A stretch of 64,000 bases of DNA from positions 1,302,001 through 1,366,000 of the forward strand of contig NZ_AP022576.1 of the NCBI RefSeq assembly GCF_010730355.1, read 5' to 3'. Position numbers and translations under genes: made by a program. Shown in pieces: positions 1 to 64,000 of the stretch. Position 1 is the stretch's first letter, and the number at the start of each line of letters is the position of its first letter. Origin of the DNA: Mycobacterium florentinum (GTDB taxonomy: Bacteria; Actinomycetota; Actinomycetes; Mycobacteriales; Mycobacteriaceae). The notes below the pieces were generated by a model, which worked only from the letters and a program-made list of their open reading frames with translations, made no database searches and was not told where the DNA came from.

Positions 1-638
1 AATCCGAATTGCTGCGTGCGCTGCACGGTCCCGAAGTCAAATCCAGCCGGGCCGTCGTCGTCACCGGCGGCGACGCCGTATTCTCGGCGGGCGCGGACAC
101 CACCGAACTGCAGCTGATGACGACGCGCGACATCGTCGACTACTACCGCGGCTCGGGCCGAGTGTACGAGGAATTCGCGATGCTGCCGCAGCCGACGGTG
201 GCCGCGATCACCGGCTACTGCCTGGGCGGCGGACTCGAATTGGCGCTGGCGGCCGACGTGCGAATCGCCGATGCCGCAGCGGTTTTCGGCTTTCCGGAGG
301 TATGCATCGGAATCCTGCCCTCCTCGGGAGGACTCACCCGCATCGTTCGGGCCGTGGGAGCGGGGCGCGCAAGCGACCTGGTGCTGCGCGGCAGACGGCT
401 CACCACCCGGCAGGCGGAGCAGTGGGGCATCGTCACCGAAATCAGCCCGCCCGGCCGGCATGTGCAGCGCGCGATCGGCATTGCGCGGACGCTCGCCGCG
501 CACTCGCCGCTCGCCCTGCAGATCACCAAACGGGTGCTGAACGTGAGCTTCGATGCGCCAAGGGAAGCTGCGTTATTGCTCGAGCAGCTTTCCTATGCGG
601 TCCTTAACGACGCGGGCGAATTCGTAGACAGTCCATAA
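1..638 (+). CDS. Enoyl-CoA hydratase/isomerase (crotonase) family protein, 5' end missing
   Basis: The reading frame is open from the window edge, so this is the C-terminal ~210 residues of a ~260-residue crotonase-fold enzyme. The oxyanion-hole segment YCLGGGLELALAADVRIA is followed 20 residues later by FPEVCIGILPSSGG. Together they carry both glutamates used by true enoyl-CoA hydratases (E77 and E97 counted from the TTG at base 9), so hydratase activity in fatty-acid or related acyl-CoA breakdown is plausible. The exact acyl substrate cannot be told. The start lies outside the window; TTG at 9 is only an internal codon. Confidence 0.85.
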   Translation, partial: SELLRALHGPEVKSSRAVVVTGGDAVFSAGADTTELQLMTTRDIVDYYRGSGRVYEEFAMLPQPTVAAITGYCLGGGLELALAADVRIADAAAVFGFPEVCIGILPSSGGLTRIVRAVGAGRASDLVLRGRRLTTRQAEQWGIVTEISPPGRHVQRAIGIARTLAAHSPLALQITKRVLNVSFDAPREAALLLEQLSYAVLNDAGEFVDSP

Positions 639-754
639 GAATTCGCGTGCGAGCGCGACGCGTACGAACAATCAGTCTCAAACTTTTCACCACGAATTGT
701 TTGGGTTCTGCTGCGCACCCAGAAACAGAACTAGGACGAACGAAAGAATGAGCG

Positions 755-1816
755 ATGACCGTCCCGGCAGTTTTCGCATTACGGCCACCTGAAATCAATT
801 CCGCACTGATGTATGCGGGAAACGGTTCCGGCTCGATGCTGGCCGCGGCATCGGCGTGGCGAAGTCTCGCCGCAGAACTGCATCACACCGCGTCGGCGTT
901 TGCCTCGACGATAACCGCGCTGGTCGACGAGCACTGGCACGGCCCGGCGTCGGCATCGCCGGCAGCCGCCGCCGCGGCACGCTATACGAGGTGGATGAAG
1001 TCCACCGCGGCCTGGGCCGACCGCACCGCCATGCAAGCCGACGCGGCCGCGGTCGCTTACGAAACCGCTTTCGCCGCAACCGTTCCGCCGGCAGTGGTCG
1101 CGGCCAACCGCAGCGAGCTGGCTTACCTGGTGGCGACCAACCTCCTCGGTCAGAACACCCCGGCAATCATGGCCACCCAGGCGCAGTACATCGAGATGTG
1201 GGCGCAAGACGCCGATGCGATGACCGGCTACGCGGTCGCGTCGATGGCCGCCGCGCAGCTGACTCCTGCTGTCGTACCGCCCAAGGTCGCCAACCCTGGC
1301 TTGACCGACGACCCACCCGCGCCACCATGGCAGCCGCCGCAATGGTGGACGGACTTCATCAACAACTGGGGACCGAACTCGAACTTGGTGAACTCCCTTG
1401 CCACCATGGTCTCCGGCTTCGCCCTGCCCACCACGTATGCGGGCTTGAGTGGCAGCGGCGACGTGGCGGCCGCGGCCGGGGATGGTGCCGCGGCAGCGGC
1501 GGATGCGGCAGCTGTTGACACCGGGGCGATCGGTGCCGAGCTGGCACGAGCGACCGGTTTCGGAGCCGTCGCGGCCGGCACGGGCAACGCGATGCCGATC
1601 GGCAAGCTGGCGGTGCCGCAGAGCTGGACCACCGCCGCCGAAATAACCCGCGTCGTCACGCCGATCGGCACTCCGCTGGTTGCGCCACCGCACGAGGCGG
1701 CGGCCGGTATGCCCGCGATGCCGATCGCGAACGTCGGCGGCCGAAACGTCGCGCGCCACGCCCCGCAGTACGGCTTCCGCCCACAGATCGTCACGCGGCC
1801 GCCGTCGGCGGGCTGA
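755..1816 (+). CDS. PPE family protein, SVP-like subgroup
   Basis: A 353-residue protein with the PPE domain at the N-terminus: the [12 protein letters not shown] signature at residues ~11-22, a long alanine-rich helical region, and the WHGPAS (WxG-type) turn near residue 61. The C-terminal part holds GKLAVPQSW, which fits the GxxSVPxxW motif of the SVP subgroup, and the tail [14 protein letters not shown] is typical of that group. PPE proteins are usually exported by ESX type VII systems with a PE partner; no PE gene lies directly upstream. ATG at 755 was chosen because it places the PPE motif near the start; ATG at 748 is out of frame. The stop codon falls inside a short repeat shared with the end of the downstream decarboxylase gene. 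Confidence 0.9.
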
Positions 1817-1885
1817 GCGTCAGGCGTCCTCGGTCTGCTTGACGCAATCGCCGTTGCGCGCGCCGTGCGGCCGTAGAACTCCCCC
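1817..1885 (-). pseudogene. Remnant of a decarboxylase 3' end (second copy of the tail of the gene ending at 3925)
   Basis: Read on the minus strand, this stretch ends in GARNGDCVKQTEDA and a stop. The large decarboxylase ends in GARNGDRVRQSVGEDA. The DNA is clearly related (CGTCAGGCGTC and CCGTTGCGCGC blocks), and the only length difference is 6 bases, two whole codons. Just upstream in the same remnant is a 19-base match encoding GEFYGR, which is also present inside the decarboxylase near 5772-5790. This looks like the leftover of a second, mostly deleted decarboxylase copy. The region 1817-2048 otherwise shows no gene. Confidence 0.4.
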
Positions 1886-2048
1886 GCCGCCGCCGCGGCG
1901 CTGGCCGGCCAGTGCGGGTTGCTCGATGAGCCGGCCGCCACGGGGCAACGACAGCGCTGACAAGGCGGCCGCAGATCGGCCCGCGCAGGCCAGGACTGGC
2001 CTGCCCGGACAGTGGGCTGAGCCGTCGCGCGACAGCAGAGTCGACATC

Positions 2049-3689
2049 GTGGACAGCACCATGCAAGACCTGCCGTTGACCGTGGCGGCCATCCTGCATC
2101 ACGGCACGACCGTGCACGCCCGGCGCAAGGTGACCACCGCGACCGCCGACGGCTACCGCGAGGCCAGCTACGGCGGGGTCGGCGCGCGCAGCGCGCGGCT
2201 GGCCAACGCGTTGCGCGGCCTCGGCATCAGTGGCGACCAACGCGTGGCCACCTTCATGTGGAACAACCAGGAGCACCTCGAGGCCTACCTCGCCGTGCCG
2301 TCGATGGGCGCGGTGCCGCACACCTTGAACATCCGGCTGCCCCCGGATCAACTGATCCACATCGCCACCCAGGCCCGGGACGAGGTGATACTCCTGGATC
2401 TGTCCCTGGCGCCGACTTTCGCGCCGGTCGTCGCCGGCCTGCGCGACGTCCACTCGATCGTCGCGGTCGGGGACGGTGACCTCGATGTCCTGGTCGGCAC
2501 CGGCAAGACGGTGCTGCGCTACGAGAGCCTGCTTGCCGATCAACCGGCCACCTTCGCCTGGCCGGACCTGGCCGAAAACACCGCCGCCGCAATGTGTTAC
2601 ACCAGCGGCACCACCGGCGATCCGAAAGGTGTCGTCTACAGCCACCGGTCCACCTACCTGCATTCCATGGCCGCGTGCAGCGCCAATGGTCTGGCCGTCG
2701 CGGACGGTGACCGGCTGTTGCCCATCGTGCCGATGTTTCACGCCAACGCCTGGGGGCTGCCGTATGCCGCGCTGATGGCCGGAGCCGACCTGCTGCTGCC
2801 GGACCGCTTTCTGCAGGCGCCGCGGCTCATCGAGATGATCGAGGCGCAACGCCCAACCATCGCCGGGGCGGTCCCGACGATTTGGAACGACGTCGCGCAA
2901 CGATTGGACGACGACCCCGGCCGCGACATCTCCAGCCTGCGACTGGTCGCGTGCGGCGGGTCGGCGGTGCCGCCGGCGATGATGATGGACTTCGAGCAGA
3001 AATACGGCGTGGCGATCCGCCAAGCCTGGGGCATGACCGAAACCTCGCCGCTGGCGGCCATCGCCTGGCCCCGCCGGACGTTTCGTACGAGGAGCACTGG
3101 GCGTTGCGCGCGACGCAGGGCCGTCCGGTGCGGCGTGCGGGCCCGCATCGTCGGCGACGATCGGGAAGTGCTGCCCAACGACGGAACATCGGTGGGCGAG
3201 TTGGAGGTCCGCGGGCCGTGGATCACCGGGTCCTACTACCAACATGCCGACGATTCGAATTTCCATGACGGCTGGCTGCGCACCGGCGATGTGGGAACCA
3301 TCGATGACCGCGGCTACATCACCCTGACCGACCGGGCCAAGGACGTGATCAAATCGGGTGGCGAATGGATCTCCTCGGTCGAACTCGAACATCGCATCAT
3401 GGAGCACCCGGCGGTCCACGAGGCCGCGGTGGTGGCGGTGCCCGACCCGCGTTGGCAGGAGCGGCCATTGGCGGCCGTGGTGGTCAACGACCCCGCGGTG
3501 GGGGCCGTGGAGTTGCGTCGGTACCTCGCCGACCGCGTGGCGCGTTGGTGGTTGCCGGAGCGGTGGACATTCGCCGACGAGATCCCCCGGACCACCGTCG
3601 GGAAATTCGACAAGAAACTGATTCGGGCCCGCTACGCCGAGGGCGCCTTGTCCATCGTGGAATGTCGCGACCCAGTGGTCAGTAGCTGA
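2049..3689 (+). CDS. Long/medium-chain fatty-acid--CoA ligase (FadD-like) with an internal frame-shifted segment
   Basis: An ANL-superfamily acyl-AMP/acyl-CoA ligase of 546 residues if started at GTG 2049 (MDSTMQDLPLT; ATG 2061 is the alternative). Visible motifs are the P-loop YTSGTTGDPKG, QAWGMTETSP, the hinge region LRTGDVGTIDDRGYITLTDR with KSGGEW, and the C-terminal catalytic lysine region PRTTVGKFDKK. Right after MTETSPLAAIAWP the frame reads arginine-rich nonsense. The family sequence (PPDVSYEEHWALRATQGRPV) is present in another frame between about 3069 and 3131, then the original frame resumes at CGVRARIVG. A missing C in the CCCC run at 3069-3072 and two missing bases near 3128-3131 explain this exactly. 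About 21 residues, including the conserved GRP turn, are therefore scrambled. The enzyme may be impaired, or the sequence may contain errors. Confidence 0.75.
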   Translation: MDSTMQDLPLTVAAILHHGTTVHARRKVTTATADGYREASYGGVGARSARLANALRGLGISGDQRVATFMWNNQEHLEAYLAVPSMGAVPHTLNIRLPPDQLIHIATQARDEVILLDLSLAPTFAPVVAGLRDVHSIVAVGDGDLDVLVGTGKTVLRYESLLADQPATFAWPDLAENTAAAMCYTSGTTGDPKGVVYSHRSTYLHSMAACSANGLAVADGDRLLPIVPMFHANAWGLPYAALMAGADLLLPDRFLQAPRLIEMIEAQRPTIAGAVPTIWNDVAQRLDDDPGRDISSLRLVACGGSAVPPAMMMDFEQKYGVAIRQAWGMTETSPLAAIAWPRRTFRTRSTGRCARRRAVRCGVRARIVGDDREVLPNDGTSVGELEVRGPWITGSYYQHADDSNFHDGWLRTGDVGTIDDRGYITLTDRAKDVIKSGGEWISSVELEHRIMEHPAVHEAAVVAVPDPRWQERPLAAVVVNDPAVGAVELRRYLADRVARWWLPERWTFADEIPRTTVGKFDKKLIRARYAEGALSIVECRDPVVSS

Positions 3690-3816
3690 TCCGGATCGTC
3701 TGAGACGGACACATCGACGCGGCACGCACGATCGACTCCTGTTCGCTTGCACCAGGATTGGGATTCAACACCATCACCTGCTCGCCGTCGTCGGGCAGGT
3801 CGACGGTGACGTGCAT
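3679..3816 (-). pseudogene. C-terminal fragment of a ferredoxin
   Basis: A 45-codon frame on the minus strand encodes the second half of a small 3Fe-4S/4Fe-4S ferredoxin: DDGEQVMVLNPNPG, then IVRAASMCPSQTIRISY with the last cluster cysteine and the usual CPxxxI ending. The N-terminal half with the CxxxxxC cluster motif is absent, and the upstream frame leads back to the decarboxylase stop without any such motif. GGGAG stands six bases before the ATG, so a short peptide could still be made, but it cannot hold a normal cluster. Its end overlaps the ligase stop by 11 bases in the convergent direction. Confidence 0.6.
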
Positions 3817-3924
3817 GATGTCTCCCGGGTCAAATCGCTTCTGCCGCAAGTATTGCGTCGTTTCCCCGGGCCGCCGCGGCCCGCGCGCGCCAACGGTGGC
3901 CTGACCGTGCCATCGGGCTAAACG

Positions 3925-6804
3925 TCAGGCGTCTTCGCCGACCGATTGCCGAACGCGGTCCCCGTTGCGCGCCCCGTTCAAAACCGATGTGTCCGCCGGT
4001 AACTCGAAGCCCGGGAACACCGATCCGACCGCGGCGCTGGCCGCGCTGCGTTGGGCTTCCAAGCGGGCCAGCGCCTCGGAAGTGAACACCGACAACCCGA
4101 GATCCGGGTTGTATCCGTGGATTTCCTTCACGTCGAGTTGGGCCAGGAAATACAGGATCTCCTTCGAAACCACCTGACCCGGGACCAGCACGGGGAAACC
4201 CGGCGGGTAGGGCACCACGAACGTGGTGGACACCAGCTTCCTGCCCTCGGCGATCCGCCGCCCGGCCTGACCGATCTGCACGTACTCGCGGTCGGACTCC
4301 TCGTAGCCCGCGTAGAACGCCGCCCGCATGTCGCCGAAAACGCAGTTGTCCACGGGACGGAACGCGATGTCGAATTCGCTGAAGTCGGGCAGGTGCGGCA
4401 GATCCTCGGTGATCTCCTCGACGCGGCGGTTGTGCAGCGTCCAGTCGGCCACACTGGCCAATTCCCGCTCCCGATCCAGGTCGGTGGCCACCCGGCGCAG
4501 CACGTCGAGCAGGTGGTGCACGCTCGACCAGGTGACACCGATCGTGAAGATCAGCAGCACGCTGTTGATCGACGTCTTGTTGATCTGAATGCCGAAGCGC
4601 TCCATCAGGATCTTCTCGCGGAAGTCGTACCCGTTCATTCCGGTGTTGCCGAGGAACAGGGTGACACGCGTCGGATCCAGCACGAACTGGTCGGACCGCC
4701 AGGCTTCGTTCCACTCGGCCAGCGCGCCTTGCCGAACCTCGCGGTAGGAGCTCACCGCCGACGCCCGGAACTCCTCGGGCACCAGGTCGGCCTCGTCGAG
4801 AATGCGGAACCACTTGCTGATCAGCCGGTCCTTGCGGACGCGGTGCCGGAAGACCAGCGCCATGTCGTAGACCTGGCGGACCAACTGGAATCCTTCGATG
4901 TCGACCTGGCGGCGGGCCAGGTCCAGCGAGGCCAGCAGTTGCTGGTTGGGCGACGTCGAGGTGTGCGTCAAGAACGCCTCACCGAACGCGTCGCGGGCGC
5001 GCGAGTTGAAGTCCCGGTCGCGCACGTGAATCATCGACGCCTGCCGGAACGCCGACAGCGACTTGTGCGTGGAGTGCGTCGCGTACACCCGCACCCGCGC
5101 CTTGCTCGGGTCGGGCAGCAGCCGGTGGTTGACCCACTCCGATCGCGGGATCCCCTCCATCGACGCGGCCCAATCACGGTATTCCGCAGCGTATTCCGGC
5201 GATGCCAGCATCTGCTCGAGCCGGTCCGCCGCGACCATGGCGGTGCGTTGGCGGGCCCACGGAACCGCGGTCGCAAACGCGTACCACGCCTCGTCCCACA
5301 GGAAGCAGATGTCCGGCTTGATCGCCAGCACCTCCTCCATCACCCGCAGCGGGTTGTAGACCACACCGTCGAAGATGCAGTTGGTCACCAGCAGCATGCG
5401 CACCTTGTCCAGCTGACCCCGCTCCTCCAGGTCCAGCAGCGCCTTCTTGATCGTGTCCAGCGGCACCGCCCCGTAGATCGCGAACTGCGGCAGCGGATAC
5501 GCGTCCAGATACAGCGGGTAAGCGCCGGCCAGCACCAGGCCGTAGTGGTGCGACTTGTGGCAGTTGCGGTCGATCAGCACGATGTCGCCGGGCCGGGTCA
5601 GCGACTGCACGACGATCTTGTTGGCCGTCGACGTGCCGTTGGTGACGAAGTACGTCTGGTTGGAATGCCACGTCTTGGCGGCCTTGTCCATCGCCTTCTT
5701 GATGTTGCCGTGCGGGTCCAGCAGCGAGTCCAGACCGCCCGAGGTGGTCGAGGTCTCGGCCATGAAGATGTTGCGGCCGTAGAACTCCCCCATGTCCTGC
5801 AGCGACCGGGAATTGAAGATGCTGGCGCCGCGCGCGACGGGCAGGGCGTGGAACTGGCCGACGGGCGAGTCCGCGTAGGCCCGCAGGGCGTCGAAAAACG
5901 GCGTGGCGAAACGGCTTCGCAGACCGGCCAGCACCGTGCTGTGTAGATCGGTGACGTCGTTGAGCCGGTAGAACGTCCGGTCGTAAACGTCGTTTTCCTC
6001 GTCGTTGCCCGCCGCGATCGACTCGTCGGTGAGCAGATAAAGGTCGATGTGCGGCCGCAATTCACGGATCCAGTCACCGCATTCGATGCAGTCGCTGCCG
6101 CAGTCGCGTCCGACCGCGTCGTCGGCGACACCCAGCAACGTGTTCATCAACGGCACCCGGTCCCGCGAGCGCAATGCCACGTCGTGGCGGATGATCGCGG
6201 CCTGAATCTCGCCGTTGAGGGCGACGGCGGTGATGGCGTCCTCGACGCTGGGCACCACCAACAGCTCGAACTGCACGTCGTCGGACGGGCAGCGCAGCGC
6301 CCGCAGGGCTTCGGCCAGGCAGTCGGGCCCGGTATTCGGCGAGTCGTCGGCGAGCAACACCGTATAGAACTGCTGCTGCTTGGCCTGGGCCACCAACTCC
6401 TGGTCGGCTAACGGCGCAGACGTGTCGAAAAGTGCTGTGCGGTCGCCGTATTCGCTGAGCAGGCGCACCGCCAGCGACACCTCCTCGGCGAGCCGCACCG
6501 TGGACAGGCTCTCCAGGTGGGCGCGGTAGGCCGCCAGGTTGTGCGCGCCGGGAAACAGCCAGTACCGCTCGTAAGCAGCCAGGCGGTCCATCAGGCGCTT
6601 GACCTTCGCCAAGTCATGCGTTTTGTCCAGCCCGGCCAGGTCGACCTCCGCGAGGTGACGGCATGCGTCGTCGAGCAGGTTCCAAGTGTCGATGCGGGTG
6701 TACGACGGGTTGGCCACCGCCGCCAGCGCGGAGACGCGCAGCCGTCGCGGGTGGGCACTGTAGGGATTCATGTCGTCACCTGTTTCTGGCGCGGGCTGGG
6801 TCAT
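3925..6804 (-). CDS. PLP-dependent Orn/Lys/Arg decarboxylase family protein (Rv2531c homolog)
   Basis: A 959-residue fold-type I PLP enzyme of the large basic amino-acid decarboxylase class. It has an N-terminal wing domain (first ~300 residues), then the PLP domain with FYGRNIFMAETSTTSGGLDSL, the FVTNGTSTANKIV segment, the cofactor aspartate in FLWDEAWYAF, and the Schiff-base lysine in YATHSTHKSLSAFRQ (K581 counted from 6804). The C-terminal domain ends in GARNGDRVRQSVGEDA. From memory it matches M. tuberculosis Rv2531c almost end to end. Substrate is not proven; lysine, ornithine or arginine are the family options. Two starts are possible: ATG 6804 (GGAAG upstream) and ATG 6771 (MNPYSAHP, AGGTG upstream), the latter matching the start I recall for Rv2531c. 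Confidence 0.9.
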   Translation of the reverse strand: MTQPAPETGDDMNPYSAHPRRLRVSALAAVANPSYTRIDTWNLLDDACRHLAEVDLAGLDKTHDLAKVKRLMDRLAAYERYWLFPGAHNLAAYRAHLESLSTVRLAEEVSLAVRLLSEYGDRTALFDTSAPLADQELVAQAKQQQFYTVLLADDSPNTGPDCLAEALRALRCPSDDVQFELLVVPSVEDAITAVALNGEIQAAIIRHDVALRSRDRVPLMNTLLGVADDAVGRDCGSDCIECGDWIRELRPHIDLYLLTDESIAAGNDEENDVYDRTFYRLNDVTDLHSTVLAGLRSRFATPFFDALRAYADSPVGQFHALPVARGASIFNSRSLQDMGEFYGRNIFMAETSTTSGGLDSLLDPHGNIKKAMDKAAKTWHSNQTYFVTNGTSTANKIVVQSLTRPGDIVLIDRNCHKSHHYGLVLAGAYPLYLDAYPLPQFAIYGAVPLDTIKKALLDLEERGQLDKVRMLLVTNCIFDGVVYNPLRVMEEVLAIKPDICFLWDEAWYAFATAVPWARQRTAMVAADRLEQMLASPEYAAEYRDWAASMEGIPRSEWVNHRLLPDPSKARVRVYATHSTHKSLSAFRQASMIHVRDRDFNSRARDAFGEAFLTHTSTSPNQQLLASLDLARRQVDIEGFQLVRQVYDMALVFRHRVRKDRLISKWFRILDEADLVPEEFRASAVSSYREVRQGALAEWNEAWRSDQFVLDPTRVTLFLGNTGMNGYDFREKILMERFGIQINKTSINSVLLIFTIGVTWSSVHHLLDVLRRVATDLDRERELASVADWTLHNRRVEEITEDLPHLPDFSEFDIAFRPVDNCVFGDMRAAFYAGYEESDREYVQIGQAGRRIAEGRKLVSTTFVVPYPPGFPVLVPGQVVSKEILYFLAQLDVKEIHGYNPDLGLSVFTSEALARLEAQRSAASAAVGSVFPGFELPADTSVLNGARNGDRVRQSVGEDA

Positions 6805-6909
6805 GCTGCCGCTTCCGTAGTTAGCGGGTATCGCTCGACAAGTCCGCCACCATTGTTATCCGGTCTGGCCTGAGTCGGCGATCTTTTTGCTCAGGATTCA
6901 CCGGATCGG

Positions 6910-7296
6910 TCAGCGCTCGGTGTCGTCGCCGTCGACCACGCGGCGCCCGCCGCGGCTGCCGTCCATCCACCGCAGCATCGGCAGCTCCCGCCCGCGCGCC
7001 GGCAGCTCGGTGACGTCGGTGAGCGAGCGCACCACGGCCTGCGTCAGGCCCATCAGAGCGGCCATCACCGGTAGCAGCGGCTGCAGAGGCCTGGCCGCCG
7101 ACCGCACCGTGCTGATGCGGCGAGCGACGATCAGCCGCTCGATCGAGTGATACAGCCAGGCGCCCACACCCAGCGCATAGATCGACAGCGCCGCGGCGAC
7201 GATGGTGAGTCCGTACGCGGCGCAGATCACGGCGCCCAGCACCACCGTCGCGGCCAGGAAGACAGCGAGGTAGGCGCGGAGCTCCAGTCGGGTCAT
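6910..7296 (-). CDS. Small conserved membrane protein (Rv2532c homolog)
   Basis: A 128-residue protein with two hydrophobic segments at about residues 8-28 and 30-50, followed by a basic cytoplasmic-like stretch and a weaker amphipathic region near 70-90. I recognise no domain; function is unknown. Its ATG overlaps the nusB stop codon (ATGA), so it is translationally coupled to nusB and is the last gene of the pepQ/efp/nusB direction of transcription. Confidence 0.75.
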
Positions 7297-7811
7297 GACG
7301 GCGGTTCGGGGTTCTCCGGTGTCGGGGCCGCGACCGTTGCGGCTCGGACGGCCTTGGCGGCGGCCCGGATCTGCGGCGTTACCAGCATGACCTGGCCGAG
7401 GACCCCGTTGACGAACCCCGGTGACTCGTCGGTGGACAACTCCTTGGCCAGCTGCACGGCCTCATCGACCGCGACCGCCTCCGGCACGTCGTCGGCATAG
7501 AGCAGCTCCCACACCGCGACGCGCAGGATCGCGCGGTCGACCGCCGGCAGCCGGTCCAGTGTCCAACCCTGCAGGTGACTGCTGATCAGGTCGTCGATGT
7601 GGGCGAATTGATCGCCGACGCCGTACGCCACCGCGATCGTGTACGGGTGCAGTGCCTTGACGTCGGGGTTGGCCTGGGCCAACTCAACGCGCACGTCGGC
7701 CACCTCGATCGGGCTCAGGCCGCGGGCCTCGGCCTCGAACAACAAATCCACCGCACGCTTACGGGCGTGATGGCGTCCCTTGGTGGGCCTCGGCGATTTA
7801 CCGTCCGGCAT
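7293..7811 (-). CDS. nusB: Transcription antitermination factor NusB
   Basis: A 172-residue all-helical RNA-binding protein. The signature [19 protein letters not shown] at the N-terminus is the BoxA RNA/NusE contact region, and the C-terminal part has [14 protein letters not shown] and [25 protein letters not shown], both diagnostic of NusB. It acts in rRNA antitermination with NusE (S10). It lies 2 bases downstream of efp and overlaps the next gene by 4, so the three genes form an operon. Confidence 0.96.
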
Positions 7812-7813
7812 GG

Positions 7814-8377
7814 TCAGGCGTTGACCCGACCCAGGTAGCTGCCGTCGCGGGAATCCACCTTCAGCTTGTCGCCCGTGTTGATGAACAACGGCACCTGCAG
7901 TTCGGCGCCGGTCTCCACGGTCGCGGGCTTGGTGCCGGCGCTGGACCGGTCGCCCTGCAGGCCCGGCTCGGTGTGGGTGACCACGAGTTCGACCGAGACC
8001 GGCAACTCGAGGTACAGCGGTGCCCCATTGTGGAAGGCCACCTGCACCGGCAGGCCCTCCAGCAGGAACCGGGCGGCGTCGCCGACCAGCGATTCCGGCA
8101 GCGGATGCTGTTCGTAGTCCTGGCTGTCCATGAACACGAAATCCGAGCCGTCCCGGTACAGGTAGGTGGCGTCGCGGCGGTCGACGGTGGCGGTATCCAC
8201 CTTCACGCCGGCGTTGTACGTCTTGTCGACGACCTTGCCCGAGAGCACGTTCTTCAGCTTGGTACGTACGAAGGCCGGGCCTTTACCCGGTTTGACGTGC
8301 TGAAACTCGGTGATCTGCCAGAGCTGGCCGTCGATCACCAGCACCAGTCCGTTCTTGAAGTCGGCAGTCGATGCCAC
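7814..8377 (-). CDS. efp: Elongation factor P
   Basis: A 187-residue protein of full family length that helps ribosomes stalled on proline runs. The N-terminal KOW-like domain contains the tip loop [17 protein letters not shown] with the conserved lysine (K32). The C-terminal OB domain ends in [16 protein letters not shown], close to the usual EF-P end. The start is GTG at 8377 with AGGAGA about ten bases upstream. The 199 bases before it (8378-8576) contain no gene and are the likely promoter region. Proline-rich clients are abundant in this window (the 22.5 and 23.7 kb genes, SecD). Confidence 0.97.
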
Positions 8378-8576
8378 GGTCGCTCTATCTCCTACAGGAT
8401 GGCCAAATTTTCAGGGCGTTTTCCAAGGCCGGGCAGGTGCCCGGCAGCGGGTTCTACCGCAGACGGTGCGCGCAGAACAGCACCGGATGCAGCTTACCCG
8501 CGCCCCGGTCCCGCACTCACCACGCCGCTAACGGAGCTGCCCGACCGTTCACGGAGACGTCGGGGCGTCGCTCCAG

Positions 8577-9695
8577 CTACGTCAGAATGGCCAGTTCCTT
8601 GGGGAACCGAGTCAGCAGCTCGGCGGTCTGCCCGCCGGCTTCCGACGCCTCGCCGGCGACCACCAGGGTGTCCTCGATGCGGACACCGCCGCGGCCCGGC
8701 AGGTAGACGCCCGGCTCCACCGTCACGACCGAACCGGCCAGCAATGTCCCGCACGAGGTGGCACCGATTCCCGGCGCTTCGTGGATCTGCAGGCCCACCC
8801 CATGCCCCAAACCATGGCTGAACTGCTCGCCGTAACCCGCGTCGGCGATCACCCGGCGCGCGGCGCCGTCCACCTCACGCAGGTCGGCGCCCGGCCGCAG
8901 CGCCTCCCGGCCGGCCCGCTGCGACTCGGCGACCAGCTGGTAGATCTCCAGCTGCCAGTCGGCGGCCTTGCCCAGCACGAACGTGCGGGTCATGTCGGAG
9001 TGGTAGCCGCCGACCAGCGCGCCGAAGTCGATCTTGACGAAGTCACCGTCGGCGAGGACCGCGTCGGTCGGGCGGTGGTGCGGGATCGCCGAATTCGGTC
9101 CGGCGGCCACGATCGTCTCGAACGAAATCGCGTCGGCACCGTGGTCGAGCATCAGGCCCTCGAGCTCGCGGCTGACCTCGCGTTCGGTTCGGCCGGGCCG
9201 CAGACCGCCGCGCGCGACCAGGTCTTTCAGGGCGGCGTCGGCGGCCTCGCAGGCCAATCGCAGCAGCGCCACCTCACCGGCGTCCTTGATCTCGCGCAGC
9301 GCTTCGACCGTTCCGGCGGCCCGCACCAGCTCCGTCTTCCCGCCGTGCTCGCCCAGCTCGGCCTCCAGCACGTCGAATCCGTCCACCGTGACCACATTGC
9401 TTTCGAAGCCCAGCTTGGACACGCCCGCGTCGCCCGCCTGCCCCGCCAGGTAGCGCCCGACGGCCCGCTCGATGGCGACTTCGAGATCGGGCGCCTGCGC
9501 CGCGGCCTGGGTGCGGTAACGGCCGTCGGTGGCCAAAATGGCTTCACGATCGTCGGCAAAGACCAGCAACGCGCCGTTGGATCCGGAGAAACCTGACAGA
9601 TAGCGCACGTTAATCAGGTCCGTGACCAGCATCGCGTCCAACCCGCTGGCACCGATCCGGCTTTTTAGATTGTCTCGACGCTGGGAATGTGTCAC
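8577..9695 (-). CDS. pepQ: Xaa-Pro aminopeptidase / proline dipeptidase (M24 family)
   Basis: A 372-residue cytosolic metallopeptidase. The N-terminal creatinase domain (~residues 1-130) is followed by the pita-bread catalytic domain. Metal ligands are visible in KIDFGALVGGYHSDMTRTF (two aspartates), HGLGHGVGLQIHEAP (histidine) and the glutamates of VTVEPGVYLPG and GVRIEDTLVV. It matches the M. tuberculosis gene annotated pepQ that precedes efp. It removes or splits residues next to proline. Confidence 0.92.
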   Translation of the reverse strand: MTHSQRRDNLKSRIGASGLDAMLVTDLINVRYLSGFSGSNGALLVFADDREAILATDGRYRTQAAAQAPDLEVAIERAVGRYLAGQAGDAGVSKLGFESNVVTVDGFDVLEAELGEHGGKTELVRAAGTVEALREIKDAGEVALLRLACEAADAALKDLVARGGLRPGRTEREVSRELEGLMLDHGADAISFETIVAAGPNSAIPHHRPTDAVLADGDFVKIDFGALVGGYHSDMTRTFVLGKAADWQLEIYQLVAESQRAGREALRPGADLREVDGAARRVIADAGYGEQFSHGLGHGVGLQIHEAPGIGATSCGTLLAGSVVTVEPGVYLPGRGGVRIEDTLVVAGEASEAGGQTAELLTRFPKELAILT

Positions 9696-9728
9696 GACTC
9701 ACGACGGTACTCGCTACGCTGATTGGCC

Positions 9729-10454
9729 ATGAGTAACTGGATGCTGCGTGGATTGGCGTTCGCTGGACTGATGGTTGTCGTCCGGCTGGTCCAGGGGGCG
9801 ATCATCAACGCGTGGCAGACGCAGGCGGGATTGATCAGTGTTGTACTGCTTCTGCTGTTCATCATCGGCGTAGCCGTATGGGGGGTGCTGGACGGCCGGG
9901 CCGACGCGAAAGCCAACGCGGATCCTGATCGTCGAGCGGACCTGGCGATGACCTGGCTGTTGGCCGGGCTGTTGGCCGGGATTCTGAGCGGGGCCGTGTC
10001 CTGGCTCGTCGCGCTGTTCTACAAGGGCCTCTACACCGGGGGGCTGATCAACGAGGTGACGACGTTCGCGGCGTTCACCGCGCTCTGCGTCTTCCTGCCC
10101 GGGATCGTCGGGGTGGCCGTCGGTCGCTGGCGGGTGGACCGCAATCCCCCGCCGGACCGGCCGGGCGGGCCGGACGAGGAGCGGGCTGACACCGACGTGT
10201 TCACCGCCGCCAGTGCCGACGAGGCGCCGACCGGTGAGGTGCCGGTGCAGCATCCCGGGGCGCACGCGGCGGCGCAGCCGTCGGCGGTGGCCACCGCCGA
10301 ACGGGACGCGCCCACCGAGACCATCCCGACTCGTGCGGACGACGCCAAAACCGAAACGATCTCGACTCGTGCCGATGACGCCAAGACCGAGGTGATCCGC
10401 ACCGATGAGCCGGGTTCGGAATGGCCGAGCTCGCAGTGGGGAAAGAAGGACTAG
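9729..10454 (+). CDS. Conserved membrane protein with a repetitive C-terminal tail (Rv2536 homolog)
   Basis: A 241-residue protein. The start is ATG 9729 (MSNWMLRGLAF); TTG 9723 is in frame but less likely. Four hydrophobic segments lie in the first ~135 residues (around 5-25, 31-53, 75-100 and 112-133). A charged, disordered cytoplasmic-type tail follows, with a 12-residue motif TETI(P/S)TRADDAK repeated. No domain is recognised and function is unknown. It sits divergently from pepQ and converges on aroQ with a 3-base gap. Confidence 0.8.
   Translation: MSNWMLRGLAFAGLMVVVRLVQGAIINAWQTQAGLISVVLLLLFIIGVAVWGVLDGRADAKANADPDRRADLAMTWLLAGLLAGILSGAVSWLVALFYKGLYTGGLINEVTTFAAFTALCVFLPGIVGVAVGRWRVDRNPPPDRPGGPDEERADTDVFTAASADEAPTGEVPVQHPGAHAAAQPSAVATAERDAPTETIPTRADDAKTETISTRADDAKTEVIRTDEPGSEWPSSQWGKKD
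10314..10409 (+). repeat. 36-bp tandem repeat inside the membrane-protein gene
   Basis: Two full 36-base units (10314-10349 and 10350-10385) encode TETIPTRADDAK and TETISTRADDAK, and a third partial unit encodes TEVIRTDE. All are in frame, so copy-number changes would lengthen or shorten the tail by 12 residues. Confidence 0.8.
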
Positions 10455-10457
10455 CCG

Positions 10458-12538
<2,081 letters not shown>

Positions 12539-13750
12539 CTACCCGGACGCCTGGGCGCGGGCGGCCGGTGCTTCGCGCTCGGCGACCGCGCGCTGGTAGG
12601 CCTCGATGTTGCGCCGGGTCTCGGCCAGCGAATCGCCGCCGAACTTGTCCAGCGCGGCCCGGGCCAGCACCAGCGCCACCATGGTCTCGACGACGACGCC
12701 GGCGGCCGGCACCGCGCACACGTCGGAGCGCTGGTGGATGGCGACGGCCTCGTCACCGGTGGCCATGTCGACGGTGGCCAGGGCCCGCGGCACGGTCGAG
12801 ATCGGCTTCATCGCCGCCCGCACCCGCAGCACCTGGCCGTTGGTCATGCCGCCTTCCAGGCCGCCGGCCCTGTTGGTCGAGCGGATCACGCCGTCGGGAC
12901 CCGGGTACATCTCGTCGTGGGCCTGGCTGCCGCGGCGGCGCGCGGTCGCAAAGCCGTCGCCGATCTCCACGCCCTTGATCGCCTGAATGCCCATCACGGC
13001 GGCCGCCAGCTGGCTGTCCAGGCGGTTGTCGCCGCTGGTGAACGAGCCGAGCCCGACCGGCAGGCCGAGCGCGACGACTTCCACCACGCCGCCGAGGGTG
13101 TCGCCGTCCTTCTTGGCGGCCTCGATCTCGGCGATCATCGCCTGCTCGGCGGTCTTGTCGAAGGCGCGCACCGGGCTGGCGTCGATCGCGTCCAGGTCGT
13201 CGGATCCGGGCGGTGGTCCGTCGTAGGGCTGCGACGGGCCGATCGCGATCACGTGGGAGAGCACCTCGACGCCGAGCGCCTGGCGCAGAAACGACCGGGC
13301 GACCGTGCCCGCCGCGACGCGGGCGGCGGTCTCGCGCGCGCTGGCGCGCTCGAGCACCGGGCGGGCGTCGTCGAAGCCGTATTTGAGCATGCCGGCGTAG
13401 TCGGCGTGTCCGGGCCGGGGCCGGGTGAGCGGCGCATTGCGCGCGATATCGGCCAGCTCGGCGGGGTCGACGGGGTCGGTGGCCATCACGGTTTCCCATT
13501 TCGGCCATTCGGTGTTGCCGATCTCGATGGCGATCGGCCCGCCCAGGGTCACGCCGTGGCGCACGCCGGCCAGCACGGTCACCGCGTCGCGTTCGAACTG
13601 CATGCGGGCGCCGCGGCCGTAACCGAGCCGGCGGCGGGCCAACTGGTCGCCGATTTCGGTCGAGGTGACCTCGACGCCGGCGACCATGCCTTCAACCACG
13701 GCTACCAACGCGCGGCCATGGGACTCCCCCGCGGTGATCCAACGCAACAC
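12539..13750 (-). CDS. aroC: Chorismate synthase
   Basis: A 403-residue FMN-dependent enzyme that closes the shikimate pathway by forming chorismate from EPSP. Signatures are [13 protein letters not shown] at the N-terminus, [49 protein letters not shown], and the C-terminal [23 protein letters not shown] 13750 was preferred because GGGAG stands ten bases before it. ATG 13759 is in frame but only two bases from the same GGGAG. It heads the aroC-aroK-aroB-aroQ run. Confidence 0.96.
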
Positions 13751-13903
13751 GGGTGCCATTCTCCCATGGGGGCATGCATGGACTTAAATCCCCGCGACGC
13801 GTCAGAAGAAACTGCTCGCGGGCAGTTCCGCGCCGTTGACGGCGAGGTCGCCGAGCATCCGCGGACCGGCAACGATTTCCAGCGTCACAATTTTTGAGCG
13901 GGC

Positions 13904-14311
13904 TCAACCCAGCAGCACCGCGGCCGCGGTGGCCAGGCACATCGACGGACCGTGCGGCACCGCGCCGCGCAAAGCCACCCCGACCACGGCGGTCAGCAGC
14001 GGCGCGGCCAACGCCGCCAGAAACCACACCGCGATGCCGAAGCAGCCGGCCAGCGCGCCCAGGCCGATCGCCAGCTTCACATCGCCGGCTCCCATCCCGG
14101 CCGGCGCGATCAGATGCACGAGCAGATACAGCCCGGTCAATGCGGCGGCCCCGGCCACGGCGGGCACGCCGCGTCCGGCACACCAGGCGACCACCAGGAT
14201 CACCGCGCCCCCGGGCAGCGTCAGCCGGTTGGGCAGTCTGCGGTGCCGGAGGTCGTAGCAGCTCAGCACCACCAGCCAGACCGCGACCACCGTCGCCGCC
14301 GTTGCCCGCAC
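13904..14311 (-). CDS. Stand-alone prepilin peptidase (A24 aspartic protease)
   Basis: A 135-residue integral membrane protein with four hydrophobic segments, corresponding to the catalytic domain of type IV prepilin peptidases without the N-terminal methylase domain. Both active-site aspartates are present: D20 in SCYDLRHRRLPNRLTLPG and D77 in GMGAGDVKLAIGLGAL. It would cleave the leader of prepilin-like (Flp/Tad) substrates at the membrane. No pilin or Tad assembly gene is visible in the window, so its client is elsewhere. It starts at GTG 14311, 10 bases after aroE. The 153 bases from its end to aroC hold no convincing gene. Confidence 0.9.
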   Translation of the reverse strand: MRATAATVVAVWLVVLSCYDLRHRRLPNRLTLPGGAVILVVAWCAGRGVPAVAGAAALTGLYLLVHLIAPAGMGAGDVKLAIGLGALAGCFGIAVWFLAALAAPLLTAVVGVALRGAVPHGPSMCLATAAAVLLG

Positions 14312-14321
14312 GCGCGGGACG

Positions 14322-15161
14322 CTAATCCAGGGCGGCCAAAGCGCAAGTCATCGCGTCGCGCGGCGCGGGCAACCCGGTGAATTGCTCCACCTGTGCGAAG
14401 GCCTGATGCAGCAGCATCTGCACACCGTTGATCGCCCGCCCACCCGCGGCGGCGACGGCGGCGGCCAGCGGGGTGGGCCAGGGGTCGTAGACGGCGTCTA
14501 GCAGCACCGGAATCATCGCGAAGGTGCGGGCGTAGCGCGCGGCGACCTCGGCCGGGATCGTGCTGACCAGTACCTCCGCGGCCGCCACCTCGGCGGCCAG
14601 GCCCCTGGCGTCGGGGTCGTCCAGCTCGCAGAACCGCGTCGGCACGCCGGCGCTCGCCCCCAGATCCACCAGCCGGGCCGCCTTGTCCGGGTTGCGCGCC
14701 ACGACGGTGATGCCGCTGACGCCGAGCTGAGCCAAGCCCACCACGGCGGCGGGCGCGGTGCCGCCCGATCCACAGACCAGCGCCCATCCCGAGGCCGAGC
14801 CGATCGCCCCACTCACCCCGTCGATGTCGGTGTTGTCGGCCCGCCAGCCGCGGGGCGTGCGCACCAGCGTGTTGGCCGAACCCACCTGCTGTGCGCGTTC
14901 GGTGCGCTCGTCGGCGAAGTCCAGCGCGGCGAACTTGCCCGGCGCGGTCACCGATACCCCGACCCACTCCGGCCCGAATCCGCCGACGACGCCCGGCAGC
15001 TCCTCGGCACCGCACTCGATGCGCTCGTAGGTCCAGTCGTCCAGGCCCAGCGCGTGATAGGCCGCGAGGTGCAGTTGCGGTGATTTCGAATGCGCGATCG
15101 GCGACCCGAGGACGGCCGCTTTTCTCGGGCCCGGGCTAGCGGGGGGTGCTGTCGAGGACAC
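14322..15161 (-). CDS. aroE: Shikimate dehydrogenase
   Basis: A 279-residue NADPH-dependent enzyme reducing 3-dehydroshikimate. The substrate site LGSPIAHSKSPQLHLAAY, the catalytic lysine in SVTAPGKFAAL, NTDIDG, and the nucleotide motif GSGGTAPAAV are all present. The likely start is GTG 15161 ([11 protein letters not shown]), which overlaps the mltG 3' end by 26 bases; no start codon lies between it and the conserved LGSPIAHS block. Translation is probably coupled to mltG. Confidence 0.94.
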   Translation of the reverse strand: MSSTAPPASPGPRKAAVLGSPIAHSKSPQLHLAAYHALGLDDWTYERIECGAEELPGVVGGFGPEWVGVSVTAPGKFAALDFADERTERAQQVGSANTLVRTPRGWRADNTDIDGVSGAIGSASGWALVCGSGGTAPAAVVGLAQLGVSGITVVARNPDKAARLVDLGASAGVPTRFCELDDPDARGLAAEVAAAEVLVSTIPAEVAARYARTFAMIPVLLDAVYDPWPTPLAAAVAAAGGRAINGVQMLLHQAFAQVEQFTGLPAPRDAMTCALAALD

Positions 15162-16383
15162 CGTTGTGCTTAGCCAGCTCGATGTTGGCCAAATGCTGCT
15201 TGTAGTCCTTGGTGAACAGCGTGGTCCCCTGGGCGTCGATGGTGACGAAGTACAGCCAGTCACCGGGTTCGGGATGCTCGGCGGCACGCAACGCGTCGAT
15301 GCCGGGCGAGCAGATCGCCGTGGCGGGCAGACCCGGGGAGACGTAGGTGTTCCACGGGGTCTTCTGGGCCCGGTCGGCGTCGCTGGTGGCCACCTCGCGG
15401 CGGTCCAGCGGATAGTTCACCGTCGAGTCGAACTCCAGCGTGTGGTGTGCGTTCAGGCGGTTGTAGATGACCTGCGCCACCTTCGCGAAGTCCTGCGAGT
15501 TGGATTCCTGCTGCACCAGCGAGGCCACCACCAGGATGTCGTACGGCGACAGCTTCATGGCCGCCGCGGTGTCCACCAGCCCGGACTGCATGTACGTCGC
15601 GGCCCCCGCGCTGATCAGGTTCGCCAGGATGTCCTGCGGCGCGGCCGAGGGGTCGACGTTGAACGTCCCGGGTGCGATCAGCCCCTCGAGGCGGCGGTGG
15701 TCGGTGCCCAGCTCGGTGACCGGCTGTACCGCCCAGGCCGGCACCGACAACACGTTGGGCGGGGTGTTGCCCGCGGCCGCGCGCAGGTCCTGCACCGAGA
15801 TGCAGTGCTTGTTGCCGTCGAGTTCCACACACGAGGCGCGGGAGATCAGCGTCAGGATTCCCGGGTTGACCTTGTTGGTCTTCATGTCGGTGGTGTCGTC
15901 GAGCTGACGTCCCTCCGGAATGACCAGCTTGCCCACCCGGTTGCCGGGGTCGGTCAGCCGCTCGACCGCGGACGCCGCCGGGATTTCGGTGCGCATCCGA
16001 TAGAAGCCGGGCTGGATCGAGTTGATCGCGGCGTTGCCGTGCGCGGCGTTGATGAAGGCCCGGACGGTCTTGATCACACCCTGGTTGAGCAGCGTCTCGC
16101 CGACTATCGTCGTCGAGTCGCCGGCCTGGATCTGAATCACGATGTCGCTCTTGCCGTCTCCGCTGTAGTCGTCGCCGGCGCCGAACACCGTGTGCCACAT
16201 CTTGGAGCCGACGAACACCGCGGCCACCACGATCACGACGAGCACGCCTAACACGATGCGGCCGGTGAAACGGCGCCGCCGGCGTCCACGCTCGGCCTTG
16301 ATCCGGGCCATCCGGCTGGTTCGCTGCCGGGGTGGACCGACCGCGGTCGGCTCGGCCCGTTCGTCGCGCGCGCTATCCACCAT
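15136..16383 (-). CDS. mltG: Endolytic murein transglycosylase MltG (YceG family)
   Basis: A 415-residue inner-membrane enzyme that cuts nascent peptidoglycan and helps set glycan chain length. It has a basic cytoplasmic N-terminus, one transmembrane segment at about residues 41-59, a LysM-like region, and the catalytic YceG domain with the active glutamate in ASLVQQESN (E293) and the diagnostic [22 protein letters not shown] 16383 has GGGGG nine bases upstream; ATG 16392 is in frame but has no room for a ribosome-binding site. It overlaps ruvX by 11 bases. Confidence 0.94.
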
Positions 16384-16918
16384 CGATGACATCCCCCGCC
16401 GCCTGGGCCCCGGGCTCGGCCACCGTGGCCCGGCGCTGGTCGAGCCAGCTCTGCAGGATCGCCACGGCCGCGGCCTGGTCGATCACCGCCCGCTGCTCCT
16501 TGCCCCGCACACCCGCCGCGCGCAGGGAACGCTGCGCGCTGACGGTGGTCAGTCGTTCGTCGGCGAGCCGCACCGGCGTGGGCGAAACCCGCCGGGCCAG
16601 CGCCTCGGCCAGCTCGATCGCGTCGAGCGCCGACGGCCCGGTGCGGTCGGCCAGCGTGCGGGGCAGTCCGACGACCACCTCGACTGCTTCGGTTTCGGCG
16701 ACGAGCTCGGCCAGCCGGCGCAGGTGCTTGCCGGAGCGCTCCCGGCGCACCGTTTCGACCGGTGTGGCCAGAATGCCGTCGGGATCGCTGACGGCCACGC
16801 CGATGCGCACGCTGCCGACGTCGACGCCGAGGCTTCTCCCTGGTCGGCGGCCCCCGCCCGGATTGTCCTGGTTAGGGTCGCCGGGCCGGTCGGGCAAGCG
16901 ATGCTGTGCCAACTCCAC
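16373..16918 (-). CDS. ruvX: Holliday-junction resolvase-like protein RuvX (YqgF)
   Basis: A 181-residue RNase H-fold protein. Motifs are [16 protein letters not shown] (first metal aspartate), [28 protein letters not shown] (glutamate) and [17 protein letters not shown] (last aspartate). The family is linked to 16S rRNA 5' processing and to junction resolution; which applies here is not shown. It begins with GTG directly after the alaS stop, and alaS-ruvX-mltG is a conserved order. Confidence 0.95.
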
Positions 16919-19624
16919 TCAGCCGACCCGCGCTATCCCGGCGATCTCGGAGCGGACCGCGTCCAGCGCCGCGTCGATGCCGGTCGGATTCTTGCCCGAG
17001 CCCTGCGCGAGGTCGGGCTTACCGCCGCCGCGGCCATCGACTGCCGCGGCGAGCTGTTTGACCAGTTCGTTGGCGCGCAGCCCGAGGTCTTGGGCGGCCG
17101 GATTGGCGGCGACGGCATACGGCACCGATTCGCCTTCACCCTCGGCGATCAGCGCGACCACCGCGGGATCGCTGCCCAGCTTGCCCCGGATGTCGCCGAC
17201 CAGGGTGCGCAGATCACCCGCCGTCATCCCGCCCGACATCCGCTGCGCCACTACACGGACGTTACCGATCTGCTCCGCGCCGGCCGCCGCATTCGCCGCC
17301 GCGGCCAACGCGGCGGCCTGCCGGGCGCGTTCGAGTTCCTTCTCGGCGGCCTTGAGCCGCTCGACCAGATTAGCCACCCGCGCGGGCACCTCAACGGATG
17401 GCACCTTCAGCGACGACGCCAGCCCCGCCATCAGCGCGCGCTCCTTGGCCAGGTGCCGGAACGAGTCGAGCCCGACGTAGGCCTCCACCCGGCGCACCCC
17501 GGAGCCGACCGACGATTCGCCCAGGATTGTCACCGGGCCGATCTGCGCCGAGTTGTGCACATGCGTCCCGCCGCACAGCTCCAGCGAGAACGGCCCGCCG
17601 ATCTCCACCACCCGCACTTCGTCCGGGTAGGCCTCGCCGAACATCGCCATCGCACCCATCGCCTTGGCCTTGTCGAGCTGCTCGTGGAACGTGTGCACTT
17701 CGAAGTCGGCCTGCACGGCCTCGTTGGTCACTTCCTCGACCTGGGTGCGCTGCTCGTCGGACAGCGGGCCCTGCCAGTTGAAGTCGAAGCGCAGGTATCC
17801 CGGACGGTTCAGCGATCCGGCCTGAACAGCGTTGGGGCCCAACACTTGTCGCAGTGCGGCATGCACCATGTGGGTACCCGAGTGCCCCTGGGTGGCACCC
17901 CTGCGCCAGCCCGGGTCCACCGCCGCGACGACGGTGTCGCCCTCCACGAATTCACCGGACTCGACGTTAACCCGATGCGCGAACAAGGTTTTGGCGATCT
18001 TCTGCACATCGGTGACCGCGGCACGTGCGCTCTCGCCGGCACCGGTCCCGCTGATGGTGCCGACGTCGGCGATCTGGCCACCCGACTCGGCGTAGAGCGG
18101 CGTGCGGTCCAAGATCAGCTCCACGCGATCGGCGCCGACGGCGTCGCCGTGCGACACGACCGGAACCCGCTTGCCGTCGACGAAGATGCCCAGAATCCTT
18201 GCCTCGGATGTCAACTCGTCGAAGCCGGTGAACTCGGTGGGGCCGGCGTCGACCAGCTCCCGGTACGCGGTGAGGTCCTCGTGCGCGTGCTTGCGGGCAG
18301 CGGCATCGGCCTTGGCGCGCCGGCGCTGCTCGGCCATGAGCTCGCGGAAGCCGGCCTCGTCGACCTGCAGGCCGGCCTCGGCCGCCATCTCGAGGGTGAG
18401 CTCGATCGGGAAGCCGTAGGTGTCGTGCAGGGTGAAGGCGTCCGAACCCGAAACCACCTTGGCCCCAGCGGCTTTGGTGGTACCGGCCACCTCGTCGAAC
18501 AACTTCGAGCCTGACGCCAGGGTGCGGTTGAACGCGGTCTCCTCGGCGACGGCGATGCGCTTGATCCGGTCGAAATCGGCGACGAGTTCGGGATACGACG
18601 GGCCCATCGCGTCGCGCACGGTGGTCATCAGGTCGCCGACGATCGGGCCGTCGATGCCCAGCAGCTTGGCCGAGCGGATCACCCGGCGCAGCAGCCGGCG
18701 CAGCACGTAGCCGCGGCCGTCGTTGCCTGGGCTCACGCCGTCACCGATCAGGATCGCGGCGGTGCGGCTGTGGTCGGCGATCACGCGGTAGCGCACATCG
18801 TCGTCGTGGTTGCCGGCGTCATAACCGCGCGGTGCGCGCTCGGCCACCATGTCGATGACCGGACGCAGCAGGTCGGTTTCGTACACGTTGTGCACGCCCT
18901 GCAGGATGAACGCGACCCGCTCCACACCCATGCCGGTGTCGATGTTCTTGCGCGGCAACGGCCCAAGGATCTCGAAGTCTTCCTTGCTGGTTCCCTCGCC
19001 GCGCTCGTTCTGCATGAACACGAGGTTCCAGATCTCGATGTAGCGGTCCTCGTTGGCGATCGGGCCGCCCCCGATCCCGAATTCCGGGCCGCGGTCGTAG
19101 TAGATCTCCGACGACGGGCCGCATGGTCCGGGGATGCCCATCGACCAGTAGTTGTCGGCCATGCCCCGGCGCTGAATCCGCTCGGCGGGCAGGTTCGCGA
19201 TCTCCCGCCACAGATCGGCCGCCTCGTCGTCATCGAGATAGATTGTGGCCCAAAGCCTTTCCGGGTCCAGGCCGTAGCCTCCCTCGGAGACGCTGTTGGT
19301 CAGCAGGTCCCACGCCAACGCGATGGCCTCGCGCTTGAAGTAGTCGCCGAACGAGAAGTTGCCGGCCATCTGGAAGAAGGTGTTGTGCCGGGTGGTGATG
19401 CCCACCTCGTCGATATCCGGCGTGCGGATGCACTTCTGGATGCTGGTGGCCGTCAGGTACGGCGGTGTGCGGGCGCCCAGGAAGAACGGCACGAACTGGA
19501 CCATGCCGGCGTTGACAAACAGGAGGTTGGGGTCGTCGAGGATCACCGATGCGCTCGGCACCTCGGTGTGACCCGCCTTCACGAAGTGATCAAGAAATCT
19601 TTTCCTGATCTCGTGTGTCTGCAC
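16919..19624 (-). CDS. alaS: Alanine--tRNA ligase
   Basis: A 901-residue class IIc synthetase of full length. The catalytic domain starts with [20 protein letters not shown] and [15 protein letters not shown]. The editing domain carries the zinc motifs [17 protein letters not shown] and [13 protein letters not shown]. The C-terminal C-Ala domain has [12 protein letters not shown]. The start is GTG 19624. It is the first gene of the alaS-ruvX-mltG-aroE run. Confidence 0.98.
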
Positions 19625-19713
19625 TCTTTTTCGCTTCTTCCTATAAAAGGCTGTCTAACGACGCGTTTCGACCGCTCACAGTACCGGGCCGGGCGCCGTC
19701 GGTTACCCGGCAG

Positions 19714-20115
19714 CTAACCCTCCAAAAAGCTCAACCGCACCGAGCGCCGCGGGTTGTCCCGATTGAGGTCGACCAGGACGACGCTTTGCCAGGTGCCCAG
19801 CTGCGGCTCGCCGGCCGCGACCGGCAGCGTCACCGACGGCGAGACGATCGCCGGCAACACGTGGTCGGCGCCGTGCCCGGCCGAGCCGTGCGCGTGCCGG
19901 TAGCGGTCGTCGCGCGGCAACAGCCGTTCCAGCGTCTCCACCAGGTCGTCGTCGGAACCGGCACCGGTCTCGATGATCGCGACCCCGGCCGTCGCATGCG
20001 GGACGAACACGTTGCACAGGCCATCCCCACATGAGAAGCAAAACCTGCGCACCGCGTCGGTCAGATCCACGATGCGACGACTGGTGGTGTCGACATCGAA
20101 CACATCGGTATGCAT
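19714..20115 (-). CDS. YjbQ/UPF0047 family protein (Rv2556c homolog)
   Basis: A 133-residue protein with the whole YjbQ core: GLCNVFVPHATAGVAIIETGAGSDDDL, the histidine-rich GHGADHVLPAIVSPSVTLPV, and LGTWQSVVLVDLNRDNPRRSV. The family has been proposed to have thiamin-phosphate-synthase-like activity in vitro, but its physiological role is not settled. ATG 20115 (MHTDVFDVDT) gives the family length; the frame is open further upstream without homology. It lies upstream of alaS with an 89-base gap. Confidence 0.88.
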   Translation of the reverse strand: MHTDVFDVDTTSRRIVDLTDAVRRFCFSCGDGLCNVFVPHATAGVAIIETGAGSDDDLVETLERLLPRDDRYRHAHGSAGHGADHVLPAIVSPSVTLPVAAGEPQLGTWQSVVLVDLNRDNPRRSVRLSFLEG

Positions 20116-20244
20116 CCGATCAAGCGTACGGCGCGACCGCGCTGACCAGCCAATCGTCTGTGAGCGCGGCCACACGGCGCGGACACGCCACCACCACGCC
20201 GCAAAGCCATTGCCAGGAGGTAAGCGCTAGGAGGAAGGTATTTG

Positions 20245-20289
20245 GTGGGACCGGTGGCGCTACCGGGGGCGCTGCCCCGAACTAGTTAG
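20245..20289 (+). other. Possible 14-codon leader ORF (or stop-interrupted N-terminus) before the next gene
   Basis: GTG 20245 stands nine bases after a strong AGGAGG (20230-20235) and opens a frame of 14 codons ending in TAG at 20287-20289, nine bases before the GTG of the next gene and in the same frame. It could be a translated leader coupled to the gene. Alternatively, the TAG may cut off an N-terminal extension; the M. tuberculosis homologs, as I recall them, are about 15-30 residues longer. Confidence 0.35.
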
Positions 20290-20298
20290 GGAGCCATC

Positions 20299-20922
20299 GT
20301 GTACGCACGCTCTTTCACCATCGAGGGGCAACCCTTGTCCGTCGACATCGGAATCGCCCACGTTCGCGATGTCGTGATGTCAGAAATGCAGGAGATCGAC
20401 GGCTATGTCGGTCTGTCGCTGCTGGTCGATCGGCAGTCAGGCCGCTGTATCGCCACCAGCTCCTGGGAATCCATTGCGGCGATGCGCGCCAGCGCCGAGC
20501 GGGTGGCGATCATCCGCGACCACGTCGCGTTGATGTTCGACGGCAGCGCCAGCGTCGAGGAGTGGCACATCGCGTCCCTGCACCGCCGCCACCGCTCGCC
20601 CGAGGGTGCGTTCGTGCGCGCCACCTGGCTCAAGGTGGTGCCCGATCAGCTCGAGCGGTCCATGGACTTCTACCGCATGGCGGTGCTTCCGGAGATGGAG
20701 AGTCTCGAGGGGTTCACCAGCGCCAGCCTGATGATCGACCATCCCGCCGGCCGGCGCGCGGTGTCGTGCTCGACGTTCGACAGCCAGGAGGCGATGGCCC
20801 GAAACAGCGACGAGGCCAGCGAATTGCGCAGCAGGCGGGCGCGTGACCTGGGCGCCGAGATCGTCGACGTCGCCGAGTTCGAGCTGGCGATCGCGCGGCT
20901 GCGGGTGCCCGAGCTGGTCTGA
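20299..20922 (+). CDS. Conserved protein of the Rv2557/Rv2558 family (two ABM-like halves)
   Basis: A 207-residue protein that looks like two related ~100-residue halves: [20 protein letters not shown]...[24 protein letters not shown] and [20 protein letters not shown]...[25 protein letters not shown]. This suggests a fused pair of dimeric alpha-beta barrel (ABM-type) domains. It matches the Rv2557 and Rv2558 pair, which I recall as starvation-responsive; here only one copy exists. GTG 20299 has GGGAG upstream. No enzyme activity can be assigned. It converges on rarA with one base between the stops. Confidence 0.8.
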
Positions 20923-20923
20923 A

Positions 20924-22279
20924 CTAGCCGCGTCTGCGGCGGATGATCGCGCGCAGTCGCTCGAGCCGTGTGGTGATCTCGCGCTCGACACCGCGCCCGG
21001 TCGGCCGATAGTAGTCGACGTCCGTCAGCTCGTCCGGCGGATATTGTTGCGCGACAACACCATCCGGGTGGTCGTGGGCGTACTTGTAGCCCTGCGCGTT
21101 GCCCAGGGCGGCCGCTCCCGAGTAGTGGCCGTCGCGCAGATGCGCCGGCACCAGACCCGCCTTGCCCGCCTTGATGTCGTTCATCGCCGCGGCCAGTGCG
21201 GTGGTCACCGCGTTCGACTTCGGCGCGGTGGCCAGGTGAATCGTGGCGTGCGCCAACGTCAATTGCGCCTCGGGCATGCCGATCAGCGCCACCGTCTGCG
21301 CCGCGGCGACCGCGATCTGCAGCGCCGTCGGGTCGGCCATGCCGATGTCCTCGCTGGCCAGGATCATCAGCCGGCGGGCGATGAATCGCGGATCCTCCCC
21401 CGCGATGAGCATGCGGGCCAGATAGTGCAGCGCCGCGTCGACGTCGGAGCCGCGCATCGATTTGATGAACGCGCTGATGACGTCGTAGTGCTGATCGCCG
21501 TCGCGGTCGTAGCGCACGGCGGCCTTGTCCAGCGACTGCTCGACGGCCGCCACGGTCAGCTCGCCGCCGGCCGCAACGGTTTCGGCGGCGACCTCGAGCG
21601 CGGTCAGCGCACGGCGGGCATCGCCGGCGGCCAATTGCACCAGCAGGTCGACGGCCTCGGACTGCACGCCGATCTGACCGCCCAGGCCCCGCGGATCGTC
21701 GATCGCGCGCCGCACCACGGTGCGGATGTCGTCGGCCGTCAGCGGGCGCAGCTGCAGGATCAGCGACCGCGAGAGCAGCGGCGCCACCACCGAGAACGAG
21801 GGATTCTCGGTCGTCGCCGCCACCAGCAACACCACCCGGTTCTCCACGGCGGACAGCAACGCGTCCTGCTGGGTTTTGGAGAACCGGTGCACCTCGTCGA
21901 TGAACAGCACCGTCTGCTCGCCGGAGAGCAGCGCCCGGCGCGCGTTGTCGATGACCGCCCGGACGTCTTTCACCCCTGCCGACAACGCCGACAGGGCCTC
22001 GAACCGGCGGCCGGTCGCCTGCGAGACCAGCGCGGCCAACGTCGTCTTGCCGCTGCCCGGCGGGCCGTACAGGATGGCCGAGGCCACCCCCGAGCCCTCG
22101 ACCAGTCGGCGCAGCGGCGATCCGGGCGCCAGCAAGTGGTCCTGACCGACGACTTCGTCGAGCGACGCCGGGCGCATCCGCACCGCCAGCGGTGCGCCGG
22201 CCGAAACGCCCAGGGCGTCATTGGCCGTCCGCGATTCGCCGGGCAGGTCGAACAGACCGTCGGACACGGCTTCAGGCAT
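20924..22279 (-). CDS. rarA: Replication-associated recombination protein A (RarA/MgsA, AAA+ ATPase)
   Basis: A 451-residue clamp-loader-like AAA+ protein acting at stalled replication forks. Motifs are [17 protein letters not shown], Walker [13 protein letters not shown], Walker [20 protein letters not shown], sensor 1 AATTENPSF, and the MgsA-type C-terminal domain [29 protein letters not shown] and [19 protein letters not shown] 22279 ([14 protein letters not shown]) gives the family length; frames further upstream run into the opposite-strand gene. Confidence 0.95.
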
Positions 22280-22383
22280 ACCACGCAGATCGGACAGGTA
22301 CGCCCACCGGCGCCTGCGATGCCGTGCAGACCCCGAAACAGGTCCGAAACAAGCAAAGGTCAACCCTCGCTCCCCCGGCGCAT

Positions 22384-22458
22384 ATTTGCTAAGTTCCGGG
22401 TTGCCAAGTTCCGCGCGGGTGTCCCGCAAGCTATTCCGACAGCAAAGTAGGACGGCAA
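22384..22458 (+). promoter_or_regulatory. Upstream block A of the duplicated membrane-protein genes
   Basis: Contains AAGTTCCGGGTTGCCAAGTT, in which AAGTTC occurs twice (22391 and 22406) with 15-base spacing, then CGCGCG, and TAGGACGGCAA just before the GTG start at 22459. Nearly the same block precedes the paralog at 23716. The AAGTTC pair may be an operator or an extended promoter element; no classical -10 is obvious. Confidence 0.5.
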
Positions 22459-23601
22459 GTGAGCCAGCCCCCCGAACATCCAGGTGAACCGGCCGAGCCC
22501 TTCGACGGCGACCAGAACCCTCCGGGCTACTCGCCACCGCCCCGTCACGGCGCGCCGGGTGATGCCACACCGCCTCCGGGCTACGGAACACCGCCGCCCC
22601 CGCCACCCGGCTACGGCCCCCCGCCCGGACCTCCCCCCGGCAGCGCACCGCCACCCGGATATGGCGCGCCGCCTCCCGGCTACGCAGCGGCACCGCCACC
22701 CGGATATGGCGCGCCGCCTCCCGGCTACGCAGCGCCGCCGCCTCCCGGCTACGCAGCGCCGCCGCCCCCGGGCTACGGCGCGCCGCCGGCGGGTTACCCG
22801 CCGCCGGCCGGTTTCGGCCCCTACGCTCAGCCGGCCGCCCCGAAGTTCGACGCCACCGAGGCACTGAAGTGGTCGTGGGGCAAGTTCCAGCAGAACGCCG
22901 CGACACTGGTCGTTCCGGTCTTGGCCTACGTCGTGGTGATCACCGTCTTCGCCCTGATCGCCGCGCTTTTGCCGATGGCCTTCGGTGAGAGCACCAGCAC
23001 CACGTACACCAACAGCTACGGCGAGACCACCAGTGGCGTCGACATCGCGTACGGCCCGGCGTCGATCGCGGTCATGATCGTCGGCTACATCCTGGTCTTC
23101 GTCGCCGCGATATTCATGCACGCCGGGTTGACGACCGGCGCCCTGGACATCGCCGACGGCAAGCCGGTGAGCATCGGAACGTTCTTCAAGCCCCGCAATC
23201 TCGGCCCGGTGTTCGTCGTCGCGCTGCTGATTGCGGCCGGCGTCGTGGTCGGATCGATCCTGTGCATCATCCCGGGCCTCATCTTCGCGTTCGTCACGTT
23301 GTTCGCCATCCCGTTCGTCGTCGACCGGTCGCTGTCACCGGTGGAGGCCATCAAGGCCAGCATCGCGATGACGCGGGCCAACATCGGCCCCGCGCTGCTG
23401 TCGTGGCTCGTGCAGTACGCGGTGGTGCTGGTCGGCGAATTGTTGTGCGGGGTGGGCATGATCGTCGCCATCCCGGTCGCGGCGCTGATCCAGATCTACA
23501 CCTACCGCAAGCTTTCCGGCGGCCAGGTCGTTCCGCTGCAGCAGCCCGGTTACCAGCCGGGACCGCCCGCCGGGCCCCCGCCCGGGCAGCAGTTCGCCTA
23601 G
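22459..23601 (+). CDS. Pro/Gly-rich membrane protein, copy 1 (Rv2560 homolog)
   Basis: A 380-residue protein. The first ~125 residues are a low-complexity cytoplasmic-type arm made of [17 protein letters not shown] repeats. The rest is a membrane domain with about six hydrophobic segments, containing [46 protein letters not shown] and YRKLSGGQV, and ending in another short PPGYQPGPP tail. Function is unknown. It starts with GTG. The next gene is a paralog sharing the N-terminus [15 protein letters not shown] and the [10 protein letters not shown] motif, so this is a tandem duplication. Confidence 0.85.
22651..22764 (+). repeat. In-frame proline-rich tandem repeats in copy 1
   Basis: A 45-base period (CCACCCGGATATGGC at 22651 and again at 22696) is followed by a 24-base period (CCTCCCGGCTACGCAGCGCC at 22717 and 22741). 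All units are multiples of three and encode [16 protein letters not shown] repeats, so length variation between strains is likely. Confidence 0.75.
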
Positions 23602-23662
23602 CCGAGCCGATCGCCCGGCGCGAGAAATTCGGCGTGGTTCAATCCTCGCCACCCGACCATGC

Positions 23663-23715
23663 GTTTGTTAAGTTCCGGATTGCCAAGTTCGGCGCGTGCA
23701 CGTTAGGACGGCAAA
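23663..23715 (+). promoter_or_regulatory. Upstream block B, a copy of block A
   Basis: Contains TTAAGTTCCGGATTGCCAAG with AAGTTC at 23670 and 23685, the same 15-base spacing as block A, then GGCGCG and TAGGACGGCAAA before ATG 23716. Compared with block A it lacks about 22 bases between the GCGCG and TAGGACGG parts. Confidence 0.5.
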
Positions 23716-24717
23716 ATGAGCCAGCCCCCGCAACATCCAGGTGAACCGGCCGAACCCTTCGGAGGCACCCCGAATCCGCCGGGGTATCCGCCGCCGCCCC
23801 CCGGTTACGGCGCGCCGCCCCCGCCGCCCCCGGGCTACGGCCCACCTCCGGGGAGCGCACCGCCACCCGGTTACGGGGCACCCCCTCCCGGCTACGGCCC
23901 GCCCCCCGGCTATGGCGCCCCACCCCCGGGCTATCCACCGCAGCCGGGTTTCAGCGGCCCGCCCAAACCGCAATTCAGCGTGGGCGACGCGTTCAGCTGG
24001 GCGTGGAACACCTTCACCAGGAACGCCGCCGCGCTGATCGTTCCCACGCTGGTCTACGGCCTGCTGTTCGCCGCGTCGTCCACCCTGAACTTCGTCGGCC
24101 AGAACATGACCGCGAACGTGACGCCCTACGACTCCTCCGACTACGACTTCGCCTTCTCGTCGAATCTCAGTCCCACCGGGATGGCGATCGTGGGCCTCGG
24201 CTATGTCGTCTCCTTGATCGTGACCGCATTCGCCCAAGCCGGGTTCCTGTCCGGATGCCTGGATCTCGCGGACGGCCGGCCGGTGAGCATCGGGTCCTTC
24301 TTCAAGCCACGCAACCTCGGCATGGCGTTTCTCGCCGCGATTCTGGTCAGCTTCGTCACCTCGGTCGGCTATGCCGCGTGCTTCGTTCCCGGCGTAGTCG
24401 TGGGGATCTTCACCCAGTTCGTCATCCTGTTCGTGGTCGACCGCTCGGAGAACGCCCTCAAGGGGTTCGCGTCGAGTTTCTCGCTGGTGGGCTCGAATTT
24501 CGCCAGCGCCCTGCTGGTCTGGCTGGTCACCATGGCGACGATCGTGGTCGGCGCGCTGGCCTGCGGCGTCGGCCTGCTGGTGGCGGCCCCCGTCGTGGCG
24601 CTGATCCTGACCTACGCCTACCGCAAGCTTTCGGGTGGTGAGGTCGCGGCGCCGCAACAGGCCGATTACCAGCCGGGACCGCCGGCCGGCCCGGCCCCGG
24701 GACCCCTTCCCACGTAA
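23716..24717 (+). CDS. Pro/Gly-rich membrane protein, copy 2 (tandem paralog)
   Basis: A 333-residue paralog of the preceding protein. A shorter proline-rich arm (about 85 residues) is followed by [44 protein letters not shown] and YRKLSGGEV, with about six hydrophobic segments and a PPAGPAPGP tail. The N-terminus [15 protein letters not shown] is almost identical to copy 1, while the membrane parts differ clearly. This means either an old duplication with a conserved 5' end, or conversion of the 5' ends. Function is unknown. Confidence 0.84.
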   Translation: MSQPPQHPGEPAEPFGGTPNPPGYPPPPPGYGAPPPPPPGYGPPPGSAPPPGYGAPPPGYGPPPGYGAPPPGYPPQPGFSGPPKPQFSVGDAFSWAWNTFTRNAAALIVPTLVYGLLFAASSTLNFVGQNMTANVTPYDSSDYDFAFSSNLSPTGMAIVGLGYVVSLIVTAFAQAGFLSGCLDLADGRPVSIGSFFKPRNLGMAFLAAILVSFVTSVGYAACFVPGVVVGIFTQFVILFVVDRSENALKGFASSFSLVGSNFASALLVWLVTMATIVVGALACGVGLLVAAPVVALILTYAYRKLSGGEVAAPQQADYQPGPPAGPAPGPLPT

Positions 24718-24783
24718 CCAGTCCGGCTCCGCCGACCCGCGGCGCGCTGCGGCGCTGCGGCCCTTGTGATGAGATCAGCGGTT

Positions 24784-27700
24784 ATGAGCATCAAAGTTGC
24801 GCTGGAGCATCGCACCAGCTACACCTTTGACCGGGGGGTCCAGGTTTTCCCGCACGTCGTGCGGTTGCGTCCGGCACCTCACTCGCGCACACCCATCGAG
24901 GCCTACTCGCTGCGCATCGAGCCCGCCGACCACTTCATCAACTGGCAGCAGGACGCGGTCGGCAATTTCCTTGCCCGGCTTGTGTTTCCGAACCCCATGC
25001 AGCAGCTGACCATCACCGTCGGCCTCATCGCCGACCTCAAGGTGATCAACCCGTTCGACTTCTTCATCGAGGACTGGGCCGAAACATGGCCCCCCGCTTC
25101 GGGGTTGATCTACCCCAAGGCGCTCGCCGAGGATCTCAAGCCCTATCTGCGGCCGGTCGACGAAGGCGCCGAGGGTTCGGGTCCCGGTGAGCTCGCACGG
25201 GCATGGGTGGAGAACTTCTCGGTGCCCGACGGCACCCGCACCATCGACTTCCTGGTCGCGCTCAACCACGCCGTCAATGCCGACGTGGCGTACAGCCTGC
25301 GCATGGAACCAGGGGTCCAGACACCGGATTTCACGTTGCGCACCGGCGTCGGATCGTGCCGGGATTCGGCCTGGCTGCTGGTATCGATCCTGCGCCAGCT
25401 CGGGCTGGCCGCCCGGTTCGTCTCCGGCTACCTGGTGCAGCTGGCCTCAGACGTCGAAGCGCTGGACGGCCCGTCCGGGCCGGCGGCGGATTTCACCGAC
25501 CTGCACGCGTGGACCGAGGTGTACATCCCCGGCGCGGGCTGGATCGGGCTCGACCCCACGTCGGGGCTGTTCGCCGGGGAAGGCCACATCCCGCTGGCGG
25601 CCACGCCGCACCCCTCGGGCGCGGCACCGATCAGCGGCAGCACCGGCCCGTGTGAGACCACCCTGGAGTTCTCCAATACCGTCACCCGCATCCACGAGGA
25701 TCCACGCGTGACGCTGCCCTACACCGACGCGGCGTGGGAGACCATCTGCGCGGTCGGGGCCGGGGTCGACGAACGGCTCGCCGCCGGTGATGTCCGGCTG
25801 ACGGTCGGTGGCGAACCCACCTTCGTGTCGGTGGACAACCAGGTCGACGACGAGTGGAGGACCGCCGCCGACGGCCCGCATAAACGACAGCGCGCATCCG
25901 AGCTGGCCGCCCGGCTGAAGCGGGTGTGGGCCCCGCAGGGACTGATCCATCGCGGTCAGGGCCGGTGGTATCCGGGAGAGCCGTTGCCGCGCTGGCAAAT
26001 TGGGCTCTACTGGCGCACCGACGGGCTGCCGCTGTGGACCGACGAATCGCTTTTGGCCGATCCCTGGGCAACAGAGGCGGTGGGGTCGAAAGCGGACAAC
26101 GAGAACGCCTACAAGGTGCTCGCCGGAGTTGCCGAGAGCCTGGGATTGCCACTGTCCCAGGTGCGGCCCGCCTTCGAGGACCCGTTGGCCCGGCTCGCCG
26201 CGAAAGTCCGCCTGCCCAGCGGCGACGCGGTCGAGTCCGGCGACGACCTCACCGACGACGACGCCGCCGCCCGCGCCGCACTGCTTGCTCACCTCGACGA
26301 AACCACCACGACCCCAGCGGCATTCGTGCTGCCGCTGCACCGACGCGACGACGACCTCGGCTGGGCCAGCGCGAACTGGCAACTGCGCCGCGGCCGCGTC
26401 GTGCTGCTCGAGGGAGATTCACCCGCGGGGCTGCGGCTGCCGCTGGATTCGATCAGCTGGAAGCCGCCGCGGCCGACGTTCGTCGTCGATCCCCAGACCG
26501 TCGGCCCCGCGCTGTCGACGGAGTCGACCAGCGCGGAGGCTGTCGACTCCGATACGGCACCGCCCACCGCGATGGTCGCGCAGGCCCGCGACGGGCTGCT
26601 GTACCTGTTCCTCCCGCCCACCGAGGCACTCGAGCACTTCGTCGACCTGATCGCCCGCATCGAGGCCGCGGCGGCCACGAACCACAGCCCGGTCGTCATC
26701 GAGGGCTACGGCCCACCGCCGGACCCGCGGCTGCAGTCGACGACGATCACCCCCGACCCCGGCGTCATCGAAGTCAACATCGCGCCGACCGCCAGTTTCG
26801 ACGAACAACGACAGCAGCTCGAAACCCTGTACGAGCAAGCCCGATTGGCCCGGTTGTCCACGGAGTCGTTCGACGTCGACGGCAGCCACGGCGGCACCGG
26901 CGGGGGCAACCACATCACGCTCGGCGGTGTCACGCCGGCCGACTCACCCCTGCTGCGCCGCCCGGATCTGCTGGTATCGCTGCTGACCTACTGGCAGCGG
27001 CACCCCTCGCTGTCGTATCTGTTCGCGGGCCGCTTCGTCGGCACCACCTCGCAGGCACCCCGGGTCGACGAGGGTCCCACCGAGGCGCTCTACGAGCTCG
27101 AGATCGCGTTCGCCGAGATCGCCCGGCTGTCGGCCGGCGGGGCCGCCAAGCCGTGGGTGACCGACCGCGCGCTGCGGCACCTGCTGACCGACATCACCGG
27201 CAACACCCATCGCGCCGAGTTCTGCATCGACAAGCTCTACAGCCCCGACAGCCCCCGCGGCCGGCTCGGGCTGCTGGAGCTGCGCGGGTTCGAGATGCCG
27301 CCGCACCTGCGGATGGCGATGGTGCAGTCGCTGCTGGTGCGCTCGCTGGTGGCCTGGTTCTGGGAAGAGCCGTTGCGCGCCCCGCTGATCCGCCACGGCA
27401 CCAACCTGCACGGCCGATACCTGTTGCCGCACTTCCTGATTCATGACATCGCCGACGTCGCCGCGGACCTGCGCGCGCACGGCATCGGGTTCGAGACCAG
27501 CTGGCTGGATCCGTTCACCGAGTTCCGCTTCCCGCGCATCGGCACCGCCGTCTTCGACGGCGTCGAGATCGAGCTGCGCGGCGCGATCGAACCGTGGAAC
27601 ACCCTCGGCGAGGAGTCCACCGCCCAGGGCACCGCCCGCTACGTCGACTCGTCGGTCGAACGTCTGCAGATCCGCATCATCGGCGCCGACCGGCACCGCT

Positions 27701-28104
27701 ACGTCGTGACGTGCAACGGCTACCCGGTGCCGCTGCTGGCCACCGACAACCCCGACATCCATGTGGGCGGGGTGCGGTACAAGGCGTGGCAGCCGCCCAG
27801 CGCGTTGCATCCGACGATCACCACCGACGTGCCGTTGCAGTTCGAGCTCGTCGATCTCACCTCGGGAACATCCCGCGGCGGCTGCACCTATCACGTCTCG
27901 CATCCGGGTGGCATGGCCTACGACGAGCCACCCGTCAACGCCGTTGCGGCCGAATCGCGCCGCGCCCGACGGTTCGAGGCGATCGGCTTCACCCCGGGCA
28001 AGCTGGACCTCTCCGACATCCGGGAGAAGCAGGCCAGGATATTCACCGATATCGGCGCGCCGGGCATTCTCGACCTGCGGCGCGTGCGTACCGTGCAGCA
28101 GTAA
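24784..28104 (+). CDS. Large transglutaminase-like protein with DUF2126 (Rv2566 homolog)
   Basis: A 1106-residue protein. The N-terminal transglutaminase_N-type region (VALEHRTSYTFDR) leads into a transglutaminase/protease-like core with the full Cys-His-Asp triad: C192 in GVGSCRDSAWLL, H241 in DLHAWTEVY, D257 in GLDPTSG. The C-terminal two thirds are the DUF2126 domain, with AFVLPLHRRDDDLGW, GGTGGGNHITLGG and RAEFCIDKLYSPDS. ATG 24784 (MSIKVALEH) fits the family; ATG 24766 is in frame. The next gene encodes the ATP-grasp partner 27 bases away, so this is the first gene of a predicted peptide-modification operon. Confidence 0.92.
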   Translation: MSIKVALEHRTSYTFDRGVQVFPHVVRLRPAPHSRTPIEAYSLRIEPADHFINWQQDAVGNFLARLVFPNPMQQLTITVGLIADLKVINPFDFFIEDWAETWPPASGLIYPKALAEDLKPYLRPVDEGAEGSGPGELARAWVENFSVPDGTRTIDFLVALNHAVNADVAYSLRMEPGVQTPDFTLRTGVGSCRDSAWLLVSILRQLGLAARFVSGYLVQLASDVEALDGPSGPAADFTDLHAWTEVYIPGAGWIGLDPTSGLFAGEGHIPLAATPHPSGAAPISGSTGPCETTLEFSNTVTRIHEDPRVTLPYTDAAWETICAVGAGVDERLAAGDVRLTVGGEPTFVSVDNQVDDEWRTAADGPHKRQRASELAARLKRVWAPQGLIHRGQGRWYPGEPLPRWQIGLYWRTDGLPLWTDESLLADPWATEAVGSKADNENAYKVLAGVAESLGLPLSQVRPAFEDPLARLAAKVRLPSGDAVESGDDLTDDDAAARAALLAHLDETTTTPAAFVLPLHRRDDDLGWASANWQLRRGRVVLLEGDSPAGLRLPLDSISWKPPRPTFVVDPQTVGPALSTESTSAEAVDSDTAPPTAMVAQARDGLLYLFLPPTEALEHFVDLIARIEAAAATNHSPVVIEGYGPPPDPRLQSTTITPDPGVIEVNIAPTASFDEQRQQLETLYEQARLARLSTESFDVDGSHGGTGGGNHITLGGVTPADSPLLRRPDLLVSLLTYWQRHPSLSYLFAGRFVGTTSQAPRVDEGPTEALYELEIAFAEIARLSAGGAAKPWVTDRALRHLLTDITGNTHRAEFCIDKLYSPDSPRGRLGLLELRGFEMPPHLRMAMVQSLLVRSLVAWFWEEPLRAPLIRHGTNLHGRYLLPHFLIHDIADVAADLRAHGIGFETSWLDPFTEFRFPRIGTAVFDGVEIELRGAIEPWNTLGEESTAQGTARYVDSSVERLQIRIIGADRHRYVVTCNGYPVPLLATDNPDIHVGGVRYKAWQPPSALHPTITTDVPLQFELVDLTSGTSRGGCTYHVSHPGGMAYDEPPVNAVAAESRRARRFEAIGFTPGKLDLSDIREKQARIFTDIGAPGILDLRRVRTVQQ

Positions 28105-28131
28105 TGGCGTCTTCGGAGAACTAGCATCACG

Positions 28132-30777
28132 ATGGCACTCGACCCCTTGGCGGTTATCGGTACGCACGGCGACCACTACGACGCCGACCGGCTGCTGGCC
28201 GGCTATCGGACCGCGCGCACCCAGGAAGCGCTGTTCGAGCTGCGCCCCGCCGGCGCGCACGGGGCCGGCTACGACGAATTCCTGGACGAAAACGGCCGGG
28301 TGCGGCCGGCGTGGACCGAGCTGGCCGACACGGTCGCCGAGCGTGGCCGGACGGGGCTGAATCAGCTGCGCTCGGTGGTGCACAGCCTGATCGACAACGA
28401 TGGGATCACCTACACCGAGGTCGATCCCAGCAGCGGCCATGCCCTCGAGCCGCGCCCGTGGAGCCTGGACATCCTGCCGATCGTTATATCCGCGGCCGAT
28501 TGGGAGGTGCTGGAGGCCGGGCTGCTGCAGCGCTCGCGCCTGCTCGATGCCGTGCTCGCCGACCTGTACGGGCCACGCACCTTACTCACCGACGGCATGC
28601 TGCCACCGGAGCTGGTGTTCGCCCATCCCGGTTACGTGCGTGCGGCCAGCGGGATCGAGATTCCGGGCCACCACCAGCTGTTCATGCACGCCTGCGATCT
28701 GAGCCGGCTGCCGAGCGGCGCCTTCGAGGTCAACGCGGACTGGACCCAAGCGCCCTCGGGCGCCGGTTATGCGCTGGCCGATCGACGCGTTGTCGCGCAC
28801 GCGATTCCCGATCTCTACGAGCGGATCGCGCCGCGGCCCAACACACCGTTCGCGCAGGCGCTGCGGCTGGCGCTGATCGATTCCGCACCCGACGACGCCC
28901 AAGACCCGGTGGTGGTGGTGCTCAGCCCGGGTATCTACTCGGAGACCGCGTTCGACCAGGCGTACCTCGCGACGCTGCTGGGCTTTCCGCTGGTCGAAAG
29001 CGCCGACTTGGTGGTCCGCGACGGCAAACTCTGGATGCGCTCGCTGGGCACCCTGAAACGGGTCGACGTCGTGCTGCGCCGCGTCGACGCGCTCTACACC
29101 GACCCGCTGGATCTCAAGGCCGATTCCCGGCTCGGGGTGGTCGGTTTGGTGGAGGCACAACGCCGCGGCACCGTGACCGTCGTCAACACCCTGGGCAGCG
29201 GGATCCTGGAAAGCCCTGGGCTGCTGCGCTTTCTGCCTGAGCTGGCCGAACGACTGCTCGGCGAAGCCCCGCTGCTGAACACCACACCGGTGTACTGGGG
29301 CGGTAACGCCAAGGAATGCTCGCACCTGCTGGCCAACCTTTCGTCGCTGTTGATCAAATCCACGGTCGGTGGGGAAACCCTTGTGGGACCGACACTTTCG
29401 TCGACTCAGCTGGCCGACGTGGCCGCACGGATCGAGCGCATGCCGTGGCAGTGGGCCGGTCAGGAGCTGCCCCAGTTCTCCTCCGCGCCGACCGACCATG
29501 CCGGTGTGTTGTCGTCGGCCGGTGTCGGCATGCGGTTGTTCTCGGTTGCCCAACGCAGCGGCTATGCCCCGATGATCGGTGGTGTCGGCTACGTCTTGGC
29601 GCCGGGGCCCGCTGCCTACACGCTGAATACCGTTGCAGCAAAGGATATTTGGGTACGCCCGACGGAACGCGCACGCGCGGAGACGATTACGCTGCCGACC
29701 GAGGTGCAGCCGGTGAAGACCGCCGCGGGCACCTGGGGGGTCAGCTCGCCTCGTGTGCTGTCCGACCTGTTCTGGATCGGCCGCTACGGCGAACGCGCCG
29801 AGAGCACCGCGCGGCTGCTGATGGCCGCCCGCGACCGCTTCCACGTCTACCGCCACCACCAGGAAACCGAGGAGAGCGCGGTGGTGCCGGTGCTCATGGG
29901 CGCCCTGGGCCGCATCACCGGCAGCGACACGGGCGCCGACAACGACCACGCCGAGATGATCGCGATCGTCCCGTCGACGCTGTGGGCGCTGACCTTCGAC
30001 CCGGACCGGGCGGGCTCACTCGTCCAGTCGGTGGAGGGGCTGGCCCTGGCGGCCAGGGCGGTGCGCGACCAGATGTCCAACGACACCTGGGTGGTGCTGG
30101 CCACCCTGGAGCGCGGACTCGCGCACCGGGCCGAACCGCCGCAATCGCTGGGCGAGGCCGACACCGTGCTCGCATCGGCACACGGGCGCACCCTGGCCGG
30201 GATGCTGACCCTGTCGGGGGTGGCGAGCGAGTCGATGGTGCGCGACGTGGGCTGGTCGATGATGGACATCGGCAAACGGATCGAACGCGGCCTGTGGCTG
30301 ACCGCGCTGCTGGGAGCCACACTCACCACGGCCCGCACCGCCGACGCCGAACAGACCGTCATCGAGTCGACGCTGGTGGCCTGTGAATCGTCGGTCATCT
30401 ACCGGCGCCGCACCGTCGGCCAGGTCAGTGTCGCCGCGGTGACCGAGCTGATGCTGTTCGATGCGAACAACCCACGCTCGTTGCTCTATCAGCTGGAGCG
30501 GTTGCGGGCCAACCTCAAAGACCTGCCGAGCGCGTCGGGCTCGTCGCGTCCGGAGCGGATGGTGGAGGAGATCAGCACGCTGCTGCGCCGGTCGAGTCCC
30601 GCCGAGCTGGAAGCGGTGGACGGTGATGGGCACCGCGAAGAGCTGGCGGACCTGCTCGCCACGATCCACACGGAGCTGCGCGAACTGGCCGGGGTCATCA
30701 CCAAGACGCAGCTGACGCTGCCCGGCGGCATGCAGCCGCTGTGGGGCCCCGACCAACGACGGGAGATGCCGGCCTAG
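28132..30777 (+). CDS. Circularly permuted ATP-grasp protein fused to an alpha-E domain (Rv2567 homolog)
   Basis: An 881-residue fusion. Residues ~1-500 are the circularly permuted type 2 ATP-grasp domain (DUF404/DUF407), with GYDEFLDENGRVRPAW, HQLFMHACDLSRLPSG, VVVLSPGIYSETAFDQAYLATLLGFPLVE and VGPTLSS. From about residue 530 an alpha-E (DUF403) helical domain begins with the typical LSDLFWIGRYGERAESTARLL and ends in ITKTQLTLPGGM. In many bacteria these are two separate genes next to a transglutaminase. The family is predicted to form amide bonds on peptides; the substrate is unknown. Confidence 0.92.
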   Translation: MALDPLAVIGTHGDHYDADRLLAGYRTARTQEALFELRPAGAHGAGYDEFLDENGRVRPAWTELADTVAERGRTGLNQLRSVVHSLIDNDGITYTEVDPSSGHALEPRPWSLDILPIVISAADWEVLEAGLLQRSRLLDAVLADLYGPRTLLTDGMLPPELVFAHPGYVRAASGIEIPGHHQLFMHACDLSRLPSGAFEVNADWTQAPSGAGYALADRRVVAHAIPDLYERIAPRPNTPFAQALRLALIDSAPDDAQDPVVVVLSPGIYSETAFDQAYLATLLGFPLVESADLVVRDGKLWMRSLGTLKRVDVVLRRVDALYTDPLDLKADSRLGVVGLVEAQRRGTVTVVNTLGSGILESPGLLRFLPELAERLLGEAPLLNTTPVYWGGNAKECSHLLANLSSLLIKSTVGGETLVGPTLSSTQLADVAARIERMPWQWAGQELPQFSSAPTDHAGVLSSAGVGMRLFSVAQRSGYAPMIGGVGYVLAPGPAAYTLNTVAAKDIWVRPTERARAETITLPTEVQPVKTAAGTWGVSSPRVLSDLFWIGRYGERAESTARLLMAARDRFHVYRHHQETEESAVVPVLMGALGRITGSDTGADNDHAEMIAIVPSTLWALTFDPDRAGSLVQSVEGLALAARAVRDQMSNDTWVVLATLERGLAHRAEPPQSLGEADTVLASAHGRTLAGMLTLSGVASESMVRDVGWSMMDIGKRIERGLWLTALLGATLTTARTADAEQTVIESTLVACESSVIYRRRTVGQVSVAAVTELMLFDANNPRSLLYQLERLRANLKDLPSASGSSRPERMVEEISTLLRRSSPAELEAVDGDGHREELADLLATIHTELRELAGVITKTQLTLPGGMQPLWGPDQRREMPA

Positions 30778-31829
30778 CCCGCGACGGCGGCCGGCCCCTG
30801 CGCGGCCGTCACCACTTCGTCGATGACGTTGTGGATGAACTGCATCTTGTCCATCACCGCGGGAGGCAGCACGAACGGGTAAAGGTCGTCGTGACCCATC
30901 GACCGGTTCACCATGTTCAGCGACCACGACAACGGCAGCCACATCTCCATGATGTTGGGAAAAGCGCTGGGGCCCAACGGCGGCCGGTCGAAGGTCGCGG
31001 TTGCCGGTGCAAGACCGCACCATGCCGAGGTGTCCAGGGTGTCGCGGATGTGCAGGTAATGAGCGAAGGTCTCGGCCCAATCCTCGGCCGGGTGCATGGT
31101 CGCGTAGGACGACACGAAGTTCTCCTGCCAGCCCTCCGGCGCGCCCTCGTTGTAGTGGCGGTCCAGCGCCTCTTGATAGTCGGCGTCGGCATCGCCGAAC
31201 AGCTCGTTGAAGCGAGCCAGGTAATGGTTGTTCGGGGTGATCAGGCGATAGTAGTAGTAGTGCCCGATCTCGTGGCGGAAGTGCCCGAGCAGGGTTCGGT
31301 AAGGCTCGTCCATTTCGACGCGCAGTTGCTCGCGGTGGACGTCGTCGCCCTCGGCCAAATCCATTGTGATGACCCCGTTTTCGTGACCGGTCAGCACCTG
31401 CTCGTGAGCGCTGGACAGCAACCGGAAGGCCAGTCCGTAATCGGGGTCCTGCTGGCGTCCGACGATCGGCAGCTTCAGCTCGTGCAGCTCGACGATCAGC
31501 CGCCGCTTGGCGGCCTCGGCCTGGGCGAACTCCGACAGGCCGACGGTGTCGGCGTCGTTGGGCCGTTCGGTCGTCAGCGCACACGACGTGCAGCGCAGCC
31601 GCGGGTTGTTGACGGGGACAAGCCAATTGCATTCGGCGACTTGAAGATTGGCGCACAGCTGGTACTCGTCGGCGCTCACGAAGCCGACGTGATCGCTGGC
31701 GCCGTCCTGGGAGATCACCAGCAGGGCCATCTGGTCGAGCGAAAACCCCAGCGCGCTACCGCAATTCAGGCAAGTGGAGTTCTCGAAAGCCAGCCGCTGG
31801 CCGCAGTTGGGACAATTGAAATCACGCAT
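30774..31829 (-). CDS. Zinc-ribbon putative metallopeptidase (Rv2568c homolog)
   Basis: A 351-residue protein. It starts with a zinc ribbon (CPNCG at C6/C9 and CLNCG at C20/C23) and has further cysteines at 67, 80 and 83. The zincin motif HEIGH lies at residues 186-190, followed by FNELFGD, whose glutamate may be the third ligand. This is the Peptidase_Mx type found with transglutaminase/ATP-grasp clusters. ATG 31829 (MRDFNCPNCG) puts the ribbon at the N-terminus. It overlaps the transglutaminase gene at its 5' end by 8 bases and converges on the ATP-grasp gene with a 4-base overlap. Confidence 0.9.
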   Translation of the reverse strand: MRDFNCPNCGQRLAFENSTCLNCGSALGFSLDQMALLVISQDGASDHVGFVSADEYQLCANLQVAECNWLVPVNNPRLRCTSCALTTERPNDADTVGLSEFAQAEAAKRRLIVELHELKLPIVGRQQDPDYGLAFRLLSSAHEQVLTGHENGVITMDLAEGDDVHREQLRVEMDEPYRTLLGHFRHEIGHYYYYRLITPNNHYLARFNELFGDADADYQEALDRHYNEGAPEGWQENFVSSYATMHPAEDWAETFAHYLHIRDTLDTSAWCGLAPATATFDRPPLGPSAFPNIMEMWLPLSWSLNMVNRSMGHDDLYPFVLPPAVMDKMQFIHNVIDEVVTAAQGPAAVAG

Positions 31830-32754
31830 ACAGTTCGTCGCCTTCGAAGGGCACCACGTCGACGGCAACGTCGATCACGCTGCGCTCCGAGTCCGTGTAG
31901 ATGATCCCGCGCAGCGGCGGCACGTCCGCGTAGTCGCGGCCCCGCCCCACGATGATGTAGCGCTGGTCGACCATTTGGTCGTTGGTGGGATCCAGCCCCA
32001 GCCATTCGAACTGGCCGGGCTGCTGCGGGGTCCACACCGCGGCCCAGGCGTGGGTGGCGTCGATGCCGATCATCCGTTCCTTTCCGGGCGGCGGGTCGGT
32101 GGCCAGATAGCCGGACACGTAGCTGGCCGCCAAACCGTTGGCTCGCAGGCAGGCGATCGCCAGCCTCGCAAAGTCCTGACATACCCCTTCTCGGGCCGCC
32201 AGAACCTCATTGACCCCGGTGGAAATCGTTGTCGACCCCGATCGGTAGGTGAAGTCACGGAAGATCCGCGACGTGAGGTCGCGCAGCACCTCGATCAGCG
32301 GGCGTCCGGACTCGAAGCTGGGCGCCGCGTAGTCGCGGACTTCGTCGGTGATCTCCGGCGGATTCAGGTCCAGGGCGTACTCAGTCGCCAGCGCTCCCCT
32401 GCGCCCGGTCGGCCGGGCGGCCTCCCAGGGTTCGATCGCCGGTCCGCTGCTGTAGCGCTCGGGGGGTGCCGGATAGACGTCGACGATGGAGTCGCTGGTG
32501 ACCGTCAGGGTGTGGTGCGGCTCCGTGACGTGGAAGTAGGAGCTGATGTTGCCGTAGCCGTCGACGCTGGTGGAGCTGTCGGCCGGGGCGGGGTCGATGG
32601 TCAGCCGGTGCGCGACGCAGAGCTGGCGCTGCGAGTCGCGCGGGGTGAGAAAACCACGCCCATACGAGCTGGTCACGACGTCCGAGTAGCGATACTCGGT
32701 GCGGTGGGTGATGCGATGGCGGCGGGTGTCCGGGACTTCTGCTGCAGAAGACAA
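31822..32754 (-). CDS. Transglutaminase-like cysteine protease family protein (Rv2569c homolog)
   Basis: A 310-residue protein with an N-terminal transglutaminase_N domain (HRITHRTEYRYSDVV) and a core with C192 in REGVCQDFARLA, H235 in DATHAWAAVW and D255 in GLDPTND. No ATG is available; TTG 32754 has GGAGGG at ideal spacing and is the best start. It is transcribed with the metallopeptidase that follows. It is distinct from, but of the same superfamily as, the 1106-residue protein nearby, so the cluster holds two transglutaminase-type enzymes. Confidence 0.9.
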   Translation of the reverse strand: MSSAAEVPDTRRHRITHRTEYRYSDVVTSSYGRGFLTPRDSQRQLCVAHRLTIDPAPADSSTSVDGYGNISSYFHVTEPHHTLTVTSDSIVDVYPAPPERYSSGPAIEPWEAARPTGRRGALATEYALDLNPPEITDEVRDYAAPSFESGRPLIEVLRDLTSRIFRDFTYRSGSTTISTGVNEVLAAREGVCQDFARLAIACLRANGLAASYVSGYLATDPPPGKERMIGIDATHAWAAVWTPQQPGQFEWLGLDPTNDQMVDQRYIIVGRGRDYADVPPLRGIIYTDSERSVIDVAVDVVPFEGDELYA

Positions 32755-32845
32755 CGCGTTCCCTCCCGAGAGCTGCGGATACGTGGTGGGCGACCGATAG
32801 CCGATACGGCACCCAAGCGCACCATAGCGGGAGCACAATCGATAC

Positions 32846-33235
32846 GTGGCCACCTGGGACGACGTCGCCCGGATCGTGGGTGAGCTGCCACTCACCTCCG
32901 AGCAGTCGCCGCATGACTGGAGGGTCGGCAAGAAGTTGCTGGCGTGGGAGCGGCCGCTGCGCGCTTCGGACCGCGAGGCGCTGTCGGCGAACGGGACGCC
33001 GCCGCCCGAGGGCGACATCCTCGGTGTCTGGGTGTCCGACGAGGGCGTCAAGTTCGCCCTGGTCGCCGACGAGCCGGCGATCTACTTCACCACCCCGCAT
33101 TTCGACGGCTATCCCGCGGTGCTGGTCAAGCTGGCCGAGATCGACGTGCGGGGTCTCGAGGAGCTGATCACCGAGGCCTGGCTGACGCGGGCGCCCAAGA
33201 AGCTGGTCCAGGAGTTCCTGACCGGCTCGATCTGA
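32846..33235 (+). CDS. MmcQ/YjbR family (DUF419) protein (Rv2570 homolog)
   Basis: A 129-residue protein with the YjbR fold: WRVGKKLLAWERPL, LVADEPAIYFTTPHFDGYPAVLVKLAEID and ITEAWLTRAPKKLVQEFL. These are CyaY-like DNA-binding-type domains with no agreed function. It starts at GTG 32846, divergently from the transglutaminase gene, and converges on the FUSC gene with a 4-base gap. Confidence 0.88.
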   Translation: MATWDDVARIVGELPLTSEQSPHDWRVGKKLLAWERPLRASDREALSANGTPPPEGDILGVWVSDEGVKFALVADEPAIYFTTPHFDGYPAVLVKLAEIDVRGLEELITEAWLTRAPKKLVQEFLTGSI

Positions 33236-33239
33236 GTCC

Positions 33240-34316
33240 CTACGACCGACCCAGGTCGATCACCCGCTGCAGATCGTCGACGCATGCCGCGGCGACGTCG
33301 GACAACACCACCTCGGACCTTTCCCGGGCGTCCGACAGCAGCGTCGACGCGTGCCGGCGGGCGGCTTCGACGTGGACGGTCGCGGTCGCCGGATCGGACT
33401 CGGCGAGTGCCATCGCCTTCGCGAGTTCGTCCAGCAGCGCCTCCGCGGGTTGCGGAAGCCGATGCCCGCCGCCGTCCGGAGCGGGAAGGGCGGCGGGCGC
33501 CACGACGCGGGCCAGCTGCAGCACGTTGCCGGCGAGCAGGGCCAGTTGCACGGCCTGGTCCTCGCTGGCCTGCACGGCGTCGCGAAGTCCCCAGCGCCGC
33601 GGCGCAACTCGCACCACCTGACGCGCCGTGGTCCGCGCCTGGATCAGCCCACTGAGCTGCTGGTGCACCGTGTCGACGGCCGGCCACGGCCAGTCCTGTG
33701 CGGGAGCGCCGCGGCCACGGGCGAGTTGACCGGTGCGATCCAGCACCGAGTGCAGGGTGCGCAGCACCTCGATGCGCGCGCTGCGCAGCACGGCGAGCGG
33801 GTTGGCCGGGAGCAGCACGATGGCGACGACGATCGCCAGACCCCCACCGATCAGTGCGTCGAAGATGCGTTCCCAACCGACTCCGCTGCGATAGAGGGCG
33901 AGCACCAGAATCGACGACACGACGGTCTGGTTGGCGAACATCATCCCCTGGCCGATATAGCCCTGGCCGATGAAGACCGCGGCCAACAACGCGACCAGCG
34001 CCGCGATTGTGATGGACACCGAACCGGGGCCGAACAGCGCCTGCACCAGGGCTCCCGTCCCGATGCCCAGGGTCACCCCGATGATCATCTGGATGGCGCG
34101 TTGCGCGCGCAGCACGTTGCTGGTCGACAAGGACACCGCCGCGGCGATCGGGGCGAAGAACGGCTGCGGGTGCTCCAGCACGTCGTGCGCGATGAACCAC
34201 GCCAGACCCGCCGCGACCGAGGTCTGCACGAGGTAGAACCACACGCCGTGGACGCGCTTCAAACCCCCGACGACGGCTCCACCCGCGAACGGCCGCGTCA
34301 GCAGAGATGTGCTCAT
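33240..34316 (-). CDS. FUSC/aromatic acid exporter-like membrane protein (Rv2571c homolog)
   Basis: A 358-residue protein with about six hydrophobic segments in the first 175 residues, including FFAPIAAAVSLSTSNVLRAQRAIQMIIGV, the core motif of the FUSC/YccS/DUF939 group, and a cytosolic helical C-terminal half rich in Ala, Arg and Glu. The family includes putative efflux proteins for aromatic acids. The substrate here is unknown. Confidence 0.85.
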   Translation of the reverse strand: MSTSLLTRPFAGGAVVGGLKRVHGVWFYLVQTSVAAGLAWFIAHDVLEHPQPFFAPIAAAVSLSTSNVLRAQRAIQMIIGVTLGIGTGALVQALFGPGSVSITIAALVALLAAVFIGQGYIGQGMMFANQTVVSSILVLALYRSGVGWERIFDALIGGGLAIVVAIVLLPANPLAVLRSARIEVLRTLHSVLDRTGQLARGRGAPAQDWPWPAVDTVHQQLSGLIQARTTARQVVRVAPRRWGLRDAVQASEDQAVQLALLAGNVLQLARVVAPAALPAPDGGGHRLPQPAEALLDELAKAMALAESDPATATVHVEAARRHASTLLSDARERSEVVLSDVAAACVDDLQRVIDLGRS

Positions 34317-34364
34317 CCCGCTTGCTTACCGCAGCCCCGGCGCGCGCGGCAATGTGAGAAAGCG

Positions 34365-34811
34365 TCAGCCGCGCTGCAGTTCGAACAGCGGAATGACCCG
34401 GCTTGTCTTCGACTGGTATTCGGCGAAGCCCGGCGCCACGGCAACCACCTTGTCGAACAGCTGCTCGCGCTCGGCGAGCGGCAGTTCGTGCGCCGTCACG
34501 CCGTACGCTTGCACTCCCTCGGGGGCGCCGACCTCGATGTGCGCCTGCGGGTTGGCCCGCAGGTTGTGCACCCAGGCCGGATCCTTGGGCGCACCGGCGA
34601 ACGAGCCGATGATGATCAGCTTGCCGTCGATGGTGAAGTACGCCAGCGGCGATACCCGCTGCTGCCCGGACTTGGCGCCCGTCGTGGTGAGCAGCAACAG
34701 GTCGGCGCCTTCGAACTGGCCGCCGACCTTGCCGCCATTGGCGCGGAATTCGTCGGCGATCGCGGTGTTGAACGACTTGACTGTTTCGGTGTCAGGGAAC
34801 TGTTCGGTCAT
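34365..34811 (-). CDS. Deazaflavin (F420)-dependent nitroreductase-family protein
   Basis: A 148-residue split-barrel protein of the Ddn/FDOR-A type. Typical motifs are [56 protein letters not shown] and a C-terminal [14 protein letters not shown]. Such proteins reduce quinones or nitro compounds with F420H2 at the membrane side. Its ATG overlaps the aspS 3' end by 4 bases, so it lies directly upstream of nothing else and downstream of aspS in the same transcript. Confidence 0.88.
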
Positions 34812-36583
34812 GCCTGGTCAACCTGTTTGGGTTTGGCATCTATTCCGGATTCCTTGCGCTGTTGGGCCGTGATCGGCGCGGGCGCATCGGTCAGTGGGTC
34901 GACGCCGCCGCCGGTCTTCGGGAAGGCGATCACCTCGCGGATGGAGTCCACCCCGGACAGCAGCGCGTTGATCCGGTCCCAGCCGAACGCGATGCCGCCG
35001 TGCGGCGGTGCGCCAAAGGTGAACGCCTCCAACAGGAATCCGAACTTCTCCTCGGCCTCGGCCTGGTCCAGGCCCATCACCGCGAACACCTTTTCCTGGA
35101 CGTCGCGACGGTGGATACGGATCGAGCCCCCACCGATCTCGTTGCCGTTGCAGACGATGTCGTACGCGTCGGCCAGGACGTTGCCCGTGTCGGTCTCGAT
35201 GGCGTCCTCCTGGCCCGCTTTGGGCGAGGTGAACGCGTGGTGCACCGCGGTCCAGGCGCCGGAACCGACGGCGACGTCACCGGCGGCGGTTGCGTCCTCG
35301 GCGGGCTCGAACAGCGGCGGGTCGACCACCCAGACGAACGCCCAGGCGCCGGCGTCGATCAGGTTGAGCCGGTTGGCGATTTCGCCGCGGGCCGCACCCA
35401 GCAGCGCGCGCGACGCCTTCGCCGGTCCGGCCGAGAAGAAGATGCAGTCGCCGGGGCCGGCCCCGACGTGGCCGGCCAGGCCGTCGCGTTCGGCGTCGGT
35501 CAGGTTCTTGGCCACCGGTCCGGAGAGCTCACCGTCGTCGCCGACCAGCACGTAGGCCAGGCCGCGGTGCCCGCGCTGTTTTGCCCACTCCTGCCAGCCG
35601 TCCAGGGTGCGGCGCGGCTGCGACGCCCCGCCGGGCATCACGACCGCACCGACATACGGCGCCTGAAAGACACGGAATGTGGTGTCGGAGAAGAACTCCG
35701 TGCATTCGACGAGCTCCAGGCCGAAGCGCATGTCCGGCTTGTCGGAGCCGAACCGTCGCATGGCATCGGCATAGCTGATCCGCGGGATCGGCGTCGGGAT
35801 CTGGTAGCCGATCAGCGACCACAGCGCGCTCAGGATCTCCTCGGAAATCGCGATGATGTCCTCGACGGCGACGAAGCTCATCTCCATGTCGAGCTGGGTG
35901 AATTCCGGCTGCCGGTCGGCGCGGAAATCCTCGTCGCGGTAGCAGCGGGCGATCTGGTAGTAGCGCTCCATGCCGGCCACCATCAGCAACTGCTTGAACA
36001 GCTGCGGGCTTTGCGGCAGCGCGTAGAACGACCCGGGGTGCAGCCGGGCCGGCACCAGGAAGTCGCGCGCACCCTCCGGTGTCGAGCGCGTGATCGTCGG
36101 CGTCTCGATCTCGACGAAGTCGTGACGCGCCAGCACCGAACGGGCGGCGGCATTCACCTTGGAGCGCAACCGAATTGCCGCGGCCGGGCCGTCGCGACGC
36201 AGGTCGAGATAGCGGTACTTCAGCCGCAGCTCCTCCCCCGCCGGCTCGTCGAGTTGGAAAGGCAGCGGCGCACTTTCGCCGAGCACGGTCAGCGACGTGA
36301 CGTTGAGTTCGACATCGCCGGTGGGAATCTCGGCGTTGGCGTTGCCTTCCGGGCGGATCTCGACCACGCCGGAGACCGCGACGCAGAATTCGGCACGCAA
36401 CCGGTGCGCCTGCTCCAGCACGTCTGCCGCGCGGAAGACGACCTGCGCGATGCCGGACGCGTCCCGCAGGTCGATGAAGATGACGCCACCGTGATCGCGG
36501 CGGCGAGCCACCCACCCGACCAGCGTGACCTGTTGGCCGGCGTCGTGATCCCGTAGCGAACCAGCGGCGTGGCTGCGCAGCAC
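34808..36583 (-). CDS. aspS: Aspartate--tRNA(Asp/Asn) ligase
   Basis: A 591-residue bacterial-type class IIb synthetase. It has an N-terminal OB domain ([23 protein letters not shown]), motif 2 with [25 protein letters not shown], the bacterial GAD insertion domain, and motif 3 [14 protein letters not shown]. The start is GTG 36583 with AGAGGAG five bases upstream; the frame is open far upstream, antisense to the next genes, without homology. Mycobacterial AspRS is known to charge tRNA-Asn too; the sequence alone does not prove it here. Confidence 0.97.
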
Positions 36584-36664
36584 GAATACTCCTCTTGACG
36601 TTGGACGACTGACCAGTCTAAGGGGCGGTGTAGCTTCGCTTTTATCGCCACAAACATCGCGCTC

Positions 36665-37531
36665 GTGGGTCCCGGTGCTGTCGGCACGACGGTCGCCGCG
36701 CTGTTGTACAAGGCCGGGCATTCGGTGCTGGTCTGCGGGCGCAGCGCCCGCGACAGCGTCGAACTGCGTCCCGACGGCCAGGACCCGATCGTGGTGCCCG
36801 GGCCGGTGCTCACCGATCCCGCCCTGATCTCCGACCCCGTCGACGTCGTGATCCTGGCGGTCAAGGCCACCCAGAACGACGCCGCGGCGGGCTGGCTGTC
36901 GCGCCTGTGCGACGAGCACACCATCGTCACCGTGCTGCAGAACGGCGTCGAGCAGGTCGAACAGGTCCAGCCGCTGTGCCCGTCGTCGGCCGTGGTCCCG
37001 GGAATCGTCTGGTATTCCGCCGAGACCCAGCCCGAGGGTTGGGTACGGCTGCGCACCGAAGCCGCCCTGGTGCTGCCCGGCGGGCCCTCGGCCGAGAGGG
37101 TTGCCGAGCTGTTGCGCGGTGCCGGCTGCCAGGTGGACTGCGACCCGGACCTCCTCACCGCGGGCTGGCGCAAGCTGCTCACCAATGCACTGGCCGGCTT
37201 CATGGCGCTGTCCGGGCGCCGCTCCGGGATGTTTCGCCGCGACGACGTCGCCGCGTTGTCGCGCCAGTACGTGGCCGAATGCCTGGCGGTCGCGCGGGCC
37301 GAGGGTGCCCGGCTGCCGGACAGCGTGGTCGACGAGCTGACCGACCTGTTCCGTCAGGCGCCGGAAGACATGGGCACCTCGATACTGGCCGACCGGGAGC
37401 AGCACCGGCCGATGGAATGGGACATCCGCAACGGGGTGATCATCCGCAAGGCACGCGCGCACAACCTGGCGACGCCGATCAGCGATGTGCTGGTACCGCT
37501 GCTCGCCGCCGCCAGCGACGGGCCCGGCTAA
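36665..37531 (+). CDS. Ketopantoate reductase-like oxidoreductase (Rv2573 homolog); true start uncertain
   Basis: A 2-dehydropantoate 2-reductase/PanE-like protein with the NADP motif [32 protein letters not shown], the catalytic lysine region [12 protein letters not shown] and [15 protein letters not shown]. The first ATG/GTG/TTG in frame is GTG 36665, which would remove the first beta strand of the Rossmann fold. The missing residues (IATNIAL) are encoded just upstream from ATC at 36644, aligned with the ATG of the M. tuberculosis gene as I recall it. Either translation starts at a rare ATC, or the gene makes a truncated product. Confidence 0.8.
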
Positions 37532-37540
37532 ATTCAAGCC

Positions 37541-38044
37541 ATGCATGCCTGCGAGCGCGTCGACCTCGACTTCATCGATAACGCGCCATTCGTATTCCGC
37601 AACAGCGTCGACCTGACCGTCACACCCGAGCAGCTGTTCGAAGTGCTGGCCGACGCCGCGGCGTGGCCGCGCTGGGCGTCGGTGATCACCATGGTGACCT
37701 GGACCAGTCCGGAGCCGCGCGGGGTCGGCACCACCCGTATCGTCGAGATGCGCGGCGACATCGTCGGCGACGAAGAGTTCATCGCCTGGGAACCGTTCAC
37801 CCACATGGCATTCCGGTTCAACCAGTGCTCCACCAAAGCAGTGGCCGCCTTCGCCGAGGACTACCGCGTCGAGGCCATCCCCGGCGGCTGCCGGCTGACC
37901 TGGACCCTGGCCCAAAAACCCGCCGGGCCCGCGCGATTGGCGATGGTCTTCACCGGGCCGCTGTTGAACCTGGGGCTGCGCCGATTTCTCCGCAACCTGC
38001 GCCGCTACACCGACAGCCGATTTGCCGCTACGCAACAACGTTAG
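37541..38044 (+). CDS. SRPBCC (START-like) family protein (Rv2574 homolog)
   Basis: A 167-residue protein of the polyketide-cyclase/StAR-like lipid-binding fold: [32 protein letters not shown] at the N-terminus and a long C-terminal helix [20 protein letters not shown]. It is expected to bind a hydrophobic ligand; no catalytic residue is recognisable. It follows the PanE-like gene by 9 bases. Confidence 0.88.
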
Positions 38045-38063
38045 GTGTGTGCAAAGCTAAATC

Positions 38064-38942
38064 ATGACCTTCAACGAGGGTATGCAGATCGACACCAGCA
38101 CCGCGGAGTCATCCGGTGGTGGCGGCATGGGGATGGCCCTCGGGGGCGGCGGCGTCGGGCTGCTGATCCTGGTCGCGGCCCTGTTCTTCGGCATCGATCC
38201 GGGCAAGGTGATGCCCCCGCCGAGCGCGAACACCGGCGGCTACTCGGCTCCCGGGTTCGACTTGAGCCAGTGCAAGACCGGGGCCGACGCCAACAAGTAC
38301 GTGCAGTGCCGCGTGGTCGCCACCGGCAACTCCGTGGACGCGGTCTGGCACCAGCTGATGCCGAACTACACCCGCCCGCATGTGCGTCTGTTCACCAGTT
38401 CGGTGAACACCGGCTGCGGACCGGCCACCACCGCGGTCGGGCCGTTCTACTGCCCGGTGGACCAGACCGCGTACTTCGACACCGACTTCTTCAAGGAGCT
38501 GGTCGACAAATTCGGTTCCAGCGGTGGGCCTTTCGCGCAGGAGTACGTGGTCGCCCACGAATACGGTCACCACGTCCAGCAATTGCAGGGCGTCCTGGGC
38601 CGCTCCCAGCAGGGCGCGCAGGGCGCCGGCGGGAACGGGGTTCGCACCGAGTTGCAGGCCGACTGCTACGCCGGCATCTGGGCGCACTACGCGTCGACGG
38701 TCAAGCAGGAGAGCACCGGCGTGCCGTACCTAGAGCCCTTGAGCGACAAGGATATTCAGGATGCTCTGTCGGCCGCCGCGTCGGTCGGCGATGACCGGAT
38801 CCAAAAGGAGTCGACCGGGCGCGTCAACCCCGAGTCGTGGACACACGGATCGGCCGCGCAACGCCAGAAGTGGTTCACCATCGGTTATCAGACCGGCGAC
38901 CCGCATCAGTGCGACACGTTCGCCTCGACGGATCTCGGCTAA
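38064..38942 (+). CDS. Membrane-anchored putative neutral zinc metallopeptidase (YpfJ family, Rv2575 homolog)
   Basis: A 292-residue protein with one transmembrane segment at ~27-43 after a short Gly/Ser-rich N-terminus, then an outside-facing catalytic domain. The zincin motif HEYGHH lies at 165-170, and ELQADCYAGIWAHYAS downstream supplies the third ligand region; ESWTHGSAAQRQKWF is typical of the family. Four cysteines before the active site may form disulfides. Its end overlaps the next, opposite gene by 4 bases. Confidence 0.9.
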   Translation: MTFNEGMQIDTSTAESSGGGGMGMALGGGGVGLLILVAALFFGIDPGKVMPPPSANTGGYSAPGFDLSQCKTGADANKYVQCRVVATGNSVDAVWHQLMPNYTRPHVRLFTSSVNTGCGPATTAVGPFYCPVDQTAYFDTDFFKELVDKFGSSGGPFAQEYVVAHEYGHHVQQLQGVLGRSQQGAQGAGGNGVRTELQADCYAGIWAHYASTVKQESTGVPYLEPLSDKDIQDALSAAASVGDDRIQKESTGRVNPESWTHGSAAQRQKWFTIGYQTGDPHQCDTFASTDLG

Positions 38943-39811
38943 ACCCCGGCCAGTAGACCCTTCAGCTCGGCGCGGCCCTGCTCGTCGAGTGGCAGCAGCG
39001 GTGCTCGCGGGTCCCCGATCGGGAAACCGAGCAAGTCCAGACCGGCCTTCACTGTGGTGGGCAGACCGCCCGCCACGATGAACTCCAGCAGCGGCTTGAG
39101 GTCGTCGTAAAGCTTCTGGGCCTTCTCGAGGTCTCCCGCGCGCACCGCGTCGTACAGGTCGATGCACGGCTGCGGCCGCAGATTCGGTGCGGCCGTGCAC
39201 CATCCGGAGGCGCCCGCCTTCAGCGCGTCGAGCACCAGCGGATTGCTGCCGTTGTAGAACGGCAGTCGGCCGCCGGACAATTCGGTGATGCGCTGCATGC
39301 GCGTCAGGTCACCGGTGGATTCCTTGACCATGGCGACGTTGTCGATGTTCTCGAACATCGAGACCAGCAGCTCGGGGCTCATGTCCACGCCGCTGGTGGC
39401 CGGGTTGTTGTAGGCCATGATCGGGATTGAGATGGCGTCGCCGATGCTGCGGTAGTGCTGGAACACCTCGCGCTCGGCGAGCTTCCAGTACGACACCGGC
39501 AGGACCATCACGGCGTCGGCACCGGCCTGTTGTGCGTACTTCGCACGCCGAATCGTCTTGGCAGTGGTCACATCTGACACGCCCACCACGACGGGCACCC
39601 GGCCGGCGACGGCGCCGATCGTGGTGTCCACCACCGCGTCGAACTCCGGCTCTTCGAGATAAGCCAACTCGCCGGTGCTGCCCAGCGGCGCGATCCCGTG
39701 CACCCCGGCGGACACCAGCCGGTCGACCAGCGCGGCCAGCCGGGCGGTGTCGATGCCGTCGTTGAAGGGGGTCACCGGGTAGGCGATGATGCCGTGGATC
39801 TTGGCGGACAC
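38939..39811 (-). CDS. Dihydrodipicolinate synthase (DapA)-family lyase/aldolase
   Basis: A 290-residue TIM-barrel class I aldolase. GSTGELAYL (44-52), the catalytic tyrosine in IMAYNNPATSG (Y134) and the Schiff-base lysine in VAMVKESTGDL (K163) are present. The sequence lacks features that would fix it as the lysine-biosynthesis enzyme. With the class II aldolase beside it, breakdown of a sugar acid or hydroxy-keto acid is more likely. GTG 39811 has GGAG upstream. It is 8 bases downstream of the aldolase gene, so the two form an operon. Confidence 0.88.
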   Translation of the reverse strand: MSAKIHGIIAYPVTPFNDGIDTARLAALVDRLVSAGVHGIAPLGSTGELAYLEEPEFDAVVDTTIGAVAGRVPVVVGVSDVTTAKTIRRAKYAQQAGADAVMVLPVSYWKLAEREVFQHYRSIGDAISIPIMAYNNPATSGVDMSPELLVSMFENIDNVAMVKESTGDLTRMQRITELSGGRLPFYNGSNPLVLDALKAGASGWCTAAPNLRPQPCIDLYDAVRAGDLEKAQKLYDDLKPLLEFIVAGGLPTTVKAGLDLLGFPIGDPRAPLLPLDEQGRAELKGLLAGV

Positions 39812-39819
39812 AGGGCTCC

Positions 39820-40605
39820 TCAGCTCGTCAGGACATCGGGATGGCGGGCCAGCGCGCGGCGCGCGTAGTAGGCGAAGTTGGCCTGGCTGCGTTTGGGTGT
39901 CAGCGTCCAGTCGTGGGCCTCGCGGGCCAGCGGCTCGGGCAGCGGCTTGATCCGGCCGGCGGCCATGGCCGCCAGTTGCAGCTTCGCCGCCCGCTCGATC
40001 AGGATCCCAAGCGAGCAGGCCTCCTCGACGCTGGAGCCGGCGATCACCTGCCCGTGATGCGCGAGCAGCACCGCCTTCTTGTCGCCGAGCGCGGCGGCGA
40101 TGATCTCGCCCTCCTCGTTGCCGACCGGCACCCCCGGCCACTCGGGCAGGAACGCGCAGTCGCCGTAGAGCGGCGTGGTGTCCATGTGGGAGATGACCAG
40201 CGGGACCTCCAGCATCGACAACGCCGCCACGTGAAAGGCGTGGGTGTGCACGATACATTGCACATCGGGCCGGGCGCGATAGATCCAGCTGTGAAAACGG
40301 TTGGCGGGGTTGGCCATTCCGTCCCCGTCGAGCACGTTGAGGTCCTCGTCGACCAGCAGCAGGTTGGCGTCGGTGATCTCGTCGAACCCGAGGCCCAGCC
40401 GTTGGGTGTAGTAGGTGCCGGCGGCTTCGGCGCGGGCGGTGATCTGTCCGGCCAGCCCGGAATCGTGACCCGCGTCGAACAGGGCCCGGCAGGTCAGCGC
40501 CAGCTTCTGGCGCGTGGTCAGCTGCGAATCGGCGATGTTGGCGGCCAGCTGCTGCTCGGCGCGACGCATCAGTTCGGGCTTCGAGTCGCCGAACGTGGTT
40601 GCCAT
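39820..40605 (-). CDS. Class II aldolase/adducin family protein
   Basis: A 261-residue zinc-dependent aldolase or decarboxylase of the fuculose-phosphate aldolase fold. Zinc histidines are in CIVHTHAFH (H120, H122) and AHHGQVI. The family also includes decarboxylating and non-enzymatic members, so the reaction is open. ATG 40605 lies inside the left arm of an inverted repeat, suggesting direct repression. It is divergent from an XRE-cupin regulator. Confidence 0.85.
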   Translation of the reverse strand: MATTFGDSKPELMRRAEQQLAANIADSQLTTRQKLALTCRALFDAGHDSGLAGQITARAEAAGTYYTQRLGLGFDEITDANLLLVDEDLNVLDGDGMANPANRFHSWIYRARPDVQCIVHTHAFHVAALSMLEVPLVISHMDTTPLYGDCAFLPEWPGVPVGNEEGEIIAAALGDKKAVLLAHHGQVIAGSSVEEACSLGILIERAAKLQLAAMAAGRIKPLPEPLAREAHDWTLTPKRSQANFAYYARRALARHPDVLTS

Positions 40606-40641
40606 GACACTAAGGTAACAACTAGGAAACTCTGTGTCATG
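40603..40641. promoter_or_regulatory. Inverted repeat, candidate operator between the aldolase operon and the XRE-cupin regulator
   Basis: CATGACAC at 40603-40610 and GTGTCATG at 40634-40641 form a perfect 8-base inverted repeat with a 23-base spacer, covering most of the 53-base divergent intergenic region. The left arm contains the aldolase start codon. The regulator encoded at 40659 is the obvious candidate to bind it, alone or with a ligand held by its cupin domain. Confidence 0.5.
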
Positions 40642-40658
40642 AGGCGAGAGGCCACGAG

Positions 40659-41177
40659 ATGACCGCACTGCTGCGCGCGGTGCGCCGCCAACGCGGCCTG
40701 ACCCTCGAGCAACTGGCCGCGCAGACCGGGCTGACCAAGAGCTACCTGTCCAAGATCGAGCGCGGGCAGAGCACGCCGTCCATCGCGGTGGCCCTGAAGG
40801 TCGCGCGGGCGCTCGAGGTCGATGTCGGGCGGCTGTTCTCCGACGAGGCGGCCGCGGAAAAGATCACCGTCGACCGCGCCGCCGGGGCCGACGGCCGGCG
40901 CTACCGGGTGCTGGCGTCGGCGCTGCTCGGAAAATCCATGTCGCCGTTCGTCGTTCGGCCGACCGCGCGCGACGCCGGCGATACGCATGCCGAACACACC
41001 GGTCAGGAATTCGTCTTCGTCCACGCGGGACGAATCGAACTCGACTACGGCGACCAGACCATCGAGCTCGGCACCGGCGACAGCGCGTATTTCGACGCGT
41101 CGGTCAGCCACAAGATCCGCGCACTCGGCGGCGAGCCCGCCGAGGTCGTCGTCGTCGCGCAGACCGAACCGCGATGA
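40659..41177 (+). CDS. XRE-family transcriptional regulator with cupin domain
   Basis: A 172-residue protein. Residues ~2-60 are a helix-turn-helix (LRAVRRQRGLTLEQLAAQTGLTKSYLSKIERGQSTPSIAVALKVARAL), and residues ~95-170 are a small-molecule-binding cupin (GDTHAEHTGQEFVFVHAGRIELDYGDQTIELGTGDSAYFDASVSHKI). This layout is typical of regulators that control the adjacent catabolic operon, here the aldolase/DapA-like pair. Its stop overlaps the start of the next gene (ATGA). Confidence 0.93.
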   Translation: MTALLRAVRRQRGLTLEQLAAQTGLTKSYLSKIERGQSTPSIAVALKVARALEVDVGRLFSDEAAAEKITVDRAAGADGRRYRVLASALLGKSMSPFVVRPTARDAGDTHAEHTGQEFVFVHAGRIELDYGDQTIELGTGDSAYFDASVSHKIRALGGEPAEVVVVAQTEPR

Positions 41178-41512
41178 CCGAGCTGTTGTTCTCCTACGGC
41201 ACCCTGCAACTGCCGGAGGTTCAGCGCGCGACCTTCGGGCGCGAGGTTCCCGGGCACTGCGACGCGATCGTCGGATACGACCTGGACTATGTGACGATCA
41301 CCGACCCGCACGTGATCACGACCAGCGGCAGCGACCGCCATCCGATTTTGCGGCCCGCCGCGGGTGCCGGCGCGCACGTCGACGGGATGGTGTTCGAGAT
41401 CAGCGCGACCGAGTTGGCCGCCGCCGACGAGTACGAGGTGCACGACTATCGCCGCATCGCGGTGCCGCTGCGCTCGGGCGTGACCGCGTGGGTGTACGTC
41501 TTCGCGGGCTGA
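41174..41512 (+). CDS. Gamma-glutamylcyclotransferase (AIG2-like) family protein
   Basis: A 112-residue protein with the family start LLFSYGTLQLPEVQ (the YGTL turn) and the acidic active-site region ADEYEVHDYRRIAVPL. The fold catalyses cyclotransfer on gamma-glutamyl amines, but small bacterial members are mostly uncharacterised. It is translationally coupled to the XRE-cupin regulator by a 4-base overlap, which suggests a role in the same catabolic function. Confidence 0.85.
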   Translation: MTELLFSYGTLQLPEVQRATFGREVPGHCDAIVGYDLDYVTITDPHVITTSGSDRHPILRPAAGAGAHVDGMVFEISATELAAADEYEVHDYRRIAVPLRSGVTAWVYVFAG

Positions 41513-41983
41513 CTACCCGACCCGGCAGGTGACAGTGGTGGTGGCGTCGGCGTGGGCGACCACCTGGCCGTCCACCGCGATCTCGCAGTGGAACTGTGCC
41601 GGGCCGTTGCCGGAATCCGGCCAGTGCAGCATGCCGCTGGCGCTGATGGTCGCGTACTGGTTCGGGTTTGCCAGGGTCACGGTGTAGGTGACCGGCGTTC
41701 CCCCGCTGAGCGGTGCCTGCACGCTGGTCATGAACTTCGACGGGTCCGCGCTGTAGGCGGACTGGCTGGGCGGATCCGAACTCACGTAGTTGACGGTGGC
41801 GGTCAGATTGTTGGGACTGGTCACGGTGTAGGTCACCTGATGGCCATCCGCATGCGCTGTCGCCGGCCCGAGAATGACTCCCCCGACCAGTGCAAACGTT
41901 GCCGACGCGACCGCGCTGGCCCCTTTTCGCAGGTTCGTCATCACGTTCGTCATATCGAAAACGCTACCGGATTCGTTACTCAT
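41513..41983 (-). CDS. Small secreted protein with signal peptide (Rv2576c-like)
   Basis: A 156-residue protein. A hydrophobic segment (residues ~20-40) ends in GPATAHADG, a good signal-peptidase I site, so the mature part of ~115 residues is exported. It is rich in Thr/Val beta-type sequence (HQVTYTVTSPNNLTATVNYVSSD) with two cysteines near the end that could form a disulfide. No domain is recognised. ATG 41983 has GGAAG six bases upstream; ATG 41953 and 41941 are alternatives. It is divergent from the patatin gene, 33 bases away. Confidence 0.75.
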   Translation of the reverse strand: MSNESGSVFDMTNVMTNLRKGASAVASATFALVGGVILGPATAHADGHQVTYTVTSPNNLTATVNYVSSDPPSQSAYSADPSKFMTSVQAPLSGGTPVTYTVTLANPNQYATISASGMLHWPDSGNGPAQFHCEIAVDGQVVAHADATTTVTCRVG

Positions 41984-42016
41984 GGCACTTCCGGTCGAAA
42001 TGCCTAGTATGCATCT

Positions 42017-42862
42017 GTGCCCACAGCATTCGTGTTGTCTGGCGGCGCCAGCCTCGGTGCGGTCCATGTGGGGATGCTGCTTGGCCTGGCCGACGTCGCC
42101 GAGCGGCCCGACCTGATCGTCGGCACCTCGGTCGGTGCGGTCAACGGCGGGTGGATCGCGTCGCGACCCGACCTCCCCGGAATTCACGGACTGGCCGACC
42201 TCTGGATGTCGTTGACGCGAAAAGCCGTATTCCCCGCCCACCCGGTCGCCGGGGCGCTGGGCATGCTCGGACGACGCCCGCACCTGGTGCCCAACACCGG
42301 TTTACGGCACATACTGGCCGAACGATTGGAGTTCACCCGGCTCGAAGATGCACCGATTCCCCTGCACGTGGTGGCCACGGACGTGATCTCGGGCACCGAC
42401 GTTCTGCTGTCGTCCGGAAACGCCGCCGACGCGATCGCCGCCAGCGCCGCCATCCCGGGCATATTCCCACCGGTGCGAATCAACGGGCGCGATCTGATGG
42501 ACGGCGGCGTCGTGAACAACACTCCGATCTCCCATGCGATCGCACTCGGCGCGGACCGGGTCTGGGTACTACCGACCGGCTACTCGTGCGATCTGCCAGC
42601 GGCGCCGAAAACTGCGGTGAATATGGCGTTGCACGCCATGACGCTGGCCGTCAACCAGCGTCTGGCCGTCGACATCGAGCGCTTCGAGTCGGCGGTCGAT
42701 CTACGCGTCATCCGGCCGCTGTGCCCGGTCGCCATCTCAGGAGCGGACTTCTCTCATTCCGCAGCGCTCATCGAGCAATCGCACGCGGCCACCCGCGAGT
42801 GGCTGGCGACGCACCCGCCGTCCACCGGACAGGCCGCATTGCTCGAGCCGCACCGCCACTAG
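42017..42862 (+). CDS. Patatin-like phospholipase family protein
   Basis: A 281-residue lipid acyl hydrolase of the RssA/NTE type. The oxyanion motif SGGASLGAVHVG, the nucleophile elbow GTSVG (S38) and the dyad aspartate in DLMDGG (D162) are all intact, so the enzyme should be active. No signal peptide is visible, so it is cytosolic or membrane-associated. GTG 42017 begins right at MPTAFVLSGG. Confidence 0.93.
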   Translation: MPTAFVLSGGASLGAVHVGMLLGLADVAERPDLIVGTSVGAVNGGWIASRPDLPGIHGLADLWMSLTRKAVFPAHPVAGALGMLGRRPHLVPNTGLRHILAERLEFTRLEDAPIPLHVVATDVISGTDVLLSSGNAADAIAASAAIPGIFPPVRINGRDLMDGGVVNNTPISHAIALGADRVWVLPTGYSCDLPAAPKTAVNMALHAMTLAVNQRLAVDIERFESAVDLRVIRPLCPVAISGADFSHSAALIEQSHAATREWLATHPPSTGQAALLEPHRH

Positions 42863-42919
42863 GCGCGGCGTTCACCGCTTGATATGCCTACGGTCGCCCG
42901 GCTCGGGTATGAAACATGT

Positions 42920-43285
42920 ATGACCGACGACGCCGACCCGGCCGTTGCAGATGGCGTGCCGGGCATTAGCCGCCGCCGGTTGTTGACGACCAGCGCGACC
43001 TCGGCGGTCGTCGGGATGGGTGTCGGCGCGGGCGTCGGGGTGGGCGCGTTTGATCCGTCGGTTGGACGCAAACCGCCGATCTACGTCGTCGAGAATGCAC
43101 CGTGGTCGGCGTTTCGCGACCGCGAAAACCCATACGGTTTCCTGGCTTTCGACGTCGATCCGGGCCAGCCGGGCGGCAACACCTCGATCAAGGCCACGCA
43201 CTACGCGCTGCGCGGACCGCTCGGCGCGGTTGCCGTCATCGAGCAGTTCACCCTGACCAAACCCCGCGGGGACAAGCCCGCTTAA
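42920..43285 (+). pseudogene. Purple acid phosphatase remnant with in-frame loss of the catalytic domain (Rv2577-like)
   Basis: A 121-residue frame joins the N-terminal twin-arginine signal (SRRRLLTTSATSAVVG) to the last ~75 residues of an Rv2577-type phosphatase (GRKPPIYVVENAPWSAFRD, DVDPGQPGGNTSIKATHYA, IEQFTLTKPRG). The ~400-residue metallophosphoesterase part with all metal ligands is missing. The joint lies in the glycine/valine-rich run GVGAGVGVGAFDP. The frame is kept, so a short exported protein could be made, but it cannot be a phosphatase. ATG 42884 is an in-frame alternative. It overlaps the radical SAM gene end by 4 bases. Confidence 0.75.
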
Positions 43286-44307
43286 AACAGCGTTGGCTGG
43301 ACGGGTTGCGGCTCGACGGCTTGGGGCGCTTGCGAGAACGGCCGCTGGTCGCCGGTCAACCGGTGTTTGGCGATCAGCGGCGCGGCGCGCGTCCGCAGCA
43401 TCTCGCGATAGTCCGGCGGCAAATACGCTCCGCGCCGGTATAACTCGCGGTAGCGGCCGACGAGCTCGGGATGCGAACGGGCCAGCCAGGACATGAACCA
43501 GCCGCGGGTCGAACGACGCAGATGCAGGCCGAAGACGGTCACGCTGGTGGCTCCGGCGGTCGCGATCTGGCCCAGCAGTCCGTCGAGGTGCTCTTTCGAG
43601 TCGGTGAGGTGTGGCAGCACCGGCGCGACCATCACATGGCAGTCGAGGCCGGCATCCCGGATCGCGGCGATCAGACCCAGCCGCGCCTGCGGCGTCGGCG
43701 TGCCCGGTTCGACGTCGCGGTGCAACTCCGGATCGCCGACCGCCAGCGACACCGCGACTGACACCGGAACCTGTTGGGATGCAACGTAAATCAGCGGCAG
43801 ATCGCGGCGCAGCAGGGTGCCTTTGGTCAGGATGGACAGCGGGGTGCCGGATTCGGCGAGGGCGCCGATGATGCCCGGCATCAGGGCGTACCGACCCTCG
43901 GCGCGCTGATAGGGGTCGGTGTTGGTACCCAGCGCGACGGCTTCGCCACGCCACGACGGCCGGCGCAACTCGCGGCGCAATACCTCCGCGACATTGGTCT
44001 TGACCACGATCTGGGTGTCGAAGTCGGTGCCGGGGTCGAAGTCCAGATACTCGTGCGTGGGCCGGGCGAAACAGTAGCGGCAGGCGTGCGAACAGCCGCG
44101 GTAGCCGTTGACGGTGTAGCGAAACGGCAGCGCGGCGGCCTCCGGAATCTTGTTGAGCGCCGATTTGCAGAGCACCTCGTGAAACGTGATGCCCTCGAAT
44201 TGCGGTGCGCGCACGCTGCGGATCAGGCCGATCCGCTGTAGACCTGGTAATGCCCCGTCGTCGACCGGTTCCCCGTTGACAGCGACGGCCTGATTCGCCC
44301 ACCGCAT
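43282..44307 (-). CDS. Radical SAM protein (Rv2578c family), LexA-controlled
   Basis: A 341-residue protein with the radical SAM cluster motif GCSHACRYCFARPTHEYLDF (C72, C76, C79), resembling SplB-like photoproduct lyases, a group of [4Fe-4S]/SAM enzymes. GTNTDPYQRAEG and LSILTKGTLLRRD are typical of the Rv2578c family. ATG 44307 follows a -35 TTGACA and a -10 TCGAAT with only six bases between the -10 and the ATG, which predicts a leaderless mRNA. A perfect LexA box overlaps the -10 and spacer, so induction by DNA damage is expected. The exact repair substrate is not known. Confidence 0.93.
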   Translation of the reverse strand: MRWANQAVAVNGEPVDDGALPGLQRIGLIRSVRAPQFEGITFHEVLCKSALNKIPEAAALPFRYTVNGYRGCSHACRYCFARPTHEYLDFDPGTDFDTQIVVKTNVAEVLRRELRRPSWRGEAVALGTNTDPYQRAEGRYALMPGIIGALAESGTPLSILTKGTLLRRDLPLIYVASQQVPVSVAVSLAVGDPELHRDVEPGTPTPQARLGLIAAIRDAGLDCHVMVAPVLPHLTDSKEHLDGLLGQIATAGATSVTVFGLHLRRSTRGWFMSWLARSHPELVGRYRELYRRGAYLPPDYREMLRTRAAPLIAKHRLTGDQRPFSQAPQAVEPQPVQPTLF

Positions 44308-44313
44308 CCCGCT

Positions 44314-44342
44314 ATTCGAACAATTGTTCGATGGGTTGTCAA
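44314..44342 (-). promoter_or_regulatory. Promoter of the radical SAM gene
   Basis: On the minus strand TTGACA (44342-44337) is followed by a 17-base spacer and TCGAAT (44319-44314). Six bases later comes ATG 44307, so transcription should start at the A of the start codon. The LexA box lies across the spacer and -10. Confidence 0.65.
44316..44331. promoter_or_regulatory. LexA (SOS) box A
   Basis: TCGAACAATTGTTCGA is a perfect 16-base palindrome and an exact match to the mycobacterial LexA consensus TCGAAC-N4-GTTCGA. It lies 8 bases before the radical SAM start and 56 bases before the helicase start on the other strand, so it may control both. Confidence 0.9.
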
Positions 44343-44387
44343 GCGGGCCCCTACACTTGGCCGAGATGGAAAGTGGCGGAGGGGTAA

Positions 44388-46589
44388 TTGTCGAATCCTG
44401 GGTATGACGGCGAACTGCGGTCCGAGCAGGCCTACGTGACGGAGCTCTATGAGCGGCTCGACGGCGAACGGGCACGGGCGAAGGACAAATTCCGTGCGGC
44501 ATTGCTGGGCGACGGCGAGAACCTTTCGGACCGGGATGCCGAGGTGCGCGCGGTGGCCAGGGAGGTCAGGCGGCTGGACGTGGCGGACTACGGGCTGTGC
44601 TTCGGGCGGCTGGACGCGCTGTCCGGCGAACGCTCCTACATCGGCCGCATCGGCCTGTTCGATGCCGACAACGAGTACCACCCGCTGCTGCTGGACTGGC
44701 GGGCACCGGCCGCGCGCGCCTTTTACGTCGCCACCGCCGCCAGCCCCGAGAACATGCACCGGCGCCGCCAGTTCCACACCCGCGGCCGGCGCGTGGTCGA
44801 CTTCACCGACGAGCTGTTCGGCCGACCCGGTGCTGACGCGCAAGGCGACGCGGCCTTGCTGGCGGCGGTCAACGCGCCGCGCGGCGAGGGAATGCGCGAC
44901 ATCGTGGCGACCATTCAGGCCCAGCAGGACGAAATCATCCGGCTCGATCACCCGGGCGTCCTGGTGATCGAGGGCGGCCCCGGAACGGGGAAGACGGTCG
45001 TCGCACTGCACCGCGTCGCCTACTTGCTCTACACCCAGCGCGAGCGCATCGAACGCCACGGAGTCCTTGTGGTGGGCCCTAATTCGGCGTTCCTTCGCCA
45101 CGTCGATCGCGTATTGCCGTCGCTGGGAGAGTCCAGCGTGGTGTTCATGACGCCGGGCGACCTGGTGCCCGGGATGAACGTCACCGCCGAGGACAGCCCG
45201 GAATGTGCGGCGTTCAAGGGCTCGCTGAAAATCCTCGACGTGCTGGCCGCCGCGATCGCGGATCGGCAACGGCTGCCGGAACGCCCGCTGGAGATCGAAC
45301 TCGCGGACGTCACGATGCGTATCGACGCCGAGATCGCCGGGTGGGCACGAGACGAGGCCCGCGGCAGCGGACAGCCGCACAACCAGGCCCGCGCGGTGTT
45401 CGTCGACATCCTCACCTGGGCGCTGACCGAGCGGGCCATCGCCCGGATCGGCCGGGGCTGGCTGACCCGCGAGGACCGCAACGCATGGGAACAGCTGCGC
45501 ACCGATCTGCTCGCCGAGCTCGCGGACAACGAACAGTTCGCCGCCGCGCTCGACCGGCTCTGGCCGACCCTGACACCGCAGGACCTGTTGACTTCGCTGT
45601 ACCTGTCCCCCGAGCGGCTGCATGCCGTGGGTGCTCCCCAGTCGCTGTTGCGCGTACAGGGCGATCCCTGGACGGTGTCAGACGTGCCGCTGCTCGACGA
45701 ACTGGTCGATCTGCTGGGCCGTGACAAGGCGGCCGAGTCCGCCGCGGCCAGCGCCGAGCGGGAGCGCAACTACGAAGCCGAGTATGCCGCCGGGGTGCTG
45801 GACCTGCTCGAGATGCGCAGCGAGGACTCGATGGACGACGAGGAGCAGTTGCGCGCCCAGCACATGATCTACGCCGAGGATCTGGCCGAGCGATTCCTCG
45901 AGCGCGATACCCGCGAACTCGCCGAACGTGCTGCGGCGGACCGGGATTGGACCTACCGGCACGTTGTCGTCGACGAGGCTCAGGAGCTGTCCGAAATGGA
46001 CTGGCGGGTGCTGATGCGGCGCTGCCCCGGCCGGTCCTTCACCGTGGTCGGCGATCTCGCCCAGCGGCGCTCGGCGGCCGGGGCGACATCGTGGGAAGCG
46101 ATGCTGAAGCCCTACGTGGCGAGCCGATGGGATTACCGGCCGCTGTCGGTCAACTACCGCACCCCGGAGGAGATCATGACGGTCGCCGCCGCGCTCCTCG
46201 AGGAGTTCGCGCCCGGGGTCCAGCCCCCGGAGTCGGTTCGCTCGTGCGGCGTGCGGCCCTGGTCCAGAAAGGTCACCGACGACGAATTGGCCGGTGCGAT
46301 AGATGAATTCGTCAGCGAGGAGGCCGACCGCGAAGGCACCAGCATCGTGATCGGTCCACCCAGTGTGCCGGGCACGGTGCCCGCCTCGCAGACCAAGGGC
46401 CTGGAGTTCGACGCCGTGCTGGTCGTCGACCCGCAGCGCATCCTCGCCGACGGCCCACGCGGCGCGGCCGAGCTCTATGTCGCCCTTACCCGCGCCACCC
46501 AACGACTCGGGGTGCTACACCGAGACCCGTTGCCGCAGGCGCTGTCCGGCTTGGTCGAGTACGAGACAGGCGCTGGGGCCCGGACTTAG
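44388..46589 (+). CDS. helR: UvrD-like superfamily 1 helicase, HelR/HelD type (RNA polymerase recycling ATPase)
   Basis: A 733-residue motor protein. It has an N-terminal charged helical arm (YVTELYERLDGERARAKDKF, able to enter the RNA polymerase secondary channel), Walker A EGGPGTGKTVVALHR (196-203), Walker B HVVVDEAQELSEMDW, LSVNYRTPEEI, SQTKGLEFDAVLVVDP and YVALTRATQRLGVLH. An acidic loop RSEDSMDDEEQL near residue 477 resembles the primary-channel loop of HelD/HelR, which frees stalled or rifamycin-bound polymerase. The start is TTG 44388 with GGAGGGG just upstream. TACACT at 44352-44357 is a possible -10, which would place LexA box A over the -35 region. Confidence 0.85.
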   Translation: MSNPGYDGELRSEQAYVTELYERLDGERARAKDKFRAALLGDGENLSDRDAEVRAVAREVRRLDVADYGLCFGRLDALSGERSYIGRIGLFDADNEYHPLLLDWRAPAARAFYVATAASPENMHRRRQFHTRGRRVVDFTDELFGRPGADAQGDAALLAAVNAPRGEGMRDIVATIQAQQDEIIRLDHPGVLVIEGGPGTGKTVVALHRVAYLLYTQRERIERHGVLVVGPNSAFLRHVDRVLPSLGESSVVFMTPGDLVPGMNVTAEDSPECAAFKGSLKILDVLAAAIADRQRLPERPLEIELADVTMRIDAEIAGWARDEARGSGQPHNQARAVFVDILTWALTERAIARIGRGWLTREDRNAWEQLRTDLLAELADNEQFAAALDRLWPTLTPQDLLTSLYLSPERLHAVGAPQSLLRVQGDPWTVSDVPLLDELVDLLGRDKAAESAAASAERERNYEAEYAAGVLDLLEMRSEDSMDDEEQLRAQHMIYAEDLAERFLERDTRELAERAAADRDWTYRHVVVDEAQELSEMDWRVLMRRCPGRSFTVVGDLAQRRSAAGATSWEAMLKPYVASRWDYRPLSVNYRTPEEIMTVAAALLEEFAPGVQPPESVRSCGVRPWSRKVTDDELAGAIDEFVSEEADREGTSIVIGPPSVPGTVPASQTKGLEFDAVLVVDPQRILADGPRGAAELYVALTRATQRLGVLHRDPLPQALSGLVEYETGAGART

Positions 46590-46598
46590 ACTTCTGCG

Positions 46599-47909
46599 GT
46601 GTTCTCCGAGACGCGGTATGCGATGAACGGCGACCTGCGCGTCGCCTACCGCGCATCACCCGAGGGCGACCGCGACATTGTTTTCGTACCGAACTGGTTC
46701 ACCAACTGCGAAGTCTTTCCGGAGCTGCCCGGTGTGCAGGGGTGGATGGAGGCCATGACGTCGCTCGGGCGATTGATCCTCTTCGATCAGCCGGGCACCG
46801 GAGCGTCGGATCCCGTCGAGCCGGGCGCACTGCCGACCCTGGAGCAATGGGCCGACAGCATCACCGCGGTGCTCGACGCTCTCGAGATCCCCGAAGCGGC
46901 TCTGGTCACGTATGCCGGTGCACTCTCGACGGCCGCACTGTTCGCGGCGACGCACCCGTCTCGCACCAGCGCGCTCGTCGTGGTCGAGAGCACGACGGAC
47001 GCGGCACTGCGCACAAACGCGATGGACGAAATCGGCAACGCGGCCCCGGCCTTGTGGGGAACGGGTGAGATCGAACGTCTGCTCAACCCGGATATGCCGT
47101 GGAATGAGGAGATCCGCGCCGCGTGGGCCCGGCACGAGCGCCTGGCAGCGAGCCCGCGGACGGTTGAGCTGGTGTTCCCGCTCATCGCCGAGGTCAACGT
47201 ACTGGCGATTCTCCCGGCCGTCCGCGTGCCCACCCTCGTCCTCCACCGCCGCGACGATCCGCTCCTTCCGCTGGCGAAAGGCAAGGAAGTCGCCGATCTC
47301 ATCGAGGGTGCGAAATTCGTTGAGCTGCCGGGGCGTAACTTCTATCACGTCGTCGAACCGTGGCGAGATTCCTTTCAGGAGATCGCCGAGTTCCTCACCG
47401 GCGAGCAGCCCGACGTCGCCGACGACCGTGTTCTGGCGACGGTGCTGTTCACCGACATCGTGGACTCGACGCGCCGCGCCGCGGAATTGGGCGACCGGGA
47501 CTGGCGAGCGCTGCTCGACGGGCACGACGCCATCGTGCGTGCTCAGCTCAATCGCTTCCGGGGCCGCGAAGTGAAGACCTCGGGCGACGGCTTCCTGGCG
47601 ATGTTCGACGGCCCGCAGCGAGCGATCCGCTGCGCCATGGCGATTCGCGACGCCGTGCATACGCTCGGCATCGAGGTGCGTGCCGGGCTGCACACCGGCG
47701 AGTGCGAGGTCCGCGGCGACGATATCGGCGGGATCGGCGTGCACATCGGGGCGCGGGTGAGCGCCCTGGCGGGGGCGAATGACGTGCTTGTGTCCAGCAC
47801 GCTGCGCGACCTGGTGATCGGCTCCGGACTCGAGTTCGAGGCGCGCGGCACTCACCAGCTCAAGGGCGTACCTGATGAGTGGCGCCTGTTCGCCGTCGCC
47901 TCCGCGTAA
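46599..47909 (+). CDS. Class III nucleotide cyclase fused to a degenerate alpha/beta-hydrolase domain
   Basis: A 436-residue two-domain protein. Residues ~1-265 are an alpha/beta hydrolase (VFVPNWFTNCEVFPELPGV, LFDQPGTGASDPVEP), but the nucleophile position reads LVTYAGALST, with Ala (A106) where the catalytic Ser should be. Residues ~275-436 are a class III cyclase domain: metal aspartates D286 (FTDIVDST) and D330 (TSGDGFLAMF), adenine-type lysine K327, AGLHTGECE and GVHIGARVSALA. The cyclase looks active, and the hydrolase part probably senses a ligand. It follows the helicase by 9 bases and is likely co-transcribed. It starts at GTG 46599. Confidence 0.88.
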   Translation: MFSETRYAMNGDLRVAYRASPEGDRDIVFVPNWFTNCEVFPELPGVQGWMEAMTSLGRLILFDQPGTGASDPVEPGALPTLEQWADSITAVLDALEIPEAALVTYAGALSTAALFAATHPSRTSALVVVESTTDAALRTNAMDEIGNAAPALWGTGEIERLLNPDMPWNEEIRAAWARHERLAASPRTVELVFPLIAEVNVLAILPAVRVPTLVLHRRDDPLLPLAKGKEVADLIEGAKFVELPGRNFYHVVEPWRDSFQEIAEFLTGEQPDVADDRVLATVLFTDIVDSTRRAAELGDRDWRALLDGHDAIVRAQLNRFRGREVKTSGDGFLAMFDGPQRAIRCAMAIRDAVHTLGIEVRAGLHTGECEVRGDDIGGIGVHIGARVSALAGANDVLVSSTLRDLVIGSGLEFEARGTHQLKGVPDEWRLFAVASA

Positions 47910-47924
47910 ACTGTTGCTGGGCAA

Positions 47925-49397
47925 TCAGAATGGCGGTGGTTCGGGATCGCAAGTCCGCGAGGGTTTTCGGTGGGCCGTGCGCGCTTCGTGATTCTGCCGG
48001 CGCTCGGTGGCAATGCGCGCGGCCCGATTTTGCGCGCGCGTGCGGCGCCGTCGGGGCATCATCGCGGTCCGGTCACCGCAGTAGTCCTGTGGCAGGTCGG
48101 CTTCGGGCGCCGCCAGAGCGCCCGTCGCCAGGCACAGGCTCGGAAACAGCAGCGCGCTGCCCGGTGTGGTGACATGGGTTTGCCCGCCCGGCGACGTCAA
48201 GATCAGCGTCCCGTCGGGCAACTGCTTGTCACGCCATCCCCAGAAGGTTTTGACCAGATGATGAGTCCGGCAGTAGCACTTCAGGTTTGACGCATGCGTC
48301 GGGCCGCCGTCGGCGTACGGGATCGTATGGTCGAGGTCACACTCCACCGCCGGGCGGTCGCAGCCCGGCCAGCGGCACGTCAGGTCCCGGCACCGCACAA
48401 AGTCCTGCAGCGCCCGGGAAGGCACATATCCGCGCTCGGGCGGGGCGTCGGCGGGATGCACAAGCGGCACCAATCTGGCCGACTTCGCCAGTTCCGCAAT
48501 AAGTTCCGGTGCGATCAGGCCGTCCGCACCGAGCTGGGACGCCGGCGCCGAGCCGCGACCGTCGATGCTGGCCTGCTCGGCGATCACGTGAATGACGACG
48601 GGCGATGCGGCCGGACGCCCGCCCGCCGCGCAGTCGGATCGGCCACACCGGCAGCCCAGCCGATCGGCGGCCACTGCCAGCGCCCCCAGCGCATCGGCCC
48701 GACGCTGTTCACGGCCTCGCGGGTCGTGTTCACACACCGTGGCAGCCAACGCATTCAACCGCTTTTCGAGTGCCCGCGCGTCGGGCGTCAACAGGGAACC
48801 GTAGATCTCGGAAGTGCCATCTCCAAGATCGCCGATCCAGATCTCGCGGCCGACCTGCCGTTTGGTGCGCCGCCGTACGCCGTCCGCATCCGCTCTCACG
48901 ACGACCCTGTCGACCTGCCCGGCCAGGCGCCCCTGGGTCATCGATGGCCAACGCGGCACGTTGACCGCCAGCTCCGCGTCGACCCTGGCCAGTATCTCGT
49001 CGTCCGTCAACAGGTCGGTGCGATAGACGATGGTCTGAAACGTCCGATAGTCGATATCGCCGGCCCGGAAAACTTCCGCGACCTTCGGCAGCCGTTCCCG
49101 CATCGCGCGGGCGTACCGAAGGCGGCTGGCCGCCAGGCCCTGACTGATCCGCAGTGCCGCGGCCACCTCGGCGGTCACCGCCTCCACGGTGTCGACCGCC
49201 CACGCTTCGGTGTCCGAACAACCAGAGAGCCGGTAGGCGAACAATTCCCCGATCGCCACCAACTGGGTGGCCGCCGCCCGGTTCTCGAAGCGTGCGGACG
49301 AGCAGATGCGATCCACCAACGCCGCGGAATCGGATGTGGTGCAGGGATAGCGTCGCTCGAAAAGCTCGTCGATCGCTTCACTTCCACTCGAACGCAT
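47925..49397 (-). CDS. 13E12-repeat family HNH endonuclease (DUF222), LexA-controlled
   Basis: A 490-residue mycobacterial 13E12 protein. The N-terminal DUF222 helical region contains ISQGLAASRLRYARAMRERLPKV and FQTIVYRTDLLTDDE. The C-terminal HNH domain, CRWPGCDRPAVECDLDHTIPYADGG and LKCYCRTHHLVKTFWGW, is complete, and an arginine-rich tail follows. ATG 49397 lies inside a perfect LexA box and six bases after a TATGAT -10, which predicts a leaderless, DNA-damage-induced mRNA. These genes are multicopy and resemble selfish elements; their cellular role is unclear. Confidence 0.9.
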   Translation of the reverse strand: MRSSGSEAIDELFERRYPCTTSDSAALVDRICSSARFENRAAATQLVAIGELFAYRLSGCSDTEAWAVDTVEAVTAEVAAALRISQGLAASRLRYARAMRERLPKVAEVFRAGDIDYRTFQTIVYRTDLLTDDEILARVDAELAVNVPRWPSMTQGRLAGQVDRVVVRADADGVRRRTKRQVGREIWIGDLGDGTSEIYGSLLTPDARALEKRLNALAATVCEHDPRGREQRRADALGALAVAADRLGCRCGRSDCAAGGRPAASPVVIHVIAEQASIDGRGSAPASQLGADGLIAPELIAELAKSARLVPLVHPADAPPERGYVPSRALQDFVRCRDLTCRWPGCDRPAVECDLDHTIPYADGGPTHASNLKCYCRTHHLVKTFWGWRDKQLPDGTLILTSPGGQTHVTTPGSALLFPSLCLATGALAAPEADLPQDYCGDRTAMMPRRRRTRAQNRAARIATERRQNHEARTAHRKPSRTCDPEPPPF

Positions 49398-49403
49398 GTT
49401 CGA
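49388..49403. promoter_or_regulatory. LexA (SOS) box B
   Basis: TCGAACGCATGTTCGA matches TCGAAC-N4-GTTCGA exactly. The central CAT is the reverse complement of the 13E12 start codon, so bound LexA would cover the transcription start. Confidence 0.9.
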
Positions 49404-49409
49404 ATCATA
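49404..49409 (-). promoter_or_regulatory. -10 element of the 13E12 gene
   Basis: Minus-strand TATGAT is directly followed by the six bases TCGAAC and then ATG 49397, the spacing expected for a leaderless transcript. No clear -35 is seen 17-18 bases upstream. Confidence 0.6.
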
Positions 49410-49524
49410 TCACGCCCCGGCGACACGATATGCGCGCGTACTCCCCAGTGGACGGGTTGACCTTGGCCGAGCGCAGGGCAGTCAGAAAATCACGTGACAC
49501 AAGTGATTTGGCGCCGCGGCGGGC

Positions 49525-49728
49525 TTAGGCCTCTTCAGCCAGGGACTCTTCGGCATGCGGAGAAACGGCCCGGCGACCGGTCATCAGGCCCATCAAGCCG
49601 TCCTGGTAGGTGAGCCCGGGCGGTTTGCCCTTGGGCGCGGCCGGCAGCTCATCGGGCTTGGGAGCCGACTTCGGCCAGGCCGGCGGTACTGATAACGATC
49701 CCAGCGCGGGCGACGCGCCCAGTGCCGC
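49525..49728 (-). pseudogene. Possible C-terminal fragment of a PPE-SVP protein
   Basis: Within the 574-base space between the 13E12 gene and hisS, a minus-strand frame of 144 codons ends with ALGASPALGSLSVPPAWP, a proline-rich linker, YQDGLMGLMTGRR and a short acidic tail. GxLSVPPxW plus a GLMxxMTGRR ending resembles the C-terminus of PPE-SVP proteins. The N-terminal part of the frame has no PPE features, so only the last ~67 codons look genuine. The remainder of the space (49410-49524, 49729-49971) shows no gene. Confidence 0.4.
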
Positions 49729-49971
49729 GCACTTCACCACAACGCTGGAGAAGTCGCGGAACGACTTCACGGTCGGAGGGTTTGTCTTGCTCTGCGTTTC
49801 GGCACCGTCCACCGACGTCTCCTCACCCGGCAACCAACGGACAGGCGACGGTGCCTGCCCCGCGCAATCTTGCACGACCGTACAATAAGTGCGGGCCGCA
49901 GTGGGCGGGTTTGCTGAACATTTGTTGACGGACTTGCTAATTTCCGCCGGCTCGGGCAAAACCGGCGGCGA

Positions 49972-51234
49972 CTATCGGCTGAAACGCGAAAGCACGTCGG
50001 CGACAACCGAATCAAGGGGCACCGACACCTGCTCCCCCGTCGCCAGATCCTTGACGCCGATCGTGCCGGACTCGAGATCGCGATCCCCGGCCACCAGCGC
50101 GACGCGGGCACCGGAGCGGTCGGCCGCGCGCATCGCACCCTTGAGCCCCCGGTCGCCGTAAGCGAGATCCACCCGCAGGCCGGCGGCACGCAGTTCACCG
50201 CCCAGCACCGCCAGCCGCAGTTTGGCCGCGTCACTCAACGGCACCCCGAAGACGTCGCAGCGCGTGGTCTCCCCCACGCTGCGGCCCTCGGCCCGCAATG
50301 CCAGCAGCGTGCGGTCCACACCGAGCCCAAAACCGATGCCCGACAGGTCTTGTCCGCCGAGCTCGCGCATCAGCCCGTCGTAGCGCCCACCGCCGCCGAT
50401 CCCCGATTGGGCACCCAGCCCATCGTGCACGAACTCGAACGTGGTCTTGGTGTAGTAGTCCAGCCCACGCACCATCCGCGGGTTGATCACGTAGGGCACA
50501 CCCAGCGCATCGAGGTGGGCCAGCACCGTGTCGAAGTGCTGCTTGGCCCCGTCGGACAGGTGGTCGAGCAGCACCGGTGCGCCGGCCGTCATGGCCTTCA
50601 CCTCGGGCCGTTTGTCGTCGAGGACGCGCAGTGGGTTGATCTCGGCACGCTGGCGCGTCTCCTCGTCGAGATCGAGCCCAAACAGATACTCCTGCAACAG
50701 TTCCCGGTACTGCGGTCGGCAACTCTCGTCGCCCAGCGAGGTGATTTCCAGTCGGAAGCCGTCCAGGCCCAGCGACCGGAATCCGGCGTCGGCGATCGCG
50801 ATCACTTCGGCGTCCAGCGCCGGGTCGTCGACGCCGATCGCCTCCACGCCCACCTGCTGCAGCTGGCGATACCGGCCGGCCTGAGGGCGCTCGTAGCGAA
50901 AAAACGGTCCGGCATAACAGAGTTTGACCGGCAGCGCGCCGCGGTCCAGGCCGTGCTCGATCACCGCGCGCACCACCCCGGCGGTGCCCTCCGGCCGCAG
51001 CGTCACCGAGCGGTCACCGCGGTCGGCGAACGTGTACATCTCCTTGGAGACCACATCGGTGGATTCGCCGACGCCGCGGGCGAACAGCGCGGTGTCCTCG
51101 AAGATGGGCAGCTCGATATCGCCGTATCCGGCCCGGCGCGCGGCACCGAGCAGGCCCGAGCGCACGGCGACGAACTGCGCCGAGTCGGGCGGAAAGTAAT
51201 CCGGCACTCCCTTGGGTGCGCTGAATTCCGTCAT
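49972..51234 (-). CDS. hisS: Histidine--tRNA ligase
   Basis: A 420-residue class II synthetase: [16 protein letters not shown] at the start, motif 2 [16 protein letters not shown] with [23 protein letters not shown], the histidine-specific motifs [13 protein letters not shown] and [10 protein letters not shown], motif 3 [15 protein letters not shown], and the C-terminal anticodon-binding domain. Its ATG overlaps the stop of the upstream glyoxalase-like gene (ATGA), so the two are co-translated. Confidence 0.97.
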
Positions 51235-51899
51235 CCGGTCAGGCCCTCGAGGAACGGGTTGAATCGTCGCTCGGCGCCGATCGTGGTGGAGTTGCCGTGG
51301 CCGGGCAGCACCACCGTGTCGTCGTCGAGCACCAAGAGCTTGTCGATGATCGACGTCAGCAAATCGCGGCCGCTGCCGCCGAACAGGTCGGTGCGGCCCA
51401 CCGAGCGCTCGAACAGCGTGTCGCCGGTGAACACCACGTCCTTGTCCCCTACCACCCGGAAGACCACCGATCCGCGGGTGTGTCCGGGGGTGTGATCGAC
51501 GTTGACGCTGACATTGCCCAGGTCGATCTTGTCGCCGTCGCGGTCCAGCTCGACCACCTGCTTGGGCTCACGGAAGAACGCACCCGTCATCACCTGCGCC
51601 AGCCGCGGACCCATGCCGAAGATCGGGTCTTTGAGCATGAAGCGATCCTCGGGATGGATGTAGGTCGGGCAGCCGTAGGTGTCGGAGACCTTCTGCGCGG
51701 ACCACATGTGGTCGATGTGCCCATGGGTGAGCAGCACCGCGGCCGGGGTCAGCCGATTCTCGTCAAGGATGCGCCGCAGCGGAGCCATCGCACGCTGCCC
51801 CGGATCGACGATAACGGCGTCCGCTCCGGGTCGATCGGCCAGCACATAGCAGTTGCACTGCAACATGCCGGCGGAAAATCCGGTGATCAACACGCTCAC
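51231..51899 (-). CDS. Metallo-beta-lactamase-fold hydrolase, glyoxalase II-like (Rv2581c homolog)
   Basis: A 222-residue enzyme with two metal sites: THGHIDH (H59, H61, D63, H64), [28 protein letters not shown] and LPGHGNSTT. This is the short glyoxalase II-like group that hydrolyses thioesters such as S-lactoyl conjugates; in mycobacteria the thiol could be mycothiol, which is inference. GTG 51899 ([11 protein letters not shown]) fits homologs; GTG 51926 is an in-frame alternative. Confidence 0.88.
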
Positions 51900-51997
51900 C
51901 AGTTTCCCACGGGGGCCACTTGACACCGCTGACCGCGGTCACATTAGCCTGAGCCTGCTACCACGCCCCCGCTTACAACCATGGAGGCATACCGGCC

Positions 51998-52897
<900 letters not shown>

Positions 52898-52967
52898 AAC
52901 GCGGGGTGGCCCAACACGCGTCGCCGAGGATTCGTGCGAACTTGGTCGCCACCTTTAAGGTCATTGC

Positions 52968-54764
52968 GTGGTGACGGAGTCATTCGGACATTACGAGTTG
53001 CGTGAGCTGCTGGGCCGCGGTGGCATGGGGCAGGTCTTTCGTGCGTATGACACCAGCACGGACCGCGTGGTCGCGCTGAAGGTGTTGCCGGCGCATCTGG
53101 CCGACGACGAGGAGTTTCAGCAGCGCTTTCGCCGTGAGGCGCGGATCGCGGCGAGCCTGAGCGATCCGCACATGGTGCCGATCCACAGCTACGGCGAGAT
53201 CGACGGCCGGCTGTATGTCGATATGCGCCTGATCGAGGGTCGCGACCTGCTCGCCTACATCGCCGAGAACGGCGGCCGGCTCAGCCCGGAGCGAGCCGTG
53301 GCGGTGGTCGAACAGGTTGCCGCGGCACTGGATACGGCCCATGAGGTCGGGTTGATCCACCGCGACATCAAACCGTCCAACATCTTGGTGTCGGCCCGCG
53401 ATTTCGTCTATCTGATCGACTTCGGGCTGGCCCGCACCGCCGCCGACACCGCGCTGACCCACACCGGGCACACGATGGGCACGATGGCCTACATGGCCCC
53501 GGAACGCTTCCGGGGCATGACCGATCACCGCGCCGACGTGTACGCGCTGGCCTGCGTGCTCTACGAATGCCTGACCGGACACCTGCCCTATCCCGGCGAC
53601 ACGTTCGAAGAGCAGCTCAACGCGCATCTGAACACCCCGCCGCCGCGAGCCTCGTTCAGAGCGCCCGGCGTCCCACCCGCCCTCGACGACGTAGTCGCCC
53701 GCGGTATGGCCAAGGACCTCAACTACCGCTACCAAACGGCCATCGAGTTCGCCGAAGCCGCCAAGGCCGCCCTGGCCGGCCACCACACCACCGCAACGCC
53801 CACCCCGACACCACCGCAGTACCCACCCACAGCGGCCACCCCAGCACCACCGCCAGCCGGGCCCGCGGCCCATACCCCGCAACAACCCCCACCGCAAAAA
53901 TCGAACAACAAGCTGATCATCGGCATCGTCGCCGCCTCGATCTTCACGCTTGCCATGGTCACGATCCTGGTCATCGCCCTGGTGACCAACGGCGACTCCC
54001 CGTCGAACAACGCGACGTCCAGCACCGCGCCGCATCCCAGAACCCCCAAGCAGGGGCCCGCCTTCGGCGCACCGGGAGCACCGACGACCTCGGCAAATCC
54101 CGACGGGAACGCCGTGCCGCCGCTGCCGGTGTTTGCTCCACCGGCCGACCTGGGCGCCAACTGCCAATATCAGCCCGTGGGCAGCGACTCCGTGGACGCA
54201 TCCCCCAAGCCGGTCAACCTGCCTCCGTCCGGCAGGGTATCGACTACGCCCGCGAAGATCCCTGCGACTATCACCACCAACTTCGGCAATATCGGCATCC
54301 AGCTCGACAACGACAAGAGCCCATGCACGGTGAACAGCTTCACCAGCCTGATCCGCCAACAATTCTTCAACAACACCACATGCCCCCGGCTATCCGTCGG
54401 CTCCGACGGCGGAATGCTGGTGTGCGGCGGCCCCGACAAGGATGGCAACGGTGGTCCGGGTTACGAATTCGCCGACGAATATCCCACCAACCAATATCCG
54501 CCGGGCGATCCCGCGCTCAGGGCGACCGTTGTATACCCGCGCGGGACCGTGATCATGGCCAGCAACGAACCCAACACCAACGGTAGTCAATTCGTCATGT
54601 TCTTCCGGGATGCCGAATCGCCGCCGACGTACACGGTGTTCGGCACAATCGACGAGGCCGGCCTCGCGGTCCTCGACAAGATCGCAGCGGCCGGTGTCGC
54701 CGGCAACCGCCCGAGCGGCCTTCCAACATCCCCGGTGGGGATTGGCACGGTGCGGCTCGGCTGA
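52968..54764 (+). CDS. Transmembrane Ser/Thr protein kinase with extracellular cyclophilin domain (fusion)
   Basis: A 598-residue receptor kinase. Residues ~8-270 form a complete Hanks-type kinase: LLGRGGMGQVF, K38, HRDIKPSN (D132), DFG (D151), a Thr-rich activation loop THTGHTMGT, and MAPER. A Pro/Thr-rich segment, a transmembrane helix (~316-340) and a linker follow. Residues ~385-598 are a cyclophilin domain closely matching the neighbour PpiB, including VPPLPVFAPPADLGANCQY, GNIGIQLDNDKSPCTVNSF and PPTYTVFGTIDEAGLAVLDKIA. The catalytic arginine is kept (R474), but the conserved Gln reads Val (V485) and the second Phe reads Val (V543), so the domain may bind proline peptides rather than turn them over. 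It starts at GTG 52968, or GTG 52971. Confidence 0.95.
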   Translation: MVTESFGHYELRELLGRGGMGQVFRAYDTSTDRVVALKVLPAHLADDEEFQQRFRREARIAASLSDPHMVPIHSYGEIDGRLYVDMRLIEGRDLLAYIAENGGRLSPERAVAVVEQVAAALDTAHEVGLIHRDIKPSNILVSARDFVYLIDFGLARTAADTALTHTGHTMGTMAYMAPERFRGMTDHRADVYALACVLYECLTGHLPYPGDTFEEQLNAHLNTPPPRASFRAPGVPPALDDVVARGMAKDLNYRYQTAIEFAEAAKAALAGHHTTATPTPTPPQYPPTAATPAPPPAGPAAHTPQQPPPQKSNNKLIIGIVAASIFTLAMVTILVIALVTNGDSPSNNATSSTAPHPRTPKQGPAFGAPGAPTTSANPDGNAVPPLPVFAPPADLGANCQYQPVGSDSVDASPKPVNLPPSGRVSTTPAKIPATITTNFGNIGIQLDNDKSPCTVNSFTSLIRQQFFNNTTCPRLSVGSDGGMLVCGGPDKDGNGGPGYEFADEYPTNQYPPGDPALRATVVYPRGTVIMASNEPNTNGSQFVMFFRDAESPPTYTVFGTIDEAGLAVLDKIAAAGVAGNRPSGLPTSPVGIGTVRLG

Positions 54765-54780
54765 GCCGGATTACGACGCC

Positions 54781-57165
54781 TTAGGCGGCAGATGTCACCC
54801 GGTAGACGTCGTAGACGCCTTCGACATTGCGCACGACGTTCAGCAGGTGGCCGAGGTGCTTGGGGTCGCCCATCTCAAAAGTGAAGCGGCTGATCGCAAC
54901 TCGGTCCCCCGAGGTGGTGACCGACGCCGACAGGATGTTCACCTTCTCGTCGGCAAGCACCCGCGTGACGTCCGAGAGCAACCGGTGCCGGTCGAGCGCC
55001 TCGACCTGAATCGCCACCAGAAACACCGACGACGGCGACGGCGCCCAGAGCACCTCGATGATGCGCTCGGCCTGCTGCTGCAGTGACGCGGCGTTGGTGC
55101 AGTCGGTGCGGTGCACGCTGACGCCGCCGCCGCGGGTGACGAAGCCCATGATCGCGTCCCCCGGCACGGGCGTGCAGCACTTCGCCAGCTTGGTCAGTAC
55201 GCCGGGAGCGCCGGGGACCGACACACCGACGTCGTCGGTGCTGCGCGGGCGGCGCAACATCGTTGTCGGCGTGGACCTTTCGGAGAGATCGTCTTCGGCC
55301 TGGTCGATGCCGCCCAGCTCGGCCAGCAGCCGTTGCACGACGTGGCGCGCCGACACATGTCCCTCACCGATCGCGGTGTACATCGCGGACACGTCGGTGT
55401 AGTGCAGTTCGCGGGCCACCGCCGCCATGGCCTCACCATTGACCAAGCGCTGCAACGGAAGTCCGCCGCGGCGGACCTCGCGGGCCATCGCCTCTTTGCC
55501 GGCCTCCAGCGCCTCCTCGCGGCGCTCCTTGGCGAACCACTGCCGGATCTTCGCCTTGGCCCGCGGCGACACCACGAATTGCTGCCAGTCCCGCGACGGT
55601 CCGGCGTTGGGCGCCTTGGAGGTGAAAACCTCTACAACTTCCCCGTTGTCGAGCTTGCGTTCCAGCGCCACCAGTCGACCGTTGACCCGGGCGCCGATGC
55701 AACGGTGGCCGACCTCGGTGTGCACCGCGTAGGCGAAGTCCACCGGCGTCGAACCGGTCGGCAGCGTGACGACATCACCCTTGGGGGTGAACACGAAGAT
55801 CTCTTGCACCGCAAGGTCGTAACGCAACGACTCCAGGAACTCGCCCGGGTCGGCGGCCTCACGTTGCCAGTCGAGCAGCTGCCGCATCCAGGCCATGTCG
55901 TCGATCTCGGCGGCGGCGTGCGGATGCAGAACTCCGTTGCGGCCCTTGGCTTCCTTGTAGCGCCAGTGCGCGGCGATGCCGTATTCGGCGGTGCGGTGCA
56001 TGTCGCGGGTGCGGATCTGCACTTCCAGCGGCTTGCCCTCCGGCCCGACGACCGTGGTGTGCAGCGACTGGTAGACACCGTATCTGGGCTGGGCGATGTA
56101 GTCCTTGAAGCGCCCCGCCATCGGCTGCCAGAGCGAGTGCACCACACCCACGGCGGCATAGCAGTCCCGGATCTCGTCGCACAGGATGCGGATGCCGACC
56201 AGGTCGTGGATGTCGTCGAAGTCGCGACCCTTGACGATCATCTTCTGGTAGATCGACCAGTAGTGCTTGGGTCGGCCCTCTACTGTCGCTTTGATTTTCG
56301 ACGCGCCGAGCGTGGCGACGATTTCGGCGCGGACCTTGGCCAGATAGGTGTCCCGGGACGGTGCACGCCCGGCGACCAGGCGAACGATCTCCTCGTACTT
56401 CTTGGGGTGCAGGATCGCGAACGACAGGTCTTCCAGCTCCCACTTCACGCTGGCCATACCCAGCCGATGTGCAAGCGGCGCAATGACTTCCAACGTCTCG
56501 CGGGCTTTGCGGGCCTGCTTTTCCGGCGGCAGGAAGCGCATGGTCCGCATGTTGTGCAGCCGGTCGGCGACCTTGATCACCAGCACCCGCGGGTCGCGCG
56601 CCATCGCGGTGATCATCTTGCGGATCGTCTCGCCTTCGGCGGCGTTGCCCAGCTCGACGCGGTCCAGCTTCGTCACCCCGTCGACGAGATGGCCCACCTC
56701 GTCACCGAATTCCTCGCTCAAGGCCTCCAGCGTGTACCCGGTGTCCTCGACGGTGTCGTGCAGCAACGCGGCCACCAAAGTGGTGGTGTCCATGCCCAAT
56801 TCGGCGAGAATGTTCGCGACGGCCAGCGGATGGGTGATGTAGGGATCACCGGAACGCCGCAATTGACTGGCATGACGCTGGTCGGCGACCTCGAACGCCC
56901 GGTTGAGCATCGAGAAGTTCGCCTTGGGATAGATTTCCCGGTGCACCGCCACCAACGGCTCGAGCACGGGGTTGAACGCGCTGCGCTGGGCGGTCATCCG
57001 CCGGGCCAGCCGGGCCCGGACCCGACGGGACGCGCTGCTGGTCGTCTTCAGGGTTTCGGTCGGTGGCTCCGGCGTGCCCGCCACGTCGGTCGGCGGCGAG
57101 GCCGGCGACTCGATAGGCGGCACCACAGCTTGCGCCGTGCTTTGCTCATCCGCCACGTTGGTCAC
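54781..57165 (-). CDS. relA: Bifunctional (p)ppGpp synthetase/hydrolase Rel
   Basis: A 794-residue long RSH protein controlling the stringent response. In order: the HD hydrolase domain ([33 protein letters not shown]), the synthetase domain ([54 protein letters not shown]), the TGS domain ([39 protein letters not shown]), a zinc-finger/helical part and a C-terminal ACT domain. The intact HD motif means it should both make and degrade (p)ppGpp. It is the last gene after apt (22-base gap) in the secD-F cluster and converges on the kinase gene. It starts at GTG 57165. Confidence 0.97.
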
Positions 57166-57187
57166 CTCCGACCTCGAGGATATCCCC

Positions 57188-57730
57188 TTAAACGCGGCTC
57201 AAGCTGTCGACCGCCAAAGGCGCGACGGCCTCCCGACCGCCCAGCGCGGTGATCTCCACCAGCACGGCCGCGCCGGTCACGTTGGCCCCGGCGCGCTCGA
57301 GCAAGCGGTTGGCCGCGCCCAGCGTGCCGCCGGTGGCCAGCACGTCGTCGATGATCATGATGCTGGTGCCGCGCAAGTCCAGCCCATTGGCGGGAATCTC
57401 GATCGCGGCGGGACCGTACTCCCGGTCGTATTTCTCGTGCAGCACCGGCGGCGGCAGTTTGCCCTCCTTGCGGATGGACAGCACGCCGGTGCCGAGCCGG
57501 GCGGCGACGGCAGCGGCCACCAGAGAACCCCGTGACTCGATGCCGGCCACCAGATCGACGTCGGAGGAGATGTCGGCCAGCGCGTCGATCACCGCATTCA
57601 TCGCCGTCCGGTCGGCGAACAGCGGCGTGAGGTCCTTGAACCGGACTCCCCGCTTCGGAAAGTTGGCAACGTCGCGGGTCAGCGACGCGATGAGGTCGGC
57701 CAAGGCCGCGTCCTCGCGAATATCCGTCAC
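57188..57730 (-). CDS. apt: Adenine phosphoribosyltransferase
   Basis: A 180-residue purine salvage enzyme converting adenine and PRPP to AMP. The PRPP motif [17 protein letters not shown] is intact, as are [43 protein letters not shown] and [14 protein letters not shown] 57730 overlaps the stop of the upstream lipoprotein gene (GTGA) and gives the usual length; ATG 57745 is an in-frame alternative inside that gene. Its place between the sec genes and relA is conserved. Confidence 0.93.
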
Positions 57731-59376
57731 TGCATCAAAGCCCATCGGTCCATGTTCCAGCCCGCGCCCCAGCGGGTCGGATTCGCGCTGACTGCGTACA
57801 TCTTTTTCGACATCAGCAACGTGCGCTGCTGCCGATACAGGGGCAACGTCGGCATGTCTCCCCACAGTACCGGCGCTGCCTCGGCAAGCAGCCGAACTCG
57901 CTCGGCCGGGTCGCCGGAAACCGCGAGCGCCCCGATTATGCCGTCGACCTGCGGATTCGCGTAGTCGGACAGGTTATTGCCGTTGCCGCTGTGCAGGTCG
58001 TAGGCGTCCATCGACGACGATCCGGTGGACCCGCTGCCGCTGGCTCCACCCGTGCTGGCCAGCAGTACATCGATCTTTCCGTCCCGCAGCGCCTGCGGCC
58101 CGGAGGTGTCCAGTGTGACGTTGGAGACAGTGATGCCGGCCGCCGCGCACGACCTGGTGATGGTCCCGACGGTGACCGCGAGTCGGGCGTTGGGGCTCTG
58201 GTAGCCGATCCGCACCGCCAGCGGCGCACCGCCCAGCGCGGCGCGGGAGGCGACCGGGTCCGCCTTGTTGAACGGGCCGGCCTCGGCGGCACCGTCGGCC
58301 TGCGCGACGGCGTCCTCGGCGACCGGAGACAGTCGCGAATTGGCGATCGGGACCCCGGCGTCGTGCGCGATCACGTCGCGGGGCGTGCACAGCGCGAACG
58401 CGCGACGGGCGTTGGTCTGCGCCAGCGGCCCCTGCGGGGCGAAGATCAGCTGCTCGACGCCCGCGGCCGCCGCGTCGGTGCGCTCGTAGTTGTCCGGCGT
58501 GGCCAGCGTTCCCGACGACCCGGCCGCGACATCCACGACGTCGACGCTGCGGTTGTTGACCCGGTCCTGGATGTCGGGGGCCTGCGGCGACACCGTGATC
58601 CGCTTGGTGATCGCCTTGGGACCCCACCACCGGTCGTTGGCGACAAGCACCACGGCGCCGTCGTCGAGGACGGATTCGATTTTGTAGGGCCCCGACGACG
58701 GGAAACGCTTTTGGATCTCGTCGTGTTTGAGCCCGGGCTTGAGATCCCACGTGGTGTTCCACAGCTGCGCGATCTGCGCGACCGACGCCGCGTTGTTGCT
58801 CAGCAGCGTCGCGGTCACGTCGATATTCAGCTGATCGGCGATGACATGCGACGGCATCATCGTGGTCGCGGCGAACAGCTGGGTGTAGTCGACGACGCCG
58901 CGGTCCGGGATGAACGAGACCCGCGCCTTCTTCTGCCCCGGTATGCATTCGATGTTGGCGATGTCGACGTAGCCGGCCTGGGTGGCGGCGTCGAAGCCGG
59001 GAAAGCGCCCCGACTGGGCGGCCCAGGCGAGCACCAGGTCGTCGCAGGTCAGCGGCTTACCGTCGGAGTAGACCGCGTTGTCGGCAATCTGGTAGTCGAG
59101 GACCAGTGGCGAACCGGCCACCACGGAGACGGAACCGAAGTCGTGGTCGGCGACGACCTGTCCGTCGGGGCCGTGATAGCCGAACCCGGTCAGCGTCCGG
59201 GCGAACGCCTGCGCCGCGGCCGACGCGAACCCGACCGTGGTGTTGGCGTTGTAGCTGCTCAGCCGACCGTCGACGACGTAGTCGATCTGCGAGGCGGCGC
59301 TACCCGAGCATCCCGTCAGAGTGGCCACGGCGACGAGCGGCGCGGCCAGGGCAACGGTCGCTGCCCGCCTGAGCAT
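57727..59376 (-). CDS. Solute-binding family 5 lipoprotein (Rv2585c homolog, DppA/OppA-like)
   Basis: A 549-residue exported protein. The signal peptide ends in a lipobox ATLTGC (C23), so it is lipid-anchored outside the membrane. The SBP_bac_5 body has [50 protein letters not shown] and a C-terminal [12 protein letters not shown]. Such proteins bind oligopeptides for ABC import, but no permease or ATPase gene is near. It is embedded in the sec operon, 5 bases after secF, so a link to envelope export is possible but unproven. Confidence 0.9.
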
Positions 59377-59381
59377 CGCGG

Positions 59382-60659
59382 CTACCGCCGGCCGGCGTTT
59401 CGCTTGCCGCTCGGGCGTCGGGTACCGGTGGGCCGCACGGGCCGGGCACCCGGCGCCGGCTTGCTCGGTGCGGACCCGGCCGACGCCGCCGCGGCCTTCT
59501 TGGTCTCCCGCGTGGTCTCGCTGTCGGAGGCCTCGTCGCCGGAGACGTCCGCCTGCTCGGGCGTGCCGGGCTTGCGTCGTTTGAGGACGCGGCGGGTGTG
59601 GGTTCGCACCAGCTCGGTGCGCTCACGCAGCGTGACCAGCAGCGGGGTGGCGAAGAAGATCGACGAATACGTGCCGACCAGGATGCCGACCAGCTGCACC
59701 AGCGCCAGGTCCTTCAGCGTGCCGACGCCCAGCAGCCAGACCGCGACCACCATCAGCGCCAGCACCGGCAGGACCGATATCAGGCTGGTGTTGATCGAGC
59801 GCATGAAGGTCTGGTTGATGGCCAGGTTGGCTTCCTCGGCGAAGGTGCGCCGGTTTCTGTGTTGGAAGTCTTTGGTGTTCTCTTCGACCTTGTCGAAGAC
59901 GATGACGGTGTCGTACAGGGAGAACCCGAGGATGGTCAGCAGGCCGATCACCGTGGCCGGGCTCACCTCGAAGCCCACCAGCGAATACACCCCCGCGGTG
60001 ACGGTCAGGTCGAACACCATCGTCGTCAGCGCGGAGATCGACATGTAGCGCTCGTAGCGCACCATGATGTAGATGCTGACCAGCACCAGGAACACACCCA
60101 GCGCCATCAGCGCCTTGTTGGTGATCTGGTCGCCCCACGTCTCGGAGACCGCCGAGTCGCTGATCGCCGCCTTGTTGGGCTTGCCGTCGGTGCCCTTGGG
60201 TCCGAACGCATCGAACAACGCGTTGCGCAGCTTGGTCGTCTCGTCGTTGGACAGCGTTTCCGAGCTGATCTGCACCGTCGCCGAAGCGCCGTTGCCGACG
60301 ATGACCACCGATTCGGCGTCGCGGCCCAGCGTCTTGCGGAACACGTCCTGCACCTGCGAGGTCGCGACGTTGCCGCGCGGGAACGAGACCGTGGTGCCGC
60401 CCTTGAAGTCGATCCCAAAAGTAAAGCCGCGCAAGATGATGGACAGGATCGCGATGGCGACGATCGCCCCGCTGATGCCGTACCACAACCGGCGCCGCCC
60501 GACCACCTCGAACGCACCCGTTCCGGTGTAGAGCCGGGAGAGAAAGCTGTGATGCGGCGGCTGCTCGGCGGAGTCGGACGTCGGCTCCACCGCCTTTTCG
60601 CCGGCTTCGGTGAGTTCGACCGCTGCCGTGTCGGAGTCGGCCTTGTCTTTCGAGGTCAT
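59382..60659 (-). CDS. secF: Protein translocase subunit SecF
   Basis: A 425-residue inner-membrane protein with six transmembrane segments and the large first extracytoplasmic loop. Diagnostic motifs are FTFGIDFKGGTTVSF, GFSLYDTVIVFDKVEENTK and MRSINTSLISVLPVLALM. A Lys/Ala/Pro-rich cytoplasmic tail of about 80 residues is longer than in E. coli. It works with SecD to pull exported proteins using the proton gradient. It lies 4 bases after secD. Confidence 0.97.
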   Translation of the reverse strand: MTSKDKADSDTAAVELTEAGEKAVEPTSDSAEQPPHHSFLSRLYTGTGAFEVVGRRRLWYGISGAIVAIAILSIILRGFTFGIDFKGGTTVSFPRGNVATSQVQDVFRKTLGRDAESVVIVGNGASATVQISSETLSNDETTKLRNALFDAFGPKGTDGKPNKAAISDSAVSETWGDQITNKALMALGVFLVLVSIYIMVRYERYMSISALTTMVFDLTVTAGVYSLVGFEVSPATVIGLLTILGFSLYDTVIVFDKVEENTKDFQHRNRRTFAEEANLAINQTFMRSINTSLISVLPVLALMVVAVWLLGVGTLKDLALVQLVGILVGTYSSIFFATPLLVTLRERTELVRTHTRRVLKRRKPGTPEQADVSGDEASDSETTRETKKAAAASAGSAPSKPAPGARPVRPTGTRRPSGKRNAGRR

Positions 60660-60663
60660 CGCG

Positions 60664-62511
60664 TTACCCCCGTCCCGTCTTCACGTCTGAAGCTCGGCGT
60701 TCCCGGGCGACCTGCTGGACGGCGCCCAGGCCGTTGTACGCGGGCTTGGCCAGTGTCGGGGATTTGGAGGCCAGGTACACCAGCGGCCAGGTCACCAGGA
60801 ACACCACCACGATGTCGAGGACCGTGGTCAGGCCCAGGGTGAACGCGAATCCCCGCACCTGACCGATCGCCAGGCCGTACAGGACCGCGGCGGCCAGGAA
60901 GGTGACGGCGTTACCCGACACGATCGTCTTGCGGGCCCGTACCCAGCCGCGCGGCACCGCCGATCGGAACGAACGGCCTTCGCGGATTTCGTCCTTGATG
61001 CGCTCGAAGAACACCACGAACGAGTCCGCGGTGGTGCCGATGCCGATGATCAGACCGGCGATACCCGCCAGATCCAGGGTGTAGTTGATCTGCCGGCCCA
61101 GGATCACCAAGATCGCGAAAATCATTGCACCGGAGGCGATCAGGGACAGCGCCGTCAGCAATCCCAGCACCCGGTAATACAGCAGCGAGTAGAGCAGCAC
61201 CAGGATCAAGCCGATTCCGCCCGCGATCAGCCCCGCGCGCAGCGAGGTCAAACCCAGTGTGGCAGAGACGGTTTGGGCCTCCGACGATTCGAACGACAGC
61301 GGCAGCGAGCCGTACTTCAGAACGTTGGCCAGCTGTTTGGCGGTGGCGGCGGTGAACGGCGGGTCGCCGCCGGAGATCTGGGTCCGCCCGCCGGGGATCG
61401 CCTCTTGGATCATCGGCGCGCTGACCACCTGGGAGTCCAGCGTGAACGCGGTCTGGGTACCGATGTGGGCGGCGGTGAAGTCCGCCCAGGTGTTCGCCGC
61501 GGCGGGCTTGAACTGAACGTCGACGACGTAGCCGATGCCGCGCTGGTTCATCGTCGAGCTGGCGTCCTGGATCTGGTCGCCGCTGATGATCGACGGCCCC
61601 AGCAGGTAGACGTACTTGTGGTCGGTCGAGCAGGTGATCAGGGGCAGGGCCGGGTCGTCGTTACCGGCCAGAATGTCCTCTTTGTCGCAGTGGGCGGCCA
61701 CCCACTGCTGGGCGACCATCTGAATGTAGGGGTTGTTGCTCTGCCGAAAATCCTTCATCACCTTGATGCGGTCGGCGAGGTCTTTGCGCGGATCGGGCGG
61801 CCCGGGCACGTCAGGCGGCGGCGCGTCCGCGGCCGGTCCGCCGGGTGCCGATGCTCCGGGTGCCGGTGCATTGCCGGGCGGCGGCGCATTGCTCGCCGGA
61901 GCCGGGCTCGGTTTCGGGCTGGGCGTCGGCGGCGGGTCCTGCGGGTACGGACGCGGTTGCGGCGCCGGCCGCCCGGACTGGCCGGCGGGCGGTGGGGCCG
62001 GCCGGCCGGCCGGTGGTGGCGCGGGCTGGCCCGCGGGCGGTGGCGCAGGCTGGCCGGGCGCCGGCTGGCCTTCGGGGGCCGGGTGACCGCCGGGCGGGGT
62101 GCCGGCCGGCGGTTTGGCTTCGGCGGCCTGGGCCGGCGACGAGTTCAGCACCGGGCGGATGTAGAGCCGGGCGGTCTGCCCCAGGTTGCGGGCCTCGTTG
62201 CCGTCGTTGCCCGGCACGGTGATCACCAGGTTGTCGCCGTCGACCACGACCTCCGAGCCGGAGACGCCCAGGCCGTTGACGCGCGCGCTGATGATCTGCT
62301 GCGCCTGGGCCAGGGCGTCCCGGCTCGGGCGCGAGCCGTCGGGGGTCCGCGCGGTCAGCGTGACCCGGGTGCCGCCCTGCAGGTCGATGCCGAGCTTCGG
62401 GGCGGCGTGCTTGTCGCCGGTGAGAAACACCAGCAGATAGACGCCGATCAGCAAGACGAAGAAAACCGACAGGTAGCGGGCGGGGTGCACCGGCGCCGAA
62501 GACGATGCCAC
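60664..62511 (-). CDS. secD: Protein translocase subunit SecD
   Basis: A 615-residue partner of Sec[17 protein letters not shown] after the first transmembrane helix, [27 protein letters not shown], and the membrane core with [18 protein letters not shown] are all typical. Between about residues 130 and 245 sits a long proline/alanine/glycine insertion with [20 protein letters not shown] repeats. It replaces part of the first periplasmic domain linker and is longer than in most bacteria. It starts at 62511, 88 bases after yajC. Confidence 0.97.
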
Positions 62512-62599
62512 TTTCCTTATATCTCCTTGGTGATCGGTTTCTTTCCCCGACAGAGCCTACGTGTCCGCTTCGCGGAAACCGCTCATCGGACCGGGTCGG

Positions 62600-62950
62600 T
62601 CACTGATCTTTGGTCACGCGGCTCTCGTCGGCCGGGCCCGGGACGTCGTCGGATTCTTCCAAGTCGTCGTCTTCGTCGTCGAAGTCGTCCTCGGGCAGGA
62701 TTTTGTCGCGGATGGCCAGCTTCATCCAGGTGGTCACCACGCCGTCGGCGATCTCGAGGTCGACGGTGTCGTCGGTGAGGGCGACGACGGTGGCCTCCAT
62801 GCCGGACGTCGTGTGCACGCGATCCCCCGGCTGCAACGACTCGTGCAGGTCGATGGTGGCCTGCATCGCCTTCTTCTGGCGACGCGACGCCAGGTACATG
62901 AACCCGCCCATGATGAGCAGGAACGGCAGGAACAAAACCAAACTTTCCAT
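62600..62950 (-). CDS. yajC: Preprotein translocase subunit YajC
   Basis: A 116-residue protein with one N-terminal transmembrane helix (LVLFLPFLLIMGGFMYLA), the conserved basic RRQKKAM, the YajC core LQPGDRVHTTSGMEATVVAL, and an acidic C-terminal tail of Asp/Glu (about residues 88-106). It associates with SecDF. It is first in the run yajC-secD-secF-lipoprotein-apt-relA. The 212 bases between it and gabT hold no further gene and must contain two divergent promoters. Confidence 0.95.
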   Translation of the reverse strand: MESLVLFLPFLLIMGGFMYLASRRQKKAMQATIDLHESLQPGDRVHTTSGMEATVVALTDDTVDLEIADGVVTTWMKLAIRDKILPEDDFDDEDDDLEESDDVPGPADESRVTKDQ

Positions 62951-63162
62951 CGAACGTGCCTGTCTTTCGTATCGGTGTCACTGGGTTTTCGAGGGTCCAG
63001 TGTGCCCGTCCAGTCTGGCAGGCCGCGGGCCGCAACCAACCGGCACCTGCGCGGACCGCCCGCGGCGGGCGCCACAGCCGAGTCGTCGGCAGGCGCCAAG
63101 ACCCCTGGAACAGCTAGGCTTTCAGCGCGGCGCGATGCACGTGTCGCCGGGAGGAGGACATC

Positions 63163-64000
63163 GTGGCCAGCCTCGAACAGACCCGCCAGCTGGTTACCGA
63201 AATCCCCGGTCCCCGGTCGCTGGAACTCAACAGGCGCCGCACCTCGGCGGTGTCCCACGGCGTCGGCATCACGCTGCCCGTGTTCGTCGCGCGCGCGGGC
63301 GGCGGCATCGTCGAGGACGTCGACGGAAACCGGCTTATCGACCTGGGCTCCGGCATCGCCGTCACCACGATCGGCAACTCCTCGCCGCGGGTGATCGACG
63401 CGGTGCGCGAACAGGTCGCCGAGTTCACCCACACCTGCTTCATGGTCACGCCGTACGAGTCCTACGTCGCGGTCGCCGAGGAGCTGAACCGGATCACCCC
63501 CGGCTCGGGCGAGAAGCGGTCGGTGCTGTTCAACTCCGGGGCCGAGGCCGTCGAGAACGCCATCAAGATCGCGCGCTCCTACACCGGCAAACCCGCCGTC
63601 GTGGCCTTCGACCACGCCTATCACGGCCGCACCAACATGACGATGGCGCTGACCGCCAAGTCCATGCCGTACAAGAGCGGCTTCGGCCCGTTCGCACCGG
63701 AGATCTACCGGGCGCCGATGTCCTACCCGTACCGCGACGGCCTGCTCGACAAGGAACTGGCCACCGACGGCGAGCTCGCCGCCAAGCGCGCCATCAGCGT
63801 CTTCGACAAGCAGGTCGGCGCCGCCAACCTGGCCGCCGTCATCATCGAACCGATCCAGGGCGAGGGCGGGTTCATCGTCCCGGCCGAGGGCTTCCTGCCC
63901 GCGCTGCTGGACTGGTGCCGCAAGAACAATGTGGTGTTCATCGCCGACGAGGTGCAAAGCGGCTTTGCGCGCACCGGCGCGATGTTCGCCTGCGAGCACG
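63163..64000 (+). CDS. gabT: 4-aminobutyrate aminotransferase, 3' end outside window
   Basis: The first 279 codons of a class III PLP aminotransferase converting GABA and 2-oxoglutarate to succinate semialdehyde and glutamate. Start GTG 63163 follows a strong GGGAGGAGG. Visible motifs are LELNRRRTSAVSHGVG, DLGSGIAVTTIGN, the PLP phosphate site NSGAEAVENAIKIAR, FDHAYHGRTNMTMALT, EPIQGEGGF and FIADEVQSGFARTG. The catalytic lysine lies beyond the window edge. Confidence 0.95.
   Translation, partial: MASLEQTRQLVTEIPGPRSLELNRRRTSAVSHGVGITLPVFVARAGGGIVEDVDGNRLIDLGSGIAVTTIGNSSPRVIDAVREQVAEFTHTCFMVTPYESYVAVAEELNRITPGSGEKRSVLFNSGAEAVENAIKIARSYTGKPAVVAFDHAYHGRTNMTMALTAKSMPYKSGFGPFAPEIYRAPMSYPYRDGLLDKELATDGELAAKRAISVFDKQVGAANLAAVIIEPIQGEGGFIVPAEGFLPALLDWCRKNNVVFIADEVQSGFARTGAMFACEH

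What the first reader, a model, noticed from the sequence alone, without database searches (positions are those of the whole stretch)
52968..54764. Receptor-type Ser/Thr kinase whose extracellular domain is a cyclophilin copied from the adjacent ppiB
A complete kinase and one transmembrane helix are followed by a whole cyclophilin domain. That domain shares its linker (VPPLPxFxPxxxxGANCQYxP) and fold sequence with the PpiB gene 70 bases upstream, so the fusion most likely arose by tandem duplication of ppiB into a kinase gene. I do not recall a described kinase with this ectodomain. In the copy the catalytic Arg is kept, while a conserved Gln and Phe are both Val. This suggests a proline-peptide sensor that would pass envelope or unfolded-protein signals to the cytoplasm, next to the stringent-response gene relA.
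Basis: partly seen in the sequence, partly recalled or inferred. Interest (0 to 1): 0.88.

Follow-up and report, generated by a model that had tools for sequence, protein, structure and literature searches.

The report
Receptor kinase with altered cyclophilin ectodomain
This mycobacterial gene encodes a membrane protein kinase whose outer part is an old copy of a protein-folding enzyme that has lost most of its active site, which suggests that an enzyme was turned into a sensor.

Summary
In detail: one unbroken 598-aa frame at 52968-54764 holds a Hanks-type kinase, one TM helix and a cyclophilin domain, 70 bp after ppiB. The architecture is not new: Krupa & Srinivasan (2005) listed 'kinase + TM + peptidyl-prolyl isomerase' in M. 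avium paratuberculosis. A window-type ectodomain sequence occurs in 39 of 248 sampled Mycobacterium genomes. It is not a recent copy of this genome's PpiB (56% identity; grouping rejected, AU p 1e-42); 36 of 43 fusion domains, the window's included, form one clade apart from all 44 PpiB. What appears new: (i) in that clade the PPIase pocket is dismantled (intact six-residue signature in 0 of 115 kinase fusions against 62 of 63 of the sister type), while four cysteines are kept and Ka/Ks is 0.20-0.35; (ii) relatives show other states at the locus: no kinase, kinase without cyclophilin, kinase with intact cyclophilin, tandem fusions; (iii) 34 of 35 units of this type have a TANNNT box 6-7 nt before the start codon, predicting a leaderless mRNA, while 11 of 12 relatives have a Shine-Dalgarno-like run. 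Best reading: a receptor kinase with a pseudo-cyclophilin sensor; ligand unknown.

The parts
51998..52897 (+). ppiB: membrane-anchored cyclophilin (299 aa), active-site signature R-Q-Q-F-L-Y intact; paralogue of the ectodomain
   Evidence: PF00160 at 135-295, 91.5 bits; TM 26-57; residues
52956..52961 (+). TAAGGT, -10-like TANNNT box, 6 nt between it and the GTG start; predicts a leaderless mRNA
   Evidence: TANNNT at exactly -12..-7 in 31 of 35 window-type units and at -12 or -13 in 34 of 35; consensus from PMC3898074 (passages)
52968..54764 (+). kinase-TM-pseudocyclophilin fusion gene, 598 aa
52992..53780 (+). Hanks-type Ser/Thr kinase domain (aa 9-271), PknE/PknD/PknH-like; K38, HRD 131-133, DFG 151-153 and T164 invariant in the 63 fusions aligned
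   Evidence: PF00069; best solved relative PknE 2h34, 305 bits; invariant columns
53781..53903 (+). Pro/Thr-rich cytoplasmic juxtamembrane segment (aa 272-312)
   Evidence: sequence
53904..53999 (+). single transmembrane helix (aa 313-344)
   Evidence: Kyte-Doolittle maximum 2.72 over 19 residues
54000..54122 (+). Ser/Thr/Pro-rich outer linker (aa 345-385)
   Evidence: sequence
54123..54761 (+). cyclophilin-fold ectodomain (aa 386-598) with degenerate PPIase pocket (R474 kept, V485 for Gln, Q541 kept, V543 for Phe, S551 for Leu, Y555 kept) and four conserved Cys (399, 453, 472, 486)
   Evidence: PF00160 434-580; residue counts
54781..57165 (-). relA, convergent neighbour; not part of the unit
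   Evidence: ORF list; neighbour in related loci

Best explanation
A single-pass receptor Ser/Thr kinase whose outer domain is a pseudo-cyclophilin. Shown by sequence: a kinase domain with its catalytic motifs, one TM helix, a PpiB-descended ectodomain that keeps its fold residues and four cysteines but has lost most of the proline-binding pocket, purifying selection on it, and a promoter-like box of its own. Inferred: the ectodomain sits outside the membrane like PpiB, is held by disulfides, and no longer catalyses prolyl isomerisation. It binds a ligand or partner protein in the cell envelope through a remodelled face, which changes receptor dimerisation and so trans-autophosphorylation of the activation loop (T164/T166) and phosphorylation of cytoplasmic substrates. 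History (inferred from trees): ppiB was duplicated beside itself early in the slow-growing mycobacteria and joined to a PknE-like kinase; the ectodomain was first PPIase-competent and became a pseudoenzyme in the M. avium/M. simiae-type lineage.
For: Domains and frame. Kinase motifs invariant in the 63 fusions aligned, chosen from the 120 listed hits. The 49 locus-family kinase rows form one clade against 10 other kinases (99/96; likewise 41 rows against 19 own-genome kinases and two of L108, SH-aLRT 98). Intact-cyclophilin fusions branch first and the 35 degenerate-type rows lie in one derived clade (99/98), giving the direction intact to degenerate. 36 degenerate ectodomains form one clade apart from all 44 PpiB (100/99; 18 of 18 in the rooted subset). 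Pocket residues: PpiB 44 of 44 have R55, Q63, Q111, F113, L122, Y126; degenerate type keeps Q63 in 7, F113 in 4, L122 in 3, Y126 in 3, but R55 in 29 and Q111 in 35 of 36, and each Cys in 33-36 of 36. Wider set: 0 of 115 intact against 62 of 63. Of 91 columns near-invariant in PpiB, 6 of 9 pocket columns are lost against 17 of 82 others (Fisher p 0.007). Ka/Ks 0.20-0.35 for the ectodomain against 0.05-0.16 for PpiB's domain in six genomes. PpiB of M. tuberculosis is reported PPIase-active, in membrane and secreted fractions, and mannosylated (passages).
Against: No ligand, substrate or activity has been measured. The catalytic Arg is kept in 29 of 36, and this copy also keeps Y555, so residual activity is possible. 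Six genomes have the kinase with no cyclophilin, so the kinase can persist without it. Seven of 43 fusion domains lie outside the window's clade, so one history does not fit all. Some deep forks are weak (80/67). The pocket test has few columns, and rows are related by descent.
Confidence: 0.6

Rival explanations
1. Bifunctional folding helper: the ectodomain is still an active PPIase that folds envelope proteins, and the kinase tunes or anchors it (the 2005 suggestion for M. avium).
For: Fold, four Cys and mostly the catalytic Arg are kept. Sister fusions (62 of 63) have an intact signature, so this may be true for them. Suggested in PMC1262709.
Against: Intact signature in 0 of 115 fusions of the window's type; the M. 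avium subsp. hominissuis protein P0092 is of this type and reads L, A, M, S at the Q63, F113, L122 and Y126 positions; Q63, F113 and L122 are all replaced in the window's copy.
Confidence: 0.17
2. Inert spacer on its way out: the ectodomain is decaying and the kinase is what matters.
For: Six genomes have the kinase and TM without the cyclophilin; the ectodomain evolves faster than the kinase and PpiB; in G097 only the second half of the ectodomain is matched (L101).
Against: Ka/Ks 0.20-0.35 is well under 1; four Cys kept in 33-36 of 36; tandem units keep full-length ectodomains in most cases; some replacements are near-fixed (W121 position Glu 28 of 36, Q63 position Leu 25 of 36), not random.
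Confidence: 0.15
3. Chaperone or partner receptor: the ectodomain binds PpiB itself or another envelope protein through a face outside the old active site.
For: Recombinant M. tuberculosis PpiB is reported oligomeric with chaperone activity (abstract); the first fusion unit lies next to ppiB in every locus that holds both (the L108 stretch shows no relA, glx or hisS match).
Against: No interface could be modelled; adjacency may only reflect origin; pocket columns change most.
Confidence: 0.2
4. Assembly or frame artefact, or a recent one-off fusion in this genome.
For: None found for the window.
Against: 39 of 248 genomes hold the same ectodomain type; 116 of 120 listed protein clusters carry the kinase too; conserved gene order.
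Confidence: 0.01

Closest known systems
Kinase + TM + peptidyl-prolyl isomerase STYK of M. avium subsp. paratuberculosis (gi|41407147, Krupa & Srinivasan 2005)
   Same: Same three-part architecture (passages read)
   Different: The 2005 passages give one species and suggest help in folding; I saw no active-site comparison in them. Here: wide distribution, pseudoenzyme signature, locus series, promoter difference. The paratuberculosis protein itself was not examined here, only an M. avium subsp. hominissuis one (P0092)
PknE of M. tuberculosis (DSBA-like, thioredoxin-family ectodomain)
   Same: Nearest solved kinase domain (2h34, 305 bits); also a folding-catalyst-type ectodomain according to PMC1262709, where the protein is given by gi number (that it is PknE is recalled)
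   Different: Different ectodomain fold; different locus (recalled)
PknD / PknH-type receptor kinases of the same genome
   Same: Same kinase subfamily: L031 (beta-propeller matches), L029 and L022 (PknH_C) are 55-63% identical in the kinase
   Different: Unrelated ectodomains; outside the locus clade
PpiB (secreted or membrane cyclophilin)
   Same: Family from which the ectodomain descends; same linker and Cys pattern
   Different: PpiB keeps the catalytic pocket; 56% identity
StpK7 (MSMEG_1200, phage-related kinase)
   Same: Kinase region 2-355 matches (442 bits)
   Different: Below the family cut-off of 900; the C-terminal part is not matched

Membership tests
Hanks-type receptor Ser/Thr kinase (PknD/E/H-like) | Complete kinase domain with Lys, HRD, DFG, activation-loop Thr | tested here: met
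   PF00069 151 bits; K38, H131-D133, D151-G153 and T164 invariant, T166 at least 90% in the 63 fusions aligned
Hanks-type receptor Ser/Thr kinase (PknD/E/H-like) | Single TM between kinase and outer domain | tested here: met
   One segment 313-344 by hydropathy
Hanks-type receptor Ser/Thr kinase (PknD/E/H-like) | Ligand-regulated kinase activity | not testable with these tools
   Needs biochemistry
Kinase-TM-Pro_isomerase architecture of Krupa & Srinivasan 2005 | N-terminal kinase, central TM, C-terminal Pro_isomerase domain | tested here: met
   definition
Catalytic cyclophilin-type PPIase | Cyclophilin family match (PF00160 above cut-off) | tested here: met
   70.5 bits, cut-off 21.7
Catalytic cyclophilin-type PPIase | Conserved active-site set R55, Q63, Q111, F113, L122, Y/H126 | tested here: not met
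   Q63 to Val, F113 to Val, L122 to Ser in this copy; R55, Q111 and Y126 kept; 0 of 115 fully intact in its type
Catalytic cyclophilin-type PPIase | Measured PPIase activity | not testable with these tools
   Needs assay
StpK7 equivalog (NF052427) | Whole-protein score over 900 | tested here: not met
   441.8 bits, residues 2-355 only
PASTA kinase (NF033483) | Whole-protein score over 450 and PASTA repeats | tested here: not met
   309.4 bits; match ends at residue 311, no PASTA domain in the Pfam scan
Copy of same-genome PpiB | Domain groups with PpiB of the same genome | tested here: not met
   AU p 1.0e-42
Leaderless mycobacterial transcript | TANNNT box 7-12 bp upstream of a start site at the start codon | tested here: inconclusive
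   Box at the right place in 34 of 35 units; start site not mapped

The most novel reading that the evidence does not exclude
A traceable case of enzyme-to-sensor conversion in bacterial receptor kinases: an active secreted prolyl isomerase was captured by a kinase, lost its catalytic pocket, became a fast-evolving ligand-binding domain, came under its own leaderless promoter, and duplicated into tandem receptors that keep similar kinases (83-90% identity) but divergent ectodomains (56-66%), while sister species preserve the intact and the lost states.
Probability: 0.45. Interest if true: 0.72.

Novelty: new variant of a known kind. Interest (0 to 1): 0.5.

Why it matters
Ligands of most mycobacterial receptor kinases are unknown (recalled). 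Here the ectodomain has a well-understood enzymatic ancestor, and living relatives hold the intact, the degenerate and the missing versions on the same kinase family at the same locus. That makes it directly testable whether a receptor kinase sensor arose from a folding enzyme and what was lost or gained. It would also correct the only published functional guess that my searches found for this architecture, folding help in M. avium.

Tried and rejected
Recent copy of own ppiB: rejected. Frame error: rejected by recurrence. Single origin of all kinase-cyclophilin proteins: not held; G209 (L108) and eight further protein clusters carry a different kinase, and L107 and L082 unit 1 ectodomains nest inside PpiB, pointing to replacement or re-fusion. 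One clade for the other 40 fusions is not rejected (AU p 0.43). Kinase-without-cyclophilin as the ancestral state: not favoured, because those six kinases nest beside the szulgai/angelicum fusions (91/91). Functional tie to relA: no support. Fusions outside the genus: 18 loci around long-frame matches chosen were fetched; 0 of 18 have a kinase in the cyclophilin frame; other matches, whose list was cut, were not followed. In one search L091 was compared with its second copy by mistake, so it is left out of the Ka/Ks range quoted (six of seven genomes). Rows dropped: L101_c2 (short), L008 (same genome as L078), kinase pieces of L070 and of L087 unit 1 (broken frames), L108 from the tree. One search did not capture the start of the second L077 unit or of L085; its Shine-Dalgarno pattern was loose, and start codons were chosen to fit the box where possible.

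Papers: PMC1262709, PMC4794191, PMC12757957, PMC3898074, PMC13355554, PMC6213207 and PMC3140968 were seen as passages only; the rest as search listings. That I found no later study of this kinase rests on searches of an open-licence library and is not proof.

Full report
OBSERVATION. The frame at 52968-54764 (+) is open from GTG to stop, 598 aa. Pfam finds a protein kinase at 9-222 and a cyclophilin at 434-580, both far over cut-off. Hydropathy gives one TM segment, 313-344, and one in PpiB, 26-57. ppiB ends 70 bp upstream; relA is convergent, 16 bp downstream. The genome is a Mycobacterium; the nearest named proteins and loci include M. triplex, M. genavense and M. montefiorense. Whole-genome counts: three cyclophilin places, the window's ppiB and fusion and one more that I take for PpiA, and 29 kinase-like places, 27 of them over the Pfam cut-off. 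'Slow-growing' and 'M. avium/M. simiae-type' are recalled labels of named species; most genomes searched are unnamed.

NOT UNIQUE, NOT UNDESCRIBED. The protein search with the ectodomain lists the best 120 of 859 hits; 116 of the 120 carry PF00069, the window's own included. Those with a species name are all Mycobacterium, among them M. avium subsp. hominissuis, M. scrofulaceum, M. malmoense, M. marseillense, M. nebraskense and M. saskatchewanense. By my reading of the listed rows, 39 of 248 sampled Mycobacterium genomes hold a domain at least 61% identical to the window's ectodomain; not each was checked for the kinase. By my reading, 37 of 198 genomes have a kinase at least 67% identical, leaving aside G070 and G183, whose outer parts look like solute-binding proteins; G148 (59%) and G076 (broken frame) fall below that line. 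Krupa & Srinivasan (2005, PMC1262709) list 'Kinase + trans-membrane segment + peptidyl-prolyl cis-trans isomerase domain' for M. avium subsp. [quoted passage not shown] avium among the mycobacterial genomes then complete (passages).

LOCUS SERIES. Around the hisS-glx-ppiB-relA block I saw: (a) no kinase match (L096, L100, L144-L148; in L096 and L146 other frames lie between ppiB and relA); (b) kinase plus TM and a short tail, no cyclophilin (L134-L139, six genomes; relA is outside the stretch held in L135 and L137); (c) kinase fused to a cyclophilin with an intact active site (L009, L010, L095, L097, L107, first unit of L082; L141 repeats L010); (d) kinase fused to a degenerate cyclophilin, one unit (the window and most others) or two in tandem (L071, L072, L073, L077, L087, L091, L094); L082 carries one unit of each type; (e) in L098, L102 and L104 a second cyclophilin on a DUF4190 membrane domain (PF13828), and in L103 on a plain hydrophobic segment (by eye). 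L108 (G209) carries a fusion with a different kinase (41% identity to the window's), with no hisS, glx or relA match in the stretch held; eight further protein clusters share that kinase type.

ORIGIN. Cyclophilin tree, 94 rows: 36 of 43 fusion domains, the window's included, form one clade (100/99); 44 PpiB, 7 second cyclophilins and the other 7 fusion domains lie on the other side. The window domain is 56% identical to its own PpiB and 56-58% to the eight closest PpiB listed; grouping with its own PpiB is rejected (AU p 1.0e-42). In a rooted subset of 67 rows the degenerate clade (18 rows) has a stem of 0.30 and stands unresolved beside three intact-type fusions and the PpiB of the related species. 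One clade of 40 fusions is compatible with the data (AU p 0.43), so one duplication and one fusion is the simplest reading for those. L107 and L082 unit 1 are exceptions: their domains nest deep in PpiB, and between kinase and TM they carry a basic segment like PpiB's own N-terminus, so re-fusion or replacement by a neighbouring ppiB probably happened. Kinase tree (59 rows): 49 locus-family rows are one clade (99/96); intact-type fusions branch first (some forks weak, 80/67), the degenerate type lies in one clade (99/98, which also holds L140, a copy elsewhere in G143 without a cyclophilin), and the kinase-only group nests beside the szulgai/angelicum fusions (91/91), so loss of the cyclophilin there is likelier than an ancestral lack of it. 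The nearest solved kinase is PknE (2h34). Close paralogues in this genome carry beta-propeller or PknH_C outer domains, so this is ectodomain exchange within a known subfamily.

PSEUDOENZYME SIGNATURE. Positions were mapped by alignment to this genome's PpiA; the human CypA numbers and their roles are recalled. PpiB: R55, Q63, Q111, F113, L122, Y126 in 44 of 44. Intact-type fusions: 7 of 7 for each. Second cyclophilins (7): R55 6, Q63 7, Q111 7, F113 6, L122 6, Y126 7. Degenerate type (36): R55 29, Q63 7, Q111 35, F113 4, L122 3, Y126 3; the four cysteines 35, 35, 36, 33. In the set of 240 proteins the six-residue signature is intact in 0 of 115 degenerate-type and 62 of 63 intact-type fusions carrying the window's kinase family; these proteins came from two searches that favour each type, so the numbers per type mean nothing, only the contrast. 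An M. avium subsp. hominissuis protein (P0092) is of the degenerate type. Among 91 columns nearly fixed in PpiB, pocket columns are lost more often (6 of 9 against 17 of 82, Fisher p 0.007) and are more variable; rows are related, so the p value is indicative. The ectodomain is still constrained: Ka/Ks 0.20-0.35 in six genomes against 0.05-0.16 for PpiB's domain and 0.07-0.16 for the kinase (L091 left out).

TANDEM UNITS. In six genomes with two measurable units, the two kinases are 83-90% identical while the two ectodomains are 56-66% identical. The ectodomains of seven second units form their own clade at the base of the degenerate type, but their kinases lie inside the kinases of the window's near relatives. 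I read this as the kinase halves having been kept alike while the outer halves diverged; that is inference.

PROMOTER. Just before the window's GTG is TAAGGT at -12 to -7. Of 35 degenerate-type units examined, 31 have TANNNT at exactly that place and 34 at -12 or -13; T-12, A-11, G-8 and T-7 are invariant in those 31. The exception is L070. TANNNT is rare in the window, 46 places in 64000 on the + strand. Of 12 intact-type or kinase-only genes, 11 have a Shine-Dalgarno-like purine run instead by a loose pattern; the twelfth, L097, has the TANNNT box, so the box is not strictly tied to the degenerate type. A few of the others have a TANNNT further upstream. TANNNT 7-12 bp upstream of start sites, and frequent leaderless mRNAs, are described for M. 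tuberculosis (passages). So the degenerate type probably has its own promoter and a leaderless message, whereas most others look coupled to ppiB. No transcript was measured.

MECHANISM. PpiB of M. tuberculosis is reported as PPIase-active, chaperone-like, oligomeric, found in membrane and secreted fractions, and mannosylated (passages). That supports an outer location for the homologous domain. With most of the proline pocket gone, I think the domain binds without catalysis, and binding alters dimerisation and activation-loop phosphorylation, as is generally thought for receptor kinases of this kind (recalled). The ligand is unknown; 'proline peptide' is not favoured by the residues.

LIMITS. 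No structure prediction was possible. Outside the genus only 18 long-frame candidate loci in the order were checked, with 0 fusions.

Noticed in passing
L108 (G209), 1623-3860 +: Kinase-cyclophilin fusion with a different kinase (41% to the window's), long linker, TM and intact cyclophilin, followed by a second kinase gene; eight further protein clusters share this kinase type.
   Followed up: partly
L098, L102, L104 (second cyclophilin beside ppiB): The second cyclophilin sits on a DUF4190 membrane domain instead of a kinase; its role is unknown.
   Followed up: partly
L134-L139: Six genomes have the kinase with TM and a Thr-rich tail but no cyclophilin, close to ppiB; looks like domain loss.
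   Followed up: partly
L142, L143: Kinases of the same subfamily whose outer part looks like a solute-binding protein (judged by eye from the translation).
   Followed up: no
   Followed up: no
L140 (G143:C1 near 3074750): A dispersed copy of the kinase with a similar upstream box but no cyclophilin.
   Followed up: no
L067 (G051:C245): A degenerate-type cyclophilin lies on the strand opposite to ppiB and the kinase; rearrangement or misassembly was not resolved.
   Followed up: no
P0203, P0194, P0176: By the Pfam lists or names, a cyclophilin of this family stands in one protein with a kinase and a SecD label, with a signal peptidase domain, or with RelA-type domains; may be frame artefacts or further fusions.
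   Followed up: no
47925-49397 -: A long ORF that looks like a 13E12-repeat/HNH-type protein by eye (recalled, no search made) lies downstream of hisS on the same strand.
   Followed up: no
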